From: Candidatus Woesearchaeota archaeon
GTDB taxonomy: Archaea > Nanobdellota > Nanobdellia > Woesearchaeales > JABIAG01
Assembly (NCBI GenBank): GCA_018653365.1
Contig: JABIAG010000003.1
Location: 62,001 to 126,000, forward strand
DNA: 64,000 nt
Direction of reading: 5' to 3'
The notes beneath the pieces were generated by a model. It was not told where the DNA came from, made no database searches, and worked only from the letters and a program-made list of their open reading frames with translations. The position numbers were made by a program, and so were the translations under genes. The number at the start of each line of letters is the position of its first letter. Within the stretch, counting starts at the first letter, position 1. Shown piece after piece: positions 1-64,000 of the stretch.

Positions 1-3000
1 TAAATTGCGTATTTGTACCTTGTAGTATCGATTCCTTCTTTAATCACACAATTCTTTATGGTGGTAAAATTATATGCTCCGGAATTATTGATACCATACC
101 CCAAAGTTCCAGCATAACTATAATTGATTTCATAGCCAACACAGTCCAAAGTTATGTTGTTGGCAGCAATTGTAAAACAGGTTCCTGTGTTGTTAACGGA
201 TGCATTTAGGTTATAAATTGCATTTGAGATGTTAAGTTCACCACATTGACCAACATATTGGATGGCACTTTCGTCAACTGCATCTACTGTTAGAGTTCTT
301 AGTTCAGTTTCATTTACATTTCCACTTAAATCCTGTGAGTATGCTTTGAATGTGTGATCTCCTTCTGCTAAACCAGTATAATTAGCTTCAACATATTTTG
401 AAGTGGTATTTGCATATAATCCAAGAACTTCATCTGCGCTTAATGAACGATTAAAGATCATTACGTCGTCAATATATCCTTTCCAGAATTTTTCAGTTCC
501 ATCATCCCTTGCCCCGATATAAACATTTTCATCAGGTCTATCAAAAATATCTCCACTAAAAGTTCCAGAATTATCTTCTCCTCCATCAACATATATTGTC
601 TGAGTTGTACCATTATAAACTGCAACAACATGGTGCCATTTGTTGTCATCAACAGTTGTTGTTCCTTGAACTGCACCCGTACTTGAACCATCTTCTAAAA
701 CAAATCTTGGCTGATAAACTGCATTAGCATTAGCATCATAAATTGCTAGATACCATCCTCTATTGGTCTCAGCAGCATCAGTATCATATCTTGACACAAT
801 AGCATTCAGACCACTATTAGAAGTAATCGCAGGTCTCTTAATCCAAGTACTTATTGTCACTTCTTCGCTAAAATTAAGACTAGAATCTTGTCCAACATTC
901 ACGTAATCTCCAGTTCCATCAAAATATGTCGCATGCCCTAGTTTTCCAGATGCATTTATCAATGCATTTCCAATAAGTGAACCATTATTCCTTCCAGTGT
1001 AGTCTGTTGGGTCTCCTGAAGCGTTTACATCGTCCATTCTCCACCAACTAACAAGCGAATTATCAAAATCAATAAAAGTAGAAATATTACTTGTCTCATC
1101 AGCTGAACTTACATTAACATAAATCGAATCAACTGAAATCTCAGTAGCATTATCTTCTGTTGGTTCTTCAAAACTAATATTCGGCGCCGTTGTATCTGGT
1201 GTTTCCGCCGCTTCAATAGTCAAACTCCTAACCTCAGTCAAATTCTCATTCCCAGCAGAATCCTTAGCCGAAGCAAAATAAGTATAATCCCCAACAGACA
1301 AACCATCAGTTGCATTCAATGATTGATTAACATAAAGATACCATTGTGTAGAATTAAACTTATTTAAATTTGAAACATATTGTTGATAGACTTCATCTGC
1401 TGTTAATGAACGATTCCAGATACGGACTTCGTCTATATTTCCAATAATATGGGTTGCTCCACCAGTAGCATGTCCCCCAATCCAAAGGTCTCTTGTTCCC
1501 CAATTAGGAGTTGTTGGAAAAGAAGTAGAACCTATTGATGCCCCATTAACAAAAAGCTCACCATCTGTTCCATTATACTGAGCAACAATATTATACCAAT
1601 TTCCTGCAACCATCCCATGTGCCTTTGTATTAAACATATAACCCGCTCCCGTACCAACATAAAACTCTAAATTATTTGCACTAGCGTCATCTATTCTTAA
1701 TGTATAGCCTACATTAGACAATGTTTTACCAAAATAAACATCTCCTGCAGGTAATGTTTTTGGCTTAACCCATAAAGAAGTACTCATAGACTCACTAAAC
1801 ACAAAATCAGAATCATGGGCAACAATTATTGCATCTCCAACCCCATCATAAGTAAAACAATTCCCATATTTACAATTAGTAACATTAACAACTGGATTTC
1901 CAGTCAATGCCCCATTATTCCCATTCCCACTCATATCAACAACATGCGTATCATTCTCACCCAACGCACTAACATTATCAAAATTCATCATCAAAACTAA
2001 CGAATCATTAAACATCGTAAAATTAGTCCCATTCCAATTATACTTTACTTCATCAAGATTCAACTCACTAATTGAAACATTAATCTCAACAGAAGTATTT
2101 GTAGTACTCGAACCATTATCCAAAGTTGGAGAAAAAAAATCAATCAAAGGGAAAGTCTGATCAGTAACATTAACCCACATCAAACTAGAATTCAAATTAT
2201 TAGAACTATCATTAATTGTAATATTCAAATTATACAAACCTAATCCCAAAATAGTATTATTAACCAAAGTCCCCGAACAATTAATTGCAAAGTTCGTCGA
2301 ATCATTCACAGCAAAACAATCCAAAGCAGTCTCATCAGTCGCATTAATATTATAACTCAAAGCTGTGCCCTGAGCAATTGTTTGATTTGTTGGTGTTGAG
2401 TCTGTAAAATACGGAAGAGTTGTGTCAGGAATTTCAACTCCTGTACAATCATATCCTCCATCAGTAATAGTCCAATCATATGTGCCAATTAAAGTGTCAT
2501 TTCTAGCACTTGCACCCAAACAATATGTGGCAGTTCCTGCATGGAATGGTTCGGATGAACTCAGAGTATCTAATGCAGCCCAGCCAGTTAATAAATTGTC
2601 GTAATTAGTTGTTGATATTTGTGTAACATAAAGCATATTAGTAAAGTCTGTAACTCCTGAAACATTTAAACTTCCCAAATCTTGGTCAAATGAAGTTGCG
2701 CCCCGGAACATAGTGTTCATACTTGTTACTTTTGATGTGTCCCAATTAGTTAAAGGCTGGTTGAATGCTGGTGCTGATCGGAACATTTCTTGCATTCCTG
2801 TTGAGACATCTCCGAGATACCAATTACTCACATTCCCATTAAATGCTGTTGCTGAGTAGAACATTCTGTAGAAGTTTGCGTTGTTTGACCAGTTCATGTC
2901 TTTCATGCTTCCGTTGAAAGCGTGTGCGGATTGGAACATCGAAACTGTGGTTGTTACTTTTGATGTGTCCCAAGTGTGTATGTCTTGGTTGAATGAAGTT

Positions 3001-5276
3001 GCAGATAAAAACATGTTTTGCATGCTTATTGGACTCTCACCTAAATGCCAGTTTGTTACGTTTCCATTAAATGCTGGTGCAGATTGAAACATGCTTGCAA
3101 AATTTGTATTGCTTGACCAGTTCATGTCTTGCATGTTTCCATTGAAAGAGTCGGTTCCGTAAAACATTTGGTAGGTTGATGTTATTTTACTTGTGTCCCA
3201 TGTGTGTATGTCTTGGTTGAATGCATCTGCTTGTTCAAACATGTTTCGTAAAGTCGCAGCTCCAATTGTCCAATTATCAACATTTCCATTGAATGCAGAA
3301 GCATAAGTAAACATGTTTGCAAGATTAGTATTGCTTGAAAAGTTCATATTACTCATATCTCCATTGAAAGCATCACAACCATAAAACATTTGATATGATG
3401 TTGTTACATTTGAAACATCCCACCCTGTAAGGTTTGAATTAAAACTATCTGCTTGATAAAACATATAAGATAAATCTGTAACTGCGGACATATCCCAGTT
3501 ACTTATATTAGGTATTGTTGATACGCCACTAGTTCTAAATGCATTAATAAAAGAGGTTGTCCCACTTGTGTTTAAAATATCTGTTGTAGAAATATTTAAA
3601 TTAGTACATCCATAAAAATATCCTCCTGAAGAACCCAGTGTGAGATTTCCCCATTGACTTATATTGATTAATTTAAGCCTGTCTCCTCCATTATTAAAAC
3701 TAAAACCATCAAGTGTTCCAGAAATATTAATCTGATAAATCCCTCCTGAATCATAGCTGTGAGTTACTTCTGCTTGATTGTATTCTGTAATTGTATCAGT
3801 ACTTCCATCTCCCCAATCAACTTCAAAATCATAATTCCCTCCATTAATTAATGGGAGTCTGACAGAAGTTGCATCACTTGAACCAGATGACGTTTTTGAA
3901 GTATCCCAAGTAGAAATAAAATCGGTTATAGAAACTGGATCAACAATATAATCAAACTCTACAGCTGAATCAACAACTTTTAAGTCAAATGTATCTTCAG
4001 TTCCATTTAGCTCAGTCAAATACTTTTTATACTCTTTATCTTCTGAAACATTTTCAAAAGTTATTAACAATACATCAGAACCTTGTGAATAAACTTCTAC
4101 TGTGGCGCTCCCATTTGATTTTGCATATATTGTAATGTCTCTTGTATTGTCTAATTCTTCTTCAAAGGTTACTCTTACGTATTCTCCATCATCAACTGTA
4201 ACCCAATTATCATCTTGTGCTTGTACAATATCGTAAATATCTGCAATAAATTCTTTGTTAGAATCTAAATGTTGGGCAGAACTAATTTCAATAATCAATG
4301 AATAACTCTGATTAGATAAATGTGGAACCACCCATTCAAGGTAGTCATATAATCCATTGTTGTTTGTATCATTTGCGGTATAACTTACCTCTTCCTTTCC
4401 ACCATTTACATTCCAATATAGCTTAACTCTATCTAATTCACTAATTTCATTAGGTAAATTTGTAAATGCTGTTACATTGGTGTAATGTGGTAAATCTGGA
4501 CCAACAATCAGGATCTCTTTTCCATTTGTAACAACTTCTTCTTCAGAATATGGTGCTTCGGTAAAGTATTCGGTTATTAATTCATCTTCAGGGGTCAGTT
4601 CTTCTGTTTTCTTTTTCTTTTTCGCTTTACTTTTTGCTGCCCCAAATTCTTTTTCTTGACCTTTTTTATTTGTAATTACATTTTGTGCATTAGTTGGTAA
4701 TGTAACAGTTACATTTTTGTTTTTATTTACCTTAATTTTTTGTTCCCATTTCACTAATTTATTTATCCTGGCAGAATGTTGTGTTGTTGTTATGGTTTCA
4801 TCTTCGGTGGTTATTGTGTTGTTTGTGGTTATGTTAATGGAACTATAATTTCCACTTGTAATTGGATCTTTAGAATAAACAATTGAATTAAGAACGTACT
4901 CAACCTCGCCCTCGATTTCGTGTCTGATCAAATACTTATTTTTTTTCAACTCCAAATTACAGGTTTCCACACAATAAGAATCAAAGCTAACACTTTCGCT
5001 ATTAACACTAAACTCATTTATTAAATAAAAATCAGTTCCCTTAACCAAATAACTTCTTACTAACCCCGTTCCATTTGCCATTCCACTTACTGCCACGCCC
5101 CCTAATGAAGTGCTAACTTGTGGCGTCCATAAATATACTGAACTTTCATCAAACGTTTTATCAATATTATCTTGATAGCCTCCCGTCACCATTCCAGTTA
5201 TTCCTGTTCCAAATCCGATCCCAATTATCACTAAACAAAACATTACTAGTATCCAGTGTTCGGCAGTTCTATTCAT
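1..5276 (-). CDS. giant surface-anchored protein, N-terminal 1,758 residues (C-terminus beyond the left edge)
   Basis: Missing from the ORF track because it runs off the edge. Reading the minus strand from the ATG at 5276 gives an open frame to base 1. One hydrophobic segment (about residues 8-32, HWILVMFCLVIIGIG) acts as signal or anchor. Then come a basic/Asn-rich stalk, a PKD-like segment (about 440-540, VDWGDGSTDT), a run of BspA/DUF285-type leucine-rich repeats (about 585-900, WDTSKVT...MF..A..FN), two LamG/concanavalin-like domains (about 1094-1292 and 1395-1620, each ending in VxIxNRSLxxDEV), and the start of a right-handed beta-helix. Such architectures are typical of cell-surface adhesins, here probably for host or surface contact (inference). 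The start overlaps the end of the upstream RHH-like gene by 8 bases, implying coupled translation. Confidence 0.9.
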   Translation of the reverse strand, partial: MNRTAEHWILVMFCLVIIGIGFGTGITGMVTGGYQDNIDKTFDESSVYLWTPQVSTSLGGVAVSGMANGTGLVRSYLVKGTDFYLINEFSVNSESVSFDSYCVETCNLELKKNKYLIRHEIEGEVEYVLNSIVYSKDPITSGNYSSINITTNNTITTEDETITTTQHSARINKLVKWEQKIKVNKNKNVTVTLPTNAQNVITNKKGQEKEFGAAKSKAKKKKKTEELTPEDELITEYFTEAPYSEEEVVTNGKEILIVGPDLPHYTNVTAFTNLPNEISELDRVKLYWNVNGGKEEVSYTANDTNNNGLYDYLEWVVPHLSNQSYSLIIEISSAQHLDSNKEFIADIYDIVQAQDDNWVTVDDGEYVRVTFEEELDNTRDITIYAKSNGSATVEVYSQGSDVLLITFENVSEDKEYKKYLTELNGTEDTFDLKVVDSAVEFDYIVDPVSITDFISTWDTSKTSSGSSDATSVRLPLINGGNYDFEVDWGDGSTDTITEYNQAEVTHSYDSGGIYQINISGTLDGFSFNNGGDRLKLINISQWGNLTLGSSGGYFYGCTNLNISTTDILNTSGTTSFINAFRTSGVSTIPNISNWDMSAVTDLSYMFYQADSFNSNLTGWDVSNVTTSYQMFYGCDAFNGDMSNMNFSSNTNLANMFTYASAFNGNVDNWTIGAATLRNMFEQADAFNQDIHTWDTSKITSTYQMFYGTDSFNGNMQDMNWSSNTNFASMFQSAPAFNGNVTNWHLGESPISMQNMFLSATSFNQDIHTWDTSKVTTTVSMFQSAHAFNGSMKDMNWSNNANFYRMFYSATAFNGNVSNWYLGDVSTGMQEMFRSAPAFNQPLTNWDTSKVTSMNTMFRGATSFDQDLGSLNVSGVTDFTNMLYVTQISTTNYDNLLTGWAALDTLSSSEPFHAGTATYCLGASARNDTLIGTYDWTITDGGYDCTGVEIPDTTLPYFTDSTPTNQTIAQGTALSYNINATDETALDCFAVNDSTNFAINCSGTLVNNTILGLGLYNLNITINDSSNNLNSSLMWVNVTDQTFPLIDFFSPTLDNGSSTTNTSVEINVSISELNLDEVKYNWNGTNFTMFNDSLVLMMNFDNVSALGENDTHVVDMSGNGNNGALTGNPVVNVTNCKYGNCFTYDGVGDAIIVAHDSDFVFSESMSTSLWVKPKTLPAGDVYFGKTLSNVGYTLRIDDASANNLEFYVGTGAGYMFNTKAHGMVAGNWYNIVAQYNGTDGELFVNGASIGSTSFPTTPNWGTRDLWIGGHATGGATHIIGNIDEVRIWNRSLTADEVYQQYVSNLNKFNSTQWYLYVNQSLNATDGLSVGDYTYFASAKDSAGNENLTEVRSLTIEAAETPDTTAPNISFEEPTEDNATEISVDSIYVNVSSADETSNISTFIDFDNSLVSWWRMDDVNASGDPTDYTGRNNGSLIGNALINASGKLGHATYFDGTGDYVNVGQDSSLNFSEEVTISTWIKRPAITSNSGLNAIVSRYDTDAAETNRGWYLAIYDANANAVYQPRFVLEDGSSTGAVQGTTTVDDNKWHHVVAVYNGTTQTIYVDGGEDNSGTFSGDIFDRPDENVYIGARDDGTEKFWKGYIDDVMIFNRSLSADEVLGLYANTTSKYVEANYTGLAEGDHTFKAYSQDLSGNVNETELRTLTVDAVDESAIQYVGQCGELNISNAIYNLNASVNNTGTCFTIAANNITLDCVGYEINYSYAGTLGYGINNSGAYNFTTIKNCVIKEGIDTTRYKYAI
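2640..3440 (-). repeat. about 70-residue super-repeat inside the BspA-like region
   Basis: Within the surface protein the single BspA-type repeats form a higher-order unit of three different modules: FNGNVxNWxxG, then FNQDIHTWDTSK, then FNGxMxDMNWSxN. The triplet recurs about three times with high identity at DNA level too, for example the repeated stretch coding QDIHTWDTSK. This points to recent tandem duplication and probable length variation between strains. Confidence 0.75.
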
Positions 5277-5403
5277 CTTTTAATTTATCCAGAGCTTTTA
5301 GTTTCATATAATCAGAAAGAGACAGGCCTAGCTTATTGGCTCGTTTTAATATTTCTTCTTTGTGTTCTTTAGATAGGTAAACATCTATCTTTACTTTGTG
5401 CAT
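5269..5403 (-). CDS. small ribbon-helix-helix-like regulator (44 aa)
   Basis: Too short for the ORF track. The frame begins MHKVKIDVYLSKEHKEEILK and ends LKALDKLKDE. The pattern of an N-terminal beta strand (VKIDVYLS) followed by two helices with a turn (KLGLSLSDYM) resembles Arc/CopG/MobC-type ribbon-helix-helix DNA-binding proteins. A TATA element at 5427-5434 lies 26 bases upstream of the ATG, so the transcript is probably leaderless. Its 3' end overlaps the surface-protein ATG by 8 bases, which makes it the first gene of a two-gene operon and a plausible autoregulator of surface-protein expression (inference). It is short for a complete RHH domain but not impossibly so. Confidence 0.65.
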   Translation of the reverse strand: MHKVKIDVYLSKEHKEEILKRANKLGLSLSDYMKLKALDKLKDE

Positions 5404-5415
5404 GTAGACTACATG
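5401..5415. promoter_or_regulatory. 15-bp palindrome over the RHH gene start, likely operator
   Basis: CATGTAGACTACATG is a perfect inverted repeat around a central base and contains the start codon and predicted transcription start of the RHH-like gene. A degenerate half-site (CTGTCTGCATG) follows immediately. Ribbon-helix-helix proteins commonly bind such short palindromes over their own promoters. Confidence 0.55.
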
Positions 5416-5426
5416 CTGTCTGCATG

Positions 5427-5434
5427 TTTATAAA
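5427..5434 (-). promoter_or_regulatory. TATA box of the RHH-surface protein operon
   Basis: TTTATAAA centred 26 bases before the minus-strand ATG at 5403, the spacing seen at other leaderless starts in this window. Confidence 0.6.
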
Positions 5435-5461
5435 GTTTGCTAAAAATAACAACATTTATAA

Positions 5462-5513
5462 CAAAAATCTTAGATTTTTGGGATAGATGTTCCGAAAATT
5501 TGTCTCATTTTCG
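5462..5513. promoter_or_regulatory. two hairpins upstream of enolase
   Basis: Two perfect inverted repeats lie between the divergent promoters: CAAAAATC-TTA-GATTTTTG (5462-5480) and CGAAAAT-N7-ATTTTCG (5493-5513). A TATA-like TTTATATTA follows at about 5519-5527. They could be operators or relics; the first has the same arms as the hairpin at 18612-18630. Confidence 0.45.
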
Positions 5514-5560
5514 ATACATTTATATTATTTTAACCCTAAAATGGTTTTGAAGGGGTGAGA

Positions 5561-6787
5561 ATGTATACTAATATTACTAAAGTTATTGCTAGAGAAATCC
5601 TAGATTCTAGAGGCACTCCCACTATTGAGGTTGATTTGTTCTCCAAAAAGATTAAAGCTACTGCTTCTGTCCCTTCTGGTGCTTCTGTTGGTATTCATGC
5701 TGCTTTAGAACTTAGAGATCATGAACAGCGTTATTTTGGTAAGGGTGTTAAAAAAGCAGTTGCTAACGTTAATACAATAATCTTTCCAGCGATTAAAGGA
5801 ATGTCTTGTTTTAATCAGAAGGCATTGGACAATTTTTTAATTACTTTAGATGGCACGCCTAATAAAGCTATATTGGGTGCTAATGCTATTTTGGCGGTAA
5901 GTCTTGCCAATGCACGTTTGGCATCAAAAATAAAAAATATTCCTTTATACAAACATATTTCAAAATTAGCTCAAACAAAACCTCGTCTTCCCACTCCATT
6001 CTTCAACGTTATCAATGGGGGAAAACATTCTGATTCTAAACTTGCTATTCAAGAATTCATGATTGTTCCTAAATCAAAATCATTTAAACAAGCCTTGAGG
6101 ATGGGTTCTGAAACATATCATATGTTGAAACACATTTTAGAAAAAAGGGGGGCAAACTCCACTAATGTGGGTGATGAGGGGGGTTTTGTTCCTAACATAG
6201 CAACAACTTCTCAAGCATTAAGACTTTTAACTAAGGCTATTAAAGCTGCAGGTTATGAAGGAAAAATAAAAATTGCAATGGATGCAGCGGCAACATCTTT
6301 TTTTAAAAGGGGTAAGTATAAAATTGATAAGAGAACGCTAACAAAAGATAAACTAGTCCAAAAGTATCGAAGAATGTTATTAAAATACCCAATTATTTCT
6401 TTAGAAGATCCTTTTTATGAAGAAGACTTCATTTCTTTTGCAAAGCTAACCAAACTTGTTGGTAAGAGTGTTCAAATTGTTGGTGATGATTTATTAGTTA
6501 CTAACATTGAAAGGATGGAAACAGCGATTAAAGCCAAATCTTGTAATTGTCTTTTACTAAAAGTAAACCAAATAGGAACTTTAACAGAAGCCATCAACGC
6601 ATTCAAACTAGCTAAAAAACAACGCTGGAATGTTATGGTCTCGCATCGTTCTGGTGAAACTGAAGATTCGTTCATTGCAGATCTTGTTGTTGGATTGGGT
6701 GCTGGTCAAATCAAGTCTGGAGCGCCCTGTCGATCAGAACGCCTAGCAAAATACAATCAATTATTGAGGATTGAGGAAGAATTATGA
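5561..6787 (+). CDS. eno: enolase (phosphopyruvate hydratase)
   Basis: Interconverts 2-phosphoglycerate and phosphoenolpyruvate in lower glycolysis/gluconeogenesis. Family signatures are all present: SGASVGIHAALELRD near residue 40, GANAILAVSLANA, NVGDEGGFVPN, SLEDPFYEEDF, the metal-ligand GDDLLVTN, catalytic-lysine LLLKVNQIGTLTEA, VSHRSGETED and the C-terminal KSGAPCRSERLAKYN. The 408-residue length is normal to slightly short. The track starts at a GTG (5555), but that codon lies inside the Shine-Dalgarno-like GGGGTGA; the ATG at 5561 is the better start. The stop overlaps the next ATG (ATGA), so it heads an operon with the phosphatase and gpmI. In many archaea enolase sits beside rpoN-rpoK; here it has been moved away from that cluster. 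Confidence 0.97.
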   Translation: MYTNITKVIAREILDSRGTPTIEVDLFSKKIKATASVPSGASVGIHAALELRDHEQRYFGKGVKKAVANVNTIIFPAIKGMSCFNQKALDNFLITLDGTPNKAILGANAILAVSLANARLASKIKNIPLYKHISKLAQTKPRLPTPFFNVINGGKHSDSKLAIQEFMIVPKSKSFKQALRMGSETYHMLKHILEKRGANSTNVGDEGGFVPNIATTSQALRLLTKAIKAAGYEGKIKIAMDAAATSFFKRGKYKIDKRTLTKDKLVQKYRRMLLKYPIISLEDPFYEEDFISFAKLTKLVGKSVQIVGDDLLVTNIERMETAIKAKSCNCLLLKVNQIGTLTEAINAFKLAKKQRWNVMVSHRSGETEDSFIADLVVGLGAGQIKSGAPCRSERLAKYNQLLRIEEEL

Positions 6788-7548
6788 GATCAAAAGAACT
6801 TAAGATTGCAATTAAGGCTGCAAGAGCTGCTGGAAGAATAACTTCAAAGTATTTTAAAAAAGAACTTACCATTTCTCATAAGGAAAAGAAGGAGATTGTA
6901 ACTAATGTTGATAAGGAATCTGAAAAAAAGATAATACATATAATTCAAAAATCATTTCCCTCTCATTCTATTTGGAGTGAGGAACGTCCAGAATTAAAAC
7001 AAAAATCAGATTATAGGTGGGTTATTGATCCCGTGGATGGTACTTTAAATTATGCTCATAAACTCCCCTTCTATTCTATCTCTATTGGTTTAGAATATAA
7101 AAAGAAACCGGTTGTTGCAGTCATTTATGTTCCTGCTCTTAATCTTTTATTTCACGCAGAGAAGGGAAAGGGAGCGTTTCTAAACAACAAACCTATTCAT
7201 GTAACAAAAACTTCACAAGATCTTCTTTATTTTGTTAGTACCAATGTTTTTTGTAATGTTGCACTAATGAAACTGTTAAGAACTGATCTAATTAACAGAG
7301 CGCTTCACATTAGGAGTTTGGGTTCGGCTGCTCTGGAATTTGGATTGGTTGCGAGTGGTAAGGCTAATGCTGCTTTTGAGTATGGGATTAAACCCGGGGA
7401 TATTGCTGCAGGAATACTGCTGGTTAAAGAGGCAGGGGGAAAGGTAGTTAATATTAATGGAAAACCTGCAACTTCTCGAGATAAGAATATTATTGCAACT
7501 AATTCACTTTCGCATCTAAAACAGTTTAAGGTCATAAAGAAAAAATGA
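6784..7548 (+). CDS. inositol monophosphatase / fructose-1,6-bisphosphatase family phosphatase
   Basis: Mg-dependent sugar phosphatase of the IMPase/archaeal FBPase IV family, 254 residues. Seen motifs: TNVDKESEKKI (first metal-site segment), WSEE, the signature WVIDPVDGTLNYAH near residue 80, and the C-terminal KPGDIAAGILLVKEAGG. The gene overlaps enolase upstream and gpmI downstream by 4 bases each. Co-transcription with two lower-glycolysis enzymes favours a role as fructose-1,6-bisphosphatase in gluconeogenesis over inositol metabolism, but the sequence alone does not decide between inositol-1-phosphate, FBP or NADP substrates. Confidence 0.92.
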   Translation: MRSKELKIAIKAARAAGRITSKYFKKELTISHKEKKEIVTNVDKESEKKIIHIIQKSFPSHSIWSEERPELKQKSDYRWVIDPVDGTLNYAHKLPFYSISIGLEYKKKPVVAVIYVPALNLLFHAEKGKGAFLNNKPIHVTKTSQDLLYFVSTNVFCNVALMKLLRTDLINRALHIRSLGSAALEFGLVASGKANAAFEYGIKPGDIAAGILLVKEAGGKVVNINGKPATSRDKNIIATNSLSHLKQFKVIKKK

Positions 7549-9050
7549 AACCAGTTGTATTAGTAATACTTGATGGATGGGGAATAAGTAAATACAAGAA
7601 GGGTAATGCTCTAAAAGCGGGTAAGACTCCATTCATTACTAAGTTAAGAAAAACAGATCCCACAAGTAAGCTGAAGTGTTTTGGTCAGTATGTTGGTCTT
7701 CCTAAAGGATTTCAGGGTAATTCAGAAGTGGGCCATATTAATATCGGAGCAGGAAGGATTGTTTCGCAAATGCTTGAAATCATAAACAAGAAAATAAAGG
7801 ACAAATCTTTTTTTCATGATAAACAAATCTTGCAAGCAATTAAGAATTGTAAAAAGTATAACTCAACCCTTCATTTGATGGGGATGCTTTCTGATAAAGG
7901 AGTCCATTCCCATCAAGCTCATTTATTTGCGTTATTAAAACTTGCTAAACAGCATAATTTAACTGATGTGAAGATTCATGTTTTTACAGATGGTAGAGAT
8001 TGTCTTCCCAAATCTGCACTAACTTATATTTCTCAACTAAACAACCAACTAAAATCCTTTCCAGGAGAGATCGCCACTATTTCTGGCAGATATTATGCAA
8101 TGGATCGAGATAAACGATGGAATAGAACTGAAAAAGCTTACAACGCAATCATTAATGCTCGGGGAAAACATGATTCAACTCCTAAAAAGGCAGTGCAGTC
8201 ATCTTACAAGAAAGGGATTACTGATGAATTTATCTTACCAACGGTTCTGAATGGTTATAATGGAGTCAATAAGAAAGATTCGCTAATCTTTTTCAACTAT
8301 CGTTTAGATCGTGCTAGACAATTAACTCATGCGATTACTGATACTTTTTTCAAACACTTCAAAAGAAGAAAAGTTAAATTATTTTTCACTGCGTTCACAC
8401 CTTATTATAAAGGAATTTTGGGAAAGATTGCTTTTCGTGAACCTAAGATTCCAAATAATCTTGGGGCAGTTCTTGCTAAACATAGATTAAAGCAGTTTCG
8501 TATTGCAGAAACTGAAAAATATGCTCACGTAACGTTTTTCTTTAACAGCGAGAAAGAAAAACCTTTCAAACGTGAAACAAGATATATCATTCCTTCTCCC
8601 AAAGTTGCAACATATGATCTTAAACCTGAAATGTCTGCAAATAAAATAACAAAAAAGCTTGTTAGCGTGATCAACAACGATTTTTATGATGTAATAATTG
8701 TGAATTATGCTAATGCTGATATGGTTGGACACACGGGTAAGCTCAACGCAGCTCTAAAAGCAGTAAATACTGTCGATTCTTGTGTTAAGCAGGTTGTTGA
8801 GGCAGTAAAAAAACAAAATGGTACCACAATAATTGCTGCAGATCATGGGAATTGTGAAGAAATGATTGAACCTAAGACAAATAAAGTTTGTACATCACAT
8901 TCTTTGAATCCGGTTTATTGTACGATTGTTTCTCAAAATGTTAAGCGTTTACGTGATGGTGTTTTGGCAGATATTGCCCCCACTCTGTTAGAAATTCTTA
9001 AGATTAAAAAACCTAAACAAATGACTGGAAAATCACTAATTATGGGATGA
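7545..9050 (+). CDS. gpmI: 2,3-bisphosphoglycerate-independent phosphoglycerate mutase, bacterial type
   Basis: Converts 3- to 2-phosphoglycerate, feeding the enolase encoded two genes upstream. The 501-residue protein has the full two-domain GpmI layout: LVILDGWG at the N-terminus, the phospho-acceptor serine in GNSEVGHINIGAGRIV, HVFTDGRD, SGRYYAMDRDKRW, and in the phosphatase domain NADMVGHTG and ADHGNCEEM with metal ligands. Most archaea use the shorter ApgM form, so this bacterial-type enzyme suggests ancient transfer (inference). The 3' end overlaps the convergent HExxH gene by 11 bases. Confidence 0.96.
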   Translation: MKPVVLVILDGWGISKYKKGNALKAGKTPFITKLRKTDPTSKLKCFGQYVGLPKGFQGNSEVGHINIGAGRIVSQMLEIINKKIKDKSFFHDKQILQAIKNCKKYNSTLHLMGMLSDKGVHSHQAHLFALLKLAKQHNLTDVKIHVFTDGRDCLPKSALTYISQLNNQLKSFPGEIATISGRYYAMDRDKRWNRTEKAYNAIINARGKHDSTPKKAVQSSYKKGITDEFILPTVLNGYNGVNKKDSLIFFNYRLDRARQLTHAITDTFFKHFKRRKVKLFFTAFTPYYKGILGKIAFREPKIPNNLGAVLAKHRLKQFRIAETEKYAHVTFFFNSEKEKPFKRETRYIIPSPKVATYDLKPEMSANKITKKLVSVINNDFYDVIIVNYANADMVGHTGKLNAALKAVNTVDSCVKQVVEAVKKQNGTTIIAADHGNCEEMIEPKTNKVCTSHSLNPVYCTIVSQNVKRLRDGVLADIAPTLLEILKIKKPKQMTGKSLIMG

Positions 9051-10647
9051 ATTGATTTAGTTCAATTTCAGGATCTGTTTTAATTGCGAGTAAAATTTCA
9101 TAGAATGGGATCTCTTCTTTAAAGTCAAGTTTTTTGCAGGCTTTGGCATACAGTTTAAAATAAGTCAACAATGTGTGATGCTTTAAGTGTTTAATTAACC
9201 TTTTTAGATCTTGCACTTCAAAAAAAACATGGGTATTCGGATCAAAAAGGTTTTTTACCGCTTCTTTTTCAGTGATTAATGAATAATCCTCGGTTGCATC
9301 GTCTAATTCTTCAATAAGACTTAAATCTCCATTAAAGCAGGTGGCTTTTTCTTCAAGTTCATGTAATAATATCAAGAACATTATTTTATATCCTGCATAA
9401 TGTAATTGTCCTCTTTGATTATAGGCTTCATCAACAGATTTTTTCCCACTCTGTACTTGTTGTAAGATTCTTTTTAAGTTGACTTTTTTAAGATGGTTTG
9501 AAGGTGTTATCAGTCTTGAATTGCTGTTTATCACAATGTTTCTTCCTTCAATTGTTAAGGGATGGGATTCATATGTGTCTACGGTTATGGTTTTAATTAA
9601 GGACAGGGCTTCAGCTATTCCTTCCGATTTTAGATGTGAAAACAGTCTTTGTATTTTTTTTGTTTTTTGTTTTTTTAATGAAGTGTCGTATAAATGTCCT
9701 AATTCATGAAATGCAGTTGCTTCAAAATCTGTTGGGGGAATTCCGGTTCCTACAATTTTATTTGCAACTAGTTGTAAAGCACTAAAATCTAGTTTGATGA
9801 AAATTTCTATTAAGTCTTGATCAATTTTGTAATAATAACCTGCTCTTTTTGCTAAGTTTCCTATGTATAAATTTATTTTTAGGTCTTGAATTATAAGTTC
9901 GGGATTTTTTTCTATTAATGTGATAAAATGATCAGTTAAAGTTTTTAGTATTGTATGGTCTAAATCATCTTCTGGCTTATCATAAACTAATAATCTCGAA
10001 AATAAGTATGCTGGCTCTACATAATCTCTCTCAGATTCGATTAGATCTTCGTCTGAAGGATCAAGGTTTGCGTCTTCTTTGTCTAATTCGTCTTCTGCAA
10101 TATATTCTTTTTCTCTATCAATAAACTCTTTTCTTAGTTTTTTTGTGTATATGTCACGTTCATGTAAGTAATCTACATCTAAGTCTTCTCGTTCAATTAG
10201 CTTAGATATTTGGTCGCCTAATATTGAGGTCAAAATTTGACCATTTACTTTGTTTCTTTTTGAGTGAAAGAGTCCAGTGGCGTTTAAAATAATGTGATTT
10301 CCATTAATTTTTTTTACCACTTTGTATTTTTTATGGGATTGTAATAGAAAACCAATTTTTTTGTGGGGGTGGTTTATGATGGTATCTTTTATGTTTTGGC
10401 TTCTTAAGTAATGGTTAATTTTTAAAAAACAATATTGGAGTCGAGTTTGTTCTTTTTCAGTAAGTGTTGAGTGTGTTTCTCTTATTATGCTTGATGTTAT
10501 TTTGTTAAGCTGTTTGTATGCTTTTGTCTCTTTTTTGTATCTTTCTAGGTGAGACAAATATTTTTTGAGTTCTTTTATGTGTGGTACGTTTTTTTCTCTT
10601 AAGATTTGTGTGGCTTCTCGGATTATGGTACGTATTTTGTTTTGCAT
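9040..10647 (-). CDS. uncharacterised protein with zincin-like HELGH motif
   Basis: A 535-residue protein I do not recognise. Around residue 315 it carries ATAFHELGHLYD, an HExxH zinc-metallopeptidase motif in an alpha-helical, charged protein. An acidic block (KEYIAEDELDKEDANLDPSDED) precedes it, and the N-terminal 100 residues look coiled-coil. No signal peptide or membrane segment is visible, so a cytoplasmic enzyme is likely. A TATA element at 10671-10678 is 26 bases before the ATG. A third zinc ligand cannot be assigned by eye, and protease activity is only suggested. A second uncharacterised HExxH protein is encoded at 39803-41086. Confidence 0.8.
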   Translation of the reverse strand: MQNKIRTIIREATQILREKNVPHIKELKKYLSHLERYKKETKAYKQLNKITSSIIRETHSTLTEKEQTRLQYCFLKINHYLRSQNIKDTIINHPHKKIGFLLQSHKKYKVVKKINGNHIILNATGLFHSKRNKVNGQILTSILGDQISKLIEREDLDVDYLHERDIYTKKLRKEFIDREKEYIAEDELDKEDANLDPSDEDLIESERDYVEPAYLFSRLLVYDKPEDDLDHTILKTLTDHFITLIEKNPELIIQDLKINLYIGNLAKRAGYYYKIDQDLIEIFIKLDFSALQLVANKIVGTGIPPTDFEATAFHELGHLYDTSLKKQKTKKIQRLFSHLKSEGIAEALSLIKTITVDTYESHPLTIEGRNIVINSNSRLITPSNHLKKVNLKRILQQVQSGKKSVDEAYNQRGQLHYAGYKIMFLILLHELEEKATCFNGDLSLIEELDDATEDYSLITEKEAVKNLFDPNTHVFFEVQDLKRLIKHLKHHTLLTYFKLYAKACKKLDFKEEIPFYEILLAIKTDPEIELNQFIP

Positions 10648-10670
10648 ACGTTTTTTTGGGGGTTGTGTCT

Positions 10671-10678
10671 ATTTATAT
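10671..10678 (-). promoter_or_regulatory. TATA box of the HELGH protein gene
   Basis: ATTTATAT on the plus strand reads ATATAAAT on the minus strand and lies about 26 bases before the ATG at 10647. Confidence 0.55.
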
Positions 10679-10691
10679 TTTTTGTATTTGG

Positions 10692-10834
10692 TTCTGTCGT
10701 CGTAAGATTTATTCTTTACGACGTATAACTCGTCATATTCCTGTTTCTGTCGTCGTATGGACTTTTCTTTACGACGTATAAATCAATTTTATGTTTTTCT
10801 ATCCGTCGATAAATCTTTTCTTTACGACGTATAA
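10692..10834. repeat. three 37-bp hairpin repeats with exact 53-bp period
   Basis: Copies at 10692-10728, 10745-10781 and 10798-10834. The first two begin TTCTGTCGTCGTA and all end CTTTACGACGTATAA; the third has a diverged left arm. Each folds into a hairpin, CGTCGTAA/TTTACGACG in copy one, with a variable A/T-rich loop, and copies are separated by unrelated 16-base spacers. The array fills the intergenic region between two divergent promoters. Too few copies and too short spacers for a standard CRISPR array; no cas gene is present. Could be a multi-site operator or a small repeat family. Confidence 0.8.
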
Positions 10835-10906
10835 CCTCTTGATTGCGTTCTAAACGCCTTTTTCTCAGATTTTCCGAATTTTTGATTGTAATTAAGAATA
10901 ATTAAA

Positions 10907-10914
10907 TTTATAAA
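10907..10914 (+). promoter_or_regulatory. TATA box of the HD-domain gene
   Basis: TTTATAAA centred 25-26 bases before the ATG at 10936. This spacing favours 10936 over the track's ATG at 10927, which would lie upstream of the transcription start. Confidence 0.55.
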
Positions 10915-10935
10915 CCATCCCAAGAAATGCAAATT

Positions 10936-11490
10936 ATGGATAAGCATTACACAGTATTACCAAAGCGAGAAAAGTGTTTGAGTTTACTTGAACAACATGG
11001 AATTACTGGGCAAGTTCTTGAGCACTCAAAATTAGTTAATAAAATCGCAGTGTTTCTTGCTAACTCTTTAATTGCAAAAACAGAATTAATAGATCTTCAG
11101 CTAACAGATCGAGCAAGCTTACTTCATGATATTGGAAAAAATGAGGCTGTACAACAGCATCATTCTCTTGTTGGAGCTAAAATTCTTGAGGAGTTAGGTT
11201 TTCCCAAGCTTGCTGCTGCAGTTAAACATCACAAGGGAGATTTCATTTTAGAAAGCAAATTTAATGGTTGGGAAGAATTGTTAGTTTATTATGCTGATGT
11301 ACGAGTTCTAGAAACTGATATCTTGTCTCTTGATGAGCGTATTAGTCGTTTAAAACAAATGAAACCAGAAAATATTGCTGTATTAGATAAAATTCTTGCT
11401 AAACAGAAAGCATTAGAATCTCAAATATTCCAGCATCTAGAATTCTCACCATCTGATCTTAAGGAAAAGATAACTAATTTAAGTGATTAA
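10936..11490 (+). CDS. HD-domain phosphohydrolase
   Basis: A 184-residue HD-superfamily protein. HSKLVNKIA supplies the first His, RASLLHDIGK is the HD motif, and HHSLVGAKILEELG and AVKHHKGDF follow in the order of metal-dependent phosphohydrolases such as archaeal HDIG proteins. The substrate (nucleotide, cyclic nucleotide or RNA) cannot be told. It starts with its own promoter and is followed 15 bases later by the truncated helicase gene, so the two are probably co-transcribed. Confidence 0.85.
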   Translation: MDKHYTVLPKREKCLSLLEQHGITGQVLEHSKLVNKIAVFLANSLIAKTELIDLQLTDRASLLHDIGKNEAVQQHHSLVGAKILEELGFPKLAAAVKHHKGDFILESKFNGWEELLVYYADVRVLETDILSLDERISRLKQMKPENIAVLDKILAKQKALESQIFQHLEFSPSDLKEKITNLSD

Positions 11491-11505
11491 GCATTCTTCC
11501 TCTAA

Positions 11506-12171
11506 ATGGACTTAATAGAAATCAAATCTCAATTACCTGAAGATCTTTTTAATGTATTAAATCCGGATATAACTGAATTAAGGCCTTCTCAAGAAAAAGC
11601 AATAGGTGCAGGTTTGTTAGAAGGCAGTAACTTATTGGTTTGTACTCCTACTGCTTCTGGTAAAACTCTTATTGCAGAAATTGCTTTGATCAAATCTATA
11701 ATGGAAAATAAGGGCAAGGGTATTTACATTGTTCCGTTGAGAGCACTAGCTACTGAAAAGTTTAAGGAGTTCAAAAAGAAATATGAAAAATTAATCAGAA
11801 TAGCTGTTTCAATTGGTAATATGGATTCTACGGATTCTTATCTTGCAGACTATGATCTGATCTTTTGTACTTCAGAGAAGCTAGATTCATTAATTAGACA
11901 CAATTCTCCTTGGCTTAAATACATCAAAACTGTTGTTGTTGACGAAATACATTTGCTAAATGATTTAAGTCGTGGTCCTACTTTGGAAGTAACCTTAACC
12001 ATTCTTAAAACATTATTAACCAACCCTCAAATTATTGGCCTCTCGGCTACAATAGGCAATCCTAAAGAACTTGCTGACTGGTTAGAAGCAAAACTAGTAC
12101 AAGATTCTTGGCGTCCCGTGGAGCTTAAGAAAGGAGTCTATCTTAAAGGAAACTTAGAATTCTTAGATTAG
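11506..12171 (+). CDS. Hel308/Ski2-like helicase, first RecA domain only (truncated)
   Basis: 221 residues matching the N-terminal RecA-like domain of Hel308: a Q-motif-like RPSQEKAI, motif I TPTASGKT, Ia PLRALATEK, motif II DEIHLL, motif III LSATIGNP. The frame then stops after RPVELKKGVY, where Hel308 proteins normally enter the second RecA domain. Motifs IV-VI, the winged helix and the ratchet domain are absent, and the next 1 kb is occupied by minus-strand membrane-protein genes. Intact Hel308 is about 700 residues, so this is either a remnant, one half of a split gene, or a stand-alone ATPase fragment. Motifs I-III are fully conserved, which argues against long decay. The 3' end overlaps the convergent gene by 9 bases. 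Confidence 0.85.
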   Translation: MDLIEIKSQLPEDLFNVLNPDITELRPSQEKAIGAGLLEGSNLLVCTPTASGKTLIAEIALIKSIMENKGKGIYIVPLRALATEKFKEFKKKYEKLIRIAVSIGNMDSTDSYLADYDLIFCTSEKLDSLIRHNSPWLKYIKTVVVDEIHLLNDLSRGPTLEVTLTILKTLLTNPQIIGLSATIGNPKELADWLEAKLVQDSWRPVELKKGVYLKGNLEFLD

Positions 12172-12510
12172 TGTTGGAATTGGTTGTGCAATCCATACTA
12201 TTGTTGTTATAAATAATATTAATACTACCCAGAGTCCTATCCACACTCCCCAAATGTTGAATGTTTCTTTCCATGTTTTTACATAAATATATTTTACCAC
12301 CATTAAGGTTACTAATAGTATGATCGTTGTTAGTATTATGTTTGAGAAGAAAGAAAACACAAACAGTAATGCTGCGAATATTCCTGCTATAATCATATTA
12401 TTTTTTAAATAACCTTTTTCATGTAAAAAGAAAAAACTCATTGATAAAAATAATGTTGCAACTAATGCAAACGCAAAGGAAACTCCTAATCTTAATAATA
12501 TATCATTCAT
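12163..12510 (-). CDS. small four-helix membrane protein
   Basis: 115 residues starting MNDILLRLGVSFAFALVATL. The track's longer 167-aa version begins inside the upstream gene in another frame; the ATG at 12510 overlaps the upstream stop (ATGA), which is the expected coupled start. Four hydrophobic segments of about 20 residues each are visible (LLRLGVSFAFALVATLFLSM, MIIAGIFAALLFVFSFF, IILTTIILLVTLMVVKYIYV, VWIGLWVVLILFITTIVWI). Function unknown; it is co-transcribed with a DUF4013 membrane protein. Confidence 0.75.
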   Translation of the reverse strand: MNDILLRLGVSFAFALVATLFLSMSFFFLHEKGYLKNNMIIAGIFAALLFVFSFFSNIILTTIILLVTLMVVKYIYVKTWKETFNIWGVWIGLWVVLILFITTIVWIAQPIPTLI

Positions 12511-13139
12511 TTGTAATCTTCTCCAATTACAGTGTAAAAGATTGTTCCGCCAACAAAACTTATTATTGCATTGCCAACTTGTTGTATTGCAAATGCAGGG
12601 CTTAATCCTTTTATTCCTCCTAATGCTAGTGCGATAACAAGATAAGTTAGTGCTCCAACAATCCATGCTTTGAAATATCTTGCTGTAAACGCTCTTTTGA
12701 ATACTAAATTTATATTGAAGGCTTTTCCTAATTTCTTGCTAAACCCAAATGAAAGTATTGCTGATGGAAATACATATGCAGTTATCAATAGTATGATTAC
12801 TCCAATGATTACTAATCCTGCTGAGCTTGCGATTAGTTGTTCTATGCCTTTTCCTTCTAACACATTAATAATAACTGTTCCAAAGGCAAGTACTGCATAT
12901 ACTGCTGCGGGTATGAAATAAACAAACCCTATAACTACCATAAAAAATCCGTTTACAAACTTTTCTCCCCATTGGTCCCACTCGGGAAGTTTAAATCTTT
13001 GTCTGTTTGCGGTTCTTGCACACTCTAATACATAACCTAATGCAAAGAAATTCACTATTGGAACTATTGTAAGAAGTATTCCTAAGATTAATTTTCTAAA
13101 ATCTGTGAATGGTCTTTTTAGCGCTTCTGAGTAATGCAT
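12507..13139 (-). CDS. DUF4013-family membrane protein
   Basis: 210 residues, multi-spanning. The N-terminal block DFRKLILGILLTIVPIVNFFALGY followed by ARTANRQRFKLPEWDQWGEKFVNG is the diagnostic DUF4013 pattern (LPEWDxW). Four to five membrane segments follow. DUF4013 proteins occur in many archaea and bacteria and have no assigned function. An SD-like AGGGGGAA lies 4 bases before the ATG, and its stop overlaps the start of the next membrane-protein gene. Confidence 0.85.
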   Translation of the reverse strand: MHYSEALKRPFTDFRKLILGILLTIVPIVNFFALGYVLECARTANRQRFKLPEWDQWGEKFVNGFFMVVIGFVYFIPAAVYAVLAFGTVIINVLEGKGIEQLIASSAGLVIIGVIILLITAYVFPSAILSFGFSKKLGKAFNINLVFKRAFTARYFKAWIVGALTYLVIALALGGIKGLSPAFAIQQVGNAIISFVGGTIFYTVIGEDYK

Positions 13140-13184
13140 TTATTCCCCCTATTTAGAAATTAGGTTTTGAGTTTATATATTTTT

Positions 13185-14303
13185 CTACAATCCTAATGTT
13201 TTAAGCACTTTCTCAGAATTAAATTCTTCAATGTCTTTATACTCCTGACCCATCCCAAGATACATTATTGGTTTTCCAGTTACATAACTAACAGATATTG
13301 CCGCTCCGCCTTTTTCATCTATGTCCGCTTTAGATAATATGATCCCGTCAATTTCTACTGCTTCATTAAATTTGGTTGCTTGTTCTACACAATCATTTCC
13401 CGTAATGCTCTCTCCAACAAAGATTTTCAAATCAGGATTTGCAACACGAATTATTTTTTTCATTTCATCTACAAGATTAGCATTGCTATGTAGCCTTCCC
13501 GCAGTATCTATTAATACAACATCTATGCCTTTTGCTTCTGCATGTTTGATTGCATCAAATGCTACTGCTGCAGGATCTGATCCATAATCATGTTTGATCA
13601 TCTTAACTCCTAGTTTGTCTGCGTGTTCTTGTAGTTGGTCTATTGCTGCTGCTCTGAATGTGTCTGCTGCTGCCAGTACTACTGTTTTTTTCTTATCGAG
13701 CATCATTTTTGCAAATTTTGCAATGGTTGTTGTCTTTCCACTTCCATTTATTCCTAAGAAACAAATTACTAAGGGCGTTTTTTCTAATTTTTTTTCTAAA
13801 TCTATGTTTTCAACATTCAAAACTTCTTTTATGCTTTCTCTTAAACTGGTTTGTATTGTTTCACTTACTTTTTTTATTGGTTTGTCAACAATATTTTCTT
13901 TTAGATCTTCTTTGATTTTTTCTATTACTTCTGTTGCAACATTATTTTCGAGTAGCATTACTTCCAGGTCCCAAAATAAGTCTTCAAACTTTTTTTCGCT
14001 TATCTTTTTTGATGTTATTTTGTGAAAGAATCCTTTTTTCTTAGGCTTGTCTCGAGGCTCAGAATCCTTTTTTTCTTCTTCAACAGCGGGTTCTATTTCT
14101 TCTTTTTTTGTTTCTTTTTCAACAACAGTTTCTTGTTTTTTTTCAACTTTTTTTTCTTTTTCTTTGATCTTTTTTTGTTTTTTTTCTACAACTTTTTCTT
14201 CTTTAGGAGTTTCAATCTCTTCTACATCTTCAGCTTCTTCTTCTACCTTTTTTGAGAACTTATCTACTGCATTCTTTAATTTATTTTTAAGAAATTTAAA
14301 CAT
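13185..14303 (-). CDS. ftsY: signal recognition particle receptor FtsY
   Basis: SRP GTPase receptor that docks SRP-ribosome complexes at the membrane. After a highly charged Lys/Glu-rich A domain (residues 1-95) comes the NG domain: helical N domain from about 95-170, G1 GINGSGKTT, DTFRAAAIDQL, G3 DTAGRLHSN, G4 LSKADIDEKGGAAIS and closing GQEYKDIEEF. The 372-residue length is typical. It overlaps the prefoldin alpha gene upstream by 8 bases, the pairing seen in many archaea, and its partner SRP RNA is also encoded in this window (41970-42250). Confidence 0.97.
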   Translation of the reverse strand: MFKFLKNKLKNAVDKFSKKVEEEAEDVEEIETPKEEKVVEKKQKKIKEKEKKVEKKQETVVEKETKKEEIEPAVEEEKKDSEPRDKPKKKGFFHKITSKKISEKKFEDLFWDLEVMLLENNVATEVIEKIKEDLKENIVDKPIKKVSETIQTSLRESIKEVLNVENIDLEKKLEKTPLVICFLGINGSGKTTTIAKFAKMMLDKKKTVVLAAADTFRAAAIDQLQEHADKLGVKMIKHDYGSDPAAVAFDAIKHAEAKGIDVVLIDTAGRLHSNANLVDEMKKIIRVANPDLKIFVGESITGNDCVEQATKFNEAVEIDGIILSKADIDEKGGAAISVSYVTGKPIMYLGMGQEYKDIEEFNSEKVLKTLGL

Positions 14304-14706
14304 TTTTTTCCATTACTTTTTGTACGTCAGCTTCTAGTGTTGATGCTTTTCTTAAACTAGCGTTGATTCTCTCAATAAATTCTTCACTGAGTGTATCTAT
14401 TTCATGGATTTGTTGCTCTACTAATGCTTTAGCACCATTTACATCTTTTTTTACTACAACTCCACTTCCAACATTTACAAGTAATTCTTTCACTCCTTTT
14501 ATTTTTGATTTTATGAATATTCCTTGGGATACGGGAGTTAGTAATTCTTTTTCTTCTTTTGTATTGCTCAATTCATCTATTGAGCTTATTGTACTAACTA
14601 ATTCTGCTTTTTGTTGTTGTAGTGTTTCTACTTGTTTGTGTAGTTGCATTACTTCTTGTTGAATTGTTTGCATTTCCATGTATTTTTTTTGGGTTTCTTC
14701 ATTCAT
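14296..14706 (-). CDS. pfdA: prefoldin subunit alpha
   Basis: 136-residue chaperone subunit: two long coiled-coil helices (residues 1-45 and 90-132) flank a beta-hairpin region with LLTPVSQGIFIKSKIK and LLVNVGSGVVVKKDV, which is the prefoldin alpha core. Forms the alpha2beta4 jellyfish-shaped holdase that delivers unfolded proteins to the thermosome. Upstream of and overlapping ftsY; scpA lies 31 bases upstream, so ScpA, PfdA and FtsY probably share a transcript. Confidence 0.95.
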   Translation of the reverse strand: MNEETQKKYMEMQTIQQEVMQLHKQVETLQQQKAELVSTISSIDELSNTKEEKELLTPVSQGIFIKSKIKGVKELLVNVGSGVVVKKDVNGAKALVEQQIHEIDTLSEEFIERINASLRKASTLEADVQKVMEKNV

Positions 14707-14737
14707 GTTATTTTAGAATTAATTCGCGTTTAAAAAA

Positions 14738-15484
14738 CTACTGTTTTTTGTTTAACATTTTGATGAATATTGGGGAGAAGTGTTGGTGTTGTACTAGGTT
14801 GACATGTCTTTGGTTTTCTAAATGTAATAAGGGTATGAAAGTCATTATTTTGTCTTCTTTGCTATTGGATGGGATTAGTTCGTTAAATCCCAAGATCTTT
14901 TTTTCTGTAGTGCTAAAATGTGTTTTTATTTTTCCATACACTTCTCTTATTACTTCGGTTATGTCTCTTGTCTTTTCGGGTATTTTTATTTCTACATCAG
15001 GTAAATCTTTTAACACTCTTCTCTTTTTTACTTCTAAAGCTTGTTGGAGTGCATCTACAAGGTCAAATATGCTCACCTTTCTTTCTCTTGGTTGGGGTGT
15101 TCTTGGGATTAAGAGTGGTTTTTCTTCACCATTTTCGAGGTTTCTTAGCTGGTCATCTAGTAATCCTTCTTCCATATATTCTGATAAGTTCTCTTCTGGT
15201 TGGTTGAACAGGTTGTCAAAGTTGCTCATATCACTTCCTAAAAACCTGTTGGATTTGATTTTTAATAATACTGTTGCTGCTAGTAAAACTTTGCCTGAAA
15301 CCATGAAGTCCATTTCTTTTAATTTCTTTAACATTTGTAGATATTCTGCAGTTAGTTGTGAGACGTCAACATCCCAGGGGTCAATATCTCCGACTTTTAC
15401 TAGGTCATAAATAATAGACTGCCAAGTAACTTCATCTTCATTTAGAAGTAAATTAAATATTTTATCACTGCTCTGTTTACTCAT
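14738..15484 (-). CDS. scpA: segregation and condensation protein A (kleisin)
   Basis: 248-residue kleisin that bridges the SMC dimer with ScpB. The N-terminal domain WQSIIYDLVKVGDIDPWDVDVSQLTAEYL and the helix DFMVSGKVLLAATVLLKIKSNRFLG are diagnostic for ScpA; the C-terminal winged helix (residues 170-235) shows STTEKKILGFNELIP and ends FIPLLHLENQRHVNLVQHQHFSPIFI. ScpB is encoded separately at 21983-22717; no smc gene is in the window. Confidence 0.93.
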   Translation of the reverse strand: MSKQSSDKIFNLLLNEDEVTWQSIIYDLVKVGDIDPWDVDVSQLTAEYLQMLKKLKEMDFMVSGKVLLAATVLLKIKSNRFLGSDMSNFDNLFNQPEENLSEYMEEGLLDDQLRNLENGEEKPLLIPRTPQPRERKVSIFDLVDALQQALEVKKRRVLKDLPDVEIKIPEKTRDITEVIREVYGKIKTHFSTTEKKILGFNELIPSNSKEDKIMTFIPLLHLENQRHVNLVQHQHFSPIFIKMLNKKQ

Positions 15485-15524
15485 GAAAAAAGAATTGCTC
15501 TGTCGGTATTTAAATTTATCGCAA

Positions 15525-15656
15525 TTATAAATCCATGGCCTTACCTAATTCTAACTCCATTTTTCTGAAATACTCTTCGGATGCATTACATGATGCAAAC
15601 TTTCCATGTTTGTCTCTGCATCTGAATACTCTAAAGTCTAAATAGTTTCTTTTCAT
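15525..15656 (-). CDS. small basic protein (43 aa), unknown
   Basis: Too short for the track. The frame MKRNYLDFRVFRCRDKHGKF continues to LGKAMDL. Support comes from a strong Shine-Dalgarno sequence (GAGGTGA) 5 bases before the ATG and from its place upstream of scpA on the same strand. It has two cysteines and aromatic/basic character. I recognise no family. Confidence 0.5.
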   Translation of the reverse strand: MKRNYLDFRVFRCRDKHGKFASCNASEEYFRKMELELGKAMDL

Positions 15657-15806
15657 TTTTATTCACCTCAGTACTGTTAGAGTGTTGAACTATATCTATT
15701 CTGTCTTTAATGGTTAAAGAATGTTTTAAAATGAGAATCTTTAAATAAAAACATTAGCTTTCATTGATTTATATAGGGCCCATAGCTCAGTCTGGTTAGA
15801 GCGCTG

Positions 15807-15835
15807 AGTTTAAGAGGCAACTCTTATTCGCGCAA
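15807..15835 (+). other. intron 1 of tRNA-Ile (29 nt, position 29/30)
   Basis: Bounded by a canonical bulge-helix-bulge with a perfect 4-bp central helix GCGC/GCGC, outer AGA/TCT and an internal hairpin AAGAG-GCAA-CTCTT. Cleavage after the second base of each 3-base bulge restores CTGGT. Confidence 0.8.
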
Positions 15836-15843
15836 GTCTTATA

Positions 15844-15889
15844 TGATGTTTTTGGTTGCAATGAAAAAATGCCAAGAATACTCTAAGCC
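15844..15889 (+). other. intron 2 of tRNA-Ile (46 nt, position 37/38)
   Basis: Central helix CTTA/TAAG, bulges TA^T and CC^A, and an internal stem TTTTTGGT/GCCAAGAA. Canonical archaeal intron position. Confidence 0.82.
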
Positions 15890-15930
15890 AGCCAGAGGTC
15901 CGGAGTTCAAATCTCCGTGGGCCCATACAT

Positions 15931-16019
15931 GCGGTAGTAGTGTAGTGGTTTAGCATCGGTCGTTGCCAATTAAAAGCAAAAACGATTGGACCCGAGTTCA
16001 AATCTCGGCTACCGCACCA
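15931..16019 (+). tRNA. tRNA-Gly(GCC) with a 13-nt intron
   Basis: Exons 15931-15968 and 15982-16019 join to a 73-base tRNA plus encoded CCA: acceptor GCGGTAG/CTACCGC, anticodon stem GGTCG/CGATT (two G-U pairs), loop TTGCCAA, T arm CCGAG TTCAAAT CTCGG. The intron ATTAAAAGCAAAA (15969-15981) has a minimal bulge-helix-bulge: central helix TTGC/GCAA, bulges CA^A and AA^A, closed only by the 6-base loop TTAAAA. It starts 5 bases after tRNA-Ile, so the two are co-transcribed, and it is followed by a T-run that could terminate transcription. Confidence 0.92.
15969..15981 (+). other. 13-nt intron of tRNA-Gly (position 37/38)
   Basis: Only a 4-bp central helix and a 6-base loop remain inside the bulges, so the usual second helix of the splice motif is missing. 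Close to the lower size limit for an archaeal tRNA intron. Confidence 0.82.
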
Positions 16020-16050
16020 TTTTTTTAAAATAATTCTGTATTTTTAGTTT

Positions 16051-16149
16051 CCATTGGACACGCGTTGTCCAGTGGGCAGAGAAGGACTGTACCCTTTGAA
16101 TCCGGGCGTTTCAGATGTTTAATTTTCAAGTTTTCCACTGGACAAGTCC
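16051..16149 (+). promoter_or_regulatory. paired CACTGGACAA motifs upstream of the HTH-LAGLIDADG gene
   Basis: Two copies: an inverted pair CCATTGGACA/TTGTCCAGTGG (16051-16075) and CACTGGACAAGTCC (16136-16149). The second ends 10 bases before the TATA-like TTTTTAAAA at 16160-16168. The same CACTGGACAAGTCC occurs 10 bases before the TATA box of the other LAGLIDADG gene (19886-19899), plus another TTGTCCAGTGG. No reading frame occupies 16020-16188. Confidence 0.75.
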
Positions 16150-16159
16150 CGCCCTAAGG

Positions 16160-16168
16160 TTTTTAAAA
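16160..16168 (+). promoter_or_regulatory. TATA box of the HTH-LAGLIDADG gene
   Basis: TTTTTAAAA centred 25 bases before the ATG at 16189, indicating a leaderless mRNA. Confidence 0.6.
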
Positions 16169-16188
16169 GAGATAAGAATTACTTAAGG

Positions 16189-17166
16189 ATGAGAACTCCT
16201 GGAAGCCGCATCTTTGAAACAAGAATAAAACTAAATACAATTGATTGTAAAGCGTTCATAGACTGTTGTAAGTGTGAATCAAAAATGTCTTGGAAAGATT
16301 TAGCCAGATTATTAGATGTATCTGAGCATACAATCAGAAATGATTGGCGAAGAGGGAGATCAACAATACCCAATTCGAGATTTAATAAACTTAAGGAATT
16401 AGTTCCAAAGTTCAATTTTCACGAGTTTGAAACTCTTTCTAAGAACTGGGGGCAAAGTATGGGTGGAAAAAACACTGCATGTAAATTGCCTAAAATAAAG
16501 ATCCCCCTCTCAGGTTCCAAGAATCTTGCTGAGTTGTTTGGTGCTATGTTGGGTGATGGTTGTATTTATAGCAATGGTCAGTCATTAGTGATTGCTGGAA
16601 ATTATAAGCTTGATGTGGATTATATTAATTATTTAAAGCGTTTGTTTTTGGATCTGTTTGCAGTGCAACCTAAAATTTATAATAAATCAGGTTCGTTGCG
16701 GCTTATAGTTAACAACAAACGAATTTGTGACTTTTTTGAACAAATGGGCTTTAATAAAGGTAGAAAAAAAGATTCTAATATCAAAATTCCTTCCATTTTC
16801 TTTGATGATGGCCGCTTACTCATTTTGTGCTTGAGGGGGCTTTTTGATACAGATGGAGGAGTTTATTCACACCCAAATTGTGGAATAATGTTAGATATTA
16901 CTTCAAAAATTCCTTCCTTATTAAACTCAATAAAAATTGCTTTCAATCAATTAAACTTTGAGGTGGGTTTAACCACTAATAGAATTCAATTATTTGGCTT
17001 TAAAAAAGTTAATGCTTTCTTTACTTTTATTGGGAGTAGCAATCCTCGAAACTTTATTAAACTACAAAATTTTAAATCTAAAAGTTATGTCCCTTCAACG
17101 AAACAAATGGAAAGACTTTTAAAACATAATGGAAAACCTGTTAAAATAAATGGGCTCATGGTTTAG
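16189..17166 (+). CDS. HTH-LAGLIDADG protein (homing-endonuclease family or derived regulator)
   Basis: 325 residues. Residues 25-75 hold a helix-turn-helix (SWKDLARLLDVSEHTIRNDW, then an RRG basic turn). Two LAGLIDADG helices follow at about 120 (LAELFGAMLGDGCIY) and 220 (CLRGLFDTDGGVY), both with the catalytic-type Asp kept. A basic C-terminus ends QMERLLKHNGKPVKINGLMV. The stop codon lies 15 bases inside the tRNA-Val gene, so the coding end and the tRNA acceptor share DNA. It is free-standing, not inside an intron, and follows tRNA-Gly. The added DNA-binding domain and the conserved upstream motif suggest either specific target recognition by an endonuclease or a regulator; the sequence cannot decide. 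Confidence 0.88.
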   Translation: MRTPGSRIFETRIKLNTIDCKAFIDCCKCESKMSWKDLARLLDVSEHTIRNDWRRGRSTIPNSRFNKLKELVPKFNFHEFETLSKNWGQSMGGKNTACKLPKIKIPLSGSKNLAELFGAMLGDGCIYSNGQSLVIAGNYKLDVDYINYLKRLFLDLFAVQPKIYNKSGSLRLIVNNKRICDFFEQMGFNKGRKKDSNIKIPSIFFDDGRLLILCLRGLFDTDGGVYSHPNCGIMLDITSKIPSLLNSIKIAFNQLNFEVGLTTNRIQLFGFKKVNAFFTFIGSSNPRNFIKLQNFKSKSYVPSTKQMERLLKHNGKPVKINGLMV

Positions 17167-17171
17167 TGGCT

Positions 17172-17196
17172 TGCGACTAATAAAAGTCGTCCATGA
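17172..17196 (+). other. D-loop intron of tRNA-Val (25 nt)
   Basis: Non-canonical position. Full bulge-helix-bulge with internal hairpin; removal rebuilds the common Val D-arm sequence GTGGCTATGAC. Confidence 0.82.
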
Positions 17197-17213
17197 ATGA
17201 CAGCGCCCTTACA

Positions 17214-17232
17214 TGGCAGAAGTGCTTATGAA
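17214..17232 (+). other. anticodon-loop intron of tRNA-Val (19 nt)
   Basis: Position 37/38; inner stem GGC/GCT, central helix with one U-U mismatch, so the motif is slightly relaxed. Confidence 0.75.
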
Positions 17233-17280
17233 AGGCGTTAATCCCCGGTTCGAGTCCGGGTGGGCCCACCATTTTCATTT

Positions 17281-17358
17281 GCCCCTGTGGTGTAGCCCGG
17301 TCAATCATTCCGGATTTTCGATCCGAAGACTCGAGTTCAAATCTCGGCAGGGGCGCCA
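17281..17358 (+). tRNA. tRNA-Glu(UUC), intronless
   Basis: Acceptor GCCCCTG/CAGGGGC, D arm with GTGTAGCCCGGTCAATCAT, anticodon loop TTTTCGA (UUC), T arm TCGAG TTCAAAT CTCGG, discriminator G and encoded CCA. The first anticodon-stem pair is a C-A mismatch. It lies 9 bases after tRNA-Val and is followed by T6, a likely terminator. Confidence 0.94.
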
Positions 17359-17384
17359 TTTTTTATCATATTTTATCAGAAACA

Positions 17385-17392
17385 TTTTTAAA
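17385..17392 (+). promoter_or_regulatory. TATA box of the eL41 gene
   Basis: TTTTTAAA centred about 28 bases before the ATG at 17417, giving a near-leaderless message. Confidence 0.55.
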
Positions 17393-17416
17393 TGAATCGT
17401 TAGTTCTTAGATGTAG

Positions 17417-17518
17417 ATGAAAAGAAGTTCCCGTAGATGGAAGAAGAAAGGACAAATGCGTTGGAAGTGGCAACGTAAACGTATGAAGAAAGAACGTAAG
17501 AAACGTCAATTGAGATAG
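17417..17518 (+). CDS. rpl41e: ribosomal protein eL41
   Basis: Too short for the track. The 33-residue frame MKRSSRRWKKKGQMRWKWQR then runs KRMKKERKKRQLR. Nearly every residue is Arg, Lys or Trp, and the stretch MRWKWQRKRMKKERKKR aligns with the single-helix eL41 core (MRxKWxKKRxRRLKRKRRK) of the large subunit, which bridges to the small subunit. A 13-residue N-terminal extension is unusual, but the promoter spacing supports this upstream ATG. Translation could also begin at the internal ATG (MRWKW), giving a 20-residue protein. Confidence 0.8.
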   Translation: MKRSSRRWKKKGQMRWKWQRKRMKKERKKRQLR

Positions 17519-17588
17519 TTCTATTTTATTTTTTTATAATAATAAAGTTTATTAACTATTATTTCTATTATTTGCTTGAGGTGATATT

Positions 17589-17801
17589 ATGGGAAAAACT
17601 ACAGTTAAGGTTGAAACATTTAATGCTGCTGCAGGCGGTAAAGTCATTCTTGCGATTAATAAAGGTAAATCAAAGCAAAAAGTTGTTGTTAGTGCAGCAC
17701 AATTTATTGGTTGGCTTAAAGATCAATTTAAACCAAAAATGTCTGATAGGGAATTAGAAAAAATGGCTAAAGACTTAGGTGTTAAGTTAGCTCCTGCTTA
17801 A
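17589..17801 (+). CDS. small conserved-looking protein (70 aa), unknown
   Basis: MGKTTVKVETFNAAAGGKVI continues through KGKSKQKVVVSAAQFIGWLK to a C-terminal helix. Predicted beta-rich N-terminus and helical C-terminus; basic. A good Shine-Dalgarno (GAGGTGAT) lies 4 bases before the ATG, so the start is firm. I recognise no family. It ends in a 4-base overlap with the convergent 97-residue ORF. Confidence 0.75.
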   Translation: MGKTTVKVETFNAAAGGKVILAINKGKSKQKVVVSAAQFIGWLKDQFKPKMSDRELEKMAKDLGVKLAPA

Positions 17802-18091
17802 GTCATTCTAATGCTGTTAGCAAACATTGTGTAGCCTGGGTGAGGTTCCTGTCTCCATCCCGTGCACGTACCTTCTTGTGTTAACATCGATCTTAGCGAT
17901 TTAGGCAGTTGATAAGGTCTTTCAACGGTAGTTTTACGGAATTCAGCTCTTCTTGGATGTCTTGTTTCTTCTACAACTTCTAAAAACCATTCACCCACAC
18001 GATTCCACCTATCTACTAATTCTCTATTTGATCTTTGTTGTGCTAGAATTTTTGGTGAGGGTTGTTGTCCGCCCTGTATGTATCCTTTCAT
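17798..18091 (-). CDS. uncharacterised protein (97 aa)
   Basis: No recognised domain; Arg- and Trp-containing, hydrophilic, with NRELVDRWNRVGEWFLEVVE as its central helix. A TATA element on the minus strand (about 18113-18122) is 26 bases before the ATG, which supports a real, leaderless gene. Ends 4 bases into the convergent gene. Confidence 0.6.
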   Translation of the reverse strand: MKGYIQGGQQPSPKILAQQRSNRELVDRWNRVGEWFLEVVEETRHPRRAEFRKTTVERPYQLPKSLRSMLTQEGTCTGWRQEPHPGYTMFANSIRMT

Positions 18092-18127
18092 TCTTGTTGA
18101 GAATCTTTATGTGTTTATATTGTTTTT

Positions 18128-18586
18128 CTAGATTTCGTTTATATTATAATCTTTCACGCTTTCATTATCATCTGCGAATGTAAATGTTGCTTCTATTGTT
18201 TTTCCTTGTAATAAGTAAGGCATCCAGTGGGTGTCTGTTTTCCACATCTTATCTAATTGAAGGGCATTAAGGTCAAACCATTCTACAGTCATTTCTTCAC
18301 TTTCTGTTGGTTCACCAGTATACATCTTTGCTACAAATAGATGTACTTGTTGTTTCCATTCGGGTTTTTGTGGAAAGGTAAATATTATGTTTCCTCTGTT
18401 TTCCAGGTTTGTAACTTTCACTCCTGCTTCTTCTTCTACTTCTCGTATTGCTGCTTCTTCTATGCTCTCGCCCTCTTCTTGTTTTCCGCCAAATCCATTA
18501 TATTTGCCTGCGCCAAATCCGCGTTTTTTCATTCCTAATAGAACTCTGTTTCCATCAATAATTAAACATAATGTTTTTTGCATCAT
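18128..18586 (-). CDS. Nudix hydrolase, MTH1/NUDT1-like
   Basis: 152 residues. The stretch LLGMKKRGFGAGKYNGFGGK, the Nudix box GxxxxxEGESIEEAAIREVEEEAGV, and MTVEWFDLNALQLDKMWKTD resemble eukaryotic/bacterial MTH1, which cleans oxidised purine triphosphates such as 8-oxo-dGTP and 2-OH-dATP. All catalytic Glu residues of the REVEEE block are present. Followed by a second Nudix gene on the same strand 46 bases upstream, so the two are probably a pair for nucleotide-pool repair. Confidence 0.9.
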   Translation of the reverse strand: MMQKTLCLIIDGNRVLLGMKKRGFGAGKYNGFGGKQEEGESIEEAAIREVEEEAGVKVTNLENRGNIIFTFPQKPEWKQQVHLFVAKMYTGEPTESEEMTVEWFDLNALQLDKMWKTDTHWMPYLLQGKTIEATFTFADDNESVKDYNINEI

Positions 18587-18611
18587 TTTATTTTTTATCT
18601 GATAAAGTGTT

Positions 18612-18630
18612 CAAAAATCTTTGATTTTTG
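18612..18630 (-). terminator. perfect 8-bp hairpin between the Nudix genes
   Basis: CAAAAATC-TTT-GATTTTTG, three bases beyond the stop of the 134-residue Nudix gene. It has the same arms as the hairpin at 5462-5480. It lacks a T-run in either direction, so a terminator role is only possible. Confidence 0.4.
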
Positions 18631-18632
18631 TA

Positions 18633-19037
18633 TCATTTCCATAATCCCGCATCCACGAGTGCATCTTTTACACTCTTAACAGTATTTAATTCTTTTATTT
18701 CATTTAGTGTAAAGAATTTTGCTTCTGATAAATCATCACTTGCTTTTATTGTTGGATCGTTTGATTTTGCTAAGTGAAAGAATACTATTGCATGATAATT
18801 TCCAGGAGTGTTGATCACTTCTTGATGTCCAAGTTGTTTTACAATCTCAACATCCATTCCGGTTTCTTCTTTTATTTCACGAATTGCTGCGTCTTGTATT
18901 GTTTCCCCCCAGTCTACTCCTCCTCCGGGGATAACCCACATACCTTCGCAGTTTGTTTTATTTCGTCGTCCTAACAATACTTTGCCTTCGTGTTCGACTA
19001 TTACTGCGGATGTAATTCTTGGTTTTGGTTCTTCCAT
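18633..19037 (-). CDS. Nudix hydrolase
   Basis: 134 residues with the Nudix box GGGVDWGETIQDAAIREIKEETGMD complete. VIVEHEGKVLLGRRNKTNCEGMWVIPG is the usual N-terminal strand set, resembling ADP-ribose/nucleoside-diphosphate-sugar or GDP-mannose type members. Substrate unknown. Second of two adjacent Nudix genes. Confidence 0.9.
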   Translation of the reverse strand: MEEPKPRITSAVIVEHEGKVLLGRRNKTNCEGMWVIPGGGVDWGETIQDAAIREIKEETGMDVEIVKQLGHQEVINTPGNYHAIVFFHLAKSNDPTIKASDDLSEAKFFTLNEIKELNTVKSVKDALVDAGLWK

Positions 19038-19057
19038 GCGTATTTCAAAGAATACTT

Positions 19058-19840
19058 CTATAAAACTTTTTTGTAATTAGAAAATAGTTTGTTTAGGATT
19101 TTCTTTCTTTCTTCAATTGTGGTTTTAGGTGGTAAATATCCTAACTTTTGCCACACGGCATGTCGTGTTTGATGTCGGGGATTGTTTGAACCAATCAAAT
19201 CAAACCATTTTTCAATTTCAGCAATTTTTCTGATTCGTAATCTATAAGAATTATTGATCTTCCTGTTACATTTGATGCCCGCTTTCTGTTTAAGTGAAAC
19301 TTTAGATTCAATTCCTAATTTATTTAATAAGTAAGAACTTTGTTCTAATAGTTGTTTTGAACAAGATACTATTGAGAGTTCAGGATGGTAATTGTATGTT
19401 CGCTTCCATTCTGTTGATGTTTTGGCTCGTGACTTATCGCACCAAAAAGAGCCATCTGTGTCAAACAACCCTCGTAAAAACGCTTTTATAACTTGTTTAT
19501 TTTGAGTTTTTAATATTGAAGTTGGTATTGTGGCATTCAAACATTTTTTTCCTTTTTGAAATCCTAGCTTCAATGCTTTTGCAATTATTTTTTTTCGGTA
19601 TGTGAAAATGCCATAAACTTTCCAGGGGATAACTTTTTTCGGGGTTACCTGAATAAAATGTTTAGAAAACAGTTTTGAAAGGAAGTCATCATAGTAGTCT
19701 TTATCTTCGGTAGGGCTTCCCATTATGTAAAATCCTTTTTCTCTGTTTTCAATCCATCCATCGCCCGTAAATGCCCCCAAGATCTCAGCAATTTCTGGGT
19801 GGTTTAAAGAACTTTTGGGTTTTTTAGTATTCATTTTCAC
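19058..19840 (-). CDS. LAGLIDADG homing-endonuclease family protein
   Basis: 260 residues with two LAGLIDADG helices: EIAEILGAFTGDGWIE (about residue 20) and IKAFLRGLFDTDGSFW (about 120), acidic residues kept. No extra DNA-binding domain, unlike the protein at 16189. The track start is a GTG; an ATG two codons later (19834) is equally possible. It lies directly downstream of tRNA-Leu on the same strand, mirroring the tRNA-Gly/LAGLIDADG arrangement, and has the same upstream motif. Confidence 0.88.
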   Translation of the reverse strand: MKMNTKKPKSSLNHPEIAEILGAFTGDGWIENREKGFYIMGSPTEDKDYYDDFLSKLFSKHFIQVTPKKVIPWKVYGIFTYRKKIIAKALKLGFQKGKKCLNATIPTSILKTQNKQVIKAFLRGLFDTDGSFWCDKSRAKTSTEWKRTYNYHPELSIVSCSKQLLEQSSYLLNKLGIESKVSLKQKAGIKCNRKINNSYRLRIRKIAEIEKWFDLIGSNNPRHQTRHAVWQKLGYLPPKTTIEERKKILNKLFSNYKKVL

Positions 19841-19867
19841 TTGTTTAAATGAATAATAAAAACCCTC

Positions 19868-19875
19868 TTTAAATA
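19868..19875 (-). promoter_or_regulatory. TATA box of the second LAGLIDADG gene
   Basis: Minus-strand TATTTAAA, placing the transcription start near 19845, a few bases before the GTG/ATG starts. Confidence 0.5.
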
Positions 19876-19885
19876 TTCTCGGCTA

Positions 19886-19920
19886 GGACTTGTCCAGTGC
19901 CGCATGGAATTGTCCAGTGG
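19886..19920 (-). promoter_or_regulatory. paired CACTGGACAA motifs upstream of the second LAGLIDADG gene
   Basis: Minus strand: CCACTGGACAA (19910-19920) and CACTGGACAAGTCC (19886-19899). The latter is identical to 16136-16149 and again ends 10 bases before the TATA box. The first copy lies 12 bases after the tRNA-Leu 3' end. Confidence 0.75.
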
Positions 19921-19978
19921 TAATTAAATTGATGCGGGGAACAGGATTTGAACCCGCGTAGGCACTAAGCCAGTAGAT

Positions 19979-20024
19979 GGCTCACGGTAAGCACTTCATC
20001 GACTTTCGTCTCATTACTCAATAA
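19979..20024 (-). other. intron 2 of tRNA-Leu (46 nt, position 37/38)
   Basis: Central helix CTCA/TGAG perfect; contains a further small hairpin GAC-GAAA-GTC. Confidence 0.8.
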
Positions 20025-20031
20025 CTTGAGT

Positions 20032-20062
20032 TTGGGTGTCAGCGCCCCTTTGGCGTCAAACG
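20032..20062 (-). other. intron 1 of tRNA-Leu (31 nt, position 30/31)
   Basis: Non-canonical site inside the anticodon stem, one position away from the stem intron of tRNA-Ile. Central helix GGGT/ACCC is perfect; the outer helix is weak. Confidence 0.78.
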
Positions 20063-20131
20063 CTACCCCGTTTGACCGCTCCGGCATCCCCGCATAACTG
20101 TTTAGAATTACTGTTTGTTATAAAAAAGTTA

Positions 20132-20434
20132 TTATTGTGTTAGTTGCGCTTCGACTGCTGCTAGTTCTTTTTCTAGATCTAGAATTTCTTTTGGTTTGGT
20201 TGTTGTTTTTGAGGGTTGGATGTTTGGTAGTATTCTTCTTAGCTTTCTTATGTATTCTTTTAGTTCACTTAGTTCACTATTTAATTTCTTTTCAGTTTTC
20301 ATCTTTCGATGTCGTACCTCTTTTACATCCTCTAAAATTTGAAGGTTTTGTAATATCATTTTAGAACTTTCAAGTACGCCCTTTCTTATCCCTACAGGAT
20401 TTTCTAGTCCAACATATGCTAAGTCTTCTTCCAT
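20132..20434 (-). CDS. coiled-coil protein (100 aa), unknown
   Basis: Mostly helical, with charged heptads (SSKMILQNLQILEDVKEVRH and following) and a C-terminal EKELAAVEAQLTQ helix. Third gene of a minus-strand trio (20132-21218) whose other two members share a related coiled-coil C-terminus. I recognise no family. Confidence 0.7.
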   Translation of the reverse strand: MEEDLAYVGLENPVGIRKGVLESSKMILQNLQILEDVKEVRHRKMKTEKKLNSELSELKEYIRKLRRILPNIQPSKTTTKPKEILDLEKELAAVEAQLTQ

Positions 20435-20440
20435 TTTATT

Positions 20441-20665
20441 TTAGTCTTCTGGTTCGAATAATACACGATCAACATTTCCTAGTTTTCCTTCAATTACTTC
20501 CATGTTTTTCTTCCATACTTCTAATTTTGTATCTTCTTCATCTTTTATTTGTCGTATTTCTGAAAAAGTGCTTTTGATATCATTTACTTTTCCTTTTATT
20601 ACAGTCATAAGGTCTAATACGTCCTCATAATTTTCTATTTTTATGAATAATGACATTTTTTCCAT
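20441..20665 (-). CDS. coiled-coil protein (74 aa), unknown, related to the next gene upstream
   Basis: The track begins at a TTG inside the upstream gene; the ATG at 20665 is preceded at 8 bases by GAGAGGT and is the better start (MEKMSLFIKIENYEDVLDLM). The helical body ends GNVDRVLFEPED, matching LLYVDKTMFER at the end of the upstream protein. Both share the order aromatic strand, helix, K-rich turn, helix, VDxxxFE, so they look like paralogous domains. Confidence 0.7.
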   Translation of the reverse strand: MEKMSLFIKIENYEDVLDLMTVIKGKVNDIKSTFSEIRQIKDEEDTKLEVWKKNMEVIEGKLGNVDRVLFEPED

Positions 20666-20669
20666 CTTT

Positions 20670-21218
20670 TTACCTCTCAAACATTGTTTTGTCTACATAT
20701 AATAATTTTCTTTCTATATCTTCTAATACTATTCTCATTTCTTCAAATTTTACATCTTGTTTATTTTTATTTTTGATTAGGAAGTCAATAGTTGGTTGTA
20801 CCGTATCAATTCTTACATCCACCTCTCTTATTGAGTCAAGTAATATGTGGTAACCTCGTTTTAGTACAAAGAAGGGTCTTGATTCTGGTTTTTGTACTTG
20901 TGGTGTTGGTTGTACTGGTTTTGATACTGGTTGAACTTGAACTGGGGGTGTTGGTTGTACTGGTTTTGGTTGAACTCTTACAGGAGTTATAGGTTTTTGT
21001 ACTGGCCTGGGGGGTGGTGCAGGTTTTGACATTACTGGTTTTGATTTTATTGGATTAGGAATGGGTGTTGGGGGCGTTATTGGTTCAGTTATTTCTTCGT
21101 GAAATAGATCTCCTGGGGGTATTTTAATTGGTGTGAGAACGTCTTTTTTTTCATATCCTGTTAACTCCGCAGGCGTGGGAGGTATTGGAATGTCCTTTTT
21201 CTTTTTAAACCAAATCAT
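20670..21218 (-). CDS. proline-rich linker protein with C-terminal coiled coil (182 aa)
   Basis: The N-terminus MIWFKKKKDIPIPPTPAEL is followed by a long Pro/Val/Gln/Lys linker (residues 50-110) with repeated QPxPxVQ-type units. A helical domain (115-182) closes it, homologous by eye to the 74-residue neighbour. The layout (basic/aromatic start, flexible spacer, oligomerising helix) would suit a scaffold or membrane-proximal adaptor, but this is inference. First gene of the trio; divergent from the scpB operon across a palindrome-rich region. Confidence 0.75.
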   Translation of the reverse strand: MIWFKKKKDIPIPPTPAELTGYEKKDVLTPIKIPPGDLFHEEITEPITPPTPIPNPIKSKPVMSKPAPPPRPVQKPITPVRVQPKPVQPTPPVQVQPVSKPVQPTPQVQKPESRPFFVLKRGYHILLDSIREVDVRIDTVQPTIDFLIKNKNKQDVKFEEMRIVLEDIERKLLYVDKTMFER

Positions 21219-21295
21219 CTTTCTTATTTTAACTCTCGTATTTCACCTTATTAAATTTTACTATTATATCTGAGCTTGTCTGTTACTCTGATGTT

Positions 21296-21402
21296 CAAAA
21301 TTAGTTTTTTAATTTTGCTATGTTGGAGGTAGTTTGCTGAATTTGACCGGCAATATTGCTGGTTTTAATTTTGTTTATTTTAAATTAGTACTCTAACTAC
21401 CT
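21296..21402. promoter_or_regulatory. three palindromes between divergent operons
   Basis: CAAAATTA-N6-TAATTTTG (21296-21317); ACCGGCAATATTGCTGGT, an 18-bp near-perfect palindrome (21346-21363); and AGGTAGTT (21327-21334) with AACTACCT (21395-21402) enclosing it. Together they lie upstream of both the coiled-coil trio and the scpB operon. Could be operators or a small structured transcript. Confidence 0.55.
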
Positions 21403-21409
21403 AAACTTT

Positions 21410-21417
21410 TTTAAATA
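21410..21417 (+). promoter_or_regulatory. TATA box of the scpB operon
   Basis: TTTAAATA centred 25 bases before the ATG at 21438; leaderless start. Confidence 0.55.
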
Positions 21418-21437
21418 AGTGATGTTTTAGATGGGAT

Positions 21438-21986
21438 ATGGTAATAAAAGCAAAAGTGTTATTGGAAGTCGCAGGTTTTCCTAAAGAGCATGTTGAAAAA
21501 ACAATTAGGTCAGTTCTTGAAGAAATTCCTAAACGAGAATATAAAATTCTAGACCAAGAAATTCTTCCTACAAAAGAGAGGGATGAAATGTTTACCTCTC
21601 TTGCAGAAGCAACAATTGAATGTTCTGAAGTGGAAACTCTTTATGGGTTTTGTTTTGATTTCATGCCCGCGTCTGTAGATATCATCGAGCCAGAAACAAT
21701 TAATTTGGGTATTCAAGAATTTAATAATAGCTTGAATGATCTATTAGCAACTTTACACAAACTTGATCAAATGTTAAAGAATAGTAATGCTAGAACTAAA
21801 GTGCTTACAAAAAATCTTAATGCATTAACCTCTAATTTTGTTCTTAATCTTTTGGAGAATGATTTAACACTAAAACAATTAGCAACCAAGTTAGGCATTC
21901 CTGAAGATCTTACGGAAAAGTTTTTGGGTGCGTTTGAACAACAAAACTTAATCAAAAAAGAGGGTAAGAAATATTCAAAAAAATGA
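21438..21986 (+). CDS. uncharacterised protein co-transcribed with scpB (182 aa)
   Basis: Two parts. Residues 1-80 look like an alpha/beta domain (VLLEVAGFPKEHVEKTIRSV, then YKILDQEILPTKERDE). Residues 95-182 form a coiled coil followed by a winged-helix-like segment (LTLKQLATKLGIPEDLTEKF, NLIKKEGKKYSK). The stop overlaps the scpB ATG (ATGA), so it is translationally coupled to ScpB and may act with the SMC-ScpAB complex (inference). I recognise no named family. Confidence 0.75.
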   Translation: MVIKAKVLLEVAGFPKEHVEKTIRSVLEEIPKREYKILDQEILPTKERDEMFTSLAEATIECSEVETLYGFCFDFMPASVDIIEPETINLGIQEFNNSLNDLLATLHKLDQMLKNSNARTKVLTKNLNALTSNFVLNLLENDLTLKQLATKLGIPEDLTEKFLGAFEQQNLIKKEGKKYSKK

Positions 21987-22717
21987 GTGTGGATCTGTTA
22001 AATTTGGAAGCTTTACTTTTTGCCTATGGTAAACTTGTTTCTGAAGATGAACTTAAAACCCTTCTTAACAAGAGAAATATTAAACCTTTATTAGACAAAT
22101 TAAAAGAGAAGTATTCAACCACTGACACCTCCCTAAATTTGATCCAACAAGATAACAAGTGGAAGTTAACTGTTAAGGATGATTATCTCTCTTTAGTTAA
22201 AGGAATTGTTACCAAGACCGAACTTGATCGTCAAACAATGGAGACTCTTGCAGTGATTGCGTTTAAATACCCTGTTTTACAGTCTGAAGTGATAAATATT
22301 CGTAATGCATCTGCATATGAGCATATCAAAACTCTAACAGAATTGGGTTATTTGATGAAAGAAAAGTTTGGAAGATCGTTTAAGCTTAAGTTAACTCCTA
22401 AATTTTTTGATTATTTTGATCTGCCTGAAGATAAGTTAAAAACATTCTTCTCAGATTTTAAAGGAATTGAGAAAGAGATTGTTGATAAAGAATCTGAAGC
22501 AGATAATTTAAGAAAAAAGATAGAGGAACAAAACCGAATCATGAAAGTTAAAAAAGAAAATAAACAGTTGCCTGACCCAGATTCAACTCCGAGTCCAGAT
22601 CCTTTACCTGTTCCGGAACCAACACCTGAACCAATTCCTGAACCGACACCCGAACCAACGCCCGATCCTGAACCTTCGCCCGAAATTGAGCAAGATTCTG
22701 AAGACTCAAATGTTTAG
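21983..22717 (+). CDS. scpB: segregation and condensation protein B
   Basis: 244 residues. Two winged-helix units typical of ScpB: VDLLNLEALLFAYGKLVSED with the N-terminal wing, then TVKDDYLSLVKGIVTKTELDRQTMETLAVIAFKYPVLQSEV and the second wing ending FGRSFKLKLTPKFFDYFDLP. The last 45 residues are a Pro-Glu/Asp repeat (PEPTPEPIPEPTPEP), a disordered tail not needed for the fold. Works with ScpA (14738-15484) as the SMC accessory pair. Confidence 0.92.
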   Translation: MSVDLLNLEALLFAYGKLVSEDELKTLLNKRNIKPLLDKLKEKYSTTDTSLNLIQQDNKWKLTVKDDYLSLVKGIVTKTELDRQTMETLAVIAFKYPVLQSEVINIRNASAYEHIKTLTELGYLMKEKFGRSFKLKLTPKFFDYFDLPEDKLKTFFSDFKGIEKEIVDKESEADNLRKKIEEQNRIMKVKKENKQLPDPDSTPSPDPLPVPEPTPEPIPEPTPEPTPDPEPSPEIEQDSEDSNV

Positions 22718-22850
22718 GCTTAGATGTCCCAAATGTGGGAATTATATGAATTGTCAACCCCAAAAAACACTTCTAGATAAACGTAAAGTTTGTGTTTATT
22801 GTAATGCATCTTTTAAGATTTTAGATCACATTGTTAAAAAATTAAATTAG
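22710..22850 (+). CDS. small zinc-ribbon protein (46 aa)
   Basis: Too short for the track. The frame MFRLRCPKCGNYMNCQPQKT is followed by LLDKRKVCVYCNASFKILDH. CPKC and CVYC give a four-cysteine zinc ribbon of about 24 residues span. Its ATG overlaps the end of scpB by 8 bases, so it is the last gene of that operon. Function unknown; possible nucleic-acid or protein contact module. Confidence 0.75.
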   Translation: MFRLRCPKCGNYMNCQPQKTLLDKRKVCVYCNASFKILDHIVKKLN

Positions 22851-22893
22851 GATTTTTATCGACGACAAAAACCCTTTCTAAATAACCAAAATA

Positions 22894-22902
22894 CTTATAA
22901 AT
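22894..22902 (+). promoter_or_regulatory. TATA box of gyrA
   Basis: CTTATAAAT centred about 34 bases before the ATG; together with GGAGG it predicts a short leader of about 8 bases. Confidence 0.5.
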
Positions 22903-22931
22903 GCCTCCCTTTTTTGTCTTTATGGAGGACA

Positions 22932-25931
22932 ATGTCAGAAGAAGAAAATACAGTTATACCTAAGGTGATTAAGAAGGTCATTGAAGATGAGATGAAAGAG
23001 TCTTATATGGCTTATTCTATGAGTGTTATTGTAGGCCGTGCACTTCCTGATATTCGAGACGGTCTTAAGCCGGTGCATCGTAGAATCATGTTTGCAATGC
23101 ATGATTTGGGCATGTTTCACAACAAGCCGTTTAAGAAGTCGGCAAGGATTGTTGGTGAAGTTCTTGGTAAGTATCATCCTCATGGGGATACTGCAGTTTA
23201 TGATTCTATGGTTAGGATGGCCCAACCTTTTTCATTACGATATCCCTTAATTCAAGGTCAAGGAAACTTTGGTAGTGTTGATGGTGATAGTGCAGCTTCA
23301 ATGAGGTATACTGAAGCTAGACTTAGTAAAGTTTCAGAAGAAATCTTAGAAGATATTGATAAGGATACTGTTGATTTTATTCCTAATTTTGATGGGAGTC
23401 TAGAAGAGCCCTCTTTTCTTCCTTGTAAACTTCCTAATTTGTTAATTAATGGCAGTTCAGGTATTGCAGTGGGTATGGCAACTAACATTCCTCCACACAA
23501 CTTAACTGAAGTTTGTGAAGGTACTATAAAATTAATTGACGAACCCGAATGTGATTTTGAAGAATTAGTAAGCATCGTTAAGGGCCCAGATTTTCCAACT
23601 GGGGGAACCATTGTTGGTAGATCAGGCATTAGAAGCGCATTAGCTAAAGGGCGAGGAAAAGTTAGAATTAAAGCTAACACGTTTATTGAAGAAAAAAATA
23701 ATAGAAAAAAAATCATTGTTAACGAAATTCCTTATATGGTTAACAAATCACAACTTCTTATTCAGATTGCTGCTTGTGTTAAAGATAAAAGAATTTTGGG
23801 AATCTCTGATTTGCGTGATGAATCTGATCGTGAAGGTATGAGGATTGTTATAGAATTAAAACAGAATGCTAATGAGCAGGTAGTTCTTAATCAGTTATTT
23901 AAACATACTCGATTACAAGATACTTTTGGTATAATCATGCTCTCAATTGTTAACAACGAACCTAAAGTTCTTAATCTGAGAAGTATGCTTAAGCATTTCA
24001 TTAATCATAGAAAGAATGTTGTTACACGAAGAACTCAATATGAATTAAGAATTGCGCAAGAACGTGAACACATTCTTCGGGGTGTAGTTATTGCATTAGA
24101 TGATATTGATGAAATCATTCAAAAAATAAAGAAATCAAAAACAGTTAAAGAGGCTTCTGAAATGTTACAATCTGATTATTCTTTATCAGAAAAACAGTCT
24201 AAAGCAATTCTTGAGATGAGGTTACAAAAACTTTCTTCACTGGAACAACAAAAGGTTAGAGATGAATTAACAGAACTTGAAAATCGGATTAATGCATTAA
24301 AAGCGATTCTTGCAGATGAACAAAAGATTTTGGATATAATCAAATCTGAATTAAACGAAATAAAAGAAAAATATGGTGATGAAAGAAAAACAGCTATTGA
24401 TGAAGCCGAAGATGAGGATATGGAAGACGAAGATTTAATCAAAGAAGAAGAAATGGTTATCACACTTACTAATGAGGGCTATATTAAACGTTTACCTGTT
24501 GCAACCTATCGCGCTCAAAGAAGGGGTGGCCAGGGTGTTAAAGCAGCCACCACTAAAGATGAGGATTTTGTTGAAGAATTATTCGTTGCATCAACTCATG
24601 CATATTTACTAATTTTCACAGATAAAGGTAAAGTTTACTGGAAGAAGGTATATAAGATTCCTGAAGCGTCTAGAATTGCTAAGGGCTTACCAATTATTAA
24701 CCTGATTGAAAAAGAACAGGATGAAAAAGTTATGACTGTTATTCCAGTTAGGCATTTTGAAAAAGGCAAATTCTTATTCTTCGCTACTCGAAAGGGTACG
24801 GTTAAAAGAACTAGTCTAGATTATTTTTCAAAACCTCGAAGAGGGGGCATTATAGCTCTTGGTTTAAACGATGATGATGCATTAATTACTGTTAAAATGA
24901 CTGATGATAAGCAAAAAATTATTCTTGCTACTAAAAACGGTAGAGCAGTCAAATTTAAAGAAACTGATATTCGAAGTATGGGTCGAACCGCAACTGGCGT
25001 TAGAGGAATCCGAGTTAAAGAGAAGGATGAGTTAGTCGGGATGATTGTTGCTAATGATGAAAATACTCTTTTAACCATTACCAATAAAGGGTATGGTAAG
25101 CAAACTAAAATTGCAGATTATCGTTTAATTAATCGTGGTGGTGGCGGAGTTATTAATATTAAATGCACTGATAAAAATGGTCATGTTGTTTCAATTAAAA
25201 CAATAGAAGATGATGAAGATTTGTTGATCATTTCTAAAAATGGTGTTGCTATTCGTACAAATGCTTCTGCAATTTCTACTATTGGTAGAAACACTCAGGG
25301 AGTTAGAGTTATGAAGTTGAAAGAAACAGATTCTGTTGTTGCAGTTGCAAAATGTGCTAAAGAAGATGTTGAAGATATTGTTGAATCTGATTTAAATCCT
25401 GATAAACCTGATCAAGTTATTTCTGTTAAAAAAACAGTTCAACCTACAGAAGAGTCTGATTATGAGTCCCTTGTAGAAACAGTTGAACCTGTTCAAGAAG
25501 AGGTTATGGAAGTTGACGAAATCCCCATTAAAAAACCTGAAGAGGCTGTTGAAGAAGTAGATGAACCAATTAAGGAAGAAGTGAAAGAGCCTGTTCAAGA
25601 GGAAGTTACTGAGAAATCTTCAGAAGAAGTTGTAGATGAACCTGTTAAGGAAGTCGTTGAAGAGGCAGTAGACGAACCTGTTGCTGATTCAGTTAAAGAA
25701 GAGGTTAAAGAACCTGTTAAAGAAGAAGTTGTTGTCGAGGAGCCTAAAAAACCTGAAGAAGATAATGCGTCTGATTCAGAACCCTCAATTAAAGATCTTC
25801 AAAAACGAGCAGAAGCTTCGGGTAAGTCTCCAGTTGTTGATCAAGAAGAGGTTGATGATGCTGTTAAGAAAATTCAAGCAGGCAAAGTGATTAAGAAAAA
25901 TCCGTTCTTGAAAAGAATTTTTGGTAAATAA
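22932..25931 (+). CDS. gyrA: DNA gyrase subunit A
   Basis: 999 residues. [22 protein letters not shown] starts the winged-helix breakage-reunion domain; the catalytic tyrosine is Y126 in [11 protein letters not shown]. The GyrA box QRRGGQG (about residue 530) and the following beta-pinwheel blades ([40 protein letters not shown]) mark a gyrase rather than topoisomerase IV. Residues 810-965 form a Glu/Val/Pro-rich acidic tail of degenerate EEVKEPV repeats. The track start (TTG, 22914) lies before the Shine-Dalgarno GGAGG; the ATG at 22932 is better. gyrB is not in the window. Gyrase in archaea is bacterial in origin and here coexists with topoisomerase VI. Confidence 0.96.
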
Positions 25932-25932
25932 T

Positions 25933-27000
25933 CTAGTTTATCTTTTCATTTATTTTTTGTTTACATAATTTCTTATAAAAATGAAAGTCATCTATTAAAT
26001 CACAATATGTTTTATCTTCAGTTTCTAGTGCAATGTTAACCACACAGTCTTGGCTTGGGCCATACCCACTTATTTCTCCCTCTCTGTTCATTCTTTTACA
26101 GATCGTAACATCTCTTGTCTTTTTGGCTATTTCCATTGCACATGTTGTTTTTTCTATTAATTCAATCGTTGTGTTTTGAATGATTCCTCCGAACTCATTT
26201 TTTTTGATCAGAGTTAAGTTCTTTTTTGGGCATTGTTCTACATCTAATTCTGTTATTGCTTTTGCCCAGGTAAAGTCTCTTTCGCAGTATTCTGTGTGAA
26301 ATGCATCTGTAAGTTTACACATGCTTTCATTATTGTTGTTGATCGCAAGTTGCAAAATACAGTTATGAATGTAATCATTGGAACCGTACTTAGTTGGAGT
26401 TAACAAATTACAGGTTTCAATACTATTTTTTTCTAATGCTTTTTTTGTTACGCAATTGATCTCTCTTATTTTGTCAGTCGACCATTCTATCTGGGTTCTT
26501 TTCATTTCTGTTTGTTGTGTATAAATGGCAAAACAATCGTTAACATTAGAACTTGTTAGGGCTTGCTTGTATATTTTTTCTTTCGGCGTTTCTTGTTTTT
26601 CTTCAAGTCTTTCATAACAGTATGTTTTTCCTGTTTCTGTTTTTGCTTCTGAGCACATTTCTGCAGCGTTTACATCAGAGTAACAATGGTCTGAATTTTT
26701 GAAACATGCTTCAACATACATATAAGGTAGTCCAAACTTACCTAAACATCTTGAGGGGTTAGCACAGGATCCTTTTGCCCCGCCTCTACCGGGTTGTATT
26801 AGTTCACATATATGTGGGTCTTTTTTGTCTAATGCTAATTTATAGTAACAGTTTGCTTCAGGACAGTCGCCCATAAATCCGTCTTTTGGCATTACTTCAC
26901 ACCCTACTTTTTTTATTGGTGTGTTGAAGATGATTGTAAGAATTATTAAGCAAGCTAATATGATTGCAAGAATTGTTAGGGCTTTTTGGAAAGGTTTCAT
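25933..27000 (-). CDS. membrane-anchored cysteine-repeat protein
   Basis: 355 residues. One N-terminal anchor (ALTILAIILACLIILTIIFN) places the rest outside. About twenty cysteines follow in a recurring unit, C-x3-[LI]A-x6-8-C-x2-[LMI]: CYYKLALDKKDPHICELI, CVTKKALEKNSIETCNLL, CILQLAINNNNESMCKLT, CAMEIAKKTRDVTICKRM, CVVNIALETEDKTYCDLI. Each unit looks like two short helices joined by disulfides. Function unknown; possibly extracellular binding. Convergent with gyrA, one base apart, and 4 bases overlapping the radical SAM gene upstream. Confidence 0.8.
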   Translation of the reverse strand: MKPFQKALTILAIILACLIILTIIFNTPIKKVGCEVMPKDGFMGDCPEANCYYKLALDKKDPHICELIQPGRGGAKGSCANPSRCLGKFGLPYMYVEACFKNSDHCYSDVNAAEMCSEAKTETGKTYCYERLEEKQETPKEKIYKQALTSSNVNDCFAIYTQQTEMKRTQIEWSTDKIREINCVTKKALEKNSIETCNLLTPTKYGSNDYIHNCILQLAINNNNESMCKLTDAFHTEYCERDFTWAKAITELDVEQCPKKNLTLIKKNEFGGIIQNTTIELIEKTTCAMEIAKKTRDVTICKRMNREGEISGYGPSQDCVVNIALETEDKTYCDLIDDFHFYKKLCKQKINEKIN

Positions 27001-28034
27001 TTTTGTTTTTTTTCAAATTTTTTCAAATATCTTTCTAGTGTTTCTTTTACTTGTGTTCGGAGTTCTTTATTTTTAACGTTTTCAAGTATTGCATTCCACT
27101 TAATTGTTCGGACGTTTTTCATTCTGAACTTACTAACTAGCTCTCTTCCTGCTTTCTTAACTTCGTTTTCAATTTCAATTGCTTTGTCGCTATTAAAAAG
27201 GTTTGTTGCCGGTAACTTTGTAAATGCGTTTGCACCTGCTTTCAAGATCAAACTTATTTCTTTTATTCGATACTTTGCACTTCCAACAATGATCTCTAAT
27301 TTTGGAAAAGCGATTCTTACCTGGGCGATCCACCAGATTAAATCTTCTGTTGAAGGCCCGTTAGTGTAATCGGTGCCTGCTACTGGCCGTAATGTATAAA
27401 TGGTTATTCTGTCTAGGGGATTTTTTGTAATAAATTCTTTCAACTCAGTAAGATCTTTTCTACTTTCTCCCAATCCAATTATTATTGTCATACTTTTCTT
27501 AAATCCCATTTCACCTGAGTCTTTCAATAGTTTAACATAGGGTTGCATTTTTTTATCTGGGCAAACTTTGGCGTGTAATTTTTTATTTGTTGTTTCTATG
27601 CTTGCAACTATCCCTCCAGTTGAGCTTTTAAACATTTCAAGTTCTTTGGGTTTCATGGTTCCAAGGTTTAGCCAAATTTTTTCTCCGAGTACTTGTTTAC
27701 ACATCTTAGCTATTTCTGCTATTTCTTTTAGTGGGAAGATTCCATACCCTCCGGTTAAGAATTCTAGTCTCCATCCAAATCCTCGTATCATTACAGCTTC
27801 TGCTAACACGCTGGCTAGTGAGCGTCGTGCATCAGACGGATTTTTTATTTTATGTTTTTGAGTTGATCGAAAACAGAATTTGCACGTTCCCGTTTCACAA
27901 TACCAACTAAGAAAAATACATCGGCCAAACCACACCTTTCCATCGAAATTTTCTAGGTAAGTTTGGTTGGCTTTTTTTACAAGAGTGGCTAATTCTTTGT
28001 TTAGCGTTGGTGTTTTTGTTATTTCTTCATCCAT
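26997..28034 (-). CDS. radical SAM protein
   Basis: 345 residues. The iron-sulfur motif is WYCETGTCKFCFRS, a C-x4-C-x2-C spacing instead of the usual C-x3-C-x2-C, reminiscent of BioB/HmdB-like and methanogenesis-marker radical SAM proteins. Later elements fit a TIM barrel: EFLTGGYG, TIIIGLGESRKDLTELKEF, RITIYTLRPVAGT and the C-terminal AGANAFTKLPATNLF. The substrate is unknown. It overlaps the hydrolase gene upstream by 16 bases, so the two probably act in one pathway (inference). Confidence 0.85.
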   Translation of the reverse strand: MDEEITKTPTLNKELATLVKKANQTYLENFDGKVWFGRCIFLSWYCETGTCKFCFRSTQKHKIKNPSDARRSLASVLAEAVMIRGFGWRLEFLTGGYGIFPLKEIAEIAKMCKQVLGEKIWLNLGTMKPKELEMFKSSTGGIVASIETTNKKLHAKVCPDKKMQPYVKLLKDSGEMGFKKSMTIIIGLGESRKDLTELKEFITKNPLDRITIYTLRPVAGTDYTNGPSTEDLIWWIAQVRIAFPKLEIIVGSAKYRIKEISLILKAGANAFTKLPATNLFNSDKAIEIENEVKKAGRELVSKFRMKNVRTIKWNAILENVKNKELRTQVKETLERYLKKFEKKQK

Positions 28035-28747
28035 TTTCTTATCGCTTCTGGTTTCATAACAGGCCAGTCATGTGTTCCGTCTATTGCTATTATTTTTGCC
28101 ATTTTTATTGGCTTGGCTATTTTTTTTATTAGTTCAAAATCAAACATTTCATCCTCTTTTGCTGCAAGTATTGTTATGGGAAATTTTGCATCAATTATTT
28201 CTTTTGAAAAGTCAACCGCATAATTTTTCTTTAGTGTTTTCCAGAACCATTTGTTAAATAAGTTTTTGAAGAAGTTGTCCATCCCTATTTTTAGCACCCA
28301 TTTTGTTTTCTTCTGTCTTTTCTTACATGCAAATGCTATTTTCTTAATACTTAATTCAAAAAAGATTTGCATTAATGATTGCATTTTTATTAATCCTGCG
28401 GGTGCAGCGATTACTAATTCTTTTACGGGTTGGCTTAGTGCATATTTTATTGCAAGTATGCATCCTGCGGAGTGTGCCATCACTATTGGTTTTTTAATTC
28501 CCCAAGCTTTAATCATTTTTTCAAGTACTTTGCTAAAGTCCTCAAGGGACATGGTTTGTTGGTAACTATCTGATTTGCCATGACTTGGCATATCTGGTAC
28601 GTAAACAGTATATTTTTCAGCTAGAATTGGAATTAGGTTCTTGTATGTTCTTGAATCACAATATATTCCTGGGATTAATACTACTGGTTCTCCTTTTCCT
28701 TTTTTTATATAATAGATTCGCAATCCATCGATGTTTAGGTAGGTCAT
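28019..28747 (-). CDS. alpha/beta hydrolase
   Basis: 242 residues with the alpha/beta-hydrolase plan: oxyanion strand VVLIPGIYCDSRTY, DMPSHGKSD, nucleophile elbow AHSAGC (Ser near residue 94), acid in AAKEDEMFDFE and catalytic His in IDGTHDWPVM. No signal peptide. Could be an esterase or lipase-like enzyme; the substrate is not evident. Operon with the radical SAM gene. Confidence 0.9.
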   Translation of the reverse strand: MTYLNIDGLRIYYIKKGKGEPVVLIPGIYCDSRTYKNLIPILAEKYTVYVPDMPSHGKSDSYQQTMSLEDFSKVLEKMIKAWGIKKPIVMAHSAGCILAIKYALSQPVKELVIAAPAGLIKMQSLMQIFFELSIKKIAFACKKRQKKTKWVLKIGMDNFFKNLFNKWFWKTLKKNYAVDFSKEIIDAKFPITILAAKEDEMFDFELIKKIAKPIKMAKIIAIDGTHDWPVMKPEAIRKWMKK

Positions 28748-28801
28748 TGTTGTTTTGTATAAGGATAACTATTTTAAACTAATGGTTTTTAGTTATTTTT
28801 C

Positions 28802-29428
28802 ATGGGAGCTTTAAGAAATGTAAGAGATCATGCAACCTATGTGTTGATGGGTGCTACAATGTTTCCTTTTGCCCTGAGAAAACCTGGGGTTCGTTCTGGA
28901 AATTTTAACCAACATCAGATTGACCTTGGACACGAAACACTTTATGATAATCTGAGTGATCGTGGTTTCAGAAAAGAGGGCTTTCAATTAGTATATCCTG
29001 GTCAGACTGCAGGGTTGGTTAAGCCATTGTGCAAGCGAGGGGACGAAGTTCATGTTCGTTTTTATGAAAATGGAACTCTTTCTTGTGAAGTCGAGGAGTG
29101 GAGACTTAGTAGGGGACACTGGGATGGTGAACGTTCTGATGGGTCTCTTTTATTAGAACAAGAAATTGAACAAACTGACTTAAGCGAGGATCAAAAACTA
29201 GCTTTGCGTTCAAATATGAGTTATTCCGAACACGATTTTTCTTTAACCTGGGACAATCCTCTTTTTTGTGGTTTTTGTTTTAAGTTGGCATGCGCAGCTT
29301 TTGTTGCAGCGAGTATTTATATTGAACCTCATTTAAATGAATGGATGCATCCTTGGCAAGTTAGGACGCTAAATGAATATGTGCTTCCCTGGTTTACTCC
29401 TTTCATAAACCTTTTAAACACATTCTAA
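28802..29428 (+). CDS. uncharacterised protein with C-terminal membrane segment (208 aa)
   Basis: No recognised family. The body is soluble and mixed alpha/beta, with GQTAGLVKPLCKRGDEVHVRFYENGTLSCE suggesting a beta domain. Near the C-terminus CGFCFKLACAAFVAASIYI is hydrophobic and could be a tail anchor. TATA-like TATTTTAAA lies about 26-30 bases upstream. Ends 12 bases before the THUMP gene. Confidence 0.7.
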   Translation: MGALRNVRDHATYVLMGATMFPFALRKPGVRSGNFNQHQIDLGHETLYDNLSDRGFRKEGFQLVYPGQTAGLVKPLCKRGDEVHVRFYENGTLSCEVEEWRLSRGHWDGERSDGSLLLEQEIEQTDLSEDQKLALRSNMSYSEHDFSLTWDNPLFCGFCFKLACAAFVAASIYIEPHLNEWMHPWQVRTLNEYVLPWFTPFINLLNTF

Positions 29429-29440
29429 TTAAGGTTATTA

Positions 29441-30430
29441 ATGAAAGCATTACTAATAACTCAGAAGGGGGGCGAACCCGCAGCTAAGAAAGAGGTTAAA
29501 GATTTACTTGGGTTGGTTGGCAAGGTCGTACCTGAAGCTGTTGAGTTTGAATTTAAGGATTACAAACAACTTTTCACACTATCCTATCTTTCTCAGTCAG
29601 CATTAAGGATTGTTCTTTTAGAGAACCCTGAAGATTGGTTGGAAAAGGGAGATACGTTCTGTGTTAGAGCTAAAGATAAAGAAACAGAAATTGAGTATGG
29701 GAATAAAATAAGTGATGAGTTTAAGGTAAATCTTAAAGAACCTGATTTGCCATTGTATGTTCATAATAAAACGTTTGGAATCGATTTTACTGGGAATTTA
29801 AGTAAGCGTTCTTTTCGTATCTTTACGCATAGACAATCGTTAAAGGGTACAACTGCTTTTATTTTATTAAGTGAGGCAGGATTCAAACCGGGATTATCGC
29901 TATTAGACCCGTTTGCTAAGGACGGTACAATTATTTTTGAAGCTGCACACTATCTTAAACATCAGTCTGTTAGACATTTTGATAAGGATGAATTCAGATT
30001 CATTAATTTCAAGAAGTTTAAAGACATTAATTTTGATGAATTTTTTGCAGAGTTAGATAATAAGCAAGTAAAAGAGAAGAAATCCTTAATTTATGCTGTT
30101 TCTAATGAACTTAGAGATATTTCAGCAATAAAAAAGAATGCTAAAATTGCGGATTTAACCAATTTCAATATTAGTAAGTTGGATGTTGACTGGCTTGATA
30201 CTAAGTTTAAAGAACAGGAGGTTGATTTAATTGTTACATTCCCCCCTCCCCGACTTCCGACAAAAATTCTTAAAGAGTTTTATCATCAAGCCTCTTTTAT
30301 TGCAAAGAAGGTTGTTTTGTTAACCGATCCTGATTTTAATTATGAAGATAAGAATCTTAAGATAGAGAAGACTAAACTTATTGGGGTTGGTAAAGCAGAA
30401 TTAAAGCTTGTTTTTCTCTCTAAAAACTAA
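29441..30430 (+). CDS. THUMP-domain RNA methyltransferase-like protein with degenerate active site
   Basis: 329 residues. The N-terminal ferredoxin-like/THUMP region (residues 1-110) begins KALLITQKGGEPAAKKEV. A Rossmann-type segment follows: SLKGTTAFILLSEAGFKPGLSLLDPFAKDGTIIFEAA, matching the LLDPFCGSGTI block of Trm14/RlmL-type m2G methyltransferases. But CGSG is AKDG here, and the catalytic NPPY is replaced by TFPPPRLP. It may therefore bind RNA without methylating it, or be a divergent enzyme. Confidence 0.75.
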   Translation: MKALLITQKGGEPAAKKEVKDLLGLVGKVVPEAVEFEFKDYKQLFTLSYLSQSALRIVLLENPEDWLEKGDTFCVRAKDKETEIEYGNKISDEFKVNLKEPDLPLYVHNKTFGIDFTGNLSKRSFRIFTHRQSLKGTTAFILLSEAGFKPGLSLLDPFAKDGTIIFEAAHYLKHQSVRHFDKDEFRFINFKKFKDINFDEFFAELDNKQVKEKKSLIYAVSNELRDISAIKKNAKIADLTNFNISKLDVDWLDTKFKEQEVDLIVTFPPPRLPTKILKEFYHQASFIAKKVVLLTDPDFNYEDKNLKIEKTKLIGVGKAELKLVFLSKN

Positions 30431-30433
30431 ACA

Positions 30434-30441
30434 TTTATAAA
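30434..30441 (+). promoter_or_regulatory. TATA box of RNase P RNA
   Basis: TTTATAAA centred 26-27 bases before the first base of helix P1. Confidence 0.65.
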
Positions 30442-30464
30442 CGAATTTTCACCTCTTTCTATTT

Positions 30465-30834
30465 GGTAAGAAGGTGATTGGCTTACGGGGTTTACCCTGA
30501 GGAAAGTCCACCCACCGTTGAGTTGTTAATGTCGAAAGGCATCCCCAGAGATGGGAGGGCAACTGAGCAGAAACGATACCTTGTCAAGTTAAGGATGACG
30601 TTGAGAAACTGACGTTCCTTGTCTTACGAAAGTGAGACGGCAGAAATCTTTGATTTCGGCCGAATGAGGCTGAAACGTTGAATGATATCGCATTCAGTGT
30701 GCTTTATAGCATAGCAGTCCTAACCGGTGCAAGCCGGAAACACTTGTCAAAATGAGTGTTGGCGCTTAGTATAATGCCAAAACGTGCTGTCTGATTACAG
30801 AGCATGACAAAAGGTGGCTTACAGCCTTCTTACC
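30465..30834 (+). ncRNA. rnpB: RNase P RNA
   Basis: About 370 bases. The ends pair perfectly as helix P1 (GGTAAGAAGG with CCTTCTTACC). The universal CR-I sequence GAGGAAAGTCC is at 30499-30509, and the 3' conserved block ACAAAAGGTGGCTTACAG is just before the P1 3' strand. A T6 run right after the end is a likely terminator. This is the catalytic RNA that trims tRNA 5' leaders, so the organism does process leadered pre-tRNAs, unlike Nanoarchaeum. Confidence 0.95.
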
Positions 30835-30883
30835 TTTTTTCTTTTCCATAACCTTTAAATATCTCTTACTCATCACAATGATT

Positions 30884-31039
30884 ATGAGTCAAGACAAAAT
30901 GTCTATGCCTTCTGGTATGGGTGGATTAGTACGTTATTTTGATGAATACAAGTCCAAGATAGAGTTTAAACCTGGCCATATAGTAATTCTAACAATAATT
31001 ATCATAATATTAATGATTTTATTGAATGTGTTGAATTAA
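30884..31039 (+). CDS. secG: preprotein translocase subunit Sec61 beta (SecG-like)
   Basis: Too short for the track. The 51-residue frame has MPSGMGGLVRYFDEYKSKIE, the diagnostic archaeal Sec61 beta motif, followed by a single hydrophobic helix (HIVILTIIIIILMILLNVL). TTTAAATA about 26 bases upstream predicts a leaderless start at 30878 or 30884. One base separates its stop from the NAC start, coupling translocon and nascent-chain factors. Confidence 0.95.
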   Translation: MSQDKMSMPSGMGGLVRYFDEYKSKIEFKPGHIVILTIIIIILMILLNVLN

Positions 31040-31040
31040 A

Positions 31041-31385
31041 ATGATGCCTGGTATGAATCCTCGGAAAATGCAGCAGATGATGAAGAAGATGGGAATCCAG
31101 CAAGTGGATATTCCTGCTACTGAAGTTATTATAAAAACTGCAGATCAAGAAATTATAATCACCAACCCAAATGTAGCGAAAGTTAATGCAATGGGTCAAC
31201 AAACCTACCAGATTACTGGAGAAGAACATATAAGAGAAAAAACAGTAGAAGCGGAAATCACTGATGATGACATTAAAACTGTTATGGAACAAGCTAACTG
31301 TTCTGAAGAAAAAGCTAAATCTGCTTTGGAACAGACTGGGGACCTAGCAGAAGCAATTCTTAATATATCTTCTGGAGAAGAGTAA
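31041..31385 (+). CDS. nac: nascent polypeptide-associated complex protein (NAC alpha)
   Basis: 114 residues: a Gly/Met/Pro start (MMPGMNPRKMQQMMKKMGIQ), the NAC beta-barrel half (ATEVIIKTADQEIIITNPNV, YQITGEEH) and a C-terminal UBA domain (DDDIKTVMEQANCSEEKAKS). Ribosome-bound homodimer shielding nascent chains. Confidence 0.96.
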   Translation: MMPGMNPRKMQQMMKKMGIQQVDIPATEVIIKTADQEIIITNPNVAKVNAMGQQTYQITGEEHIREKTVEAEITDDDIKTVMEQANCSEEKAKSALEQTGDLAEAILNISSGEE

Positions 31386-31418
31386 TTTTTTTATACTTTT
31401 AAACCCCTTATTTTACTT

Positions 31419-31910
31419 ATGGAGCGATATGAGCTTTTTAGAGAGAGCGCTAATAAGCATTTTCTTACTGCTGATAGGTTTCTTAATTTTACTTTTCGTA
31501 TAGTTAACGAGCCTAAAATGTTGTTGGGAGTTGTAGAGAATATTTTTCTTGCACTTATGTCTTCAGTGTCGTCATTACTTTACTTTGAGCGTTTATTCAA
31601 GTTCATACCTCCTTTTCCAGATACTTTTGAGGGTAAATTATTGGCTTTCAAGCCTTTACTAATCAAATACTCCTTGGGGGAGGATAATATTAAGCTAATT
31701 GAGAAGCTGCATGAGATTATGGTTGTGCACAAGAAGTGTCCAATCGAGTTTGTTAAAGATAATGCTTTGATTATGTGTTCAAGTTCTTATGATTGTGAGA
31801 AATTAACCTCCGAAATGGTCGTTATTTACTTTAAAAAAGCAAAATTATTTATAGAAGAGTCAAATACCATATTAAGGAAGAATGAACGAAATTATAGAAA
31901 CATTAATTGA
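31419..31910 (+). CDS. uncharacterised helical protein (163 aa), first of a three-gene operon
   Basis: Predicted all-helical with a hydrophobic middle (GVVENIFLALMSSVSSLLYFERLF) and Cys-containing C-terminal half (NALIMCSSSYDCEKL). It has the same general plan as the next protein: long helix, ENIFLAL or ERFITTI hydrophobic helix, then two helices. TATA-like TTTATACTT lies about 26 bases upstream. Overlaps the next ORF by 29 bases in another frame. Confidence 0.7.
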   Translation: MERYELFRESANKHFLTADRFLNFTFRIVNEPKMLLGVVENIFLALMSSVSSLLYFERLFKFIPPFPDTFEGKLLAFKPLLIKYSLGEDNIKLIEKLHEIMVVHKKCPIEFVKDNALIMCSSSYDCEKLTSEMVVIYFKKAKLFIEESNTILRKNERNYRNIN

Positions 31911-32361
31911 TGAGATGAAGGATTCGTTGAAGCGAGCGGAGCATTCTTGTTATGTAAGTTTGAAGTATACTCGAACTGTTGACGTTCTTAAAAACTTAGT
32001 TGAACGTTTTATTACTACTATCTCTTTTGCGGTTGATGTTCTTTCTGCAGATTTGGAAGAGAAAGGTAAAATAATGGAGCAACCTGACTCGTTAATTGAA
32101 AAAGTTAATCTTACTAAGAGCAATTATGAAGAGGATGAAACAATCACTGCTGCTCTGGAGTTGCTTCTTTTACTAAGAAAGATAATTCGTGCAGATTATG
32201 GTCGTTGTGAAGAGTTTAGAAGACATGTTACAATGGTTGTTAAGGTTGAGGGTGAAGACTATCATCTGGACATTGACCTTTTAACAGCGTATTTTCATAA
32301 AATTAAAGAGTATGTAGGTTATATTGAAAGGTTGATAAAAGGAGAGAATGAAGATCAATAA
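31882..32361 (+). CDS. uncharacterised helical protein (159 aa), probable paralogue of the preceding one
   Basis: Helical and acidic, with an EEMKDSLKRAEHSCYVSLKY-like N-terminal helix and a LLLLLRKIIRADYGRCEEFR segment. Its ATG lies 29 bases before the upstream stop, a long coupled overlap. Function unknown. Confidence 0.7.
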   Translation: MNEIIETLIDEMKDSLKRAEHSCYVSLKYTRTVDVLKNLVERFITTISFAVDVLSADLEEKGKIMEQPDSLIEKVNLTKSNYEEDETITAALELLLLLRKIIRADYGRCEEFRRHVTMVVKVEGEDYHLDIDLLTAYFHKIKEYVGYIERLIKGENEDQ

Positions 32362-32839
32362 GAAGGAACTTAAAGAAAAGGGGTGGTCTGCTAGTGAGAT
32401 CAAACATACTGAAAAACTCCTTAGACCCGAAGAGGACGCATCTAAAAAGATGCAAATTATGCTTTACTGGTTTATAATTCTTGCAATGGTTTTTCTTACT
32501 TTACTAATTTCTGGCTGGCTTATTCCTCTATTTATGGTATTGGATGGATGGTTGGTTTTTGTCTTATTATTTGTTTTAGGTTTGGCTTTTGGTGCCATGT
32601 TTAATAATCTTATAATTCATTTAGAACATCTCACGAAGAAGCATTATGTTATTGCGGGGTTACTTATTCCGGTTGTAGCCATAGCATCTTTGTTTATTAT
32701 AGTGAAAGCAGCTGCGTTTACTTCTGCATTATTTAATTTGTCAATTAGACAAAACCCTTTAGAGGTTTCATTATTTTATGTTGTTGGGTTTTTGATCCCG
32801 TATGTTTATGGGCTGATTTATACTAAGAAAAAACAATAA
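32348..32839 (+). CDS. uncharacterised four-helix membrane protein (163 aa)
   Basis: A charged N-terminus (KELKEKGWSASEIKHTEKLL) precedes four hydrophobic segments of about 20 residues: YWFIILAMVFLTLLISGWLI, VFVLLFVLGLAFGAMF, YVIAGLLIPVVAIASLFIIV and LFYVVGFLIPYVYGLIY. It overlaps the second helical gene by 14 bases. The trio (two helical soluble proteins and one membrane protein) looks like a single functional module of unknown role. Confidence 0.75.
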   Translation: MKINKKELKEKGWSASEIKHTEKLLRPEEDASKKMQIMLYWFIILAMVFLTLLISGWLIPLFMVLDGWLVFVLLFVLGLAFGAMFNNLIIHLEHLTKKHYVIAGLLIPVVAIASLFIIVKAAAFTSALFNLSIRQNPLEVSLFYVVGFLIPYVYGLIYTKKKQ

Positions 32840-32841
32840 CC

Positions 32842-32930
32842 TTTATAAAAGTCCCATAATTTTCTCTAATCATAAGTCCGAGTTAATAGCGTATATAGGG
32901 CTGTAATATTCTTTACAGTCATTCATAAAA
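32842..32930 (+). promoter_or_regulatory. promoter and leader hairpin of the ribosomal-protein operon
   Basis: TTTATAAAA (32842-32850) is the upstream TATA; a second TATA-like GTATATAG is at 32891-32898. The leader contains CTGTAA-TATTCT-TTACAG (32901-32918), a perfect 6-bp hairpin just before the S13 start. Unlike most genes here this operon may have a leader of up to 60 bases, as needed for ribosomal-protein autoregulation. Confidence 0.5.
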
Positions 32931-33398
32931 ATGAGTCAAGAAAAACCAAAAGAACAAATGCAGAATTTAATTAGGGTAGCGAATGCTGACCTAAAAACAG
33001 GTAGTTCTCTTTTTGTTGGACTTACAAAAATTAATGGAGTTAGTTTTATGTTTGCTAATGCCATTTGTAAAGTTCTTGATTTGAAAAAATCTATGAAAGT
33101 TTCTGAACTTGACGATGCTACAATTACTAGAATTGAGCAAGTTATTGAAAATCCTTTAAAATTTAACTTTCCAAATTGGCTTCTTAATAGAAGACGTGAC
33201 CCCGAAACTGGGGAAGATATGCATATATCTTTGAGTGATGTTAAATTTGTTAAAGAAAATGACATTAAATTGATGAAAAAAATCAAATCCTATAGGGGTA
33301 TGAGACATCAATGGGGCCTTCCTGTAAGAGGTCAAAGAACAAAATCTAATTTCCGAAGAAATAAAGGTAAAGCAATGGGAGTTAAAAGGAAGAAATAA
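32931..33398 (+). CDS. rps13: ribosomal protein uS13
   Basis: 155 residues. NLIRVANADLKTGSSLFVGL and ITKINGVSFMFANAICK-type start, helix-two-turn-helix core, then SYRGMRHQWGLPVRGQRTKS with the universal RGQRTK signature contacting 16S rRNA in the head. First gene of the conserved archaeal cluster. Confidence 0.97.
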   Translation: MSQEKPKEQMQNLIRVANADLKTGSSLFVGLTKINGVSFMFANAICKVLDLKKSMKVSELDDATITRIEQVIENPLKFNFPNWLLNRRRDPETGEDMHISLSDVKFVKENDIKLMKKIKSYRGMRHQWGLPVRGQRTKSNFRRNKGKAMGVKRKK

Positions 33399-33400
33399 AA

Positions 33401-34090
33401 ATGGGACATCCTAGAAAAAATCGAAAAACGTATTCACGACCTTCACATCCTTGGCAAAAGGAAAGGATCGAAGAAGAAATTATTCTAACTAGAGAGTATG
33501 GTCTTAAAACTAAGAAAGAAATATGGAAAGCTTCATCTTTACTTTCAAGATTTAAGAGTCAGGCAAAAACACTTTCTGTTTCTACAACTGAACAATCTAA
33601 AAAGGAAACACAACAATTAATGGATAAGCTTAAGTCTTATGGTGTTGTTTCTGAAAATCCAACTTTTGATGAAGTATTAAGTCTTGAAATCCGAAATTTT
33701 ATGGATAGAAGATTACAAACTGTTTTAGTAACTAAAAAATTGGCTAGAACTGCTAAGCAGGCTAGACAAATGATTATTCATCAACACGTTATGGTTGATG
33801 GCAAAACAATTTCATCTCCTTCTTACATTGTTAGAAAAAGCGAAGAATCAGCAATTGGTTTTAATGATCAATCTGCTTTTAAGAATGAGTCTCATCCAGA
33901 ACGAGAATTGAAAAAAGAGATGGAAGAGATTAAAGAAGAAGTTCGAAAAATCAAAACCGCAAAAACTAATGAAGAAATTAAAGAAGAAAAAGAAACTAAT
34001 GTTGAATCTCCTAAAGAGGTTAAAGAAGCAACTAAGGACGAACCTTCTGAACCTCAAAAATCAGAAAAGAAAGAAGAGGTTAAAAAATGA
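33401..34090 (+). CDS. rps4: ribosomal protein uS4 with acidic/basic tail
   Basis: 229 residues. [20 protein letters not shown] and the S4 RNA-binding domain [34 protein letters not shown] are typical archaeal uS4. Residues 165-229 are a Lys/Glu-rich low-complexity extension not in the core fold. The stop overlaps the uS11 start by 4 bases. Confidence 0.97.
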
Positions 34091-34485
34091 AGAATGAACC
34101 TATAAAATGGGGTATTGCACATATTTTTTCTTCATATAACAATACTATAATTCATATTACTGACATTACTGGTACAGAAACTATTGCTTTTGCTTCTGGT
34201 GGTCAAGTTGTTAAAACTGATAGGCTAGAATCTAGTCCTACTGCAGCTATGATGGCAGCTAATAAGGCTGCTCAAGAATCTAGAGACAAAGGCATTACTG
34301 CCGTTCATGTTAGAACTAGAGCACCTGGCGGCCACAATGGTCCTATGAATCCTGGTCCTGGAGCACAAGCCGCTATTCGTACGCTTGCTAGACGAGGAAT
34401 TAAAATAGGCGTTATTGAAGACGTTACTCCTCTACCTCATGGTGGCTGTAGAGCTAAAGGTGGTAGAAGAGGGAGAAGAGTTTAA
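34087..34485 (+). CDS. rps11: ribosomal protein uS11
   Basis: 132 residues. [24 protein letters not shown] and [20 protein letters not shown], ending [12 protein letters not shown], are signature blocks. Platform protein of the small subunit. Confidence 0.97.
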
Positions 34486-34486
34486 A

Positions 34487-35266
34487 ATGAAAATTCAACA
34501 GCTTAAATCAGATAAAGAGAAGGTTGTATTAAAATTTTCAGGTGTTAACACTACTTTTGCTAATATGTTACGAAGAGAGGTCTTAGAATCAGTTCCTACT
34601 ATGGCAATAGAAGATGTTGAGTTTCGCGATAACAGTTCTGCTCTTTATGATGAAGTTCTTGCACATAGATTGGGTTTAATTCCATTAAAAACAGATCTTA
34701 AGTCTTATGTTATTCCAGATCAGTGTAAATGTAAAGGAGAGGGTTGTGCTCGGTGTCAATTAAAATTAACCGTGAAGGTAAAAGGTCCTTGTAATGTTTA
34801 CGCTTCTGATATCAAATCTAAAGATCCAAAAGTTAAACCTGTTTTTCCAAAAACTTTAATTGTTAAATTATTAAAAGATCAGTTAGTTGAAGCTGAGATG
34901 ACCTGTATTTTAGGAAGAGGAGATGATCACATAAAATTCGCTCCGGGTTTAGTTTTTTATCATAATGTTTCTGAATTTAAACAGTCTAAAAAGATTGAGA
35001 ATGCAGAAGAAGTTGTGAAAAAATGTCCTGCTGGCGTTTTCAAAGCAGAAGCAGGTAAGCTTATTCCTTTAGATGATACTAAAAGTTATTTATGGGATTC
35101 TTGTTTGGAACTTGTTCCAGAAGATTCTGTTATTATTACTGAAAAGGAGGATGAAATTATTTTTACATTAGAACCATGGGGTCAACTTTCTGCTAAAGAA
35201 ATATTAGTTACTGCTGCAGAAGGATTTATTGAACAACTCGATGAGTTTGAAAAAATCTTTAAATAA
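34487..35266 (+). CDS. rpoD: DNA-directed RNA polymerase subunit D
   Basis: 259 residues; alpha-like assembly subunit. The track version starts inside rps11; the ATG at 34487, one base after the rps11 stop, gives MKIQQLKSDKEKVVLKFSGV. Core motifs: NTTFANMLRREVLESVPTMA, ALYDEVLAHRLGLIPLKT. A four-cysteine cluster (CKCKGEGCARC) near residue 85 and further Cys (KKCPAGVF, WDSCLEL) recall the zinc/iron-sulfur domain 3 of archaeal RpoD, but the second Cys set is incomplete. Confidence 0.96.
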   Translation: MKIQQLKSDKEKVVLKFSGVNTTFANMLRREVLESVPTMAIEDVEFRDNSSALYDEVLAHRLGLIPLKTDLKSYVIPDQCKCKGEGCARCQLKLTVKVKGPCNVYASDIKSKDPKVKPVFPKTLIVKLLKDQLVEAEMTCILGRGDDHIKFAPGLVFYHNVSEFKQSKKIENAEEVVKKCPAGVFKAEAGKLIPLDDTKSYLWDSCLELVPEDSVIITEKEDEIIFTLEPWGQLSAKEILVTAAEGFIEQLDEFEKIFK

Positions 35267-35268
35267 AA

Positions 35269-35634
35269 ATGGTAAAAAGAACTGGTCCAGCAAACTATCA
35301 ACTACAACAGTTGATAAGGGAATTAAAAAAGAAATCCATAGAGGACAAAGCAGGATTATGGAAACGTATTGCTGTTGATCTTGAAAAACCATCTAGACAA
35401 AGAAGAGTAGTTAACATTTCCAGAGTTAATAAGTTTTGTAAAGATAATGAAATCATTGTTGTGCCAGGTAAACTTTTGGCAGAGGGTGAGTTAAGTAAGA
35501 AAGTTAATATTGCTGCTTTTTCTTTTTCTGAATCTGCTAAAGATAAGATAGAAAAGGCAAGTGCTCAAATTATGACTATTCAAGAATTAATGAAAAAGAA
35601 TCCAAAAACATCAGAGGTTAGAATTATTGGTTAA
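35269..35634 (+). CDS. rpl18e: ribosomal protein eL18
   Basis: 121 residues. GPANYQLQQLIRELKKKSIE, WKRIAVDLEKPSRQRRVVNI and VVPGKLLAEGELSKKVNIAA match the uL15/eL18 family of archaea. Confidence 0.96.
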   Translation: MVKRTGPANYQLQQLIRELKKKSIEDKAGLWKRIAVDLEKPSRQRRVVNISRVNKFCKDNEIIVVPGKLLAEGELSKKVNIAAFSFSESAKDKIEKASAQIMTIQELMKKNPKTSEVRIIG

Positions 35635-35635
35635 A

Positions 35636-36061
35636 ATGGTATTGAATATAGATGGAAAAAACTTAATATTGGGAAGATTAGCAACCGTTGTTGCTAAGAA
35701 AGCTTTGTTAGGTGAAACTGTAAACGTTTTCAATTGTGATAGTGTTGTTATCACTGGTGGAAAAGCTCATCTTTGTGCTGAGTACAAGCGAAAAAGAGAA
35801 ATGGGTACACATTCTACTGGACCATTTCATGCAAGAGTTCCTTTTAAGTTTGTTAAACGTTCAATTAGAGGAATGATTCCATATAAAAAACCTAAAGGTC
35901 GAGAGGCTTTTGATAGAATAAAATGTTTTAATAATATTCCTGAAGAGTTTAAAGATTCTAAACTCGAAACTATTGAAAAGGCAAACATTGATAATTCTTT
36001 AATGTCTGCATATCTTAGTATTAAGGAAATTTGTAAATTTATGGGTGGTAACGTTGAATAA
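35636..36061 (+). CDS. rpl13: ribosomal protein uL13
   Basis: 141 residues from the ATG at 35636 (the track's TTG is inside eL18). NLILGRLATVVAKKALLGET, VVITGGKAHLCAEYKRKREM and RSIRGMIPYKKPKGREAF are uL13 signatures. The stop lies within the uS9 frame start. Confidence 0.95.
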   Translation: MVLNIDGKNLILGRLATVVAKKALLGETVNVFNCDSVVITGGKAHLCAEYKRKREMGTHSTGPFHARVPFKFVKRSIRGMIPYKKPKGREAFDRIKCFNNIPEEFKDSKLETIEKANIDNSLMSAYLSIKEICKFMGGNVE

Positions 36062-36452
36062 AAAAATAATTGCTTCAGGAAAAAGAAAAACTGCAGTTGC
36101 TAATGCTTATCTTTCAACCGGTACAGGTATAGTTACTGTTAATGGTGTTGATGTTAATGCTATAAAACCTGCAATTATTAAAATGAAAATCATGACGCCA
36201 TTACTTTTAGCTCCTGATGTTGCTAAAAAAGTGGATATTAAGATTAGATTAACTGGTGGCGGAATCAGTTCACGTGCTGAAGCAGCTGCTTTGGCTATTG
36301 CTCGTGCTTTAGTTAAGCATGATAAAAAGCTTGAAAAGCCCTTTTTAGACTATGATAGGCATTTGTTAGTTGCAGATGTTAGACGAAAAGAAGCTGTTAA
36401 ACCTAATAGACATGGTAGCGCAAGATCTAAACGTCAAAAATCTTACAGATAG
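36045..36452 (+). CDS. rps9: ribosomal protein uS9
   Basis: IIASGKRKTAVANAYLSTGTG, GGGISSRAEAAALAIARAL and the terminal RHGSARSKRQKSYR with the P-site tail are diagnostic. No ATG is available near the N-terminus: either GTG at 36045 or TTG at 36054, the latter preceded by GGTGGT at a usual spacing. The start is therefore uncertain by three codons; family length fits both. Confidence 0.93.
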   Translation: MVTLNKKIIASGKRKTAVANAYLSTGTGIVTVNGVDVNAIKPAIIKMKIMTPLLLAPDVAKKVDIKIRLTGGGISSRAEAAALAIARALVKHDKKLEKPFLDYDRHLLVADVRRKEAVKPNRHGSARSKRQKSYR

Positions 36453-36499
36453 TTATTTTTTCTTTTTTCTTTATTGTTTACCTCTATTAAACCAAAACC

Positions 36500-36507
36500 T
36501 TTTTAAA
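36500..36507 (+). promoter_or_regulatory. TATA box of rpoN
   Basis: TTTTTAAA centred 26 bases before the ATG at 36530, which shows the track's TTG start (36524) lies upstream of the transcript. Confidence 0.6.
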
Positions 36508-36529
36508 TGAACTGCGGCTTCTTTTGGGT

Positions 36530-36724
36530 ATGATAATCCCAATTAGATGCATGAGTTGCGGTAAACCTGTTGCACAATTCTGGGAAGACTTTTGTGAAAA
36601 AAAGAAAACTACTGATGTTAAGAAAGTTCTTGACTCTTTTAAGTTAGATCGAGCTTGTTGTAGAACGGCTTTGATGGGTAATGTTGATCTTATTGATATT
36701 GCTGCTCGTTTTAAGAAAGCATAA
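36530..36724 (+). CDS. rpoN: DNA-directed RNA polymerase subunit N
   Basis: 64 residues, MIIPIRCMSCGKPVAQFWED, with the zinc site CMSC...CC (DRACCRTALMGNVDLID). Rpb10 homologue at the polymerase core. It has its own leaderless promoter although it follows rps9. rpoK, eno and rps2, which often follow, are absent here. Confidence 0.96.
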   Translation: MIIPIRCMSCGKPVAQFWEDFCEKKKTTDVKKVLDSFKLDRACCRTALMGNVDLIDIAARFKKA

Positions 36725-36756
36725 GTTTTTTATACTTCTTCATATTCTAATAGTTT

Positions 36757-36831
36757 AGAGCTTAAATGAAAACTAACAAATTAGCAATACTTGAACTGCT
36801 GCTGTTAGAATAATTTTCATTACTGAGCTCT
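36757..36831 (+). ncRNA. candidate structured RNA between rpoN and leuS
   Basis: About 75 bases predicted to fold as one long hairpin: AGAGCT/AGCTCT at the base, then AATGAAAA/TTTTCATT, then CTAACA/TGTTAG. A TATA-like TTTTTTATA (36726-36735) is centred about 26 bases before the first stem base, so it seems to have its own promoter. The internal loop has CTGA on one side and ATGA on the other, as in a kink-turn or box C/D core, but the box C match is poor. No protein-coding frame of substance lies in 36725-36901. Confidence 0.55.
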
Positions 36832-36901
36832 TAAAATTCTAAAAAATTTTAATGAGCCTGTCAGTAATATTTAAATAAAGCTCAGGGTTAGAGGTATTAA
36901 A

Positions 36902-39754
36902 ATGGTTGATTTCAAAAAGCTAGAAAAGAAATGGCAGAATGCTTGGGAAGATAAGAGTACATTTAAGGTAGAAGTTAATGACAAAAAGAAGTTCTACATT
37001 GCGATTGTTTATCCTTATATGAGTGGGCTTTTACATGTTGGTCATCTCTATACTTATGTTCCTTCTGAAATCTTAATGAGATATAAGCGAATGCAGGGTT
37101 TTAATGTATTGGCCAAATTTGGTTTTCATTGTACTGGTTCTCCTATTGTTACTGCGGCTAAAAAGGTAACTGAAAAAGAACCTTCTCAGTTAGAATCCTT
37201 AAAAAAGATGGGAATTAAAGAAAGTCAGTTTGTAGATTTTGAAAAGCCTGAACATTGGGTGGATTATTTTTCACAAGAAACTTTAGTTGATCTAAGTTCA
37301 ATTGGGTTTTCAATTGATGCAAGATACACTTTCAAAACTACATCTTTAAATCCGCCTTATGACGCATTCATTCGTTGGCAGTTTAATAAATTAAAAGAGA
37401 AAGGCCATGTTAAGAAAGGTAAACACCCTGTTGTTTGGTGTCCAAAGTGTAATTCTCCTGTGGGGGATCATGCAAGATCTGAAGGTGAGGGAGAAACACC
37501 TAAAGATTTTATTTGGGTTAAGTTTAGATTGAAAGATTCAGATCTTATTTTAATGGCAGGTACAACCCGGCCTGATGCATTGTATGGTCAAACACATTTG
37601 TGGATTGATCCTAATGGTAAGTACAAAGTTGTTGAAGTTAATGATGAGAAGTGGGTTGTTGGAGCAGATACTGTGAAAAAGATTGAAGAACAGTATGCTT
37701 CAGTTAAAATTGTGGGAGATATTTCTCCAAAAGAGCTAATCGGCCGTTGGGCAAAAGGTCCATTAGTAGATTATGACGTGTATATCGTTCCTGCTTGGTT
37801 TATTGATGCTAGTGTTGGTTCTGGAATTGTTTATTCTGCTCTTGAAGATCCTGTTGATTTGTTTGAGTTAAAGAAAATTCATTCAAATATGAAAATGTTA
37901 AACGAGTACAACCTTGATAAAGATGTTGTTGCAAAATTAAAACCCTTCCCAATAATTAAGGTTTCAGGAATGGGAGATAATCTTGGAGAAGAGATTGGTA
38001 AGGAATTCAATATTACTTCTCCCGACGAAACTGAAAAGGTTAAAGCAGCAAAGGATGAATTGAACAAAAGAGTTTTTAGAAAAGGTGTTATGCAGGATAA
38101 TTGCAGAGCTTGTTCTGGGATGACTGTTTCTGAATGTCAGGAGTACCTTAAAGAACACTTAGTTAAGAATGGTGAAGCAATCATGTTTTATGAGTTTACA
38201 AACAAAGTAGTGTGTCGTTGTTTGACTGATGCAATAATTAAGATGGTTTCTGATCAGTGGTTTATTGAATATAATGATCCCAAATGGAAGAAACAAGCAC
38301 ACGAGTGTTTGGATAAAATGCAAATTTTTCCTTCTGAAACAAAAAAGCAATTTAATTATGTTATTGATTGGTTAAATCACTGGGCATGTACAAGAGAATT
38401 TGGTCTGGGAACCAGACTTCCTTGGGATACAAAATGGATTATTGAATCGTTGTCAGATTCAACTATTCAAATGGCGTATGGTACTATCTCTAAATACTTG
38501 CAACACCCTGAAGATTACGATTTTAAAATAGATAAGTTGAATGATGAGTTTTTTGATTATGTGATGTTAGACAAAGGCGATGTTAACGTAGTTGAAAAGT
38601 CTACAGGCATATCAAAAGTTAGGTTAAATACAATGAAAACGGATTTCGAATACTGGTATCCTTTTGATTTTAGAAATTCGGCCAAGGATTTAGTACAAAA
38701 CCATTTAACCTTTTGTATGTTTAATCACACTGCAATTTTTCCTAAGAAGCATTGGCCTAAAACTTTCATGGTTAATGGTAGGGTGATGGTGAATAATGAA
38801 AAAATGTCTAAATCTAAAGGTAATTTCTTTACTATTAGAGAACTTTATCAAGCACATGGTGCTGATGTAGTGCGGTTAACTGCTGCTAATGCGGGAGAGG
38901 GTATTAATGACGCAAATTATGATATGGCTTTCTTAGAAACTGCTAAGAAGAAGTTGAGTGAGTTGTTAGATTTTGCTCAAAATAATTATGATAAAGGAAG
39001 AGATGAAGTTTTATCAATTGATAATTGGTTTGAATCAATGTTGAATAAATCTGTTAAAGAAACAACAGAAAACATTGAGAATATGAAATTTAAGTCTGCC
39101 ATCAAAACTGGTTTTTTAGATATGCAACGAAACCTAAAGACATATCTTAATAGAACTAAAAATAGTCCGAATAAAAAGATGATTAATCAGTTCATTGAGG
39201 TTCAAACTAAATTGCTTGCTCCGATAACTCCTCACGTTTGTGAAGAAATTTGGGAACTTATTGGTAAGGAAGGGATGGTTTCTCTAGCTGAATGGCCAAC
39301 TGTTGACGAATCCAAAATTGATGAGTCTTTAGTTGAAATTGAAAACATTTTTGCCAAGGTTGTTTCAGACATATCTAAAGTATTAACTCTTGCTAAGATA
39401 ACTGCTCCTAAAAAAATAACTTTATTTATTTCTGAGAGTTGGAAATATTCTTTTTTCAAAAAGTTAAAGGAAGAATTAGATAATACTCGTAATGTTGGTG
39501 AATTAATTAAGGCAACTTTGGTAAAAGGTCATGAGAAAGACATTCCTAAGTTGATTCAGTCTATTTTAAAGGATTCTTCTAAACTGCCTGCAACCGTGAC
39601 TTCTCAGAAGCAAGAGGTTGATGCATTAACACAAGAGCTTGATAATTTGAAAGGTAAATTTGGTGCTGAAGTAGAGATTATAAAAGCTGAAGATTCTAAA
39701 GAAGCTAAATCAAAATCTGCTTCTCCTGGTAAACCCGCTATTTTGGTAGAGTGA
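36902..39754 (+). CDS. leuS: leucyl-tRNA synthetase, archaeal/eukaryotic type
   Basis: 950 residues. The HIGH motif is LLHVGHLYTYVPSE near residue 43; KMSKS is NEKMSKSKGNFFT near 637. The CP1 editing region (about 170-420) contains TTRPDALYGQTHLWIDP. Anticodon-binding and C-terminal domains follow, ending KPAILVE. The last 23 bases are duplicated 1,354 bases downstream, after the next gene. Confidence 0.97.
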   Translation: MVDFKKLEKKWQNAWEDKSTFKVEVNDKKKFYIAIVYPYMSGLLHVGHLYTYVPSEILMRYKRMQGFNVLAKFGFHCTGSPIVTAAKKVTEKEPSQLESLKKMGIKESQFVDFEKPEHWVDYFSQETLVDLSSIGFSIDARYTFKTTSLNPPYDAFIRWQFNKLKEKGHVKKGKHPVVWCPKCNSPVGDHARSEGEGETPKDFIWVKFRLKDSDLILMAGTTRPDALYGQTHLWIDPNGKYKVVEVNDEKWVVGADTVKKIEEQYASVKIVGDISPKELIGRWAKGPLVDYDVYIVPAWFIDASVGSGIVYSALEDPVDLFELKKIHSNMKMLNEYNLDKDVVAKLKPFPIIKVSGMGDNLGEEIGKEFNITSPDETEKVKAAKDELNKRVFRKGVMQDNCRACSGMTVSECQEYLKEHLVKNGEAIMFYEFTNKVVCRCLTDAIIKMVSDQWFIEYNDPKWKKQAHECLDKMQIFPSETKKQFNYVIDWLNHWACTREFGLGTRLPWDTKWIIESLSDSTIQMAYGTISKYLQHPEDYDFKIDKLNDEFFDYVMLDKGDVNVVEKSTGISKVRLNTMKTDFEYWYPFDFRNSAKDLVQNHLTFCMFNHTAIFPKKHWPKTFMVNGRVMVNNEKMSKSKGNFFTIRELYQAHGADVVRLTAANAGEGINDANYDMAFLETAKKKLSELLDFAQNNYDKGRDEVLSIDNWFESMLNKSVKETTENIENMKFKSAIKTGFLDMQRNLKTYLNRTKNSPNKKMINQFIEVQTKLLAPITPHVCEEIWELIGKEGMVSLAEWPTVDESKIDESLVEIENIFAKVVSDISKVLTLAKITAPKKITLFISESWKYSFFKKLKEELDNTRNVGELIKATLVKGHEKDIPKLIQSILKDSSKLPATVTSQKQEVDALTQELDNLKGKFGAEVEIIKAEDSKEAKSKSASPGKPAILVE
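39730..39752 (+). repeat. left copy of a 23-bp direct repeat (leuS 3' end)
   Basis: TAAACCCGCTATTTTGGTAGAGT, 21 of 23 bases identical to 41084-41106. This copy encodes the leuS C-terminus KPAILV. Confidence 0.85.
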
Positions 39755-39772
39755 ACGTTGGAAAATAGAAAA

Positions 39773-39781
39773 TATTAAATA
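39773..39781 (+). promoter_or_regulatory. TATA box of the HELFH protein gene
   Basis: TATTAAATA centred 26 bases before the ATG at 39803. Confidence 0.55.
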
Positions 39782-39802
39782 AATACTTGCTTGACTGTAT
39801 GT

Positions 39803-41086
39803 ATGGTTGATGTAAATACTTCTTTTAAAAGAGAGAATAGGGTGGGGTTTGGGAAGAAAGAGGGTTGGCTTTGTGCAGTTTCTAATCTTCCTAATGCTGC
39901 AGCTTCTCTTAAGATTTCAATATATGTTACTGATGATGCTATTAGAACGTATTTTGGGTTAAGTGAAACTTCAGAAGTAACGCTTAAATCGGTTAGTTCT
40001 TTTTTTGGTGAACGGAACATTGACAAAAAGGTTAATTTGATCTTAGTTACAATCCAATGGTTAATTAAAAAGAAGGGGGGTTATCCTAGCACAGTACACA
40101 ATTCTGAAGAATGTGAAGTAATATTTGACAATTTGAGATCTACAGCAAGTTTTCAATATTCTAGAAAAAATTCATTTAGAGTTTTTAAAATAAGTGTGGA
40201 TGTTTTAAAAGCTAAAAAAGGAGGTTACTTTTTTAATTGGGTGTTAAAGCATGAACTTTTTCATGGGGTTTCTCAAGCCGCTGAGAATGAAATACCTGTT
40301 TTAAAATTACTTATTGATTATTCAAAAAGAGAAGAAAGGTTGGTAAGCAAAAGTTATGATTTGTTGGATCAACAAGCTCAAAAGTTAGTCGAATTTCTAA
40401 AACAACCCGATGTTCTTTCGATTATATCAAAGCATAAAGGCTTAGCAATAACTAAAGTTCCTAGGCGAAAAATAAAAGCGTTGATAGTTAATTATTTTGC
40501 AGATTCTATGCTTACAATGGTTGCAATGGAGTTTGGTGATGATGCTTATGTAAAGCATGCAGTTGAAAGGGATGAAGAATTTGTAGGCAGGTTTAAATCT
40601 CTTGTAAAGGCATTTTTAGATATTAGAACTGAACTTGAAAAAAGAAAGAGGGCTGCTTCAGATTCTTATAATCGAAGGGTTTTTAGAATTCATCAAACGT
40701 TAGTTATTCTTATAGAACTTTTCTTGTTTTTGGATCATTTCCCTTTTAGGGGTACGCCTGTACTGCTTCTTGAAGATTTTCGTGGTGGAAAAAATCCTTA
40801 TAAGTATGCGTCCAATCACACTAAAAAACACATTTTTGAACGGGCTGAAGCTGTTTGGGAAGATTACGTTAGTGCAGTAGATGATTGTCATGCCTCTGTT
40901 GATATGAAGCGGCTTATTAGAGCTTATGGTGAAAGTGTAAAAGATAATGTTCCTCTTCCAAGTGCTCCTTTTGATAGGCTTCATGCGGTTCCTCACAAGT
41001 ATGAAGAAGTTGCAGAGTTTTATGATAATTTAATATTCAAATATTTTGAAATATTAACGAAAAATATTGAAAATTTGGCAGCATAA
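39803..41086 (+). CDS. uncharacterised protein with zincin-like HELFH motif, in a duplicated-end cassette
   Basis: 427 residues from the ATG at 39803 (track TTG at 39791 rejected on promoter spacing). Residues near 150 read FFNWVLKHELFHGVSQAAEN, an HExxH zinc motif with an ENE three residues beyond. The rest is helical and basic. No signal peptide. Function unknown, a putative metallopeptidase. The gene, with its own promoter, is flanked by near-identical 23-bp copies of the leuS 3' end, as if a cassette was inserted there. Confidence 0.82.
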   Translation: MVDVNTSFKRENRVGFGKKEGWLCAVSNLPNAAASLKISIYVTDDAIRTYFGLSETSEVTLKSVSSFFGERNIDKKVNLILVTIQWLIKKKGGYPSTVHNSEECEVIFDNLRSTASFQYSRKNSFRVFKISVDVLKAKKGGYFFNWVLKHELFHGVSQAAENEIPVLKLLIDYSKREERLVSKSYDLLDQQAQKLVEFLKQPDVLSIISKHKGLAITKVPRRKIKALIVNYFADSMLTMVAMEFGDDAYVKHAVERDEEFVGRFKSLVKAFLDIRTELEKRKRAASDSYNRRVFRIHQTLVILIELFLFLDHFPFRGTPVLLLEDFRGGKNPYKYASNHTKKHIFERAEAVWEDYVSAVDDCHASVDMKRLIRAYGESVKDNVPLPSAPFDRLHAVPHKYEEVAEFYDNLIFKYFEILTKNIENLAA

Positions 41087-41106
41087 ACCTGCTATTTTGG
41101 TAGACT
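41084..41106 (+). repeat. right copy of the leuS 3'-end repeat
   Basis: TAAACCTGCTATTTTGGTAGACT. In frame it still encodes KPAILVD followed by a stop, so it looks like the displaced original leuS end. A palindrome CTAAGC-GG-GCTTAG (41105-41118) abuts it. Confidence 0.85.
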
Positions 41107-41184
41107 AAGCGGGCTTAGCGAAGTCATTATGTGTGTCAATTGCATTTCTAAACATTTATATAATTATTCGTTCTAACTTTCCTT

Positions 41185-41664
41185 ATGGAATTCAAAATAA
41201 GAAAAGCAAAATTGGAAGATGCTGAAGCGTTAGCCAGATTGTATTTTCAATTTTGGGAACCTCACAATAATGTGGATCCTTTGTTGGAGTTTGATAAAAA
41301 ATTGACTTTAAAGAGTCAAGTTGAGTTTGCTAAGAAGGATATTAGAAAAAGAGATAATTATATTTTTGTTGCAGATCTTAATGGCAAAGTTATTGGGTTT
41401 GTCGAGTTTTTTATTAAAAAGAATGAAGATTGTTTTAAAATAAAAAAGTATGGTTATTTGAATTCTGCCACGACACATACGGATTATAGAAAGAGGGGGG
41501 TTGCAAAAGCATTAACTAATGTTGCTTTGAAGTTTTTTAAACAAAAAGGAATAAGCTATGTAAGAACGAATGTTTATAATTCAAATGATGTTGCTATGAA
41601 AACCTGGACTAAAATAGGTTTTGAACCCCAATCAACTTATTTAATTAAAAAGATCGGCGAGTAA
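41185..41664 (+). CDS. GNAT-family N-acetyltransferase
   Basis: 159 residues. FKIRKAKLEDAEALARLYFQ start, strand VIGFVEFFIK, the acetyl-CoA loop HTDYRKRGVAKALTNVALKF (R/Q-x-x-G-x-A form) and NSNDVAMKTWTKIGFEP are the GNAT order. Substrate unknown; could be protein N-terminal, ribosomal or small-molecule amines. TATA-like TTTATATA about 26 bases upstream predicts a leaderless mRNA. Confidence 0.92.
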   Translation: MEFKIRKAKLEDAEALARLYFQFWEPHNNVDPLLEFDKKLTLKSQVEFAKKDIRKRDNYIFVADLNGKVIGFVEFFIKKNEDCFKIKKYGYLNSATTHTDYRKRGVAKALTNVALKFFKQKGISYVRTNVYNSNDVAMKTWTKIGFEPQSTYLIKKIGE

Positions 41665-41684
41665 AATTGGGTTTTCCATTTAAT

Positions 41685-41867
41685 TTAATTTCTAACTACA
41701 AACCACACTTCTAACATTGCAATTCCTATCATTATTAGTGCTGCTGTTAAGAAGTTCATTAAGAATCCGTACTGACTTTTTGTGGTTATTTCAAAGCTTA
41801 GGGTTGCTGCAAGTAGTAGTACTGCAAAGATAAGTATTGATAATCCCCATACCTCTTTTTTCTTCAT
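41685..41867 (-). CDS. small two-helix membrane protein (60 aa)
   Basis: MKKKEVWGLSILIFAVLLLA followed by a second hydrophobic helix (FLMNFLTAALIMIGIAMLEVW). Plausible small membrane protein; no family recognised. Convergent with the GNAT gene. Confidence 0.55.
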   Translation of the reverse strand: MKKKEVWGLSILIFAVLLLAATLSFEITTKSQYGFLMNFLTAALIMIGIAMLEVWFVVRN

Positions 41868-41910
41868 ATGTCTTTTTCATATTATTTCATATTTAAACTT
41901 TACTAAAAGA

Positions 41911-41972
41911 ATTTTTTATGTGGGCTCGACCGTAGGGAGACCCACTTCGCTTCCCATTGGCGAAAGAATGGA
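41911..41972. repeat. hairpin element, copy A (next to SRP RNA)
   Basis: T-run, then hairpin GTGGG-CTC-N9-GAG-A-CCCAC (41920-41945), then TTCGC/GCGAA hairpin (41946-41964), ending GAATGGA. A second copy with compensatory changes is at 52636-52694. The outer stem differs by two base pairs (GTGGG/CCCAC versus GTATG/CATAC), both preserved as pairs. Confidence 0.75.
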
Positions 41973-42250
41973 GTGGAAGACGCGTTCAAAGATGAGAACC
42001 AATAACAAGAACTAGTTTATTCCTATAATATCCTCCCCTTCGCGACCCTTAAGACACCCTCATTAAAGATTAGTGCTGCTCCATTCCTGGTCTGACACGG
42101 TTTTCAAAAATAAAAGTCCTCAAGGACAAAGGATCGACGAACACCATAGGACTAATACTTGAAATTAATCCTGCTCTTCGAACTTCAACTCCTCTAAAGC
42201 CCGTTTGAGGTAACAGGAGAGAGCTAACCTCCCAGTCTAGTCTTCCATCC
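41970..42250 (-). ncRNA. ffs: signal recognition particle 7S RNA
   Basis: About 281 bases on the minus strand. Ends pair as archaeal helix 1 (GGATGGAAGAC with GTCTTCCA-CTCC). The Alu domain carries TGGGAGGTTAGC...CTCCTGTTACC, and the S-domain helix 8 carries GTCAGACC-AGGAATGGAGCAGC, the SRP54/Ffh-binding loop. TATA-like TTTTATAAG (42268-42276, minus) is about 26 bases upstream. It partners FtsY (13185-14303). Exact ends may shift by a few bases. Confidence 0.9.
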
Positions 42251-42338
42251 CTTTTCAATAGAATTGCTTATAAAAAGGTTTCTGATGAGTTTATTACACT
42301 ATACAAATCTTTATTAATTCTTGAATAGTAAAAATGGT

Positions 42339-43259
42339 ATGGCAGAATCCAAAATATTGTTTTTGGGTACAGGTACGGGGGGAGCGTCTAATCAACAACT
42401 TCGTGCTTCTGGAGGGATCGTTATCCAGACTCATGGTTATCAGTTCTTTTTAGACCCTGGTCCGGGAGCATTACTTAGAGCTAAACAATTTGGTATTAAT
42501 GCTAGATTAAATACTGCAATTTTGGTTTCTCATGCACATTTAAATCATTGTAATGATGCAAATATTCTTATTTCATCTATGACTCATGATGGGATTGACC
42601 CTAAGGGGGTTCTTATCTCTAACAAAACGTTTGTTAGCGGGTCTGAGTCTATTAATCCAGTTCTTACTAAATTTCATCAGAAGTGTGTTGAAAGAATTAT
42701 AACTCCCGATCCTGGTCAAAAGATTGGGATAGAAAATGTTGAAATTCACGCTCTTAAAACTCAGCACTCTGATTCGTCTGCAATTGGTTTTAAGTTTTTC
42801 ACCAAAGATTTTATTTTGACTTACTCTTCAGATACTGCGTATTCGCGCGAAATTGTTGAGCAGTACCAACAATCGGATATTTTAATTTTGAACATGCCTA
42901 ATTTTGATAAGAAGTCTGATTCAAATTTGAATGTTGAGGATGTTAAGAAGATTATTCGGAAAGTTCAACCTAGATTGGTTCTTCTTACGCATTTTGGGTT
43001 AAAAGTTATTCATAAGGATCCTTTGTTAATTGCGCGAAGTATTCATCGTGAAACAGGAATTCAAACAATTGCTGCAAAGGATGGGTTACTTATCGCACCT
43101 CAATCTTATTCTGCTGAGCTAAGACAGAAAACGCTTAATTTATATCCTTCTGAAAAGGCTAAGGAACTTAAAGAAGAATCCGAAGAATTACGTATCCAGC
43201 CACACAACCCAGAGTCAGAAACGGCATCGCAGGGTAATAACGATCTTTCTTTCCTTTAA
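42339..43259 (+). CDS. metallo-beta-lactamase-fold hydrolase with altered metal motif
   Basis: 306 residues from the ATG at 42339, 26 bases after TTTATTAA (the track starts at an upstream TTG). MBL fold: ILFLGTGTGGASNQQLRASG, FFLDPGPGALLRA, SHAHLNHCND, LKTQHSDSSAIGF, YSSDTAY, LTHFGLK. This resembles RNase Z/ lactonase-type members. HxHxDH is HAHLNH here, so the usual Asp is replaced by Asn. The last 30 residues are hydrophilic and overlap the convergent presenilin-like gene by 92 bases. Confidence 0.85.
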   Translation: MAESKILFLGTGTGGASNQQLRASGGIVIQTHGYQFFLDPGPGALLRAKQFGINARLNTAILVSHAHLNHCNDANILISSMTHDGIDPKGVLISNKTFVSGSESINPVLTKFHQKCVERIITPDPGQKIGIENVEIHALKTQHSDSSAIGFKFFTKDFILTYSSDTAYSREIVEQYQQSDILILNMPNFDKKSDSNLNVEDVKKIIRKVQPRLVLLTHFGLKVIHKDPLLIARSIHRETGIQTIAAKDGLLIAPQSYSAELRQKTLNLYPSEKAKELKEESEELRIQPHNPESETASQGNNDLSFL

Positions 43260-44070
43260 AGAATAATAATGCAAGTGCAATTGTTACACAGATTATTATT
43301 GGTAGTGTGTAAATGAATGAAAGTACTCGAGTTATATTCTGGTTAAATATCATGTCGCTCATTACTACTCCTGCAAATAACATTGGAAAAGCTATGTCTC
43401 CTCCACCCAGTATTGCATTTTGTACTTCTGTTTTCTTAACTTTGCCTTTTGTTTTTTTCCCAACCTTCTTAATTCGTTGGTATGGAATTAGTAGTCCTGC
43501 AAATGTTTGAGATTTTGCTTGAAACTTTGCAAGTTTTATCATATGTTTGCTTTTCCAAACTGCATACATATCATATGCGGAAATTAGTAGTAATAACATA
43601 AACATCCAAAATACGTTTAGTATTGGGACGAATAATAATGCTATTCCTGGATAAATTAATAGTTCGGTTATGTTGTGTGTTATTATGCCTGGTTTGAACA
43701 TTTTTAGTATGGTGAGTACTAGTGCAACAAAGAACGCAATTAAACTAGGTAATAGTGTGCCTAACGAGATGGTCATTGCGATTACTATTGCTAGGAAGAA
43801 CCAAATTCTCCAAACTTTTAGTAATTTGAATCTGATTAGTACTAGTGCGAGTGAAGTTCCTACTAGGATTGCAACAATTATTGAAATGAAGGACATTCCT
43901 GGTTGTAAGTCTGGTCTTTCTCCAATTGCAGTTTCTTTAAATTCAAAGCTGATTATGCCATTGGCATCTACGTTTTCATTTATTCCCAGGTTTATTATGC
44001 CTAAACCAATCAATTGTGCTAGTACAAAGAATATGAGAAGCAGAACTGTTACACTGATGGTGTGTTTCAT
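43168..44070 (-). CDS. presenilin/signal-peptide-peptidase-like intramembrane aspartyl protease
   Basis: 300 residues with about nine membrane segments. The catalytic pair is visible as SAYDMYAV (YD) and GGGDIAFPM (GxGD); PAMPFL near the C-terminus is the PAL-type motif. This matches archaeal presenilin homologues (peptidase A22). It would cleave transmembrane segments, for example signal peptides of the secreted proteins encoded nearby (inference). Confidence 0.92.
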   Translation of the reverse strand: MKHTISVTVLLLIFFVLAQLIGLGIINLGINENVDANGIISFEFKETAIGERPDLQPGMSFISIIVAILVGTSLALVLIRFKLLKVWRIWFFLAIVIAMTISLGTLLPSLIAFFVALVLTILKMFKPGIITHNITELLIYPGIALLFVPILNVFWMFMLLLLISAYDMYAVWKSKHMIKLAKFQAKSQTFAGLLIPYQRIKKVGKKTKGKVKKTEVQNAILGGGDIAFPMLFAGVVMSDMIFNQNITRVLSFIYTLPIIICVTIALALLFFKGKKDRYYPAMPFLTLGCVAGYVILRILL

Positions 44071-44114
44071 AACTTCTTATTTTTTCTCTTATTTTTAAAT
44101 GTTGCGACGTAACA

Positions 44115-44122
44115 TTTATATA
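44115..44122 (+). promoter_or_regulatory. TATA box of the pilin-surface protein operon
   Basis: TTTATATA centred about 35 bases before the TTG start at 44154, with GGGGAT between, giving a leader of about 10 bases. Confidence 0.5.
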
Positions 44123-44153
44123 GTCTTTTCCCAATTTTTAGTATGGGGATACA

Positions 44154-44699
44154 TTGACTAACAGTAGAGGAGCATTAGAATTGTCTGTTAAGGCAATCGT
44201 AATATTAATTATAGCCTTAGTTGTTGTAGGCCTTGTTATAGGGTTTTCTGTTGTTAAGTTCACAGATGTGGGTAATAGGTTGGTATTTGATGCACCTACG
44301 CCCGAGCCTGATTCTTATGATCCCATTCAAACTCCTGGGGGAAAGCAACAGTTTGTTTTTGGTAAGGCAGATAAGATTGAGATGGGGTTAAAACTTTACA
44401 ATTCTTTGACAGATGCATATGAGTCTGATTGGACTAATGCTTCGATTATTAATTGTGTTGGTGATTCTGGCACTGTTACGTTTTATCCGGACATTCCATT
44501 TACAGTTATTGATGCAGGGGAAGATGGGGATGTTGCTGCACTGTTTGATGTTGAACCAAGTGTTCAGCCTGGCAGGTATGCTTGTGAAATAACTTTTAAA
44601 ACACGTTCTAAATATGTTGTTCCTAATCCTGGTGATGACCCAGTTTTTGTTCAGGGTGAACCTATTGCCAATAAGTATGTTGAGGTTGATGTTAAATGA
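44154..44699 (+). CDS. type IV pilin-like / archaellin-like secreted protein
   Basis: 181 residues. The start MTNSRGALELSVKAIVILII has a class III signal form: basic SRG, cleavage after Gly, then a hydrophobic helix with Glu at mature position 3. The remainder is a beta-rich domain with two cysteines (NCVG, ACEI). No ATG is available; TTG with GGGGAT upstream is the likely start. The stop overlaps the giant surface-protein ATG (ATGA), so both are made together. Confidence 0.8.
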   Translation: MTNSRGALELSVKAIVILIIALVVVGLVIGFSVVKFTDVGNRLVFDAPTPEPDSYDPIQTPGGKQQFVFGKADKIEMGLKLYNSLTDAYESDWTNASIINCVGDSGTVTFYPDIPFTVIDAGEDGDVAALFDVEPSVQPGRYACEITFKTRSKYVVPNPGDDPVFVQGEPIANKYVEVDVK

Positions 44700-47600
44700 A
44701 GAAACTAATTCTTCCCTTGTTTTTTGTTCTTTTTCTTGCTTTTGCAGCTTCCGCAGTTCTTGATTCTAATGATCTTGCTGTTGGGTGGAACCAAGTTTAC
44801 TTTTCTAGTAATATAGGTCCTTCTTCTGCATTTTTTGAGAGTGAATTAAGCACTAGTTGTAATTTAATTCTCGATGAAGATTTAGAGTGTTATGGTCGGT
44901 GTGACGAGCTTGATCGGTTAAAGTTTTTTGATAGGACTAGATTTAATATTTTACAAACAGATAATGTTGTTGCACATACGTATTGGATTAATTGTTATGC
45001 TGAAGTTTTAGATATAAATAATCTGGTGCGTTTAATTGACAGGGATGGCGATGGTTTTTATGCTTTTCCTCCAGCTACTCCTTCTGCAATAATAAATCAT
45101 TTCGGTGGTAATGATTGTGTGGATGATCCGTTAGGAACAAAAGGGGTTCTTGGTGAATTCATTAATCCTGCAGCATCTGAAATTTGTGATGGGGTAAATA
45201 ACGATTGTGATTCTAAGTTTGATGAGGATTTCGATTCTGACAGTGATGGTTATACTGATTGTGATACTGATGTAAATACAGGAAATTATGCACATGATTG
45301 TGATCCTGCTGTTACTTCTTGTCGTGATGATTGTACTACTCAGGCATATCGTGATTCTGATGGAGATACTAAAGGGAATGCGTCAAATCATGTTCGTGCA
45401 TGTGATGCGGGTACAGGTTATGTTTCAGATAATACTGATTGTGATGATTCTAATATATTAATTTGGAAATTAACTAGCGCTTATCCTGATGCTGATGGGG
45501 ACGGGTTTGGTGACGAAACACAAGCAATAGTGCACAATGTTTGTCATGGTACTCATCTTGTTGATGTAGGTTATTCTTTAGATAATACTGATTGTAATGA
45601 TGATCCTGATGGGGATGATGGTTCGCCTTCTGCTACGCCTTTAATTGCTCTTGGTAATGATGATGGTAACCAAACTTATCCAGGTAATGCTGAGCAGTGT
45701 GATAATATTGATCATGATTGTGACGCTATTGGTTCAAATTATAATGGTGTTGAAAATGATACTTGCCAGTTTGCTTGTGAAGATGCATTTAGTGTTGATA
45801 ACTGGGGAGATCATGATAATAATATCTTAACTGGAATACTAACTCCTGGTCCTAACCAAGGAAAATCTTGTTGTGGTGATGATGTTGATGAAAAACCAAC
45901 AGAACTGATTACTGAATTGACGTGTGATGGTCATGATAATAATTGTAATGGGGTTATTGATGAGGGTTTAAAATTAACATTCTATCGGGATAATGATGGT
46001 GATGGGTTGGGAGATGTAAATAATCACCGAGAGGCATGTACGCCTGCGGATTTATTGCCTGATGTGTATGTTGTAGATTTTTCTGATGGGGACGATAATG
46101 ATCGGGATAATGATGGTGTGCAGGATAGTGTGCCTGATAACTGTCCTGACACGCCTAATGGTCCTGTTAAGGGGACTTGTATTTTAGAATTAATTGGATG
46201 TGATTCTGATGTGGATTGTACTCAATTATTTGATTCTTGTTCTAAGGCTCAAGAGAATACTGATGGTGTTGGTTTGGGTGATGCTTGTGATAGTGATATT
46301 GATGGTGATGGTTTTGATGATGTTTTGGATCATTGTCCTTTATTGAGTTCTGTTTCAAATACTAATTCAGATGCTGATGGTTTGGGTGATGCTTGTGATA
46401 ATTGTCCTTTGATTGACAACATTGATCAATTAGATACTGGAGGTGCAGTAGGTGTTGGCGATGCTTGTGATCGTGTACCTGTAGTTAATATTCCTGCGCA
46501 GTCGATTTTAGAAGATCATCGCTTTGTTTTAACCCTTTCTAATGCGGAAATTTCCGATCCTGATTTACTGGTTGGTAATCTTGCTAGTCTTATTGGTTCT
46601 GGAGAGCTTACTTTTGGACCAATAGTAATCGTTGATGTTGGAAATTCACCTATTGATACTTGTTCATTTAGCGGAGTTGATCTTAGTTGTGTTCCCAAGG
46701 ATGATTCGTCAGGTACTGGGCTGATTAGAATAAGTGTTGCAGATGTTAATGGTAATGGTGCGGTGGGAACATTTGCTTTAACTGTGGATCCTGTTAATGA
46801 TCTTCCTACCGCTAATGGTCATGTTACTTCTACTCCTGAGAGTTCTTCTGTTACAATTCCAATTACTGATCTTACCATAAGTGATGTTGAAGATCTTGCT
46901 ACTGATTTAGAGATAGACTCAATTGATGATACTGGAACTACTGGTTCTGTAACCTTTTCTCCAACTGAAATTATTTACGATCCTGATGGCAACTTTGAAT
47001 ATTTAGCAGATGGTGTTAGTGGAACAACTGAATTCGGTTACGCTGTAAACGATACTGATGGAAATGTTTCTATCCCTGCCACTATTTTAGTTACGATTAC
47101 TGGCGAAAATGATGTCCCTGTTGTTTCTGCAATAGCTGATCAGTCTACTGCGGAAAATTCTGCTTATTCTTATCAGGTTATTGCTTCAGATGTTGATGAT
47201 GGAACCACCTTAACTTACTCTCTTTCAAGTCCTCATCCTTTTCTGTCTATTGATTCCGCAGGATTTATTTCTGGAACACCTACTGATAATGATACTTATG
47301 CTGTAGAGGACGTTACAGTTACTGTTAACGATGGTTTTGTAGATGTTACAGAAGTATTTGAGCTTACCGTTACCAACATTCCTGACGCTCCAACGATTAC
47401 CTCTTCTGAGATTACAAGTGCAACTGAAGATGCAATTTACACGTATACTTTTGAGATTGATGATGTTGATGGGGATGTTTTGCCTCTTTCAGCAACCACG
47501 CTTCCTGGCTGGTTAACCTTTGTTGATAATGGAGATAATACTGGAACGCTTTCGGGTATTCCAACTAATGATGAAGTTGGAGACCATGATGTTGTTTTGA

Positions 47601-50600
47601 GTGCGGAAGACACTGCTGCCGTCGCAACAGTTACACAATCATTTACGATCACGGTTACTAACACTAATGATGCTCCTGTTGCTAATTCTGATGCAGAAAC
47701 TACTGATGAAGACACTCCAAAAACTTTTAACATTGTTTCTAATGATGATGACGATGATGGTGACACGCTAACTGTTGTTTCTGTTGTCCAACCCTCAAAA
47801 GGTGTTGTTACAGATGAGGGGGATGGCAATATCACCTTTGATCCAAATAATAAATTTAATTATCTTGCTCCGGGCGATTCAGAAATTATAACGTTTACGT
47901 ACATTGTTAATGATGGCACTGTTGATTCTAACAGTGCAACAGTAACCATTACAATAACTGGAGTTAATGACGCCCCTCTTGCACTCCCTAGATCGTTCCT
48001 TGTTACTGAAGAGGGTAGTTTGTTGTTAAGCAAGGCAGATCTTATTGGGGATGTTGATGTTGATGATATTGAAGCAGATCTTAACTTAATATATGTTGAT
48101 GTTGATTCTATTGTTGATGGGCAAATTGCTGTAGATTATGTTACGCAAGAAATTAGGTACAATCCTAATGGTGATTTTGATGATTTAAAGAGTACTCCGG
48201 TTCTACAAACAGCTACAGAAACTTTCTCGTATACTATTGATGATCCTGATGGTGGATCTTCATCTGAAGATGTAATCATCACAATTAATGGAATCACTGA
48301 CTTCCCAACAGTATCCGATGCAGTAGTTACTGTTGAGCGTGATGATCCTTTAACACTTGTTGCTGATCTTTCAACATTAGTTTCTGAAAATGATGGGGAT
48401 TTAATAACCTGGACTGAAACACATACTTCTGATTTACAAGAGGTTGTCATAAGTGGTACTGATCTTTCTGTTAGTCCGGCTCTTGGTTTTACTGGAACTA
48501 CCTTTATAACGCTTACAGCAAATGATGGAGATGGAACTGACGATGGTGTGTTAACCGTTGAGGTTGTTCCTCCTTTAACTATTCCAACTTTTACTGGAAT
48601 TTCTTTTAGTAATAACCCAATCAAGGGCGGTAATACATTAACAATTGCTGCAATAGGCACCAATGACGCAGATGGAGAACCTGTCAAATTTTATTGTAGT
48701 GAAGACGCATTACCAACAGAATCGAATTCTTTATTTGCAACACATCCGTCATTCTCTTTTCCATATTATAATGTGGAAAACCAATTCAAAGTACATTCAG
48801 ATAATGCAGCACATTTAATTTATTGTAGACTTTATGATGGTATTGATGATAAATATTCGGTAGTTGTTTCCTCAACTTATGATGCAGATTCAACCCCTAT
48901 TGATCTTTCAAGTGTTCTTGTTGATGGAAACCCTTCCCCATTCAAAGATGCATCTAATGATGGTACAACACTAATTCAAATTATTGGAGAAAATAATATG
49001 CAGTGTAAATATCATACTTCGGAGTTTGATTATGCACTTGCCGGAACACTCTGTCCTTTAACTGCTAACGTTGCTGAATGCAGTGTTCCTTCATCTGCCT
49101 GGCAGTCTTACACTGTTCACATTAACTGTTTAGATAGTGTTGGTAACTCTAACGACGGCAATAATTTAGAAGTAACCTGGGATGCTAGTTGGAATACTCT
49201 TCCTGTTGTTTCAAATCTTGCTTTAACTCCATCAAGTCCTAAAAGTTCTAACAATTTAAATGTCAATTACGTATTTACTGATGTTGATGGAGATGCAGAT
49301 AATAGTTTAATTACCTGGACTAAAAATGGTGTCGAATTCCTTGCAGGTGTGGGCATTAAAGCAATATCTTTTACTAGTGTTGCTCGTGGTGAGGAATGGT
49401 CGGTTTCAGTTCTTGCTCGTGATGACGAAACATCTAATAATCTTCTTACTGGCACGTTTCCAACGATTAGAAATTCTGCTCCAATTCCGACTTCGGCAAG
49501 TCTTTCTCCTGCTAATGTATTAGTTGGTGAGGAAGTTGTTTGTAGTGGTACCGCAACTGATGCCGATGGTGATTCAATAGTTGATGAAGAGTTCCAATTT
49601 TTGATTAATGGAGTTACAGCCCAACCGTTCTCAACAGATAATACGTTTACTTGCAGTGCGCCAGATTGTGTAAGAGATAAAAAGTTGAGTTGTCAGTACA
49701 AAGCAGGGGATGGTATTGAATTAAGTTCTTTAGCTGAACATTCTGCAGATTTAATTGTTTCTAATACTCCGCCAACTGTAACTGGTGCCATAATTAGTGC
49801 AAATTCTAATCCTGTAACCAGAGAGTCAAGTATTACATGTACTGGTCAGGGAATGAATGATGTTGATAATGATCCAAACATAGTTCATTATTTCCAATTT
49901 TATTTTGATGGTGTGGGAAGAGGCGGTTTTTTATCTTCTAATTCAAACACGTTAACTGTTAATTGTGCAGATACAACTCATGTGCCTTCTAAACAGGTTA
50001 GGTGTGTTAAGGGAGAACCAGTTCATTGTGAATATTATGCAAATGATCGTCCTGCAACAAGTTCAGTAGTTACTTCTAGTAATGTTTTATCTTTAGTTAA
50101 TGCTATCCCACAAGCTAATGATCTCGCCATTAGTGTGGACGAAGACACATCTGAACTTATCAGTTTAGATACTTATGATGCTGACGGTGATTCATTAACT
50201 GTTTCCGTATCACAACCTGCTAAGGGCGAGGTTACAAATCATAATGATGGTACAGTTACGTTTAATCCCAACAACGAGTTTAATTATCTTGCTCCGGGCG
50301 ATTCAGAAATTATAACTTTTACATACAGTGTTAATGATGGAACTGTTGATTCTAGTATTGGTACAGTAACTCTTACTGTAAGTGGTGTAAACACTCCCCC
50401 AACAGTAACATCTTCTCCAATAACTAGTGCGACTGAAGACACAATTTATTCATATACTTTAATTGCAGGTGATGTGGAAGGGGATGCATTAACGATTTCA
50501 TCAACAACTCTACCTTCTTGGTTAACCTTAACAGATAATGGGGATAATACTGCAACTCTTGTGGGCACGCCTCTGAATGAGGATGTTGGTTCGAATAGTG

Positions 50601-52120
50601 TTTCACTTTTAATAGAAGATGCTGCCTCATCAGTTACACAAGTCTTTACTATTAATGTAATCAATACTAATGACGTCCCTGTCGCATCTAATCAATTAGT
50701 TAAGGTTATCTTACCTAGTACTACTAATCCTGTTATTGCTAATCCCACTAATCATGACGAGTTGTATGCATTCTTTGATTTTGATGATGACGATCTTGAT
50801 CTAGAATCTGACTCAGAAATTTTATGGTATAAAGATAATGTCTTACAATCTGTTTTGGGAACTAACACTTATGTTGTGCCTCCAGCAAAAACAGCGAATG
50901 GTGAAAACTGGCACTTCACTGTTAGGCCTGGTGATGGTATTGGCTTGGGTACATTAGTTACTTCGAATTCTGTTTTAATTGGTTCCGGGAATGCTCCTCC
51001 GTTAGTTGAGGTATCCCACATTTCCGGAACTGATTTTTATGATACATTATCAATTCCTTTCACATATAGCGATACAAATAACGATGTTTTAACTTTTACT
51101 TTAGAAGAAAGTTTAGATCAATTAACTTGGAATGTTGTGGAAGATAATATTGCCTCTTCTCCTTATTCTTGGTCTTTACCAAGCAGGGATGGAGATACTT
51201 ATATTAGAATAAGCGCTAGTGATGGCGTCGACTCAACTGTTTCAAATTCTGTTTTAGTAGTATTAGATAATACTTGCTCGTGTGATTCCTGTGCTTCCTG
51301 TGAACTTAAGCTGTCCAGACCTACTTCTTGGTGTAGTGAGATTAGTTTAACTCAATCCTTAAGTGGGGTTGATACCTGTATAGCTGATCCTAGCAACATA
51401 AATGGCAAAACGTTTGATTGTGATAATAATCCTGTTGTTGGTTTGAATTCAGGTAATTTCTTTGAATTAGATTCAAAGTCTGATGTTACTATTGAGAATT
51501 GTGAACTCTCTAATTTTAGATATGGTTTTGATATTGACAATTCCAATAATATTGACATTGTAGATAACACGGTAAGCTCTACCTCTCGTAATAATATTTT
51601 AATTTCAGCTTCAACAGTTTTTGTTGGAAGAAACATATTGCATGATGCTGGAAGTGGTTTCCAATCAATTTATGTTAGTGAGGGTCTTAATGTTAATTTA
51701 GAAAATAATGAAATATATTCTTGTGATGAAGGAATAATATTAAGTAATTCTAATTCAAATATCGTTAATAAAAATAACATTCATGACGTTTCAGGAGATG
51801 CAATTTCTTTATTTGAAAGTGATGGGAATGTGATTTCTTCAAATAGGTTAATTAATAACGGGCAAGGAATAAATTTAATACAATCTGCAACTAATTTGAT
51901 TTTTGATAATTATCTTTCAGATAACACACGTAACGCGTTTGATGCAGGAAATAATTTCTGGTTTACCTCTCCTGAGTCTGGAACTAATGTTGTGGGTGGT
52001 TCAATTATTGCAGGTAATTATTGGTCTGATCTAACCTGTAATGATGCAGGGGACGGTATTTGTGAAGAAGATTACACAATTGGGGTTAATATTGATGAAC
52101 ATCCTTTGGTTAGTTCATAA
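44696..52120 (+). CDS. giant multi-domain surface protein (2,474 aa)
   Basis: A Sec signal peptide (MKKLILPLFFVLFLAFAASA) is followed by Asp/Cys-rich putative metal-binding repeats and thrombospondin-3-like calcium repeats (residues about 120-600: DGDGF, EICDGVNNDCDSKFDEDFD, DNCPDTPNG, GLGDACDNCP). A long tandem of cadherin/Ig-like domains follows (600-2190: repeated TFTYxVNDGTVDS, PTITSSEITSATED, NxNDAPVA), with GDSEIITFTYIVNDGTVDS nearly exact at two places. A C-terminal right-handed beta-helix of NosD type (2230-2470: ENNEIYSCDEGIILSNSNSN) ends it. No membrane anchor is seen at the C-terminus. Likely an adhesin or S-layer-associated protein. Confidence 0.93.
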   Translation: MKKLILPLFFVLFLAFAASAVLDSNDLAVGWNQVYFSSNIGPSSAFFESELSTSCNLILDEDLECYGRCDELDRLKFFDRTRFNILQTDNVVAHTYWINCYAEVLDINNLVRLIDRDGDGFYAFPPATPSAIINHFGGNDCVDDPLGTKGVLGEFINPAASEICDGVNNDCDSKFDEDFDSDSDGYTDCDTDVNTGNYAHDCDPAVTSCRDDCTTQAYRDSDGDTKGNASNHVRACDAGTGYVSDNTDCDDSNILIWKLTSAYPDADGDGFGDETQAIVHNVCHGTHLVDVGYSLDNTDCNDDPDGDDGSPSATPLIALGNDDGNQTYPGNAEQCDNIDHDCDAIGSNYNGVENDTCQFACEDAFSVDNWGDHDNNILTGILTPGPNQGKSCCGDDVDEKPTELITELTCDGHDNNCNGVIDEGLKLTFYRDNDGDGLGDVNNHREACTPADLLPDVYVVDFSDGDDNDRDNDGVQDSVPDNCPDTPNGPVKGTCILELIGCDSDVDCTQLFDSCSKAQENTDGVGLGDACDSDIDGDGFDDVLDHCPLLSSVSNTNSDADGLGDACDNCPLIDNIDQLDTGGAVGVGDACDRVPVVNIPAQSILEDHRFVLTLSNAEISDPDLLVGNLASLIGSGELTFGPIVIVDVGNSPIDTCSFSGVDLSCVPKDDSSGTGLIRISVADVNGNGAVGTFALTVDPVNDLPTANGHVTSTPESSSVTIPITDLTISDVEDLATDLEIDSIDDTGTTGSVTFSPTEIIYDPDGNFEYLADGVSGTTEFGYAVNDTDGNVSIPATILVTITGENDVPVVSAIADQSTAENSAYSYQVIASDVDDGTTLTYSLSSPHPFLSIDSAGFISGTPTDNDTYAVEDVTVTVNDGFVDVTEVFELTVTNIPDAPTITSSEITSATEDAIYTYTFEIDDVDGDVLPLSATTLPGWLTFVDNGDNTGTLSGIPTNDEVGDHDVVLSAEDTAAVATVTQSFTITVTNTNDAPVANSDAETTDEDTPKTFNIVSNDDDDDGDTLTVVSVVQPSKGVVTDEGDGNITFDPNNKFNYLAPGDSEIITFTYIVNDGTVDSNSATVTITITGVNDAPLALPRSFLVTEEGSLLLSKADLIGDVDVDDIEADLNLIYVDVDSIVDGQIAVDYVTQEIRYNPNGDFDDLKSTPVLQTATETFSYTIDDPDGGSSSEDVIITINGITDFPTVSDAVVTVERDDPLTLVADLSTLVSENDGDLITWTETHTSDLQEVVISGTDLSVSPALGFTGTTFITLTANDGDGTDDGVLTVEVVPPLTIPTFTGISFSNNPIKGGNTLTIAAIGTNDADGEPVKFYCSEDALPTESNSLFATHPSFSFPYYNVENQFKVHSDNAAHLIYCRLYDGIDDKYSVVVSSTYDADSTPIDLSSVLVDGNPSPFKDASNDGTTLIQIIGENNMQCKYHTSEFDYALAGTLCPLTANVAECSVPSSAWQSYTVHINCLDSVGNSNDGNNLEVTWDASWNTLPVVSNLALTPSSPKSSNNLNVNYVFTDVDGDADNSLITWTKNGVEFLAGVGIKAISFTSVARGEEWSVSVLARDDETSNNLLTGTFPTIRNSAPIPTSASLSPANVLVGEEVVCSGTATDADGDSIVDEEFQFLINGVTAQPFSTDNTFTCSAPDCVRDKKLSCQYKAGDGIELSSLAEHSADLIVSNTPPTVTGAIISANSNPVTRESSITCTGQGMNDVDNDPNIVHYFQFYFDGVGRGGFLSSNSNTLTVNCADTTHVPSKQVRCVKGEPVHCEYYANDRPATSSVVTSSNVLSLVNAIPQANDLAISVDEDTSELISLDTYDADGDSLTVSVSQPAKGEVTNHNDGTVTFNPNNEFNYLAPGDSEIITFTYSVNDGTVDSSIGTVTLTVSGVNTPPTVTSSPITSATEDTIYSYTLIAGDVEGDALTISSTTLPSWLTLTDNGDNTATLVGTPLNEDVGSNSVSLLIEDAASSVTQVFTINVINTNDVPVASNQLVKVILPSTTNPVIANPTNHDELYAFFDFDDDDLDLESDSEILWYKDNVLQSVLGTNTYVVPPAKTANGENWHFTVRPGDGIGLGTLVTSNSVLIGSGNAPPLVEVSHISGTDFYDTLSIPFTYSDTNNDVLTFTLEESLDQLTWNVVEDNIASSPYSWSLPSRDGDTYIRISASDGVDSTVSNSVLVVLDNTCSCDSCASCELKLSRPTSWCSEISLTQSLSGVDTCIADPSNINGKTFDCDNNPVVGLNSGNFFELDSKSDVTIENCELSNFRYGFDIDNSNNIDIVDNTVSSTSRNNILISASTVFVGRNILHDAGSGFQSIYVSEGLNVNLENNEIYSCDEGIILSNSNSNIVNKNNIHDVSGDAISLFESDGNVISSNRLINNGQGINLIQSATNLIFDNYLSDNTRNAFDAGNNFWFTSPESGTNVVGGSIIAGNYWSDLTCNDAGDGICEEDYTIGVNIDEHPLVSS

Positions 52121-52125
52121 AAACA

Positions 52126-52133
52126 TTTAAATA
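52126..52133 (+). promoter_or_regulatory. TATA box of the 159-aa protein gene
   Basis: TTTAAATA centred 26 bases before the ATG at 52156. Confidence 0.55.
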
Positions 52134-52155
52134 CTCTTTAGTACAATTTAATATT

Positions 52156-52635
52156 ATGAAAAAGTTATTGTTAATCTTGGCATTGTTAGTGTGTGTTACT
52201 CTTACTTATGCTGCTGTTGATCAGGCGTTAACTAATTCTGAATTAGAAGCTAAACTTTCTGCGATTGAGAAAAGGTTAGCTAATGATTATGTCGCTTTAG
52301 ATAACAGAATTTCTTTATTGAGTCAGGAAGTGGATAGCTTAACTGTTGAAGGGCCTGAATCATTTTCGTTTTCTAGTCCGTCAACGCTTATTTATGGGGT
52401 TTTTCTTGGCCTTATTGCTTTCTTGTTTGTATTGAATGTTACTGCGTTACATAAAGTGCATGCTCTTGCAAATGTAACTCCTAAGTCTGTTGGTGCGATT
52501 AAACGTTCAGTAAATGATCGATTGAAAAAGTATGTTGATTATTGTCGTTTTCAAAAAGGATTATCTAAGACTGAGTGTAAAAGTGAATTAAAGAAGCGTG
52601 GTTGGACAGATTCTCAACTTAAAGGGATTCTTTAA
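52156..52635 (+). CDS. secreted/membrane protein with coiled coil (159 aa)
   Basis: Signal peptide (KKLLLILALLVCVTLTYAAV), a short coiled coil (NSELEAKLSAIEKRLANDYV), one membrane helix (LIYGVFLGLIAFLFVLNVTA), and a cytoplasmic basic tail ending KKRGWTDSQLKGIL. That tail motif (sKTECKSELKKRGWTDSQL) recurs in archaeal membrane proteins as a small helical domain. Function unknown. The last codons are duplicated after a 78-bp insertion. Confidence 0.75.
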   Translation: MKKLLLILALLVCVTLTYAAVDQALTNSELEAKLSAIEKRLANDYVALDNRISLLSQEVDSLTVEGPESFSFSSPSTLIYGVFLGLIAFLFVLNVTALHKVHALANVTPKSVGAIKRSVNDRLKKYVDYCRFQKGLSKTECKSELKKRGWTDSQLKGIL

Positions 52636-52709
52636 TTTTTTTGTATGCTCGACTGAAAGGAGACATACTTCGTTTCCCATTGGCGAAAGAATGGACTTAA
52701 AGGGATTCT
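52617..52709 (+). repeat. hairpin element copy B inserted with a 15-bp target duplication
   Basis: ACTTAAAGGGATTCT occurs at 52617-52631 and again at 52695-52709. Between them sits the element: T7, hairpin GTATG-CTC-N9-GAG-A-CATAC (52643-52668), TTCGT/GCGAA hairpin, ending GAATGGA. Both repeat copies encode LKGIL followed by a stop in frame, so the insertion has left the gene's protein unchanged. Confidence 0.85.
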
Positions 52710-52718
52710 ATAAAAACA

Positions 52719-52726
52719 TTTAAATA
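52719..52726 (+). promoter_or_regulatory. TATA box of trpS
   Basis: TTTAAATA centred 26 bases before the ATG at 52749. Confidence 0.55.
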
Positions 52727-52748
52727 CATTCTAATTACTCTAACAACT

Positions 52749-53855
52749 ATGACTAAAGTTACTCCTTGGGATGTTGAAGGTAAGATTGATTATGATAAAT
52801 TAATTAGAGAGTTCGGGGTTCAAAAGATAACTACCTCTCTTATTGATAAAATCAATAAAATTGCAGGAAAAAACAACTTCATGTTGGATAGAAAAATATT
52901 TTTTGCTCATCGTGATTTGGAGTTTGCTCTAAAAGAGCATGAAAAAGATAATTTATTTTTATATACTGGTTGTGGACCTTCTGGTTCAATTCATCTGGGT
53001 CACGCAATGGTTTGGAAATTTACTAAATGGTTGCAGGACGTACTGGATGTAGATTTGTGGTTTCAGTTTACTGATGATGAAAAGTTTTTATTTAAGGACA
53101 AGTCTTTTGAGGAAATTCAAGAATTGATGAAGGATAATATGTTGGATGTTATTGCGCTTGGTTTTAATCCTAAAAAAACTCATTTCTTAATTGACACCAA
53201 ACATGCTAGTATAATGTATCCTGAGGCGATTAAGGTAGCAAAGAAATTAACAGCTTCTTCAATCAAGTCTTGTTTTGGTTTGGGCGATAGTGATAATGTG
53301 GGTATGTTTTTTTATACTGCAATGCAGGCAGTTCCAGCATTTCTTCCTTCAATACTTAAGAAAAAGAAAATGGCGTGTTTAATTCCTCATGCTATTGATC
53401 AAGATCCTCACTTTAGATTAACAAGAGATATTCTTCCTAAGTTGGGATTCTTTAAACCAGCTTCAATACAGTGTTCTTTTCTCCCACCTTTAACTGGGGT
53501 GGAGGGTAAGATGTCCTCTTCTGGAGATGCTTTTATTGCACTAACAGACACGCCTGAACAAGTAAAAAAGAAGATTAACAAATACGCATTTTCTGGTGGA
53601 CAGGACACGTTAGAGGAACATCGAAAGAGAGGTGGAAATCCAGATATTGACATCTCATTTCAATATTTAAGATTTTTATTTGAACCTGATGATAAAAAAT
53701 TATCTAAAATAAAATCTGATTACCGTACAGGTAAGCTTCTTTCTGGAGAGTTAAAAAAGATTTTAATTGATAAGATTAATGATTTCTTAAAACATCATCA
53801 AGCTGAGCGTGAAAAGGCTAAGAAAAAGGTTGATCAGTTTGTTCTTAAAATATAA
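52749..53855 (+). CDS. trpS: tryptophanyl-tRNA synthetase, archaeal/eukaryotic type
   Basis: 368 residues. HIGH motif in [25 protein letters not shown] motif as [36 protein letters not shown] and the Trp-pocket region are typical of the eukaryote-like class Ic enzyme. Converges with the lactate permease gene with an 11-base overlap. Confidence 0.97.
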
Positions 53856-55365
53856 TTAGTGCTAACAATCCTGCTAATAAACAATATCCCAGTACGGGTA
53901 TTAAATTATATCTAATTATCTTCCCTTCTTGGTGATGTAGCCCAACTGTTGCTGATGCAGCGATTACATTGTGTACTGCAATCATATTTCCTACTGCACT
54001 TCCTATTGCTTGTAAAGATAATATTAGCACTACACTCATTCCTAGAGCAGTTGCGGTCTCTTTTTGAAATACTCCAAATAACAGGTTAGAAACTGTTGAA
54101 CTTCCGGTCATAAAGCTTCCTATGGCTCCAACAAAGGGCGCAACCATTGTGTAAGAACTTCCACTCACGGCTAATCCCTCTCCAATTACTACTGGCATTG
54201 ATTTTTCAATCCCTCCTGAAAACATAAATATCTGAACTACTGCTATTGTGAATATCAATGCAATAAATGGTTTTAGTACATTTTTGGTGGTTTCTTTTAC
54301 TATCTTTTCTTTATTTTTTATTTTAATCAAAATAAAGGCACCAATTAGTATGAATGGGATTATTCCAGGATTTAGTAGTGGTGCAAATGAAAAGTTTACT
54401 CCATTTAACATTCCTTCCCATCTTATTTTTCCGAATAAATCATAAACTCCCCAACTACGTACTCGAGTAATCACTAAAATTACTGCTGCGATAACATAGG
54501 GCATTGCAGCCTTCCAAACCTTCTTAACTTTTTCAACCTTAACTTTTTTGTCGTGGTTAAATCTGTAACATTTATTTGGTACTAAGAACTTTTTCTTGGT
54601 AGTCCATCCCACTATAATCATCCCTATTATTCCCCCAATTAATGAAGGAAATTCAGGTCCAAAATATATTGCTGTTAAGAAGTAAGGTACTGTGAAACAC
54701 ACTCCTGCAAAGAGTGAGAATGGAATCATTTCTCGAAAGCTTTTCCAGTTCTTATCCCCAAAGATCATTACGATCATAAACACAATTAGTAATGGAATAA
54801 ATGAGCCAATGATCAGATGAAATAGTGCTGCTTTTGCTGCGATTAGTCCTATTGGCACTCCCGCGCTTTTCATTCCGATTAACAGTGCAGTTCCAACCGC
54901 TCCAAAGGTTACTGCGGTAGAATTAGCTATTAGTGAAACTACTACTGCAGTTAGTGCAGGAAAGCCCAGCGCTACCAACAAGGGAGCTGCTAATGCTGCA
55001 GGTACTCCAAATCCTGTGGCGCCCTCAATAAAACTTCCAAATAACCACGCAATAAATATTGCCTGTATACGTCGATCACATGTTATGCTGCGAACAAAAT
55101 TGTCGATGGCTTTAATTGCCCCCGTTTTTTGCATCGATTTAAGTAATAATATTGCTCCAAACACAATTAAGATGATCTCAAACGCAACTAACAGTCCTTT
55201 TAATGAGGCTGCAATGATTAGTCCAGTACTCATTCCCCAGAATGCCATTCCAACTATTAGCGTTACAATGAATGTCAGGGGCATAGTGCGTAAAGCCGAC
55301 CATTTGAACACTACCATAAAGAGAAATATGAGAATGATTGGAGTTAATGCTAATAACAGTTGCAT
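53845..55365 (-). CDS. lctP: L-lactate permease
   Basis: 506 residues, about 12-14 membrane segments. [20 protein letters not shown] and the C-terminal [55 protein letters not shown] are signatures of the LctP/LldP family. Imports lactate with protons. It suggests uptake of a host- or community-derived fermentation product (inference), although no lactate dehydrogenase is in the window. Confidence 0.94.
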
Positions 55366-55444
55366 GATTAAAACTTGAATTTAAAATTAATAAATCTTTT
55401 TAAAAAAGTAAAATATATAAACTAAAACAATAATTAGAAGCTAT

Positions 55445-55633
55445 ATGAAGCTTTACCCTTTATCTGATTCGTTTGTAGCAATTTCTTTTTTAGGTTTTGT
55501 TTGGGCAGTGTTATTTACGAACGCAGGAAAGCTTTCACCAACTTGGGGTACAACCATGATTATTTTCTTTGCTATCTTGGTTATTGCATCTTTAGCTACG
55601 ATTAGGGCTGCTGCTGAGCGTTCAGCGAATTAG
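55445..55633 (+). CDS. small two-helix membrane protein (62 aa)
   Basis: Two hydrophobic helices (FVAISFLGFVWAVLFT and TWGTTMIIFFAILVIASLAT) and a short basic/acidic tail AAAERSAN. TATA-like ATATATAAAC is about 20-28 bases upstream. Its 3' end overlaps the convergent ORF by 32 bases. Unknown function. Confidence 0.65.
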   Translation: MKLYPLSDSFVAISFLGFVWAVLFTNAGKLSPTWGTTMIIFFAILVIASLATIRAAAERSAN

Positions 55634-55916
55634 TAGAATCAAACTTTTCTTTTGCTTTGCTCTCTTTCCAATATATTTCGTGGGAAGCACGTTTTTCAAA
55701 TAATGATTTAGCAACAGAAATAGTCTCGTCATCTTTCATTCCCACGTCTCCAAGAATTAGTTTTGCATCTTTTATGCACTCTTTCATTAATTTAATGTTT
55801 GCTTTTCGTGCTTCTTCTTCAACCGTAATTTCTTCTTCATAAGTTAGGTATACTTCCACCCATTTAGGATATGTACTTCCTTCTACTTTTTTAGCAAAAC
55901 TTTTACTGAACGCCAT
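55602..55916 (-). CDS. uncharacterised small protein (104 aa)
   Basis: MAFSKSFAKKVEGSTYPKWV starts a mixed alpha/beta protein with EEEARKANIKLMKECIKDAK as a long helix. I recall similar short hypothetical proteins in several archaeal genomes but no function. Its last 32 bases overlap the convergent gene. Confidence 0.7.
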   Translation of the reverse strand: MAFSKSFAKKVEGSTYPKWVEVYLTYEEEITVEEEARKANIKLMKECIKDAKLILGDVGMKDDETISVAKSLFEKRASHEIYWKESKAKEKFDSTNSLNAQQQP

Positions 55917-55958
55917 TATATTAGTTATAAATTTAAGAACTTAATAAACTTTTATTTC

Positions 55959-57274
55959 TTAGAATAGTTTCTTTTCTTGTTTGATTGCGGTTGGTGCCTC
56001 TCCGCCGTGCCAGGTTGATCGCGGTCTTATTCTTGTAGAAAATATTCTCTCATTTTTGTCGTCTATTATCAGCGCTGCTCCTGGAACACGAGGTAAAATC
56101 CGTAAGTGATCGTCTATTCCTTTGGTCATATATGACGCACTTAACATTTTAAGAGCGTCTATGTCTAGTCGAGCAGTTATTCTGTGCGCTATTATTATGT
56201 CTGATTGGGTCATTACATCCGTGTGGATTTTTCCGGGTTGTTGTGTTGCTAGTACGAGTGAAATTCCTGGCTGTCTTCCCTCTCTTAAGATTGTAATTAA
56301 TGCTGTTGTTGCTGCGGTTTCACCATGTAATGGCAGGAATTCGTGAGCTTCATCAATTACTAACCATACTAATGGCTTTTCCATTTTGTTGCCTTTCTTA
56401 TTTACTCCAAATGTGGTCATTTGTTGTATAGCTTCAAATTCTTCATTTTTTCTCATTACCATTCGTTCATTGAATAATTTCTGTGCCACTAACCCAATTA
56501 CTAGTGATTTTATTGCCCATCCATTTGGTGAGGTTGCATATGCACTAACGTCAAGTACTGTGACTTGTCCACCGACGGAAAGACTTTCTAGTGAGGTTCC
56601 TGTTTTTGAGAATACTCCCCAGGATGAAGCATTTTCAAACCGGTTTGTTGCTGCAGTTTTTAGACTAGTTTTAGCGTCTGATTTTTTTATCTGGTCAATT
56701 ATTTCTTTTATTCCGTAATTAACTGCAGTTGATTTTAATTCATTTAAGGTATTTTCAATAAATACTGCTAGGGGTTCATTCATGTCTAAATTAAATGTTA
56801 AGAACCAATCTTGAGGTAGTAGTTCTGCAGGTCGGATAGAAAACGGTTCATCTGTGGGAATTCCTTTTTTCTTATAGTCGTCAAAGAAGCCTGAGGGAGT
56901 AAAGATTTTGATATCTAGTCCGTTTCCGTTTAGTCCCCAATCATTTAATAATTCTTTATCTTTTGAATTTGCATACTTCATGGTCCAGTAAATTCCCATC
57001 GTGTCTAATATGATAAAACTTAGATTTTGTGATACTTCTGGGTCCATGTTTGCTGCTCCTTCAGCAATTGCACCCATTGTGTAAGATTTTCCTGATCCTC
57101 TTTTTCCACAAACAAAGACTACGTGTGCTTTTGCTACGTCCATGTAAATTTTGTTGGATAATGAGGTGTTTCTTCCCATGGTTACATATTGTTTTGCTAA
57201 TAGAATTATTCCTTTTTCTCCAAATCGTTCTATGTCATGTTTGTTTCTTCCTAAAATGATGTCATGAACCATCA
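55959..57274 (-). CDS. HerA-like bipolar DNA helicase/ATPase
   Basis: About 438 residues from the ATG at 57274 (MMVHDIILGRNKHDIERFGE). The track start at 57329 is upstream of a TATA element (57292-57300). HAS-barrel-like N-terminus, Walker A VFVCGKRGSGKSYT, Walker B WLVIDEAHEFLP, sensor VLATQQPGKI and arginine-rich terminal ILPRVPGAALIID. HerA normally works with NurA in DNA end resection; nurA is not adjacent here, so it may be a HerA-type ATPase with another partner. Confidence 0.88.
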
Positions 57275-57291
57275 TTAAATTTGAAGAAGTG

Positions 57292-57300
57292 AGTATAAAT
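57292..57300 (-). promoter_or_regulatory. TATA box of the HerA-like gene
   Basis: GTATAAATA (plus strand; TATTTATAC on minus) centred about 22-26 bases before the double ATG at 57274/57271. Confidence 0.55.
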
Positions 57301-57364
57301 ATCTTTCTATTATTGTACTTGAGTTTCATAAGTTTTATTAATGATAACTTGATTTGGTTGTTTT

Positions 57365-58672
57365 ATGAATACACACAATCCTGAAGATAAAGTCAAAGTA
57401 GAAGAAAAGAACACCGAAGAAAATACTGAAGTCATTTATGAAGATGATTTTGAAGAACCTAAATCTTCAAAGAAGGGTTGGATTGTTACTGGAGTTGTGA
57501 TTGTATTGCTTCTAATTGCATTTTTGGTTTGGGCTAATGCATCTCCTTCAGAAGAACTTGATGTTTTGGCTTTTGTTAATGGTCAGCCTGTTTATGCTGC
57601 TGAGATTGATGCGCGATTTGAACAATTGCCTGCTGAATATAAAGACGTTGTTGACAGATCATTAGTTTTAAATCAGACTATTGATGAAATTTTATTGGTT
57701 CAAGAAGCTATCACTCAAGGAATTGAAGTGAATGAAGAAGAACTAACGTCTGAATTGAACACAATTCTTCAACAAAGTATGATGAGTAAAGAACAATTTG
57801 AAGAATACTTGGTTAACAATGGTCTGGATTTAGAAACAGCATTGAATCAAATTGAAGTAAATTTAGTTTTAAGAAAGTTATTAAGTGGTGTTGCTAACGT
57901 TTCTGTTTCTGAGGAAGAAGTAGAATTTTATTATGCACAAAATAAAAACTTGTTCAAGACCCTGGAGTCTCGAAAGGTTAGTCATATTTTGATTTGTTAT
58001 GTCGGTGCACAAGGTTGTGAGGCAAATTATACTAATGAGCAAGCTACAGAACTGGTAAATGAAGTTTTAGAAAAGACTAAAACCGAAGATTTTGCATCCT
58101 TAGCAAAAGAATATTCTACGGGACCTTCCGCACCAACTGGTGGGAGTTTGGGCTCTGTTGACGAAACTACAAATTTTGTTCCTGAGTTTAAAGCAGCTGC
58201 TTTAGATCTTAATGCAGGCGAGGTATCTGGTATTGTTGAGACTGATTTTGGATTTCACATTATTAAGGTAAGTGAAGTTACTCCTGCTAACACTGTTGAG
58301 CTGGCTGAAGTAAGTCCTCAAATTGAGGCAGAAATTCTTAATGCTAAGACTTCTCAGTTTGTTGGAATATATTTGGCAACCTTGAGAGAAAAAGCAGACA
58401 TACAATTTATTACTACTTGTGATGTAGAAGGCGTAATCTTTTATTCTGCTGATTGGTGTGATAATTGTGAAGAAGCAGATGCTGTAGTAAACGAGTTAAT
58501 TGCTGAGGGTCGTTCTATAACTAAAGTAATGGTTTCTGATAATGATCTTGTTAAAACTTGTTTTGGCGCGATTATGAAAGAACAAATTCCTCAATTTATT
58601 TGTGGAAAAGAAGCAGTTGTTGGCCAGCTTTCTAAAGAAGAAATAGTTACTCTTGTTGAGAAGTGCGATTAA
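57365..58672 (+). CDS. membrane-anchored parvulin peptidyl-prolyl isomerase fused to a thioredoxin-like domain
   Basis: 435 residues. Acidic cytoplasmic N-terminus, one anchor helix (WIVTGVVIVLLLIAFLVWAN, about 40-60), a SurA-like helical chaperone region (75-200), a PpiC rotamase domain (KVSHILICYVG ... GGSLGSVDETTNFVPEF ... VETDFGFHIIKV, about 205-315), and a C-terminal thioredoxin-fold domain with VIFYSADWCDNCEEADAVVN (CxxC) and a later cis-Pro-like QIPQF. A foldase combining prolyl isomerisation with thiol chemistry outside the membrane. The fusion is unusual; parvulins of this type are bacterial in origin. Confidence 0.9.
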   Translation: MNTHNPEDKVKVEEKNTEENTEVIYEDDFEEPKSSKKGWIVTGVVIVLLLIAFLVWANASPSEELDVLAFVNGQPVYAAEIDARFEQLPAEYKDVVDRSLVLNQTIDEILLVQEAITQGIEVNEEELTSELNTILQQSMMSKEQFEEYLVNNGLDLETALNQIEVNLVLRKLLSGVANVSVSEEEVEFYYAQNKNLFKTLESRKVSHILICYVGAQGCEANYTNEQATELVNEVLEKTKTEDFASLAKEYSTGPSAPTGGSLGSVDETTNFVPEFKAAALDLNAGEVSGIVETDFGFHIIKVSEVTPANTVELAEVSPQIEAEILNAKTSQFVGIYLATLREKADIQFITTCDVEGVIFYSADWCDNCEEADAVVNELIAEGRSITKVMVSDNDLVKTCFGAIMKEQIPQFICGKEAVVGQLSKEEIVTLVEKCD

Positions 58673-58692
58673 TTTAAAAAAAGAAAAATGCT

Positions 58693-58723
58693 CAGAAACA
58701 AGTTTCTGGCACCACTAAAGTGG
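58693..58723. terminator. two hairpins between convergent genes
   Basis: CAGAAAC-AA-GTTTCTG (58693-58708) and CCACT-AA-AGTGG (58712-58723) sit between the parvulin gene end and the dnaG end. Perfect stems, no strong T-run, so they may stop transcripts of either strand or stabilise 3' ends. Confidence 0.5.
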
Positions 58724-58726
58724 AAT

Positions 58727-60007
58727 TCATAATTCACTTACTGTGATTATGTTGGTTTTTTCTGAAGTCTTAACTTTTGAGTCCATTCCAATTATGTGCT
58801 TTATTCCAGACTTTTCTGCGGTATTAACTAATGCAGAATTTACTTCTCCATCAAATACTACTGCATACATTCCTGTGTTTAAACTTTTAATTGTTGGTTC
58901 TAGTTCACTTAGTGGAACTTTACCCAATATGTTTAGCTTCTCATCAAGTATTGCTGCTCCTCGCGTACCAATAAGTTCTTCAGCCATGTCTTTGAAGGTT
59001 TTTTTCTCTTCAGCATTTAATGTTGCCTTCTTAACACTTGTTCTTGGAGTGAATTCTCTTCGTGCAGGTCTTGGACTTGCAGGTCTAGCAGGTCTTTGAC
59101 TTGTACTTCTTGGGGCAGGTCTACTTGTTGGTCTTGGTCGAGTGCCAAATGTTGGCTTTTTTGAGGTTTCAGAAGGTTTTAGATCCATTTTCAGTTGTTC
59201 AAATGCAATTCTTGATCTAAGAGCTTTGTTTATCTCTTTTTTTGTTAGTTCTTCAACCTCTTTACCGTCTGGAGCTTTTGTTACAAAGTCTATTTCTGCA
59301 ACACTGCTTAACTCTCTAATAATTAGGTCTCCGCCTCGGTCTCCATCAACAAATACGGTTACTGCTTTTTGTTTTGCTAATTCGACTAGTGTTGGTGGTA
59401 CAGATGTTCCGTTCATTGCTATTGCGTTTTTGAATCCGCTTTTCAATAAACTTAATACGTCTGCTCTACCCTCTACTATAATTATGTCTTCACTCTCTTC
59501 AACACCCGGTCCTGCAGGTAATCGGTCTTTACCGTATTCGGTTATTTCCATTACTCTTACAGATTGCGATACTTCTTCAGCAATTTCTTGTGAATCGGGC
59601 ATTACATTGTCCATTAAGTGTTTAAGTAGTTCTTTTGCTCGACCTACGACTTGGTTTCTTTTACTTATTCGTACATCTTCGATTTTTAGAACTTTAACGG
59701 TTGCATTACATGGGCCTATTCTTTGGATTATTTCCAAAGCTGCACCAATTATGCAAGTTTCTGCTTTATCTAATGAAGAAGGGATTAAGATTGTTCCAGA
59801 TGTTTTTCCTGAGTGTACTTCTGAAGTTACTTCTATTCTTCCAATTCGTCCATTTCTTTGTAATTCTCTTAATTCTAGGTCAGAACCTAATAATCCCTCG
59901 GTTTGTCCAAAGACTGCTCCGATTATGTCTGGTTTGTCTACTACTCCTTCAATGTTTATTGAAGCATGAATTATGTATTTTGCTGCCACTTGGCTAATTT
60001 TTCCCAT
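58727..60007 (-). CDS. dnaG: archaeal DnaG-type primase
   Basis: 426 residues. N-terminal domain KYIIHASINIEGVVDKPDII and IIGAVFGQTEGLLGSDLELR typical of archaeal DnaG; TOPRIM core IIIVEGRADVLSLLK and VFVDGDRGGD (residues about 170-250). A Pro/Arg/Ser linker (TRPRPTSRPAPRSTSQRPAR) leads to a C-terminal domain. Archaeal DnaG is associated with the exosome and RNA binding as well as priming. A strong Shine-Dalgarno (GGGAGG) lies 5-6 bases before the ATG. Confidence 0.95.
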   Translation of the reverse strand: MGKISQVAAKYIIHASINIEGVVDKPDIIGAVFGQTEGLLGSDLELRELQRNGRIGRIEVTSEVHSGKTSGTILIPSSLDKAETCIIGAALEIIQRIGPCNATVKVLKIEDVRISKRNQVVGRAKELLKHLMDNVMPDSQEIAEEVSQSVRVMEITEYGKDRLPAGPGVEESEDIIIVEGRADVLSLLKSGFKNAIAMNGTSVPPTLVELAKQKAVTVFVDGDRGGDLIIRELSSVAEIDFVTKAPDGKEVEELTKKEINKALRSRIAFEQLKMDLKPSETSKKPTFGTRPRPTSRPAPRSTSQRPARPASPRPARREFTPRTSVKKATLNAEEKKTFKDMAEELIGTRGAAILDEKLNILGKVPLSELEPTIKSLNTGMYAVVFDGEVNSALVNTAEKSGIKHIIGMDSKVKTSEKTNIITVSEL

Positions 60008-60064
60008 TTTTTCCTCCCGGAGAGTTCTCTCCTTTATTTGGGTATTTTTTGTTTAATTTGTTGT

Positions 60065-60145
60065 AGAACAAGCTTTTTTTGATTAATTAATTACCTATAT
60101 TTGGTTGTTTTTGGCATTTAAAGTGATCGTGATTAAGCTTGTTCT
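60065..60145. repeat. 81-bp element with 11-bp perfect inverted ends
   Basis: AGAACAAGCTT (60065-60075) and AAGCTTGTTCT (60135-60145) are perfect inverted repeats around an A/T-rich centre. Lies in the 307-base gap between dnaG and rio1; no reading frame inside. Could be a regulatory foldback or a tiny MITE-like relic. Confidence 0.5.
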
Positions 60146-60180
60146 TGAACTGTTTTACCCTTGTTTTTAAGCATAAATGT

Positions 60181-60258
60181 GACCCGCGACACTAACTCCC
60201 AAGCTCATCGCTTCGGCTTTGCCTTGAGCTCCATTGAGTACTCTCGCGGCGGGCCTCA
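60181..60258. ncRNA. candidate GC-rich structured RNA
   Basis: The only strongly GC-rich stretch in this gap. It folds with closing stem CGCGA/TCGCG, a GACC...GGGCC extension, and an inner hairpin AGCTCA/TGAGCT enclosing GGC-TTT-GCC. GC islands in AT-rich archaeal genomes often mark ncRNA genes. TTTATAAA at 60285-60292 is symmetric and 26 bases from a minus-strand RNA beginning near 60258, so minus-strand transcription is favoured. Not a tRNA: no T-arm consensus. The rest of 60008-60314 holds only promoters and the inverted repeat above. Confidence 0.45.
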
Positions 60259-60284
60259 AGTAGGTTTTAAGGAATGGAAATACA

Positions 60285-60292
60285 TTTATAAA
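60285..60292 (+). promoter_or_regulatory. TATA box of rio1 (possibly bidirectional)
   Basis: TTTATAAA centred 26 bases before the ATG at 60315; as a palindrome it could also serve the candidate RNA on the other strand. Confidence 0.55.
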
Positions 60293-60314
60293 TCTTTGCA
60301 TTATATGTTATTGG

Positions 60315-61007
60315 ATGGTGGTATCAAAAGACAAATTTAAGGTCAGAGAGGGAGTTTTTGATAGTTTTACCATCAAAACATTGCAGTTTCTTGATTCGAA
60401 GGGTTTTTTTGAGCTAGAAGAGCTTTCGCCGTTGTTTTTGGGTAAAGAATCCAACGTTTTTATTGGAAAGGGCAATAATGGACATGTTGCAATTAAGATT
60501 TATCGTCTTGAGAATTGTGATTTTAACAAAATGTATGATTATATTAAGCTTGATTCGCGATTTAAGGGTGTTAAAAGGAAGAAAAGGGACATCATTTTTA
60601 TGTGGGTTCAACGAGAATTTAGAAATTTGATGAAAGCTAGGCAAAAAGGGGTTAGAGTTCCCACACCTTTAGCTATTCGAAATAATGTGATTATTATGGA
60701 TCTTGTTGGCGCTCCTGCGTCAAAAGTGAAGGATGATTTGCCTAAAAATGTTAAAAAGTTTTATTTGAACATAATTTCGCAGATGAAAAAGCTTCTTAGT
60801 GCTAATTTAGTGCATGCGGATCTTTCTCAGTTTAATATTTTAAATCATAACGATTTGCCTGTTTTTATTGATTTTTCTCAATCAACTACAAAAGATTCGT
60901 TAAGAGCAAGAGAGTACCTTGAGCGTGATTTAAAAAATGTGAATAATTTCTTTAAAAAAATAGGTTTAAAAGAAAAAGAGTTAAAAACAGTTGAGGATCT
61001 CCTCTAA
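60315..61007 (+). CDS. rio1: RIO1-family serine kinase/ATPase
   Basis: 230 residues. Glycine loop FIGKGNNGHVAIKIYR, catalytic loop VHADLSQFNIL, metal-binding FIDFSQSTT, all of RIO1 type. Acts in late 30S subunit maturation. The next gene, 3 bases downstream, is the Dim2-type KH protein; this pairing is conserved in archaea and reflects joint work at the 16S rRNA 3' end. Confidence 0.95.
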   Translation: MVVSKDKFKVREGVFDSFTIKTLQFLDSKGFFELEELSPLFLGKESNVFIGKGNNGHVAIKIYRLENCDFNKMYDYIKLDSRFKGVKRKKRDIIFMWVQREFRNLMKARQKGVRVPTPLAIRNNVIIMDLVGAPASKVKDDLPKNVKKFYLNIISQMKKLLSANLVHADLSQFNILNHNDLPVFIDFSQSTTKDSLRAREYLERDLKNVNNFFKKIGLKEKELKTVEDLL

Positions 61008-61009
61008 GA

Positions 61010-61561
61010 ATGCAAGCTTCATACGATATTAAAATTCCTAAGGAAAGAGTAGCAGTTTTAATAGGTGTTAAAGGAATTGTTAAAAAGAATTTACAGAAGG
61101 CTACTGAAACAATTATTGATGTAGACTCTAGTGAAGGACTTGTTACTGTTTCTGGTGAAGATGCTCTTAAGTTAATGGATGCTCAAAGCATTATCAAGGC
61201 AATTGCTAGAGGGTTTAATCCTGAACTTGCTATGCTTTTACTTAAGCAAGATTATTGTTTTGAATTAATTGATCTTAAACTTATTGCTAGAAACCAAAAT
61301 GATTTAGAAAGATTAAAGGGTAGAATTATTGGTGCGGATGGTAAGTCTAGGCGAACTATTGAAACTTTAACTGAAACTTACATTTCTGTTTATGGTAAAA
61401 CTGTTGCACTTATTGGTGAAATTACAATGGTTCAGATCGCTAAAAAGGCGGTTGCTCTTCTTGTTGATGGTTCTGCGCACTCGCATGTTTTCAAGTATTT
61501 AGAGACTCAACGAAGAAAACTTAAACAACAGGATTTTGAGTCCCAACACAAAGGTTTATAA
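61010..61561 (+). CDS. KH-domain ribosome-biogenesis protein (Dim2/Pno1 homologue)
   Basis: 183 residues with two KH domains: [20 protein letters not shown] and [20 protein letters not shown] with the GxxG-type loops (GVKG, GADG). The C-terminus ends in [20 protein letters not shown], the archaeal Dim2 signature. Binds near the 3' end of pre-16S rRNA with RIO1 and the Nob1 nuclease. Confidence 0.94.
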
Positions 61562-61562
61562 A
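61555..61562 (+). promoter_or_regulatory. TATA box of top6B
   Basis: TTTATAAA at the very end of the dim2 gene, centred 26 bases before the GTG at 61585. It confirms GTG as the start of a leaderless message. Confidence 0.6.
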
Positions 61563-61584
61563 TGATTTACGAATTCTAGGATTT

Positions 61585-63285
61585 GTGACCCAAACAACAT
61601 TGAACGGAGAAGCACAAAAACCACCAAAACAATCAAAGGCTGAAGAGATGGCTCTGAAGCAAAGAGAGATTTCTGTAGCTGCATTTTTTGAAAAGAATCG
61701 TCACTTATTGGGGTTTGATAATCCAAGAAAAGCACTTTTGACGACGGTTAAAGAGGCAGTTGATAATAGTTTAGATGCTTGTGAGGAAGCTGAAATTCTT
61801 CCTGAAATAATTGTTGAGATGATTGAACTTTCTGAAAATAAGTATAGAATTATTATTGAAGATAATGGGCCAGGGATTGTTAAAGCTCAAATTCCTAAAA
61901 TTTTTGCTAAATTATTATATGGTTCTAAATTTCATAAGCTTTCTCAAAGTAGGGGTCAGCAAGGAATTGGTATTTCGGCATCTGTTATGTATGCACAACT
62001 TACTACGGGAAAACCTGCAAAAATTGTTTCTAAAACTGGTCCAAAAACTCAGGCTCACTTATACGAACTTCATATTGATACTGAAACTAACAAACCAGAA
62101 ATAGTTAGGGATGAAGTTAAGGAGTGGAATAAGGATTCGGGTACACGAATTGAGATTGATTTGGAAGGTACGTACATAAAAGGTAATCAATCTGTTGACG
62201 AATATCTTAAACAAACTGCAATTGTTAATCCTCATGTTACGTTAATTTATACTAATCCTAAAGCTGAACAAATTATTTTTCCAAGGGCTACTGAAGTTGT
62301 TCCAGTTCCTGCTAAAGAGATCAAACCTCATCCGTATGGTGTTGAGCTGGGGGTTTTCATTAGGATGCTTAAGTATACTGAATCTAGAACTTTACAATCT
62401 TTTTTAACAAGTGAGTTCTCTCGTGTTGGTGCGGGGACTGCTAAAGAGATCTGTCAACACGCAGCGTTATTACCAAATACTAAACCTGCTGCTGTTTCAC
62501 GGGAAATGGCAGAATCTTTGATGAAGGGGATTAAGAAAACTAAAATTATCGCTCCACCTTCTGATTGTATTTCTCCAATTGGGGAGGTTAATCTTGAGAA
62601 GGGATTAAGAAAAGAAATTAATGCAGAATTTTATACTACTATCACTAGACCTCCTGCAGTTTATCGAGGAAATCCTTTTGTTATTGAGGTAGGTATAGCA
62701 TATGGTGGTGAACAGCCCTGTGATAAACAAGTTAAATTATTGCGGTATGCTAATCGTGTTCCTTTGTTATATCAACAGGGAGCTGGTGCGGTTGCTAAAT
62801 CAACCGCAGTTACTAATTGGCGACCGTATGGTTTACAACAATCTGGTAGAAACCTTCCTGTTGGACCTCTTACTGTTGTTGTTCATATTGCTTCTGTCTG
62901 GGTTCCGTTTACTTCTGAAAGTAAGGAAGCTATTGCACATTATTCTGAAATTATGAAAGAGATCCGTCTTGCAATTCAAGAATGTGGTAGAAAGTTAGGA
63001 AGTTATGTTAATAAGAAGAAGCGTGTTGGTGCAGAACTTAAAAAACGTAGTTATATTGAAAAGTACATTCCTCATGTTGGGGATGCACTAAAAGATCTTC
63101 TTGAACTTAAGCCAGAAGCTTCTGAAAACATTCAAACTTTGTTAAAAGAGATTTTAGAAGAGCAAAGAGGCAAGGTTGCAACGGTGGGTGTTGTTGACAA
63201 CCCTGATTATGATGAAAATTTTGCGAATATAGGTAAAGAAGATAAAGAAGAAAAACCAGAAGGAGAAGAAAATGAAAGTAACTGA
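61585..63285 (+). CDS. top6B: DNA topoisomerase VI subunit B
   Basis: 566 residues. GHKL ATPase domain: [20 protein letters not shown] (N box), [18 protein letters not shown] (G1), [20 protein letters not shown] (G2/lid). Then the H2TH segment and transducer with switch lysine region [10 protein letters not shown], ending in an acidic tail [15 protein letters not shown] start supported by promoter spacing. Overlaps top6A by 14 bases. Type IIB topoisomerase, works with subunit A. Confidence 0.96.
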
Positions 63286-64000
63286 TAAAATAAAAGAGGT
63301 AGGAGTTGAAATTTACAATTCTATCCTGAAAAAGAAACAACCCGAACTTTCCTCTCCAATTAGATCTTTATCAAATGTTAAATATGATACCAAAAATGGT
63401 TTTTTTGAATTGACAGGTAAGATGAAATTAAGAACTCTTACTGCTGCTACGATTAAAACTTTTGCCCAAACTCTTAGGATGATGAATCTTTCTAAAGAGT
63501 TAATAGAAAAAGATGATATTGCAACCAAGAGGGAGGCGTATTACGTTTCTAAAAATTGGGGTGATGCTCGTTTTAAAGAACAACCTGAATCTGATAGTGT
63601 GATGGATGATGTTGAGGCAATGTTAGAGGTTAATCGTGAACAGATTGGGTTTATTCCTGAAGAAAAAGGGGGTGATGTTGCGGGTCAATTAATTGTTGTT
63701 GATAAAGACCCTGATACTGGTAAAGAGATTAAGATTGATTGTACAAAGATGGGTACTGGAGCTTATTCTATTCCTTCTTCTGTTGAGCATTTAAAGTTTG
63801 AAACTAATGCTAAATTTATTCTTGCTATTGAAACTGCAGGTATGTTTCAACGGTTAGTTAAACATAATTATTGGAGAAAGTCTAACGCAATTCTAATTTC
63901 TATGGGTGGCGTTCCAACTCGTGCTTGTCGAAGGTTTATTCGAAGAATGAGTGATGAATTAAATCTTCCTGTTTACGTTTTTACTGATGGTGATCCTTAT
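63272..64000 (+). CDS. top6A: DNA topoisomerase VI subunit A, N-terminal 243 residues (cut by the right edge)
   Basis: Absent from the track because it is open-ended. ATG at 63272 follows GGAGAAG at good spacing. The winged-helix domain has the catalytic tyrosine in [16 protein letters not shown] (about residue 91-92); the TOPRIM domain shows [11 protein letters not shown] and YVFTDGDPY with the metal-binding acids. Spo11-family subunit that cuts DNA; the gene continues beyond the window. Confidence 0.95.

What the first reader, a model, noticed from the sequence alone, without database searches (positions are those of the whole stretch)
17172..17196. D-loop intron in tRNA-Val beside an HTH-LAGLIDADG gene
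The 25-nt D-loop intron has a textbook splice motif (GTGG/CCAT, CT^T, GA^A). The LAGLIDADG gene upstream ends 15 bases inside this same tRNA gene, so the endonuclease-family gene and an unusual tRNA intron are physically joined. The endonuclease may target intron-less tRNA-Val genes, or may simply have inserted here.
Basis: partly seen in the sequence, partly recalled or inferred. Interest (0 to 1): 0.65.

Follow-up and report, generated by a model that had tools for sequence, protein, structure and literature searches.

The report
tRNA-rebuilding homing endonuclease elements
In this archaeal genome and its relatives, a family of probable DNA-cutting genes sits almost always at tRNA genes that carry short introns, and preserved insertion scars suggest these genes jump into tRNAs, rebuild them with a copied piece and leave the intron behind, which would explain one way that archaeal tRNA introns arise.

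Summary
An HTH-LAGLIDADG gene (16189-17166) ends 15 nt inside it, using tRNA letters 13-15 (TAG) as stop.

It is not a one-off. 110 of 119 homologues in separately drawn genomes of the order lie at tRNA genes. Exact 15-nt (same strand) and 19-nt (convergent) overlaps recur. The protein tree follows tRNA isotype (36 changes against 81 shuffled). The window gene's sister, in another family, sits on tRNA-Val with an intron at the same site.

Four loci (three isotypes) keep a tRNA exon remnant beyond the gene, ending exactly at the intron site. Within one genus, a syntenic tRNA-Gln without the gene also lacks the D-loop intron.

Best reading: a mobile element [endonuclease gene + copied tRNA exon + short BHB intron] homes into intronless tRNA genes and rebuilds them. 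Cleavage and splicing are inferred. At the window locus no remnant survives. D-loop introns also occur, rarely, without the gene.

A nine-base box, CACTGGACA, precedes most of these genes in the order.

The parts
17152..17268 (+). tRNA-Val(UAC) gene with two introns (CCA encoded at 17269-17271)
   Evidence: acceptor, D, anticodon and T stems all form after removal of both introns; mature length 73 nt
17172..17196 (+). D-loop BHB intron, 25 nt, after mature position 20
   Evidence: central helix GUGG/CCAU, 6 inner bp, 3 outer bp; same site as in the sister locus L182 (24 nt)
16189..17166 (+). HTH-LAGLIDADG gene (HE1), 325 aa; both catalytic Asp motifs present (MLGDG, FDTDG); stop TAG = tRNA positions 13-15
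17152..17166 (+). 15-nt overlap of HE1 3' end with tRNA-Val 5' end; the same -15 offset recurs in 8 of 86 homologues
16135..16149 (+). CCACTGGACAAGTCC upstream of the TATA-like TTTTTAAAA (16160-16168) of HE1; core box CACTGGACA at 16136-16144
16066..16074 (-). inverted second copy of CACTGGACA upstream of HE1
19058..19840 (-). second LAGLIDADG gene (HE2), 260 aa, 92 bp downstream of a two-intron tRNA-Leu(CAA)
   Evidence: HE2 groups with HEs next to tRNA-Leu in other genomes
19933..20093 (-). tRNA-Leu(CAA) with two introns (20032-20062, 31 nt; 19979-20024, 46 nt)
19891..19919 (-). two copies of CACTGGACA upstream of HE2 (19911-19919 and 19891-19899)
15776..15925 (+). tRNA-Ile(UAU) with two introns (15807-15835; 15844-15889), in the same cluster
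15931..16016 (+). tRNA-Gly(GCC) with one 13-nt intron (15969-15981)
17281..17355 (+). tRNA-Glu(UUC), no intron

Best explanation
HE1 and the D-loop intron are the two visible ends of one mobile element of a tRNA-specific LAGLIDADG family. The endonuclease cuts an intronless tRNA gene at an exon-exon point A|B. Repair from the occupied copy inserts [endonuclease gene - second copy of exon A (A') - short BHB intron] between A and B. The old A is left behind as a remnant. A' plus B, joined by splicing out the short intron, make the tRNA again, and the interrupted site can no longer be cut. The mirror form, [intron - B' - gene] with a 3' remnant, also exists. Shown here by sequence: the association with tRNA genes, isotype fidelity, recurrent overlaps, remnants ending at intron sites, and a with/without polymorphism in one genus. 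Inferred: DNA cleavage, the repair route, splicing of these introns, and that the window's tRNA-Val went through the same history (its remnant is gone).
For: tRNA association: 80/86 homologous ORFs in separately drawn genomes plus 30/33 in a third set have a tRNA at their edge (spliced alignment score >= 45; 60 null regions reached at most 34); 35 of the 80 stop inside the tRNA. Tree of 114 proteins: 36 isotype changes against a shuffled mean of 81 (minimum 74), 107 labelled rows; HE1's sister L182, in another family, also overlaps tRNA-Val(UAC) by 15 nt with an intron after position 20. Remnants: L008 and L142 tRNA-Gln 1-22 (22/22) with intron after 22; L321 tRNA-Gly 1-20 (20/20) with intron after 20; L143 initiator tRNA-Met 56-74 (18/19) with intron after 55. 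Within genus g116, G158 and G271 have gene plus D-loop intron at tRNA-Gln; syntenic G133 has neither, and keeps only its anticodon-loop intron. Catalytic residues invariant; fold matches I-Tsp061I and I-DmoI.
Against: No tRNA-Val remnant is detectable upstream of HE1 (p = 0.79). D-loop introns occur without a nearby LAGLIDADG gene (2/29 tRNA-Val; tRNA-Arg(CCU) in this genome; L292). A few linked tRNAs show no intron (L034, L126, L168, L114). Exact remnant boundaries are seen in only four loci, two of them in related lineages. Overall intron frequency near against far from the gene (51/58 against 12/16) is not significantly different, because introns are common in these genomes; only position- and isotype-specific tests discriminate.
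Confidence: 0.72

Rival explanations
1. Plain intronless homing: the endonuclease recognises the tRNA's 5' or 3' end plus flank, and its own gene insertion at the tRNA edge destroys the site. The introns are older and unrelated, kept because these genomes are intron-rich.
For: The gene sits at the tRNA edge with recurrent offsets of -15 and -19; introns are common in tRNAs away from the gene (12/16); a few linked tRNAs have no intron.
Against: Remnants end at the intron site rather than at the tRNA edge (L008, L142, L143, L321). The linked introns are at sites rare in unlinked genes (initiator Met after 55: 9/14 against 0/24). In one genus gene and D-loop intron are present or absent together.
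Confidence: 0.15
2. The endonuclease genes settle beside tRNAs because tRNA loci are conserved, harmless landing sites (as for integrases); neither tRNA cleavage nor introns matter.
For: tRNA genes are frequent integration sites for archaeal elements (PMC3293823).
Against: Isotype fidelity across families and remnants cut at intron sites require recognition of specific tRNA sequence at that point. No integrase domain was found in HE1 by Pfam.
Confidence: 0.05
3. The protein is a transcription regulator of WhiA type or an RNA maturase for the tRNA rather than a nuclease.
For: N-terminal HTH; Foldseek also matches WhiA; some LAGLIDADG proteins are maturases (own knowledge; bI3 maturase is among the fold matches).
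Against: Both acidic motifs needed for cleavage are invariant across 17 diverse members; many members lack the HTH; scattered presence and remnants are those of a mobile gene.
Confidence: 0.08

Closest known systems
Archaeal rRNA BHB introns encoding LAGLIDADG endonucleases (I-DmoI, I-Tsp061I; Thermoproteales 16S introns, PMC4496867)
   Same: LAGLIDADG fold, BHB introns in a structural RNA gene, short hairpin introns that can be co-converted by a nearby endonuclease (P. oguniense S1205/S1213, PMC4496867)
   Different: Here the gene lies outside the intron, the host is a tRNA gene, the introns are mostly 15-60 nt, and the tRNA is rebuilt from a duplicated exon
Collaborative homing, F-CphI beside the intron-containing psbA of cyanophage S-PM2 (PMC6083498)
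   Same: A free-standing endonuclease next to an intron-bearing gene; the intron blocks self-cleavage and the endonuclease gives the intron mobility
   Different: LAGLIDADG rather than Endo VII type, BHB intron rather than group I, tRNA rather than protein gene, exon duplication; cleavage not shown here
Integrase elements in archaeal tRNA genes, including tRNA-Thr intron gain in Caldiarchaeum (PMC3293823)
   Same: The tRNA is reconstituted and a tRNA fragment remains at the other border; an intron arrives with the element
   Different: There an integrase-type recombinase was proposed in one population; here a LAGLIDADG gene and a class-wide, many-isotype pattern
Group I introns with LAGLIDADG genes in rRNA of DPANN archaea (PMC6125680)
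   Same: Pfam LAGLIDADG_3 and related domains, reported from Woesearchaeota and Pacearchaeota
   Different: rRNA hosts and self-splicing introns; no group I intron in this window reached Rfam's threshold

Membership tests
LAGLIDADG homing endonucleases | LAGLIDADG domain(s) above family cut-off | tested here: met
   PF14528 36.5 bits against a cut-off of 22.5; Foldseek to I-Tsp061I, I-DmoI, PI-PfuI
LAGLIDADG homing endonucleases | Acidic catalytic residue in each of two motifs | tested here: met
   D123 (GDG) and D220/D222 (DTDG) invariant in 17 sequences
LAGLIDADG homing endonucleases | Site-specific DNA cleavage and homing | not testable with these tools
   needs protein; only presence/absence and remnants seen
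Archaeal BHB tRNA intron | 4-bp central helix between two 3-nt bulges, cut sites within the bulges | tested here: met
   17172-17196: four central pairs, one of them G-U, and 6 inner bp; second intron 17214-17232: relaxed, 3 of 4 central pairs
Archaeal BHB tRNA intron | Excision restores a canonical tRNA | tested here: met
   73-nt tRNA-Val(UAC), all stems; splicing itself not observed
Collaborative homing (F-CphI type) | Free-standing endonuclease adjacent to an intron-bearing gene | tested here: met
Collaborative homing (F-CphI type) | Endonuclease cuts the intronless allele and the intron blocks cutting | not testable with these tools
   consistent with intron-site remnants but not shown
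tRNA-integrating elements (SSV/pNOB8 integrase) | Integrase gene in the element | tested here: not met
   HE1 has no integrase domain; in L142 and L008 only the LAGLIDADG ORF fits between remnant and tRNA
Group I intron | Group I ribozyme core | tested here: not met
   Rfam scan of the window at gathering scores: no group I hit; the intron is 25 nt

The most novel reading that the evidence does not exclude
A class-wide family of selfish LAGLIDADG elements, each lineage dedicated to one tRNA isotype, inserts into tRNA genes, rebuilds them by carrying a copy of one tRNA exon, and leaves a short BHB intron as the seam. It is a continuing source of noncanonical archaeal tRNA introns, and in one order most members share a dedicated promoter box (CACTGGACA upstream of TATA).
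Probability: 0.6. Interest if true: 0.92.

Novelty: new variant of a known kind. Interest (0 to 1): 0.86.

Why it matters
How archaeal tRNA genes gain introns, above all at odd sites such as the D- and T-loops, is an old question with little direct evidence. Here the gene likely responsible is still attached, across many genomes and isotypes, with remnants showing the insertion point and a with/without polymorphism in one genus. It predicts the cleavage site of each endonuclease from genome sequence (the joined exons), which can be tested directly. It would also supply a large set of natural endonucleases with predicted tRNA-gene targets, and explain why short introns persist: they shield the tRNA gene from its own parasite. 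In the held library I found no paper linking endonuclease genes with archaeal tRNA introns in this way; subscription journals are mostly missing there.

Tried and rejected
ARAGORN and Rfam tRNA searches miss many of these tRNAs, so an intron-aware finder and a spliced aligner were written. A search of genome contigs with HE1 or the family alignment gave nothing usable, so no organism names were obtained. A remnant of tRNA-Val upstream of HE1 was sought and not found. Overall intron frequency near against far from the genes was tested and is not significant. The first orientation of locus L004 was misread (tRNA inside the ORF) and corrected. A full HE inside a tRNA intron was sought in L113, L115 and L141; what is there are remnants plus complete tRNAs. 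The promoter box was sought in other orders of the class and not found (0/12). The Gln comparison over positions 6-24 is unfair, because the pattern used to find unlinked genes required the first 22 letters intact; only introns after 22 are compared in the text.

Full report
What is in the window. The window is part of a 1.09-Mb, three-contig genome. Archaeal SRP RNA and RNase P RNA place it in the Archaea. At 15776-17355 there is a cluster of four tRNA genes: Ile(UAU) with two introns, Gly(GCC) with one, Val(UAC) with two, and Glu(UUC) with none. A second intron of 19 nt (17214-17232) sits at the usual place beside the anticodon. The HTH-LAGLIDADG gene (HE1, 16189-17166) fills the space between tRNA-Gly and tRNA-Val and stops with the TAG of tRNA positions 13-15.

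The protein. Pfam gives LAGLIDADG_3 above its cut-off. A predicted structure (mean pLDDT 87.7) shows an N-terminal helical HTH region and a two-motif LAGLIDADG fold. The last eight residues, four of them coded by the tRNA overlap, are modelled with low confidence. The nearest solved folds are inteins and the archaeal intron-encoded endonucleases I-Tsp061I and I-DmoI. Both acidic motifs are invariant in 17 diverse members, so the protein looks like an active endonuclease. Activity was not tested.

The association is general. In this genome three further LAGLIDADG genes lie beside tRNAs: HE2 92 bp downstream of a two-intron tRNA-Leu(CAA), HE3 overlapping the 3' end of tRNA-Arg(UCU) by 19 nt, and HE4 52 bp from a tRNA with a D-arm intron. 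A search of 288 genomes of the order found the family in 180. In 80 loci drawn from genomes not used for discovery, 58 of 83 tRNAs lay in the 12.5% of sequence within 300 bp of such an ORF (P = 1e-33). Many apparent exceptions ended at tRNAs that a standard model misses. Spliced alignment to a tRNA library assigned a tRNA to 80 of 86 ORFs in that set, 30 of 31 in the discovery set and 30 of 33 in a third set, with a null maximum of 34 against a threshold of 45. Of the 80, 35 ORFs stop inside the tRNA and 75 of the tRNAs appear to have an intron. Recurrent offsets are -15 on the same strand (stop TAG at 13-15) and -19 when convergent (stop TGA from the antisense of the T-loop). Homologues in other orders of the class are also at tRNAs (12/12).

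Isotype fidelity. On a maximum-likelihood tree of 114 proteins, tRNA isotype changes 36 times. Shuffled labels give a mean of 81 and a minimum of 74 (107 labelled rows; a few labels were corrected by hand to the nearest tRNA; with fewer corrections it was 37). There are lineages for Gln, Thr, Leu, Arg, initiator Met, Phe, Gly and others. HE1's closest relative (L182, a different family) also overlaps tRNA-Val(UAC) by 15 nt and has a 24-nt intron after position 20, the same site as in the window.

Intron position goes with the linked gene. In samples found by the tRNA's own 5' letters, initiator tRNA-Met is intronless in 17 of 30, and no unlinked copy (0/24) has an intron after position 55. Nine of 14 copies linked to the endonuclease in the second locus set do (P = 1e-5). 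For tRNA-Gln, an intron after position 22 occurs in 5 of 9 linked genes and at most 1 of 29 unlinked (P about 0.001 by my own hypergeometric sum). For tRNA-Val, unlinked genes have an intron after 20 in 2 of 29; both linked genes of the HE1 lineage have it. Overall intron frequency does not differ significantly, because introns are common in these genomes.

Scars of insertion. On the far side of the endonuclease gene, some loci keep a piece of the same tRNA. L142 and L008 have tRNA-Gln letters 1-22 (22 of 22 identical) and the D-loop intron is after 22. L321 has tRNA-Gly letters 1-20 (20 of 20) with the intron after 20. L143 has the mirror case, initiator tRNA-Met letters 56-74 with the intron after 55. 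The remnant thus ends where the intron begins. In L142 and L120 the remnant keeps an AT-rich promoter-like stretch upstream. Shorter or diverged remnants occur elsewhere (L141, L031, L274, L304, L327, L113, L115). Null comparisons reach 10.5 at the 95th percentile but 22 at the maximum, so only long, exact remnants carry weight.

An occupied and an empty site. In one genus, G158 and G271 carry gene plus D-loop intron at tRNA-Gln between the same two neighbouring genes. In G133 the syntenic tRNA-Gln has no gene and no D-loop intron, and keeps only its anticodon-loop intron. G009, of the same family, has no intron there at all.

Mechanism. The simplest model is a single insertion at the cut point A|B. 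The occupied allele reads A(remnant) - gene - A'(copy) - short intron - B, or its mirror. To the repair machinery this is one block inserted at the cleavage site, as in ordinary homing. To the cell it is a complete tRNA with a short spliceable seam. The intron breaks the target, so the host gene is safe from its own endonuclease. Precedents are F-CphI collaborative homing (PMC6083498) and co-conversion of a short hairpin intron by a neighbouring rRNA-intron endonuclease (PMC4496867). Exon restoration recalls integrase elements in tRNAs (PMC3293823). Cleavage, repair and splicing are inferred. At the window locus the remnant is not detectable, so membership of tRNA-Val in this scheme rests on its sister L182 and on the family pattern.

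A shared promoter box. CACTGGACA lies upstream of these genes, mostly 15-20 nt before a TATA-like box, in 65 of 114 cases. It is the most enriched 9-mer (2 of 160 control regions), and the 80 loci (930 kb) hold only 66 copies in all. In this genome the longer form CACTGGACAAGTCC has six sites with at most one mismatch: one at HE1, two at HE2, and one each at HE3, at another LAGLIDADG-like gene and at a sugar nucleotidyltransferase gene. It was absent from 12 loci of other orders. Its reader is unknown; a dedicated regulator or self-regulation are possible.

Limits. The tRNA finder, spliced aligner and BHB scoring are my own and were checked only against reversed or null sequence. Homologues were taken from the top of a profile seeded largely with tRNA-linked members; weaker hits were not examined. 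The order is not named by the tools.

Noticed in passing
G000:C1:719248 (L069) and C1:419148 (L068), same genome outside the window: The CACTGGACAGGTCC box also precedes a LAGLIDADG-like protein gene with no tRNA found nearby and a sugar-nucleotidyltransferase gene with no LAGLIDADG link, so the box may define a small regulon.
   Followed up: partly
window 15776-15925: tRNA-Ile with anticodon UAU and two introns; many archaea instead read AUA with a modified CAU tRNA (own knowledge).
   Followed up: no
G000:C3:69333 (L064): tRNA-Arg(CCU) of this genome has a 44-nt D-arm intron without a LAGLIDADG gene found nearby: a possible leftover of a lost element.
   Followed up: no
L113, L115, L031 (other genomes): Complete tRNA-Thr, then the endonuclease gene, then a diverged 3' piece of tRNA-Thr with the unusual T-loop TGCAAAT.
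   Followed up: partly
L165, L171, L143, L175 and others: Initiator tRNA-Met genes with introns in the T-arm, some with up to four introns by spliced alignment.
   Followed up: partly
window 16053-16075 and 16135-16149: The two CACTGGACA copies upstream of HE1 are inverted to each other, and the upstream one is part of a palindrome CCATTGGACA-N5-TGTCCAGTGG.
   Followed up: no
window-wide: ARAGORN reports one of the five tRNAs found in the window; standard annotation of such genomes probably misses many intron-bearing tRNAs.
   Followed up: yes
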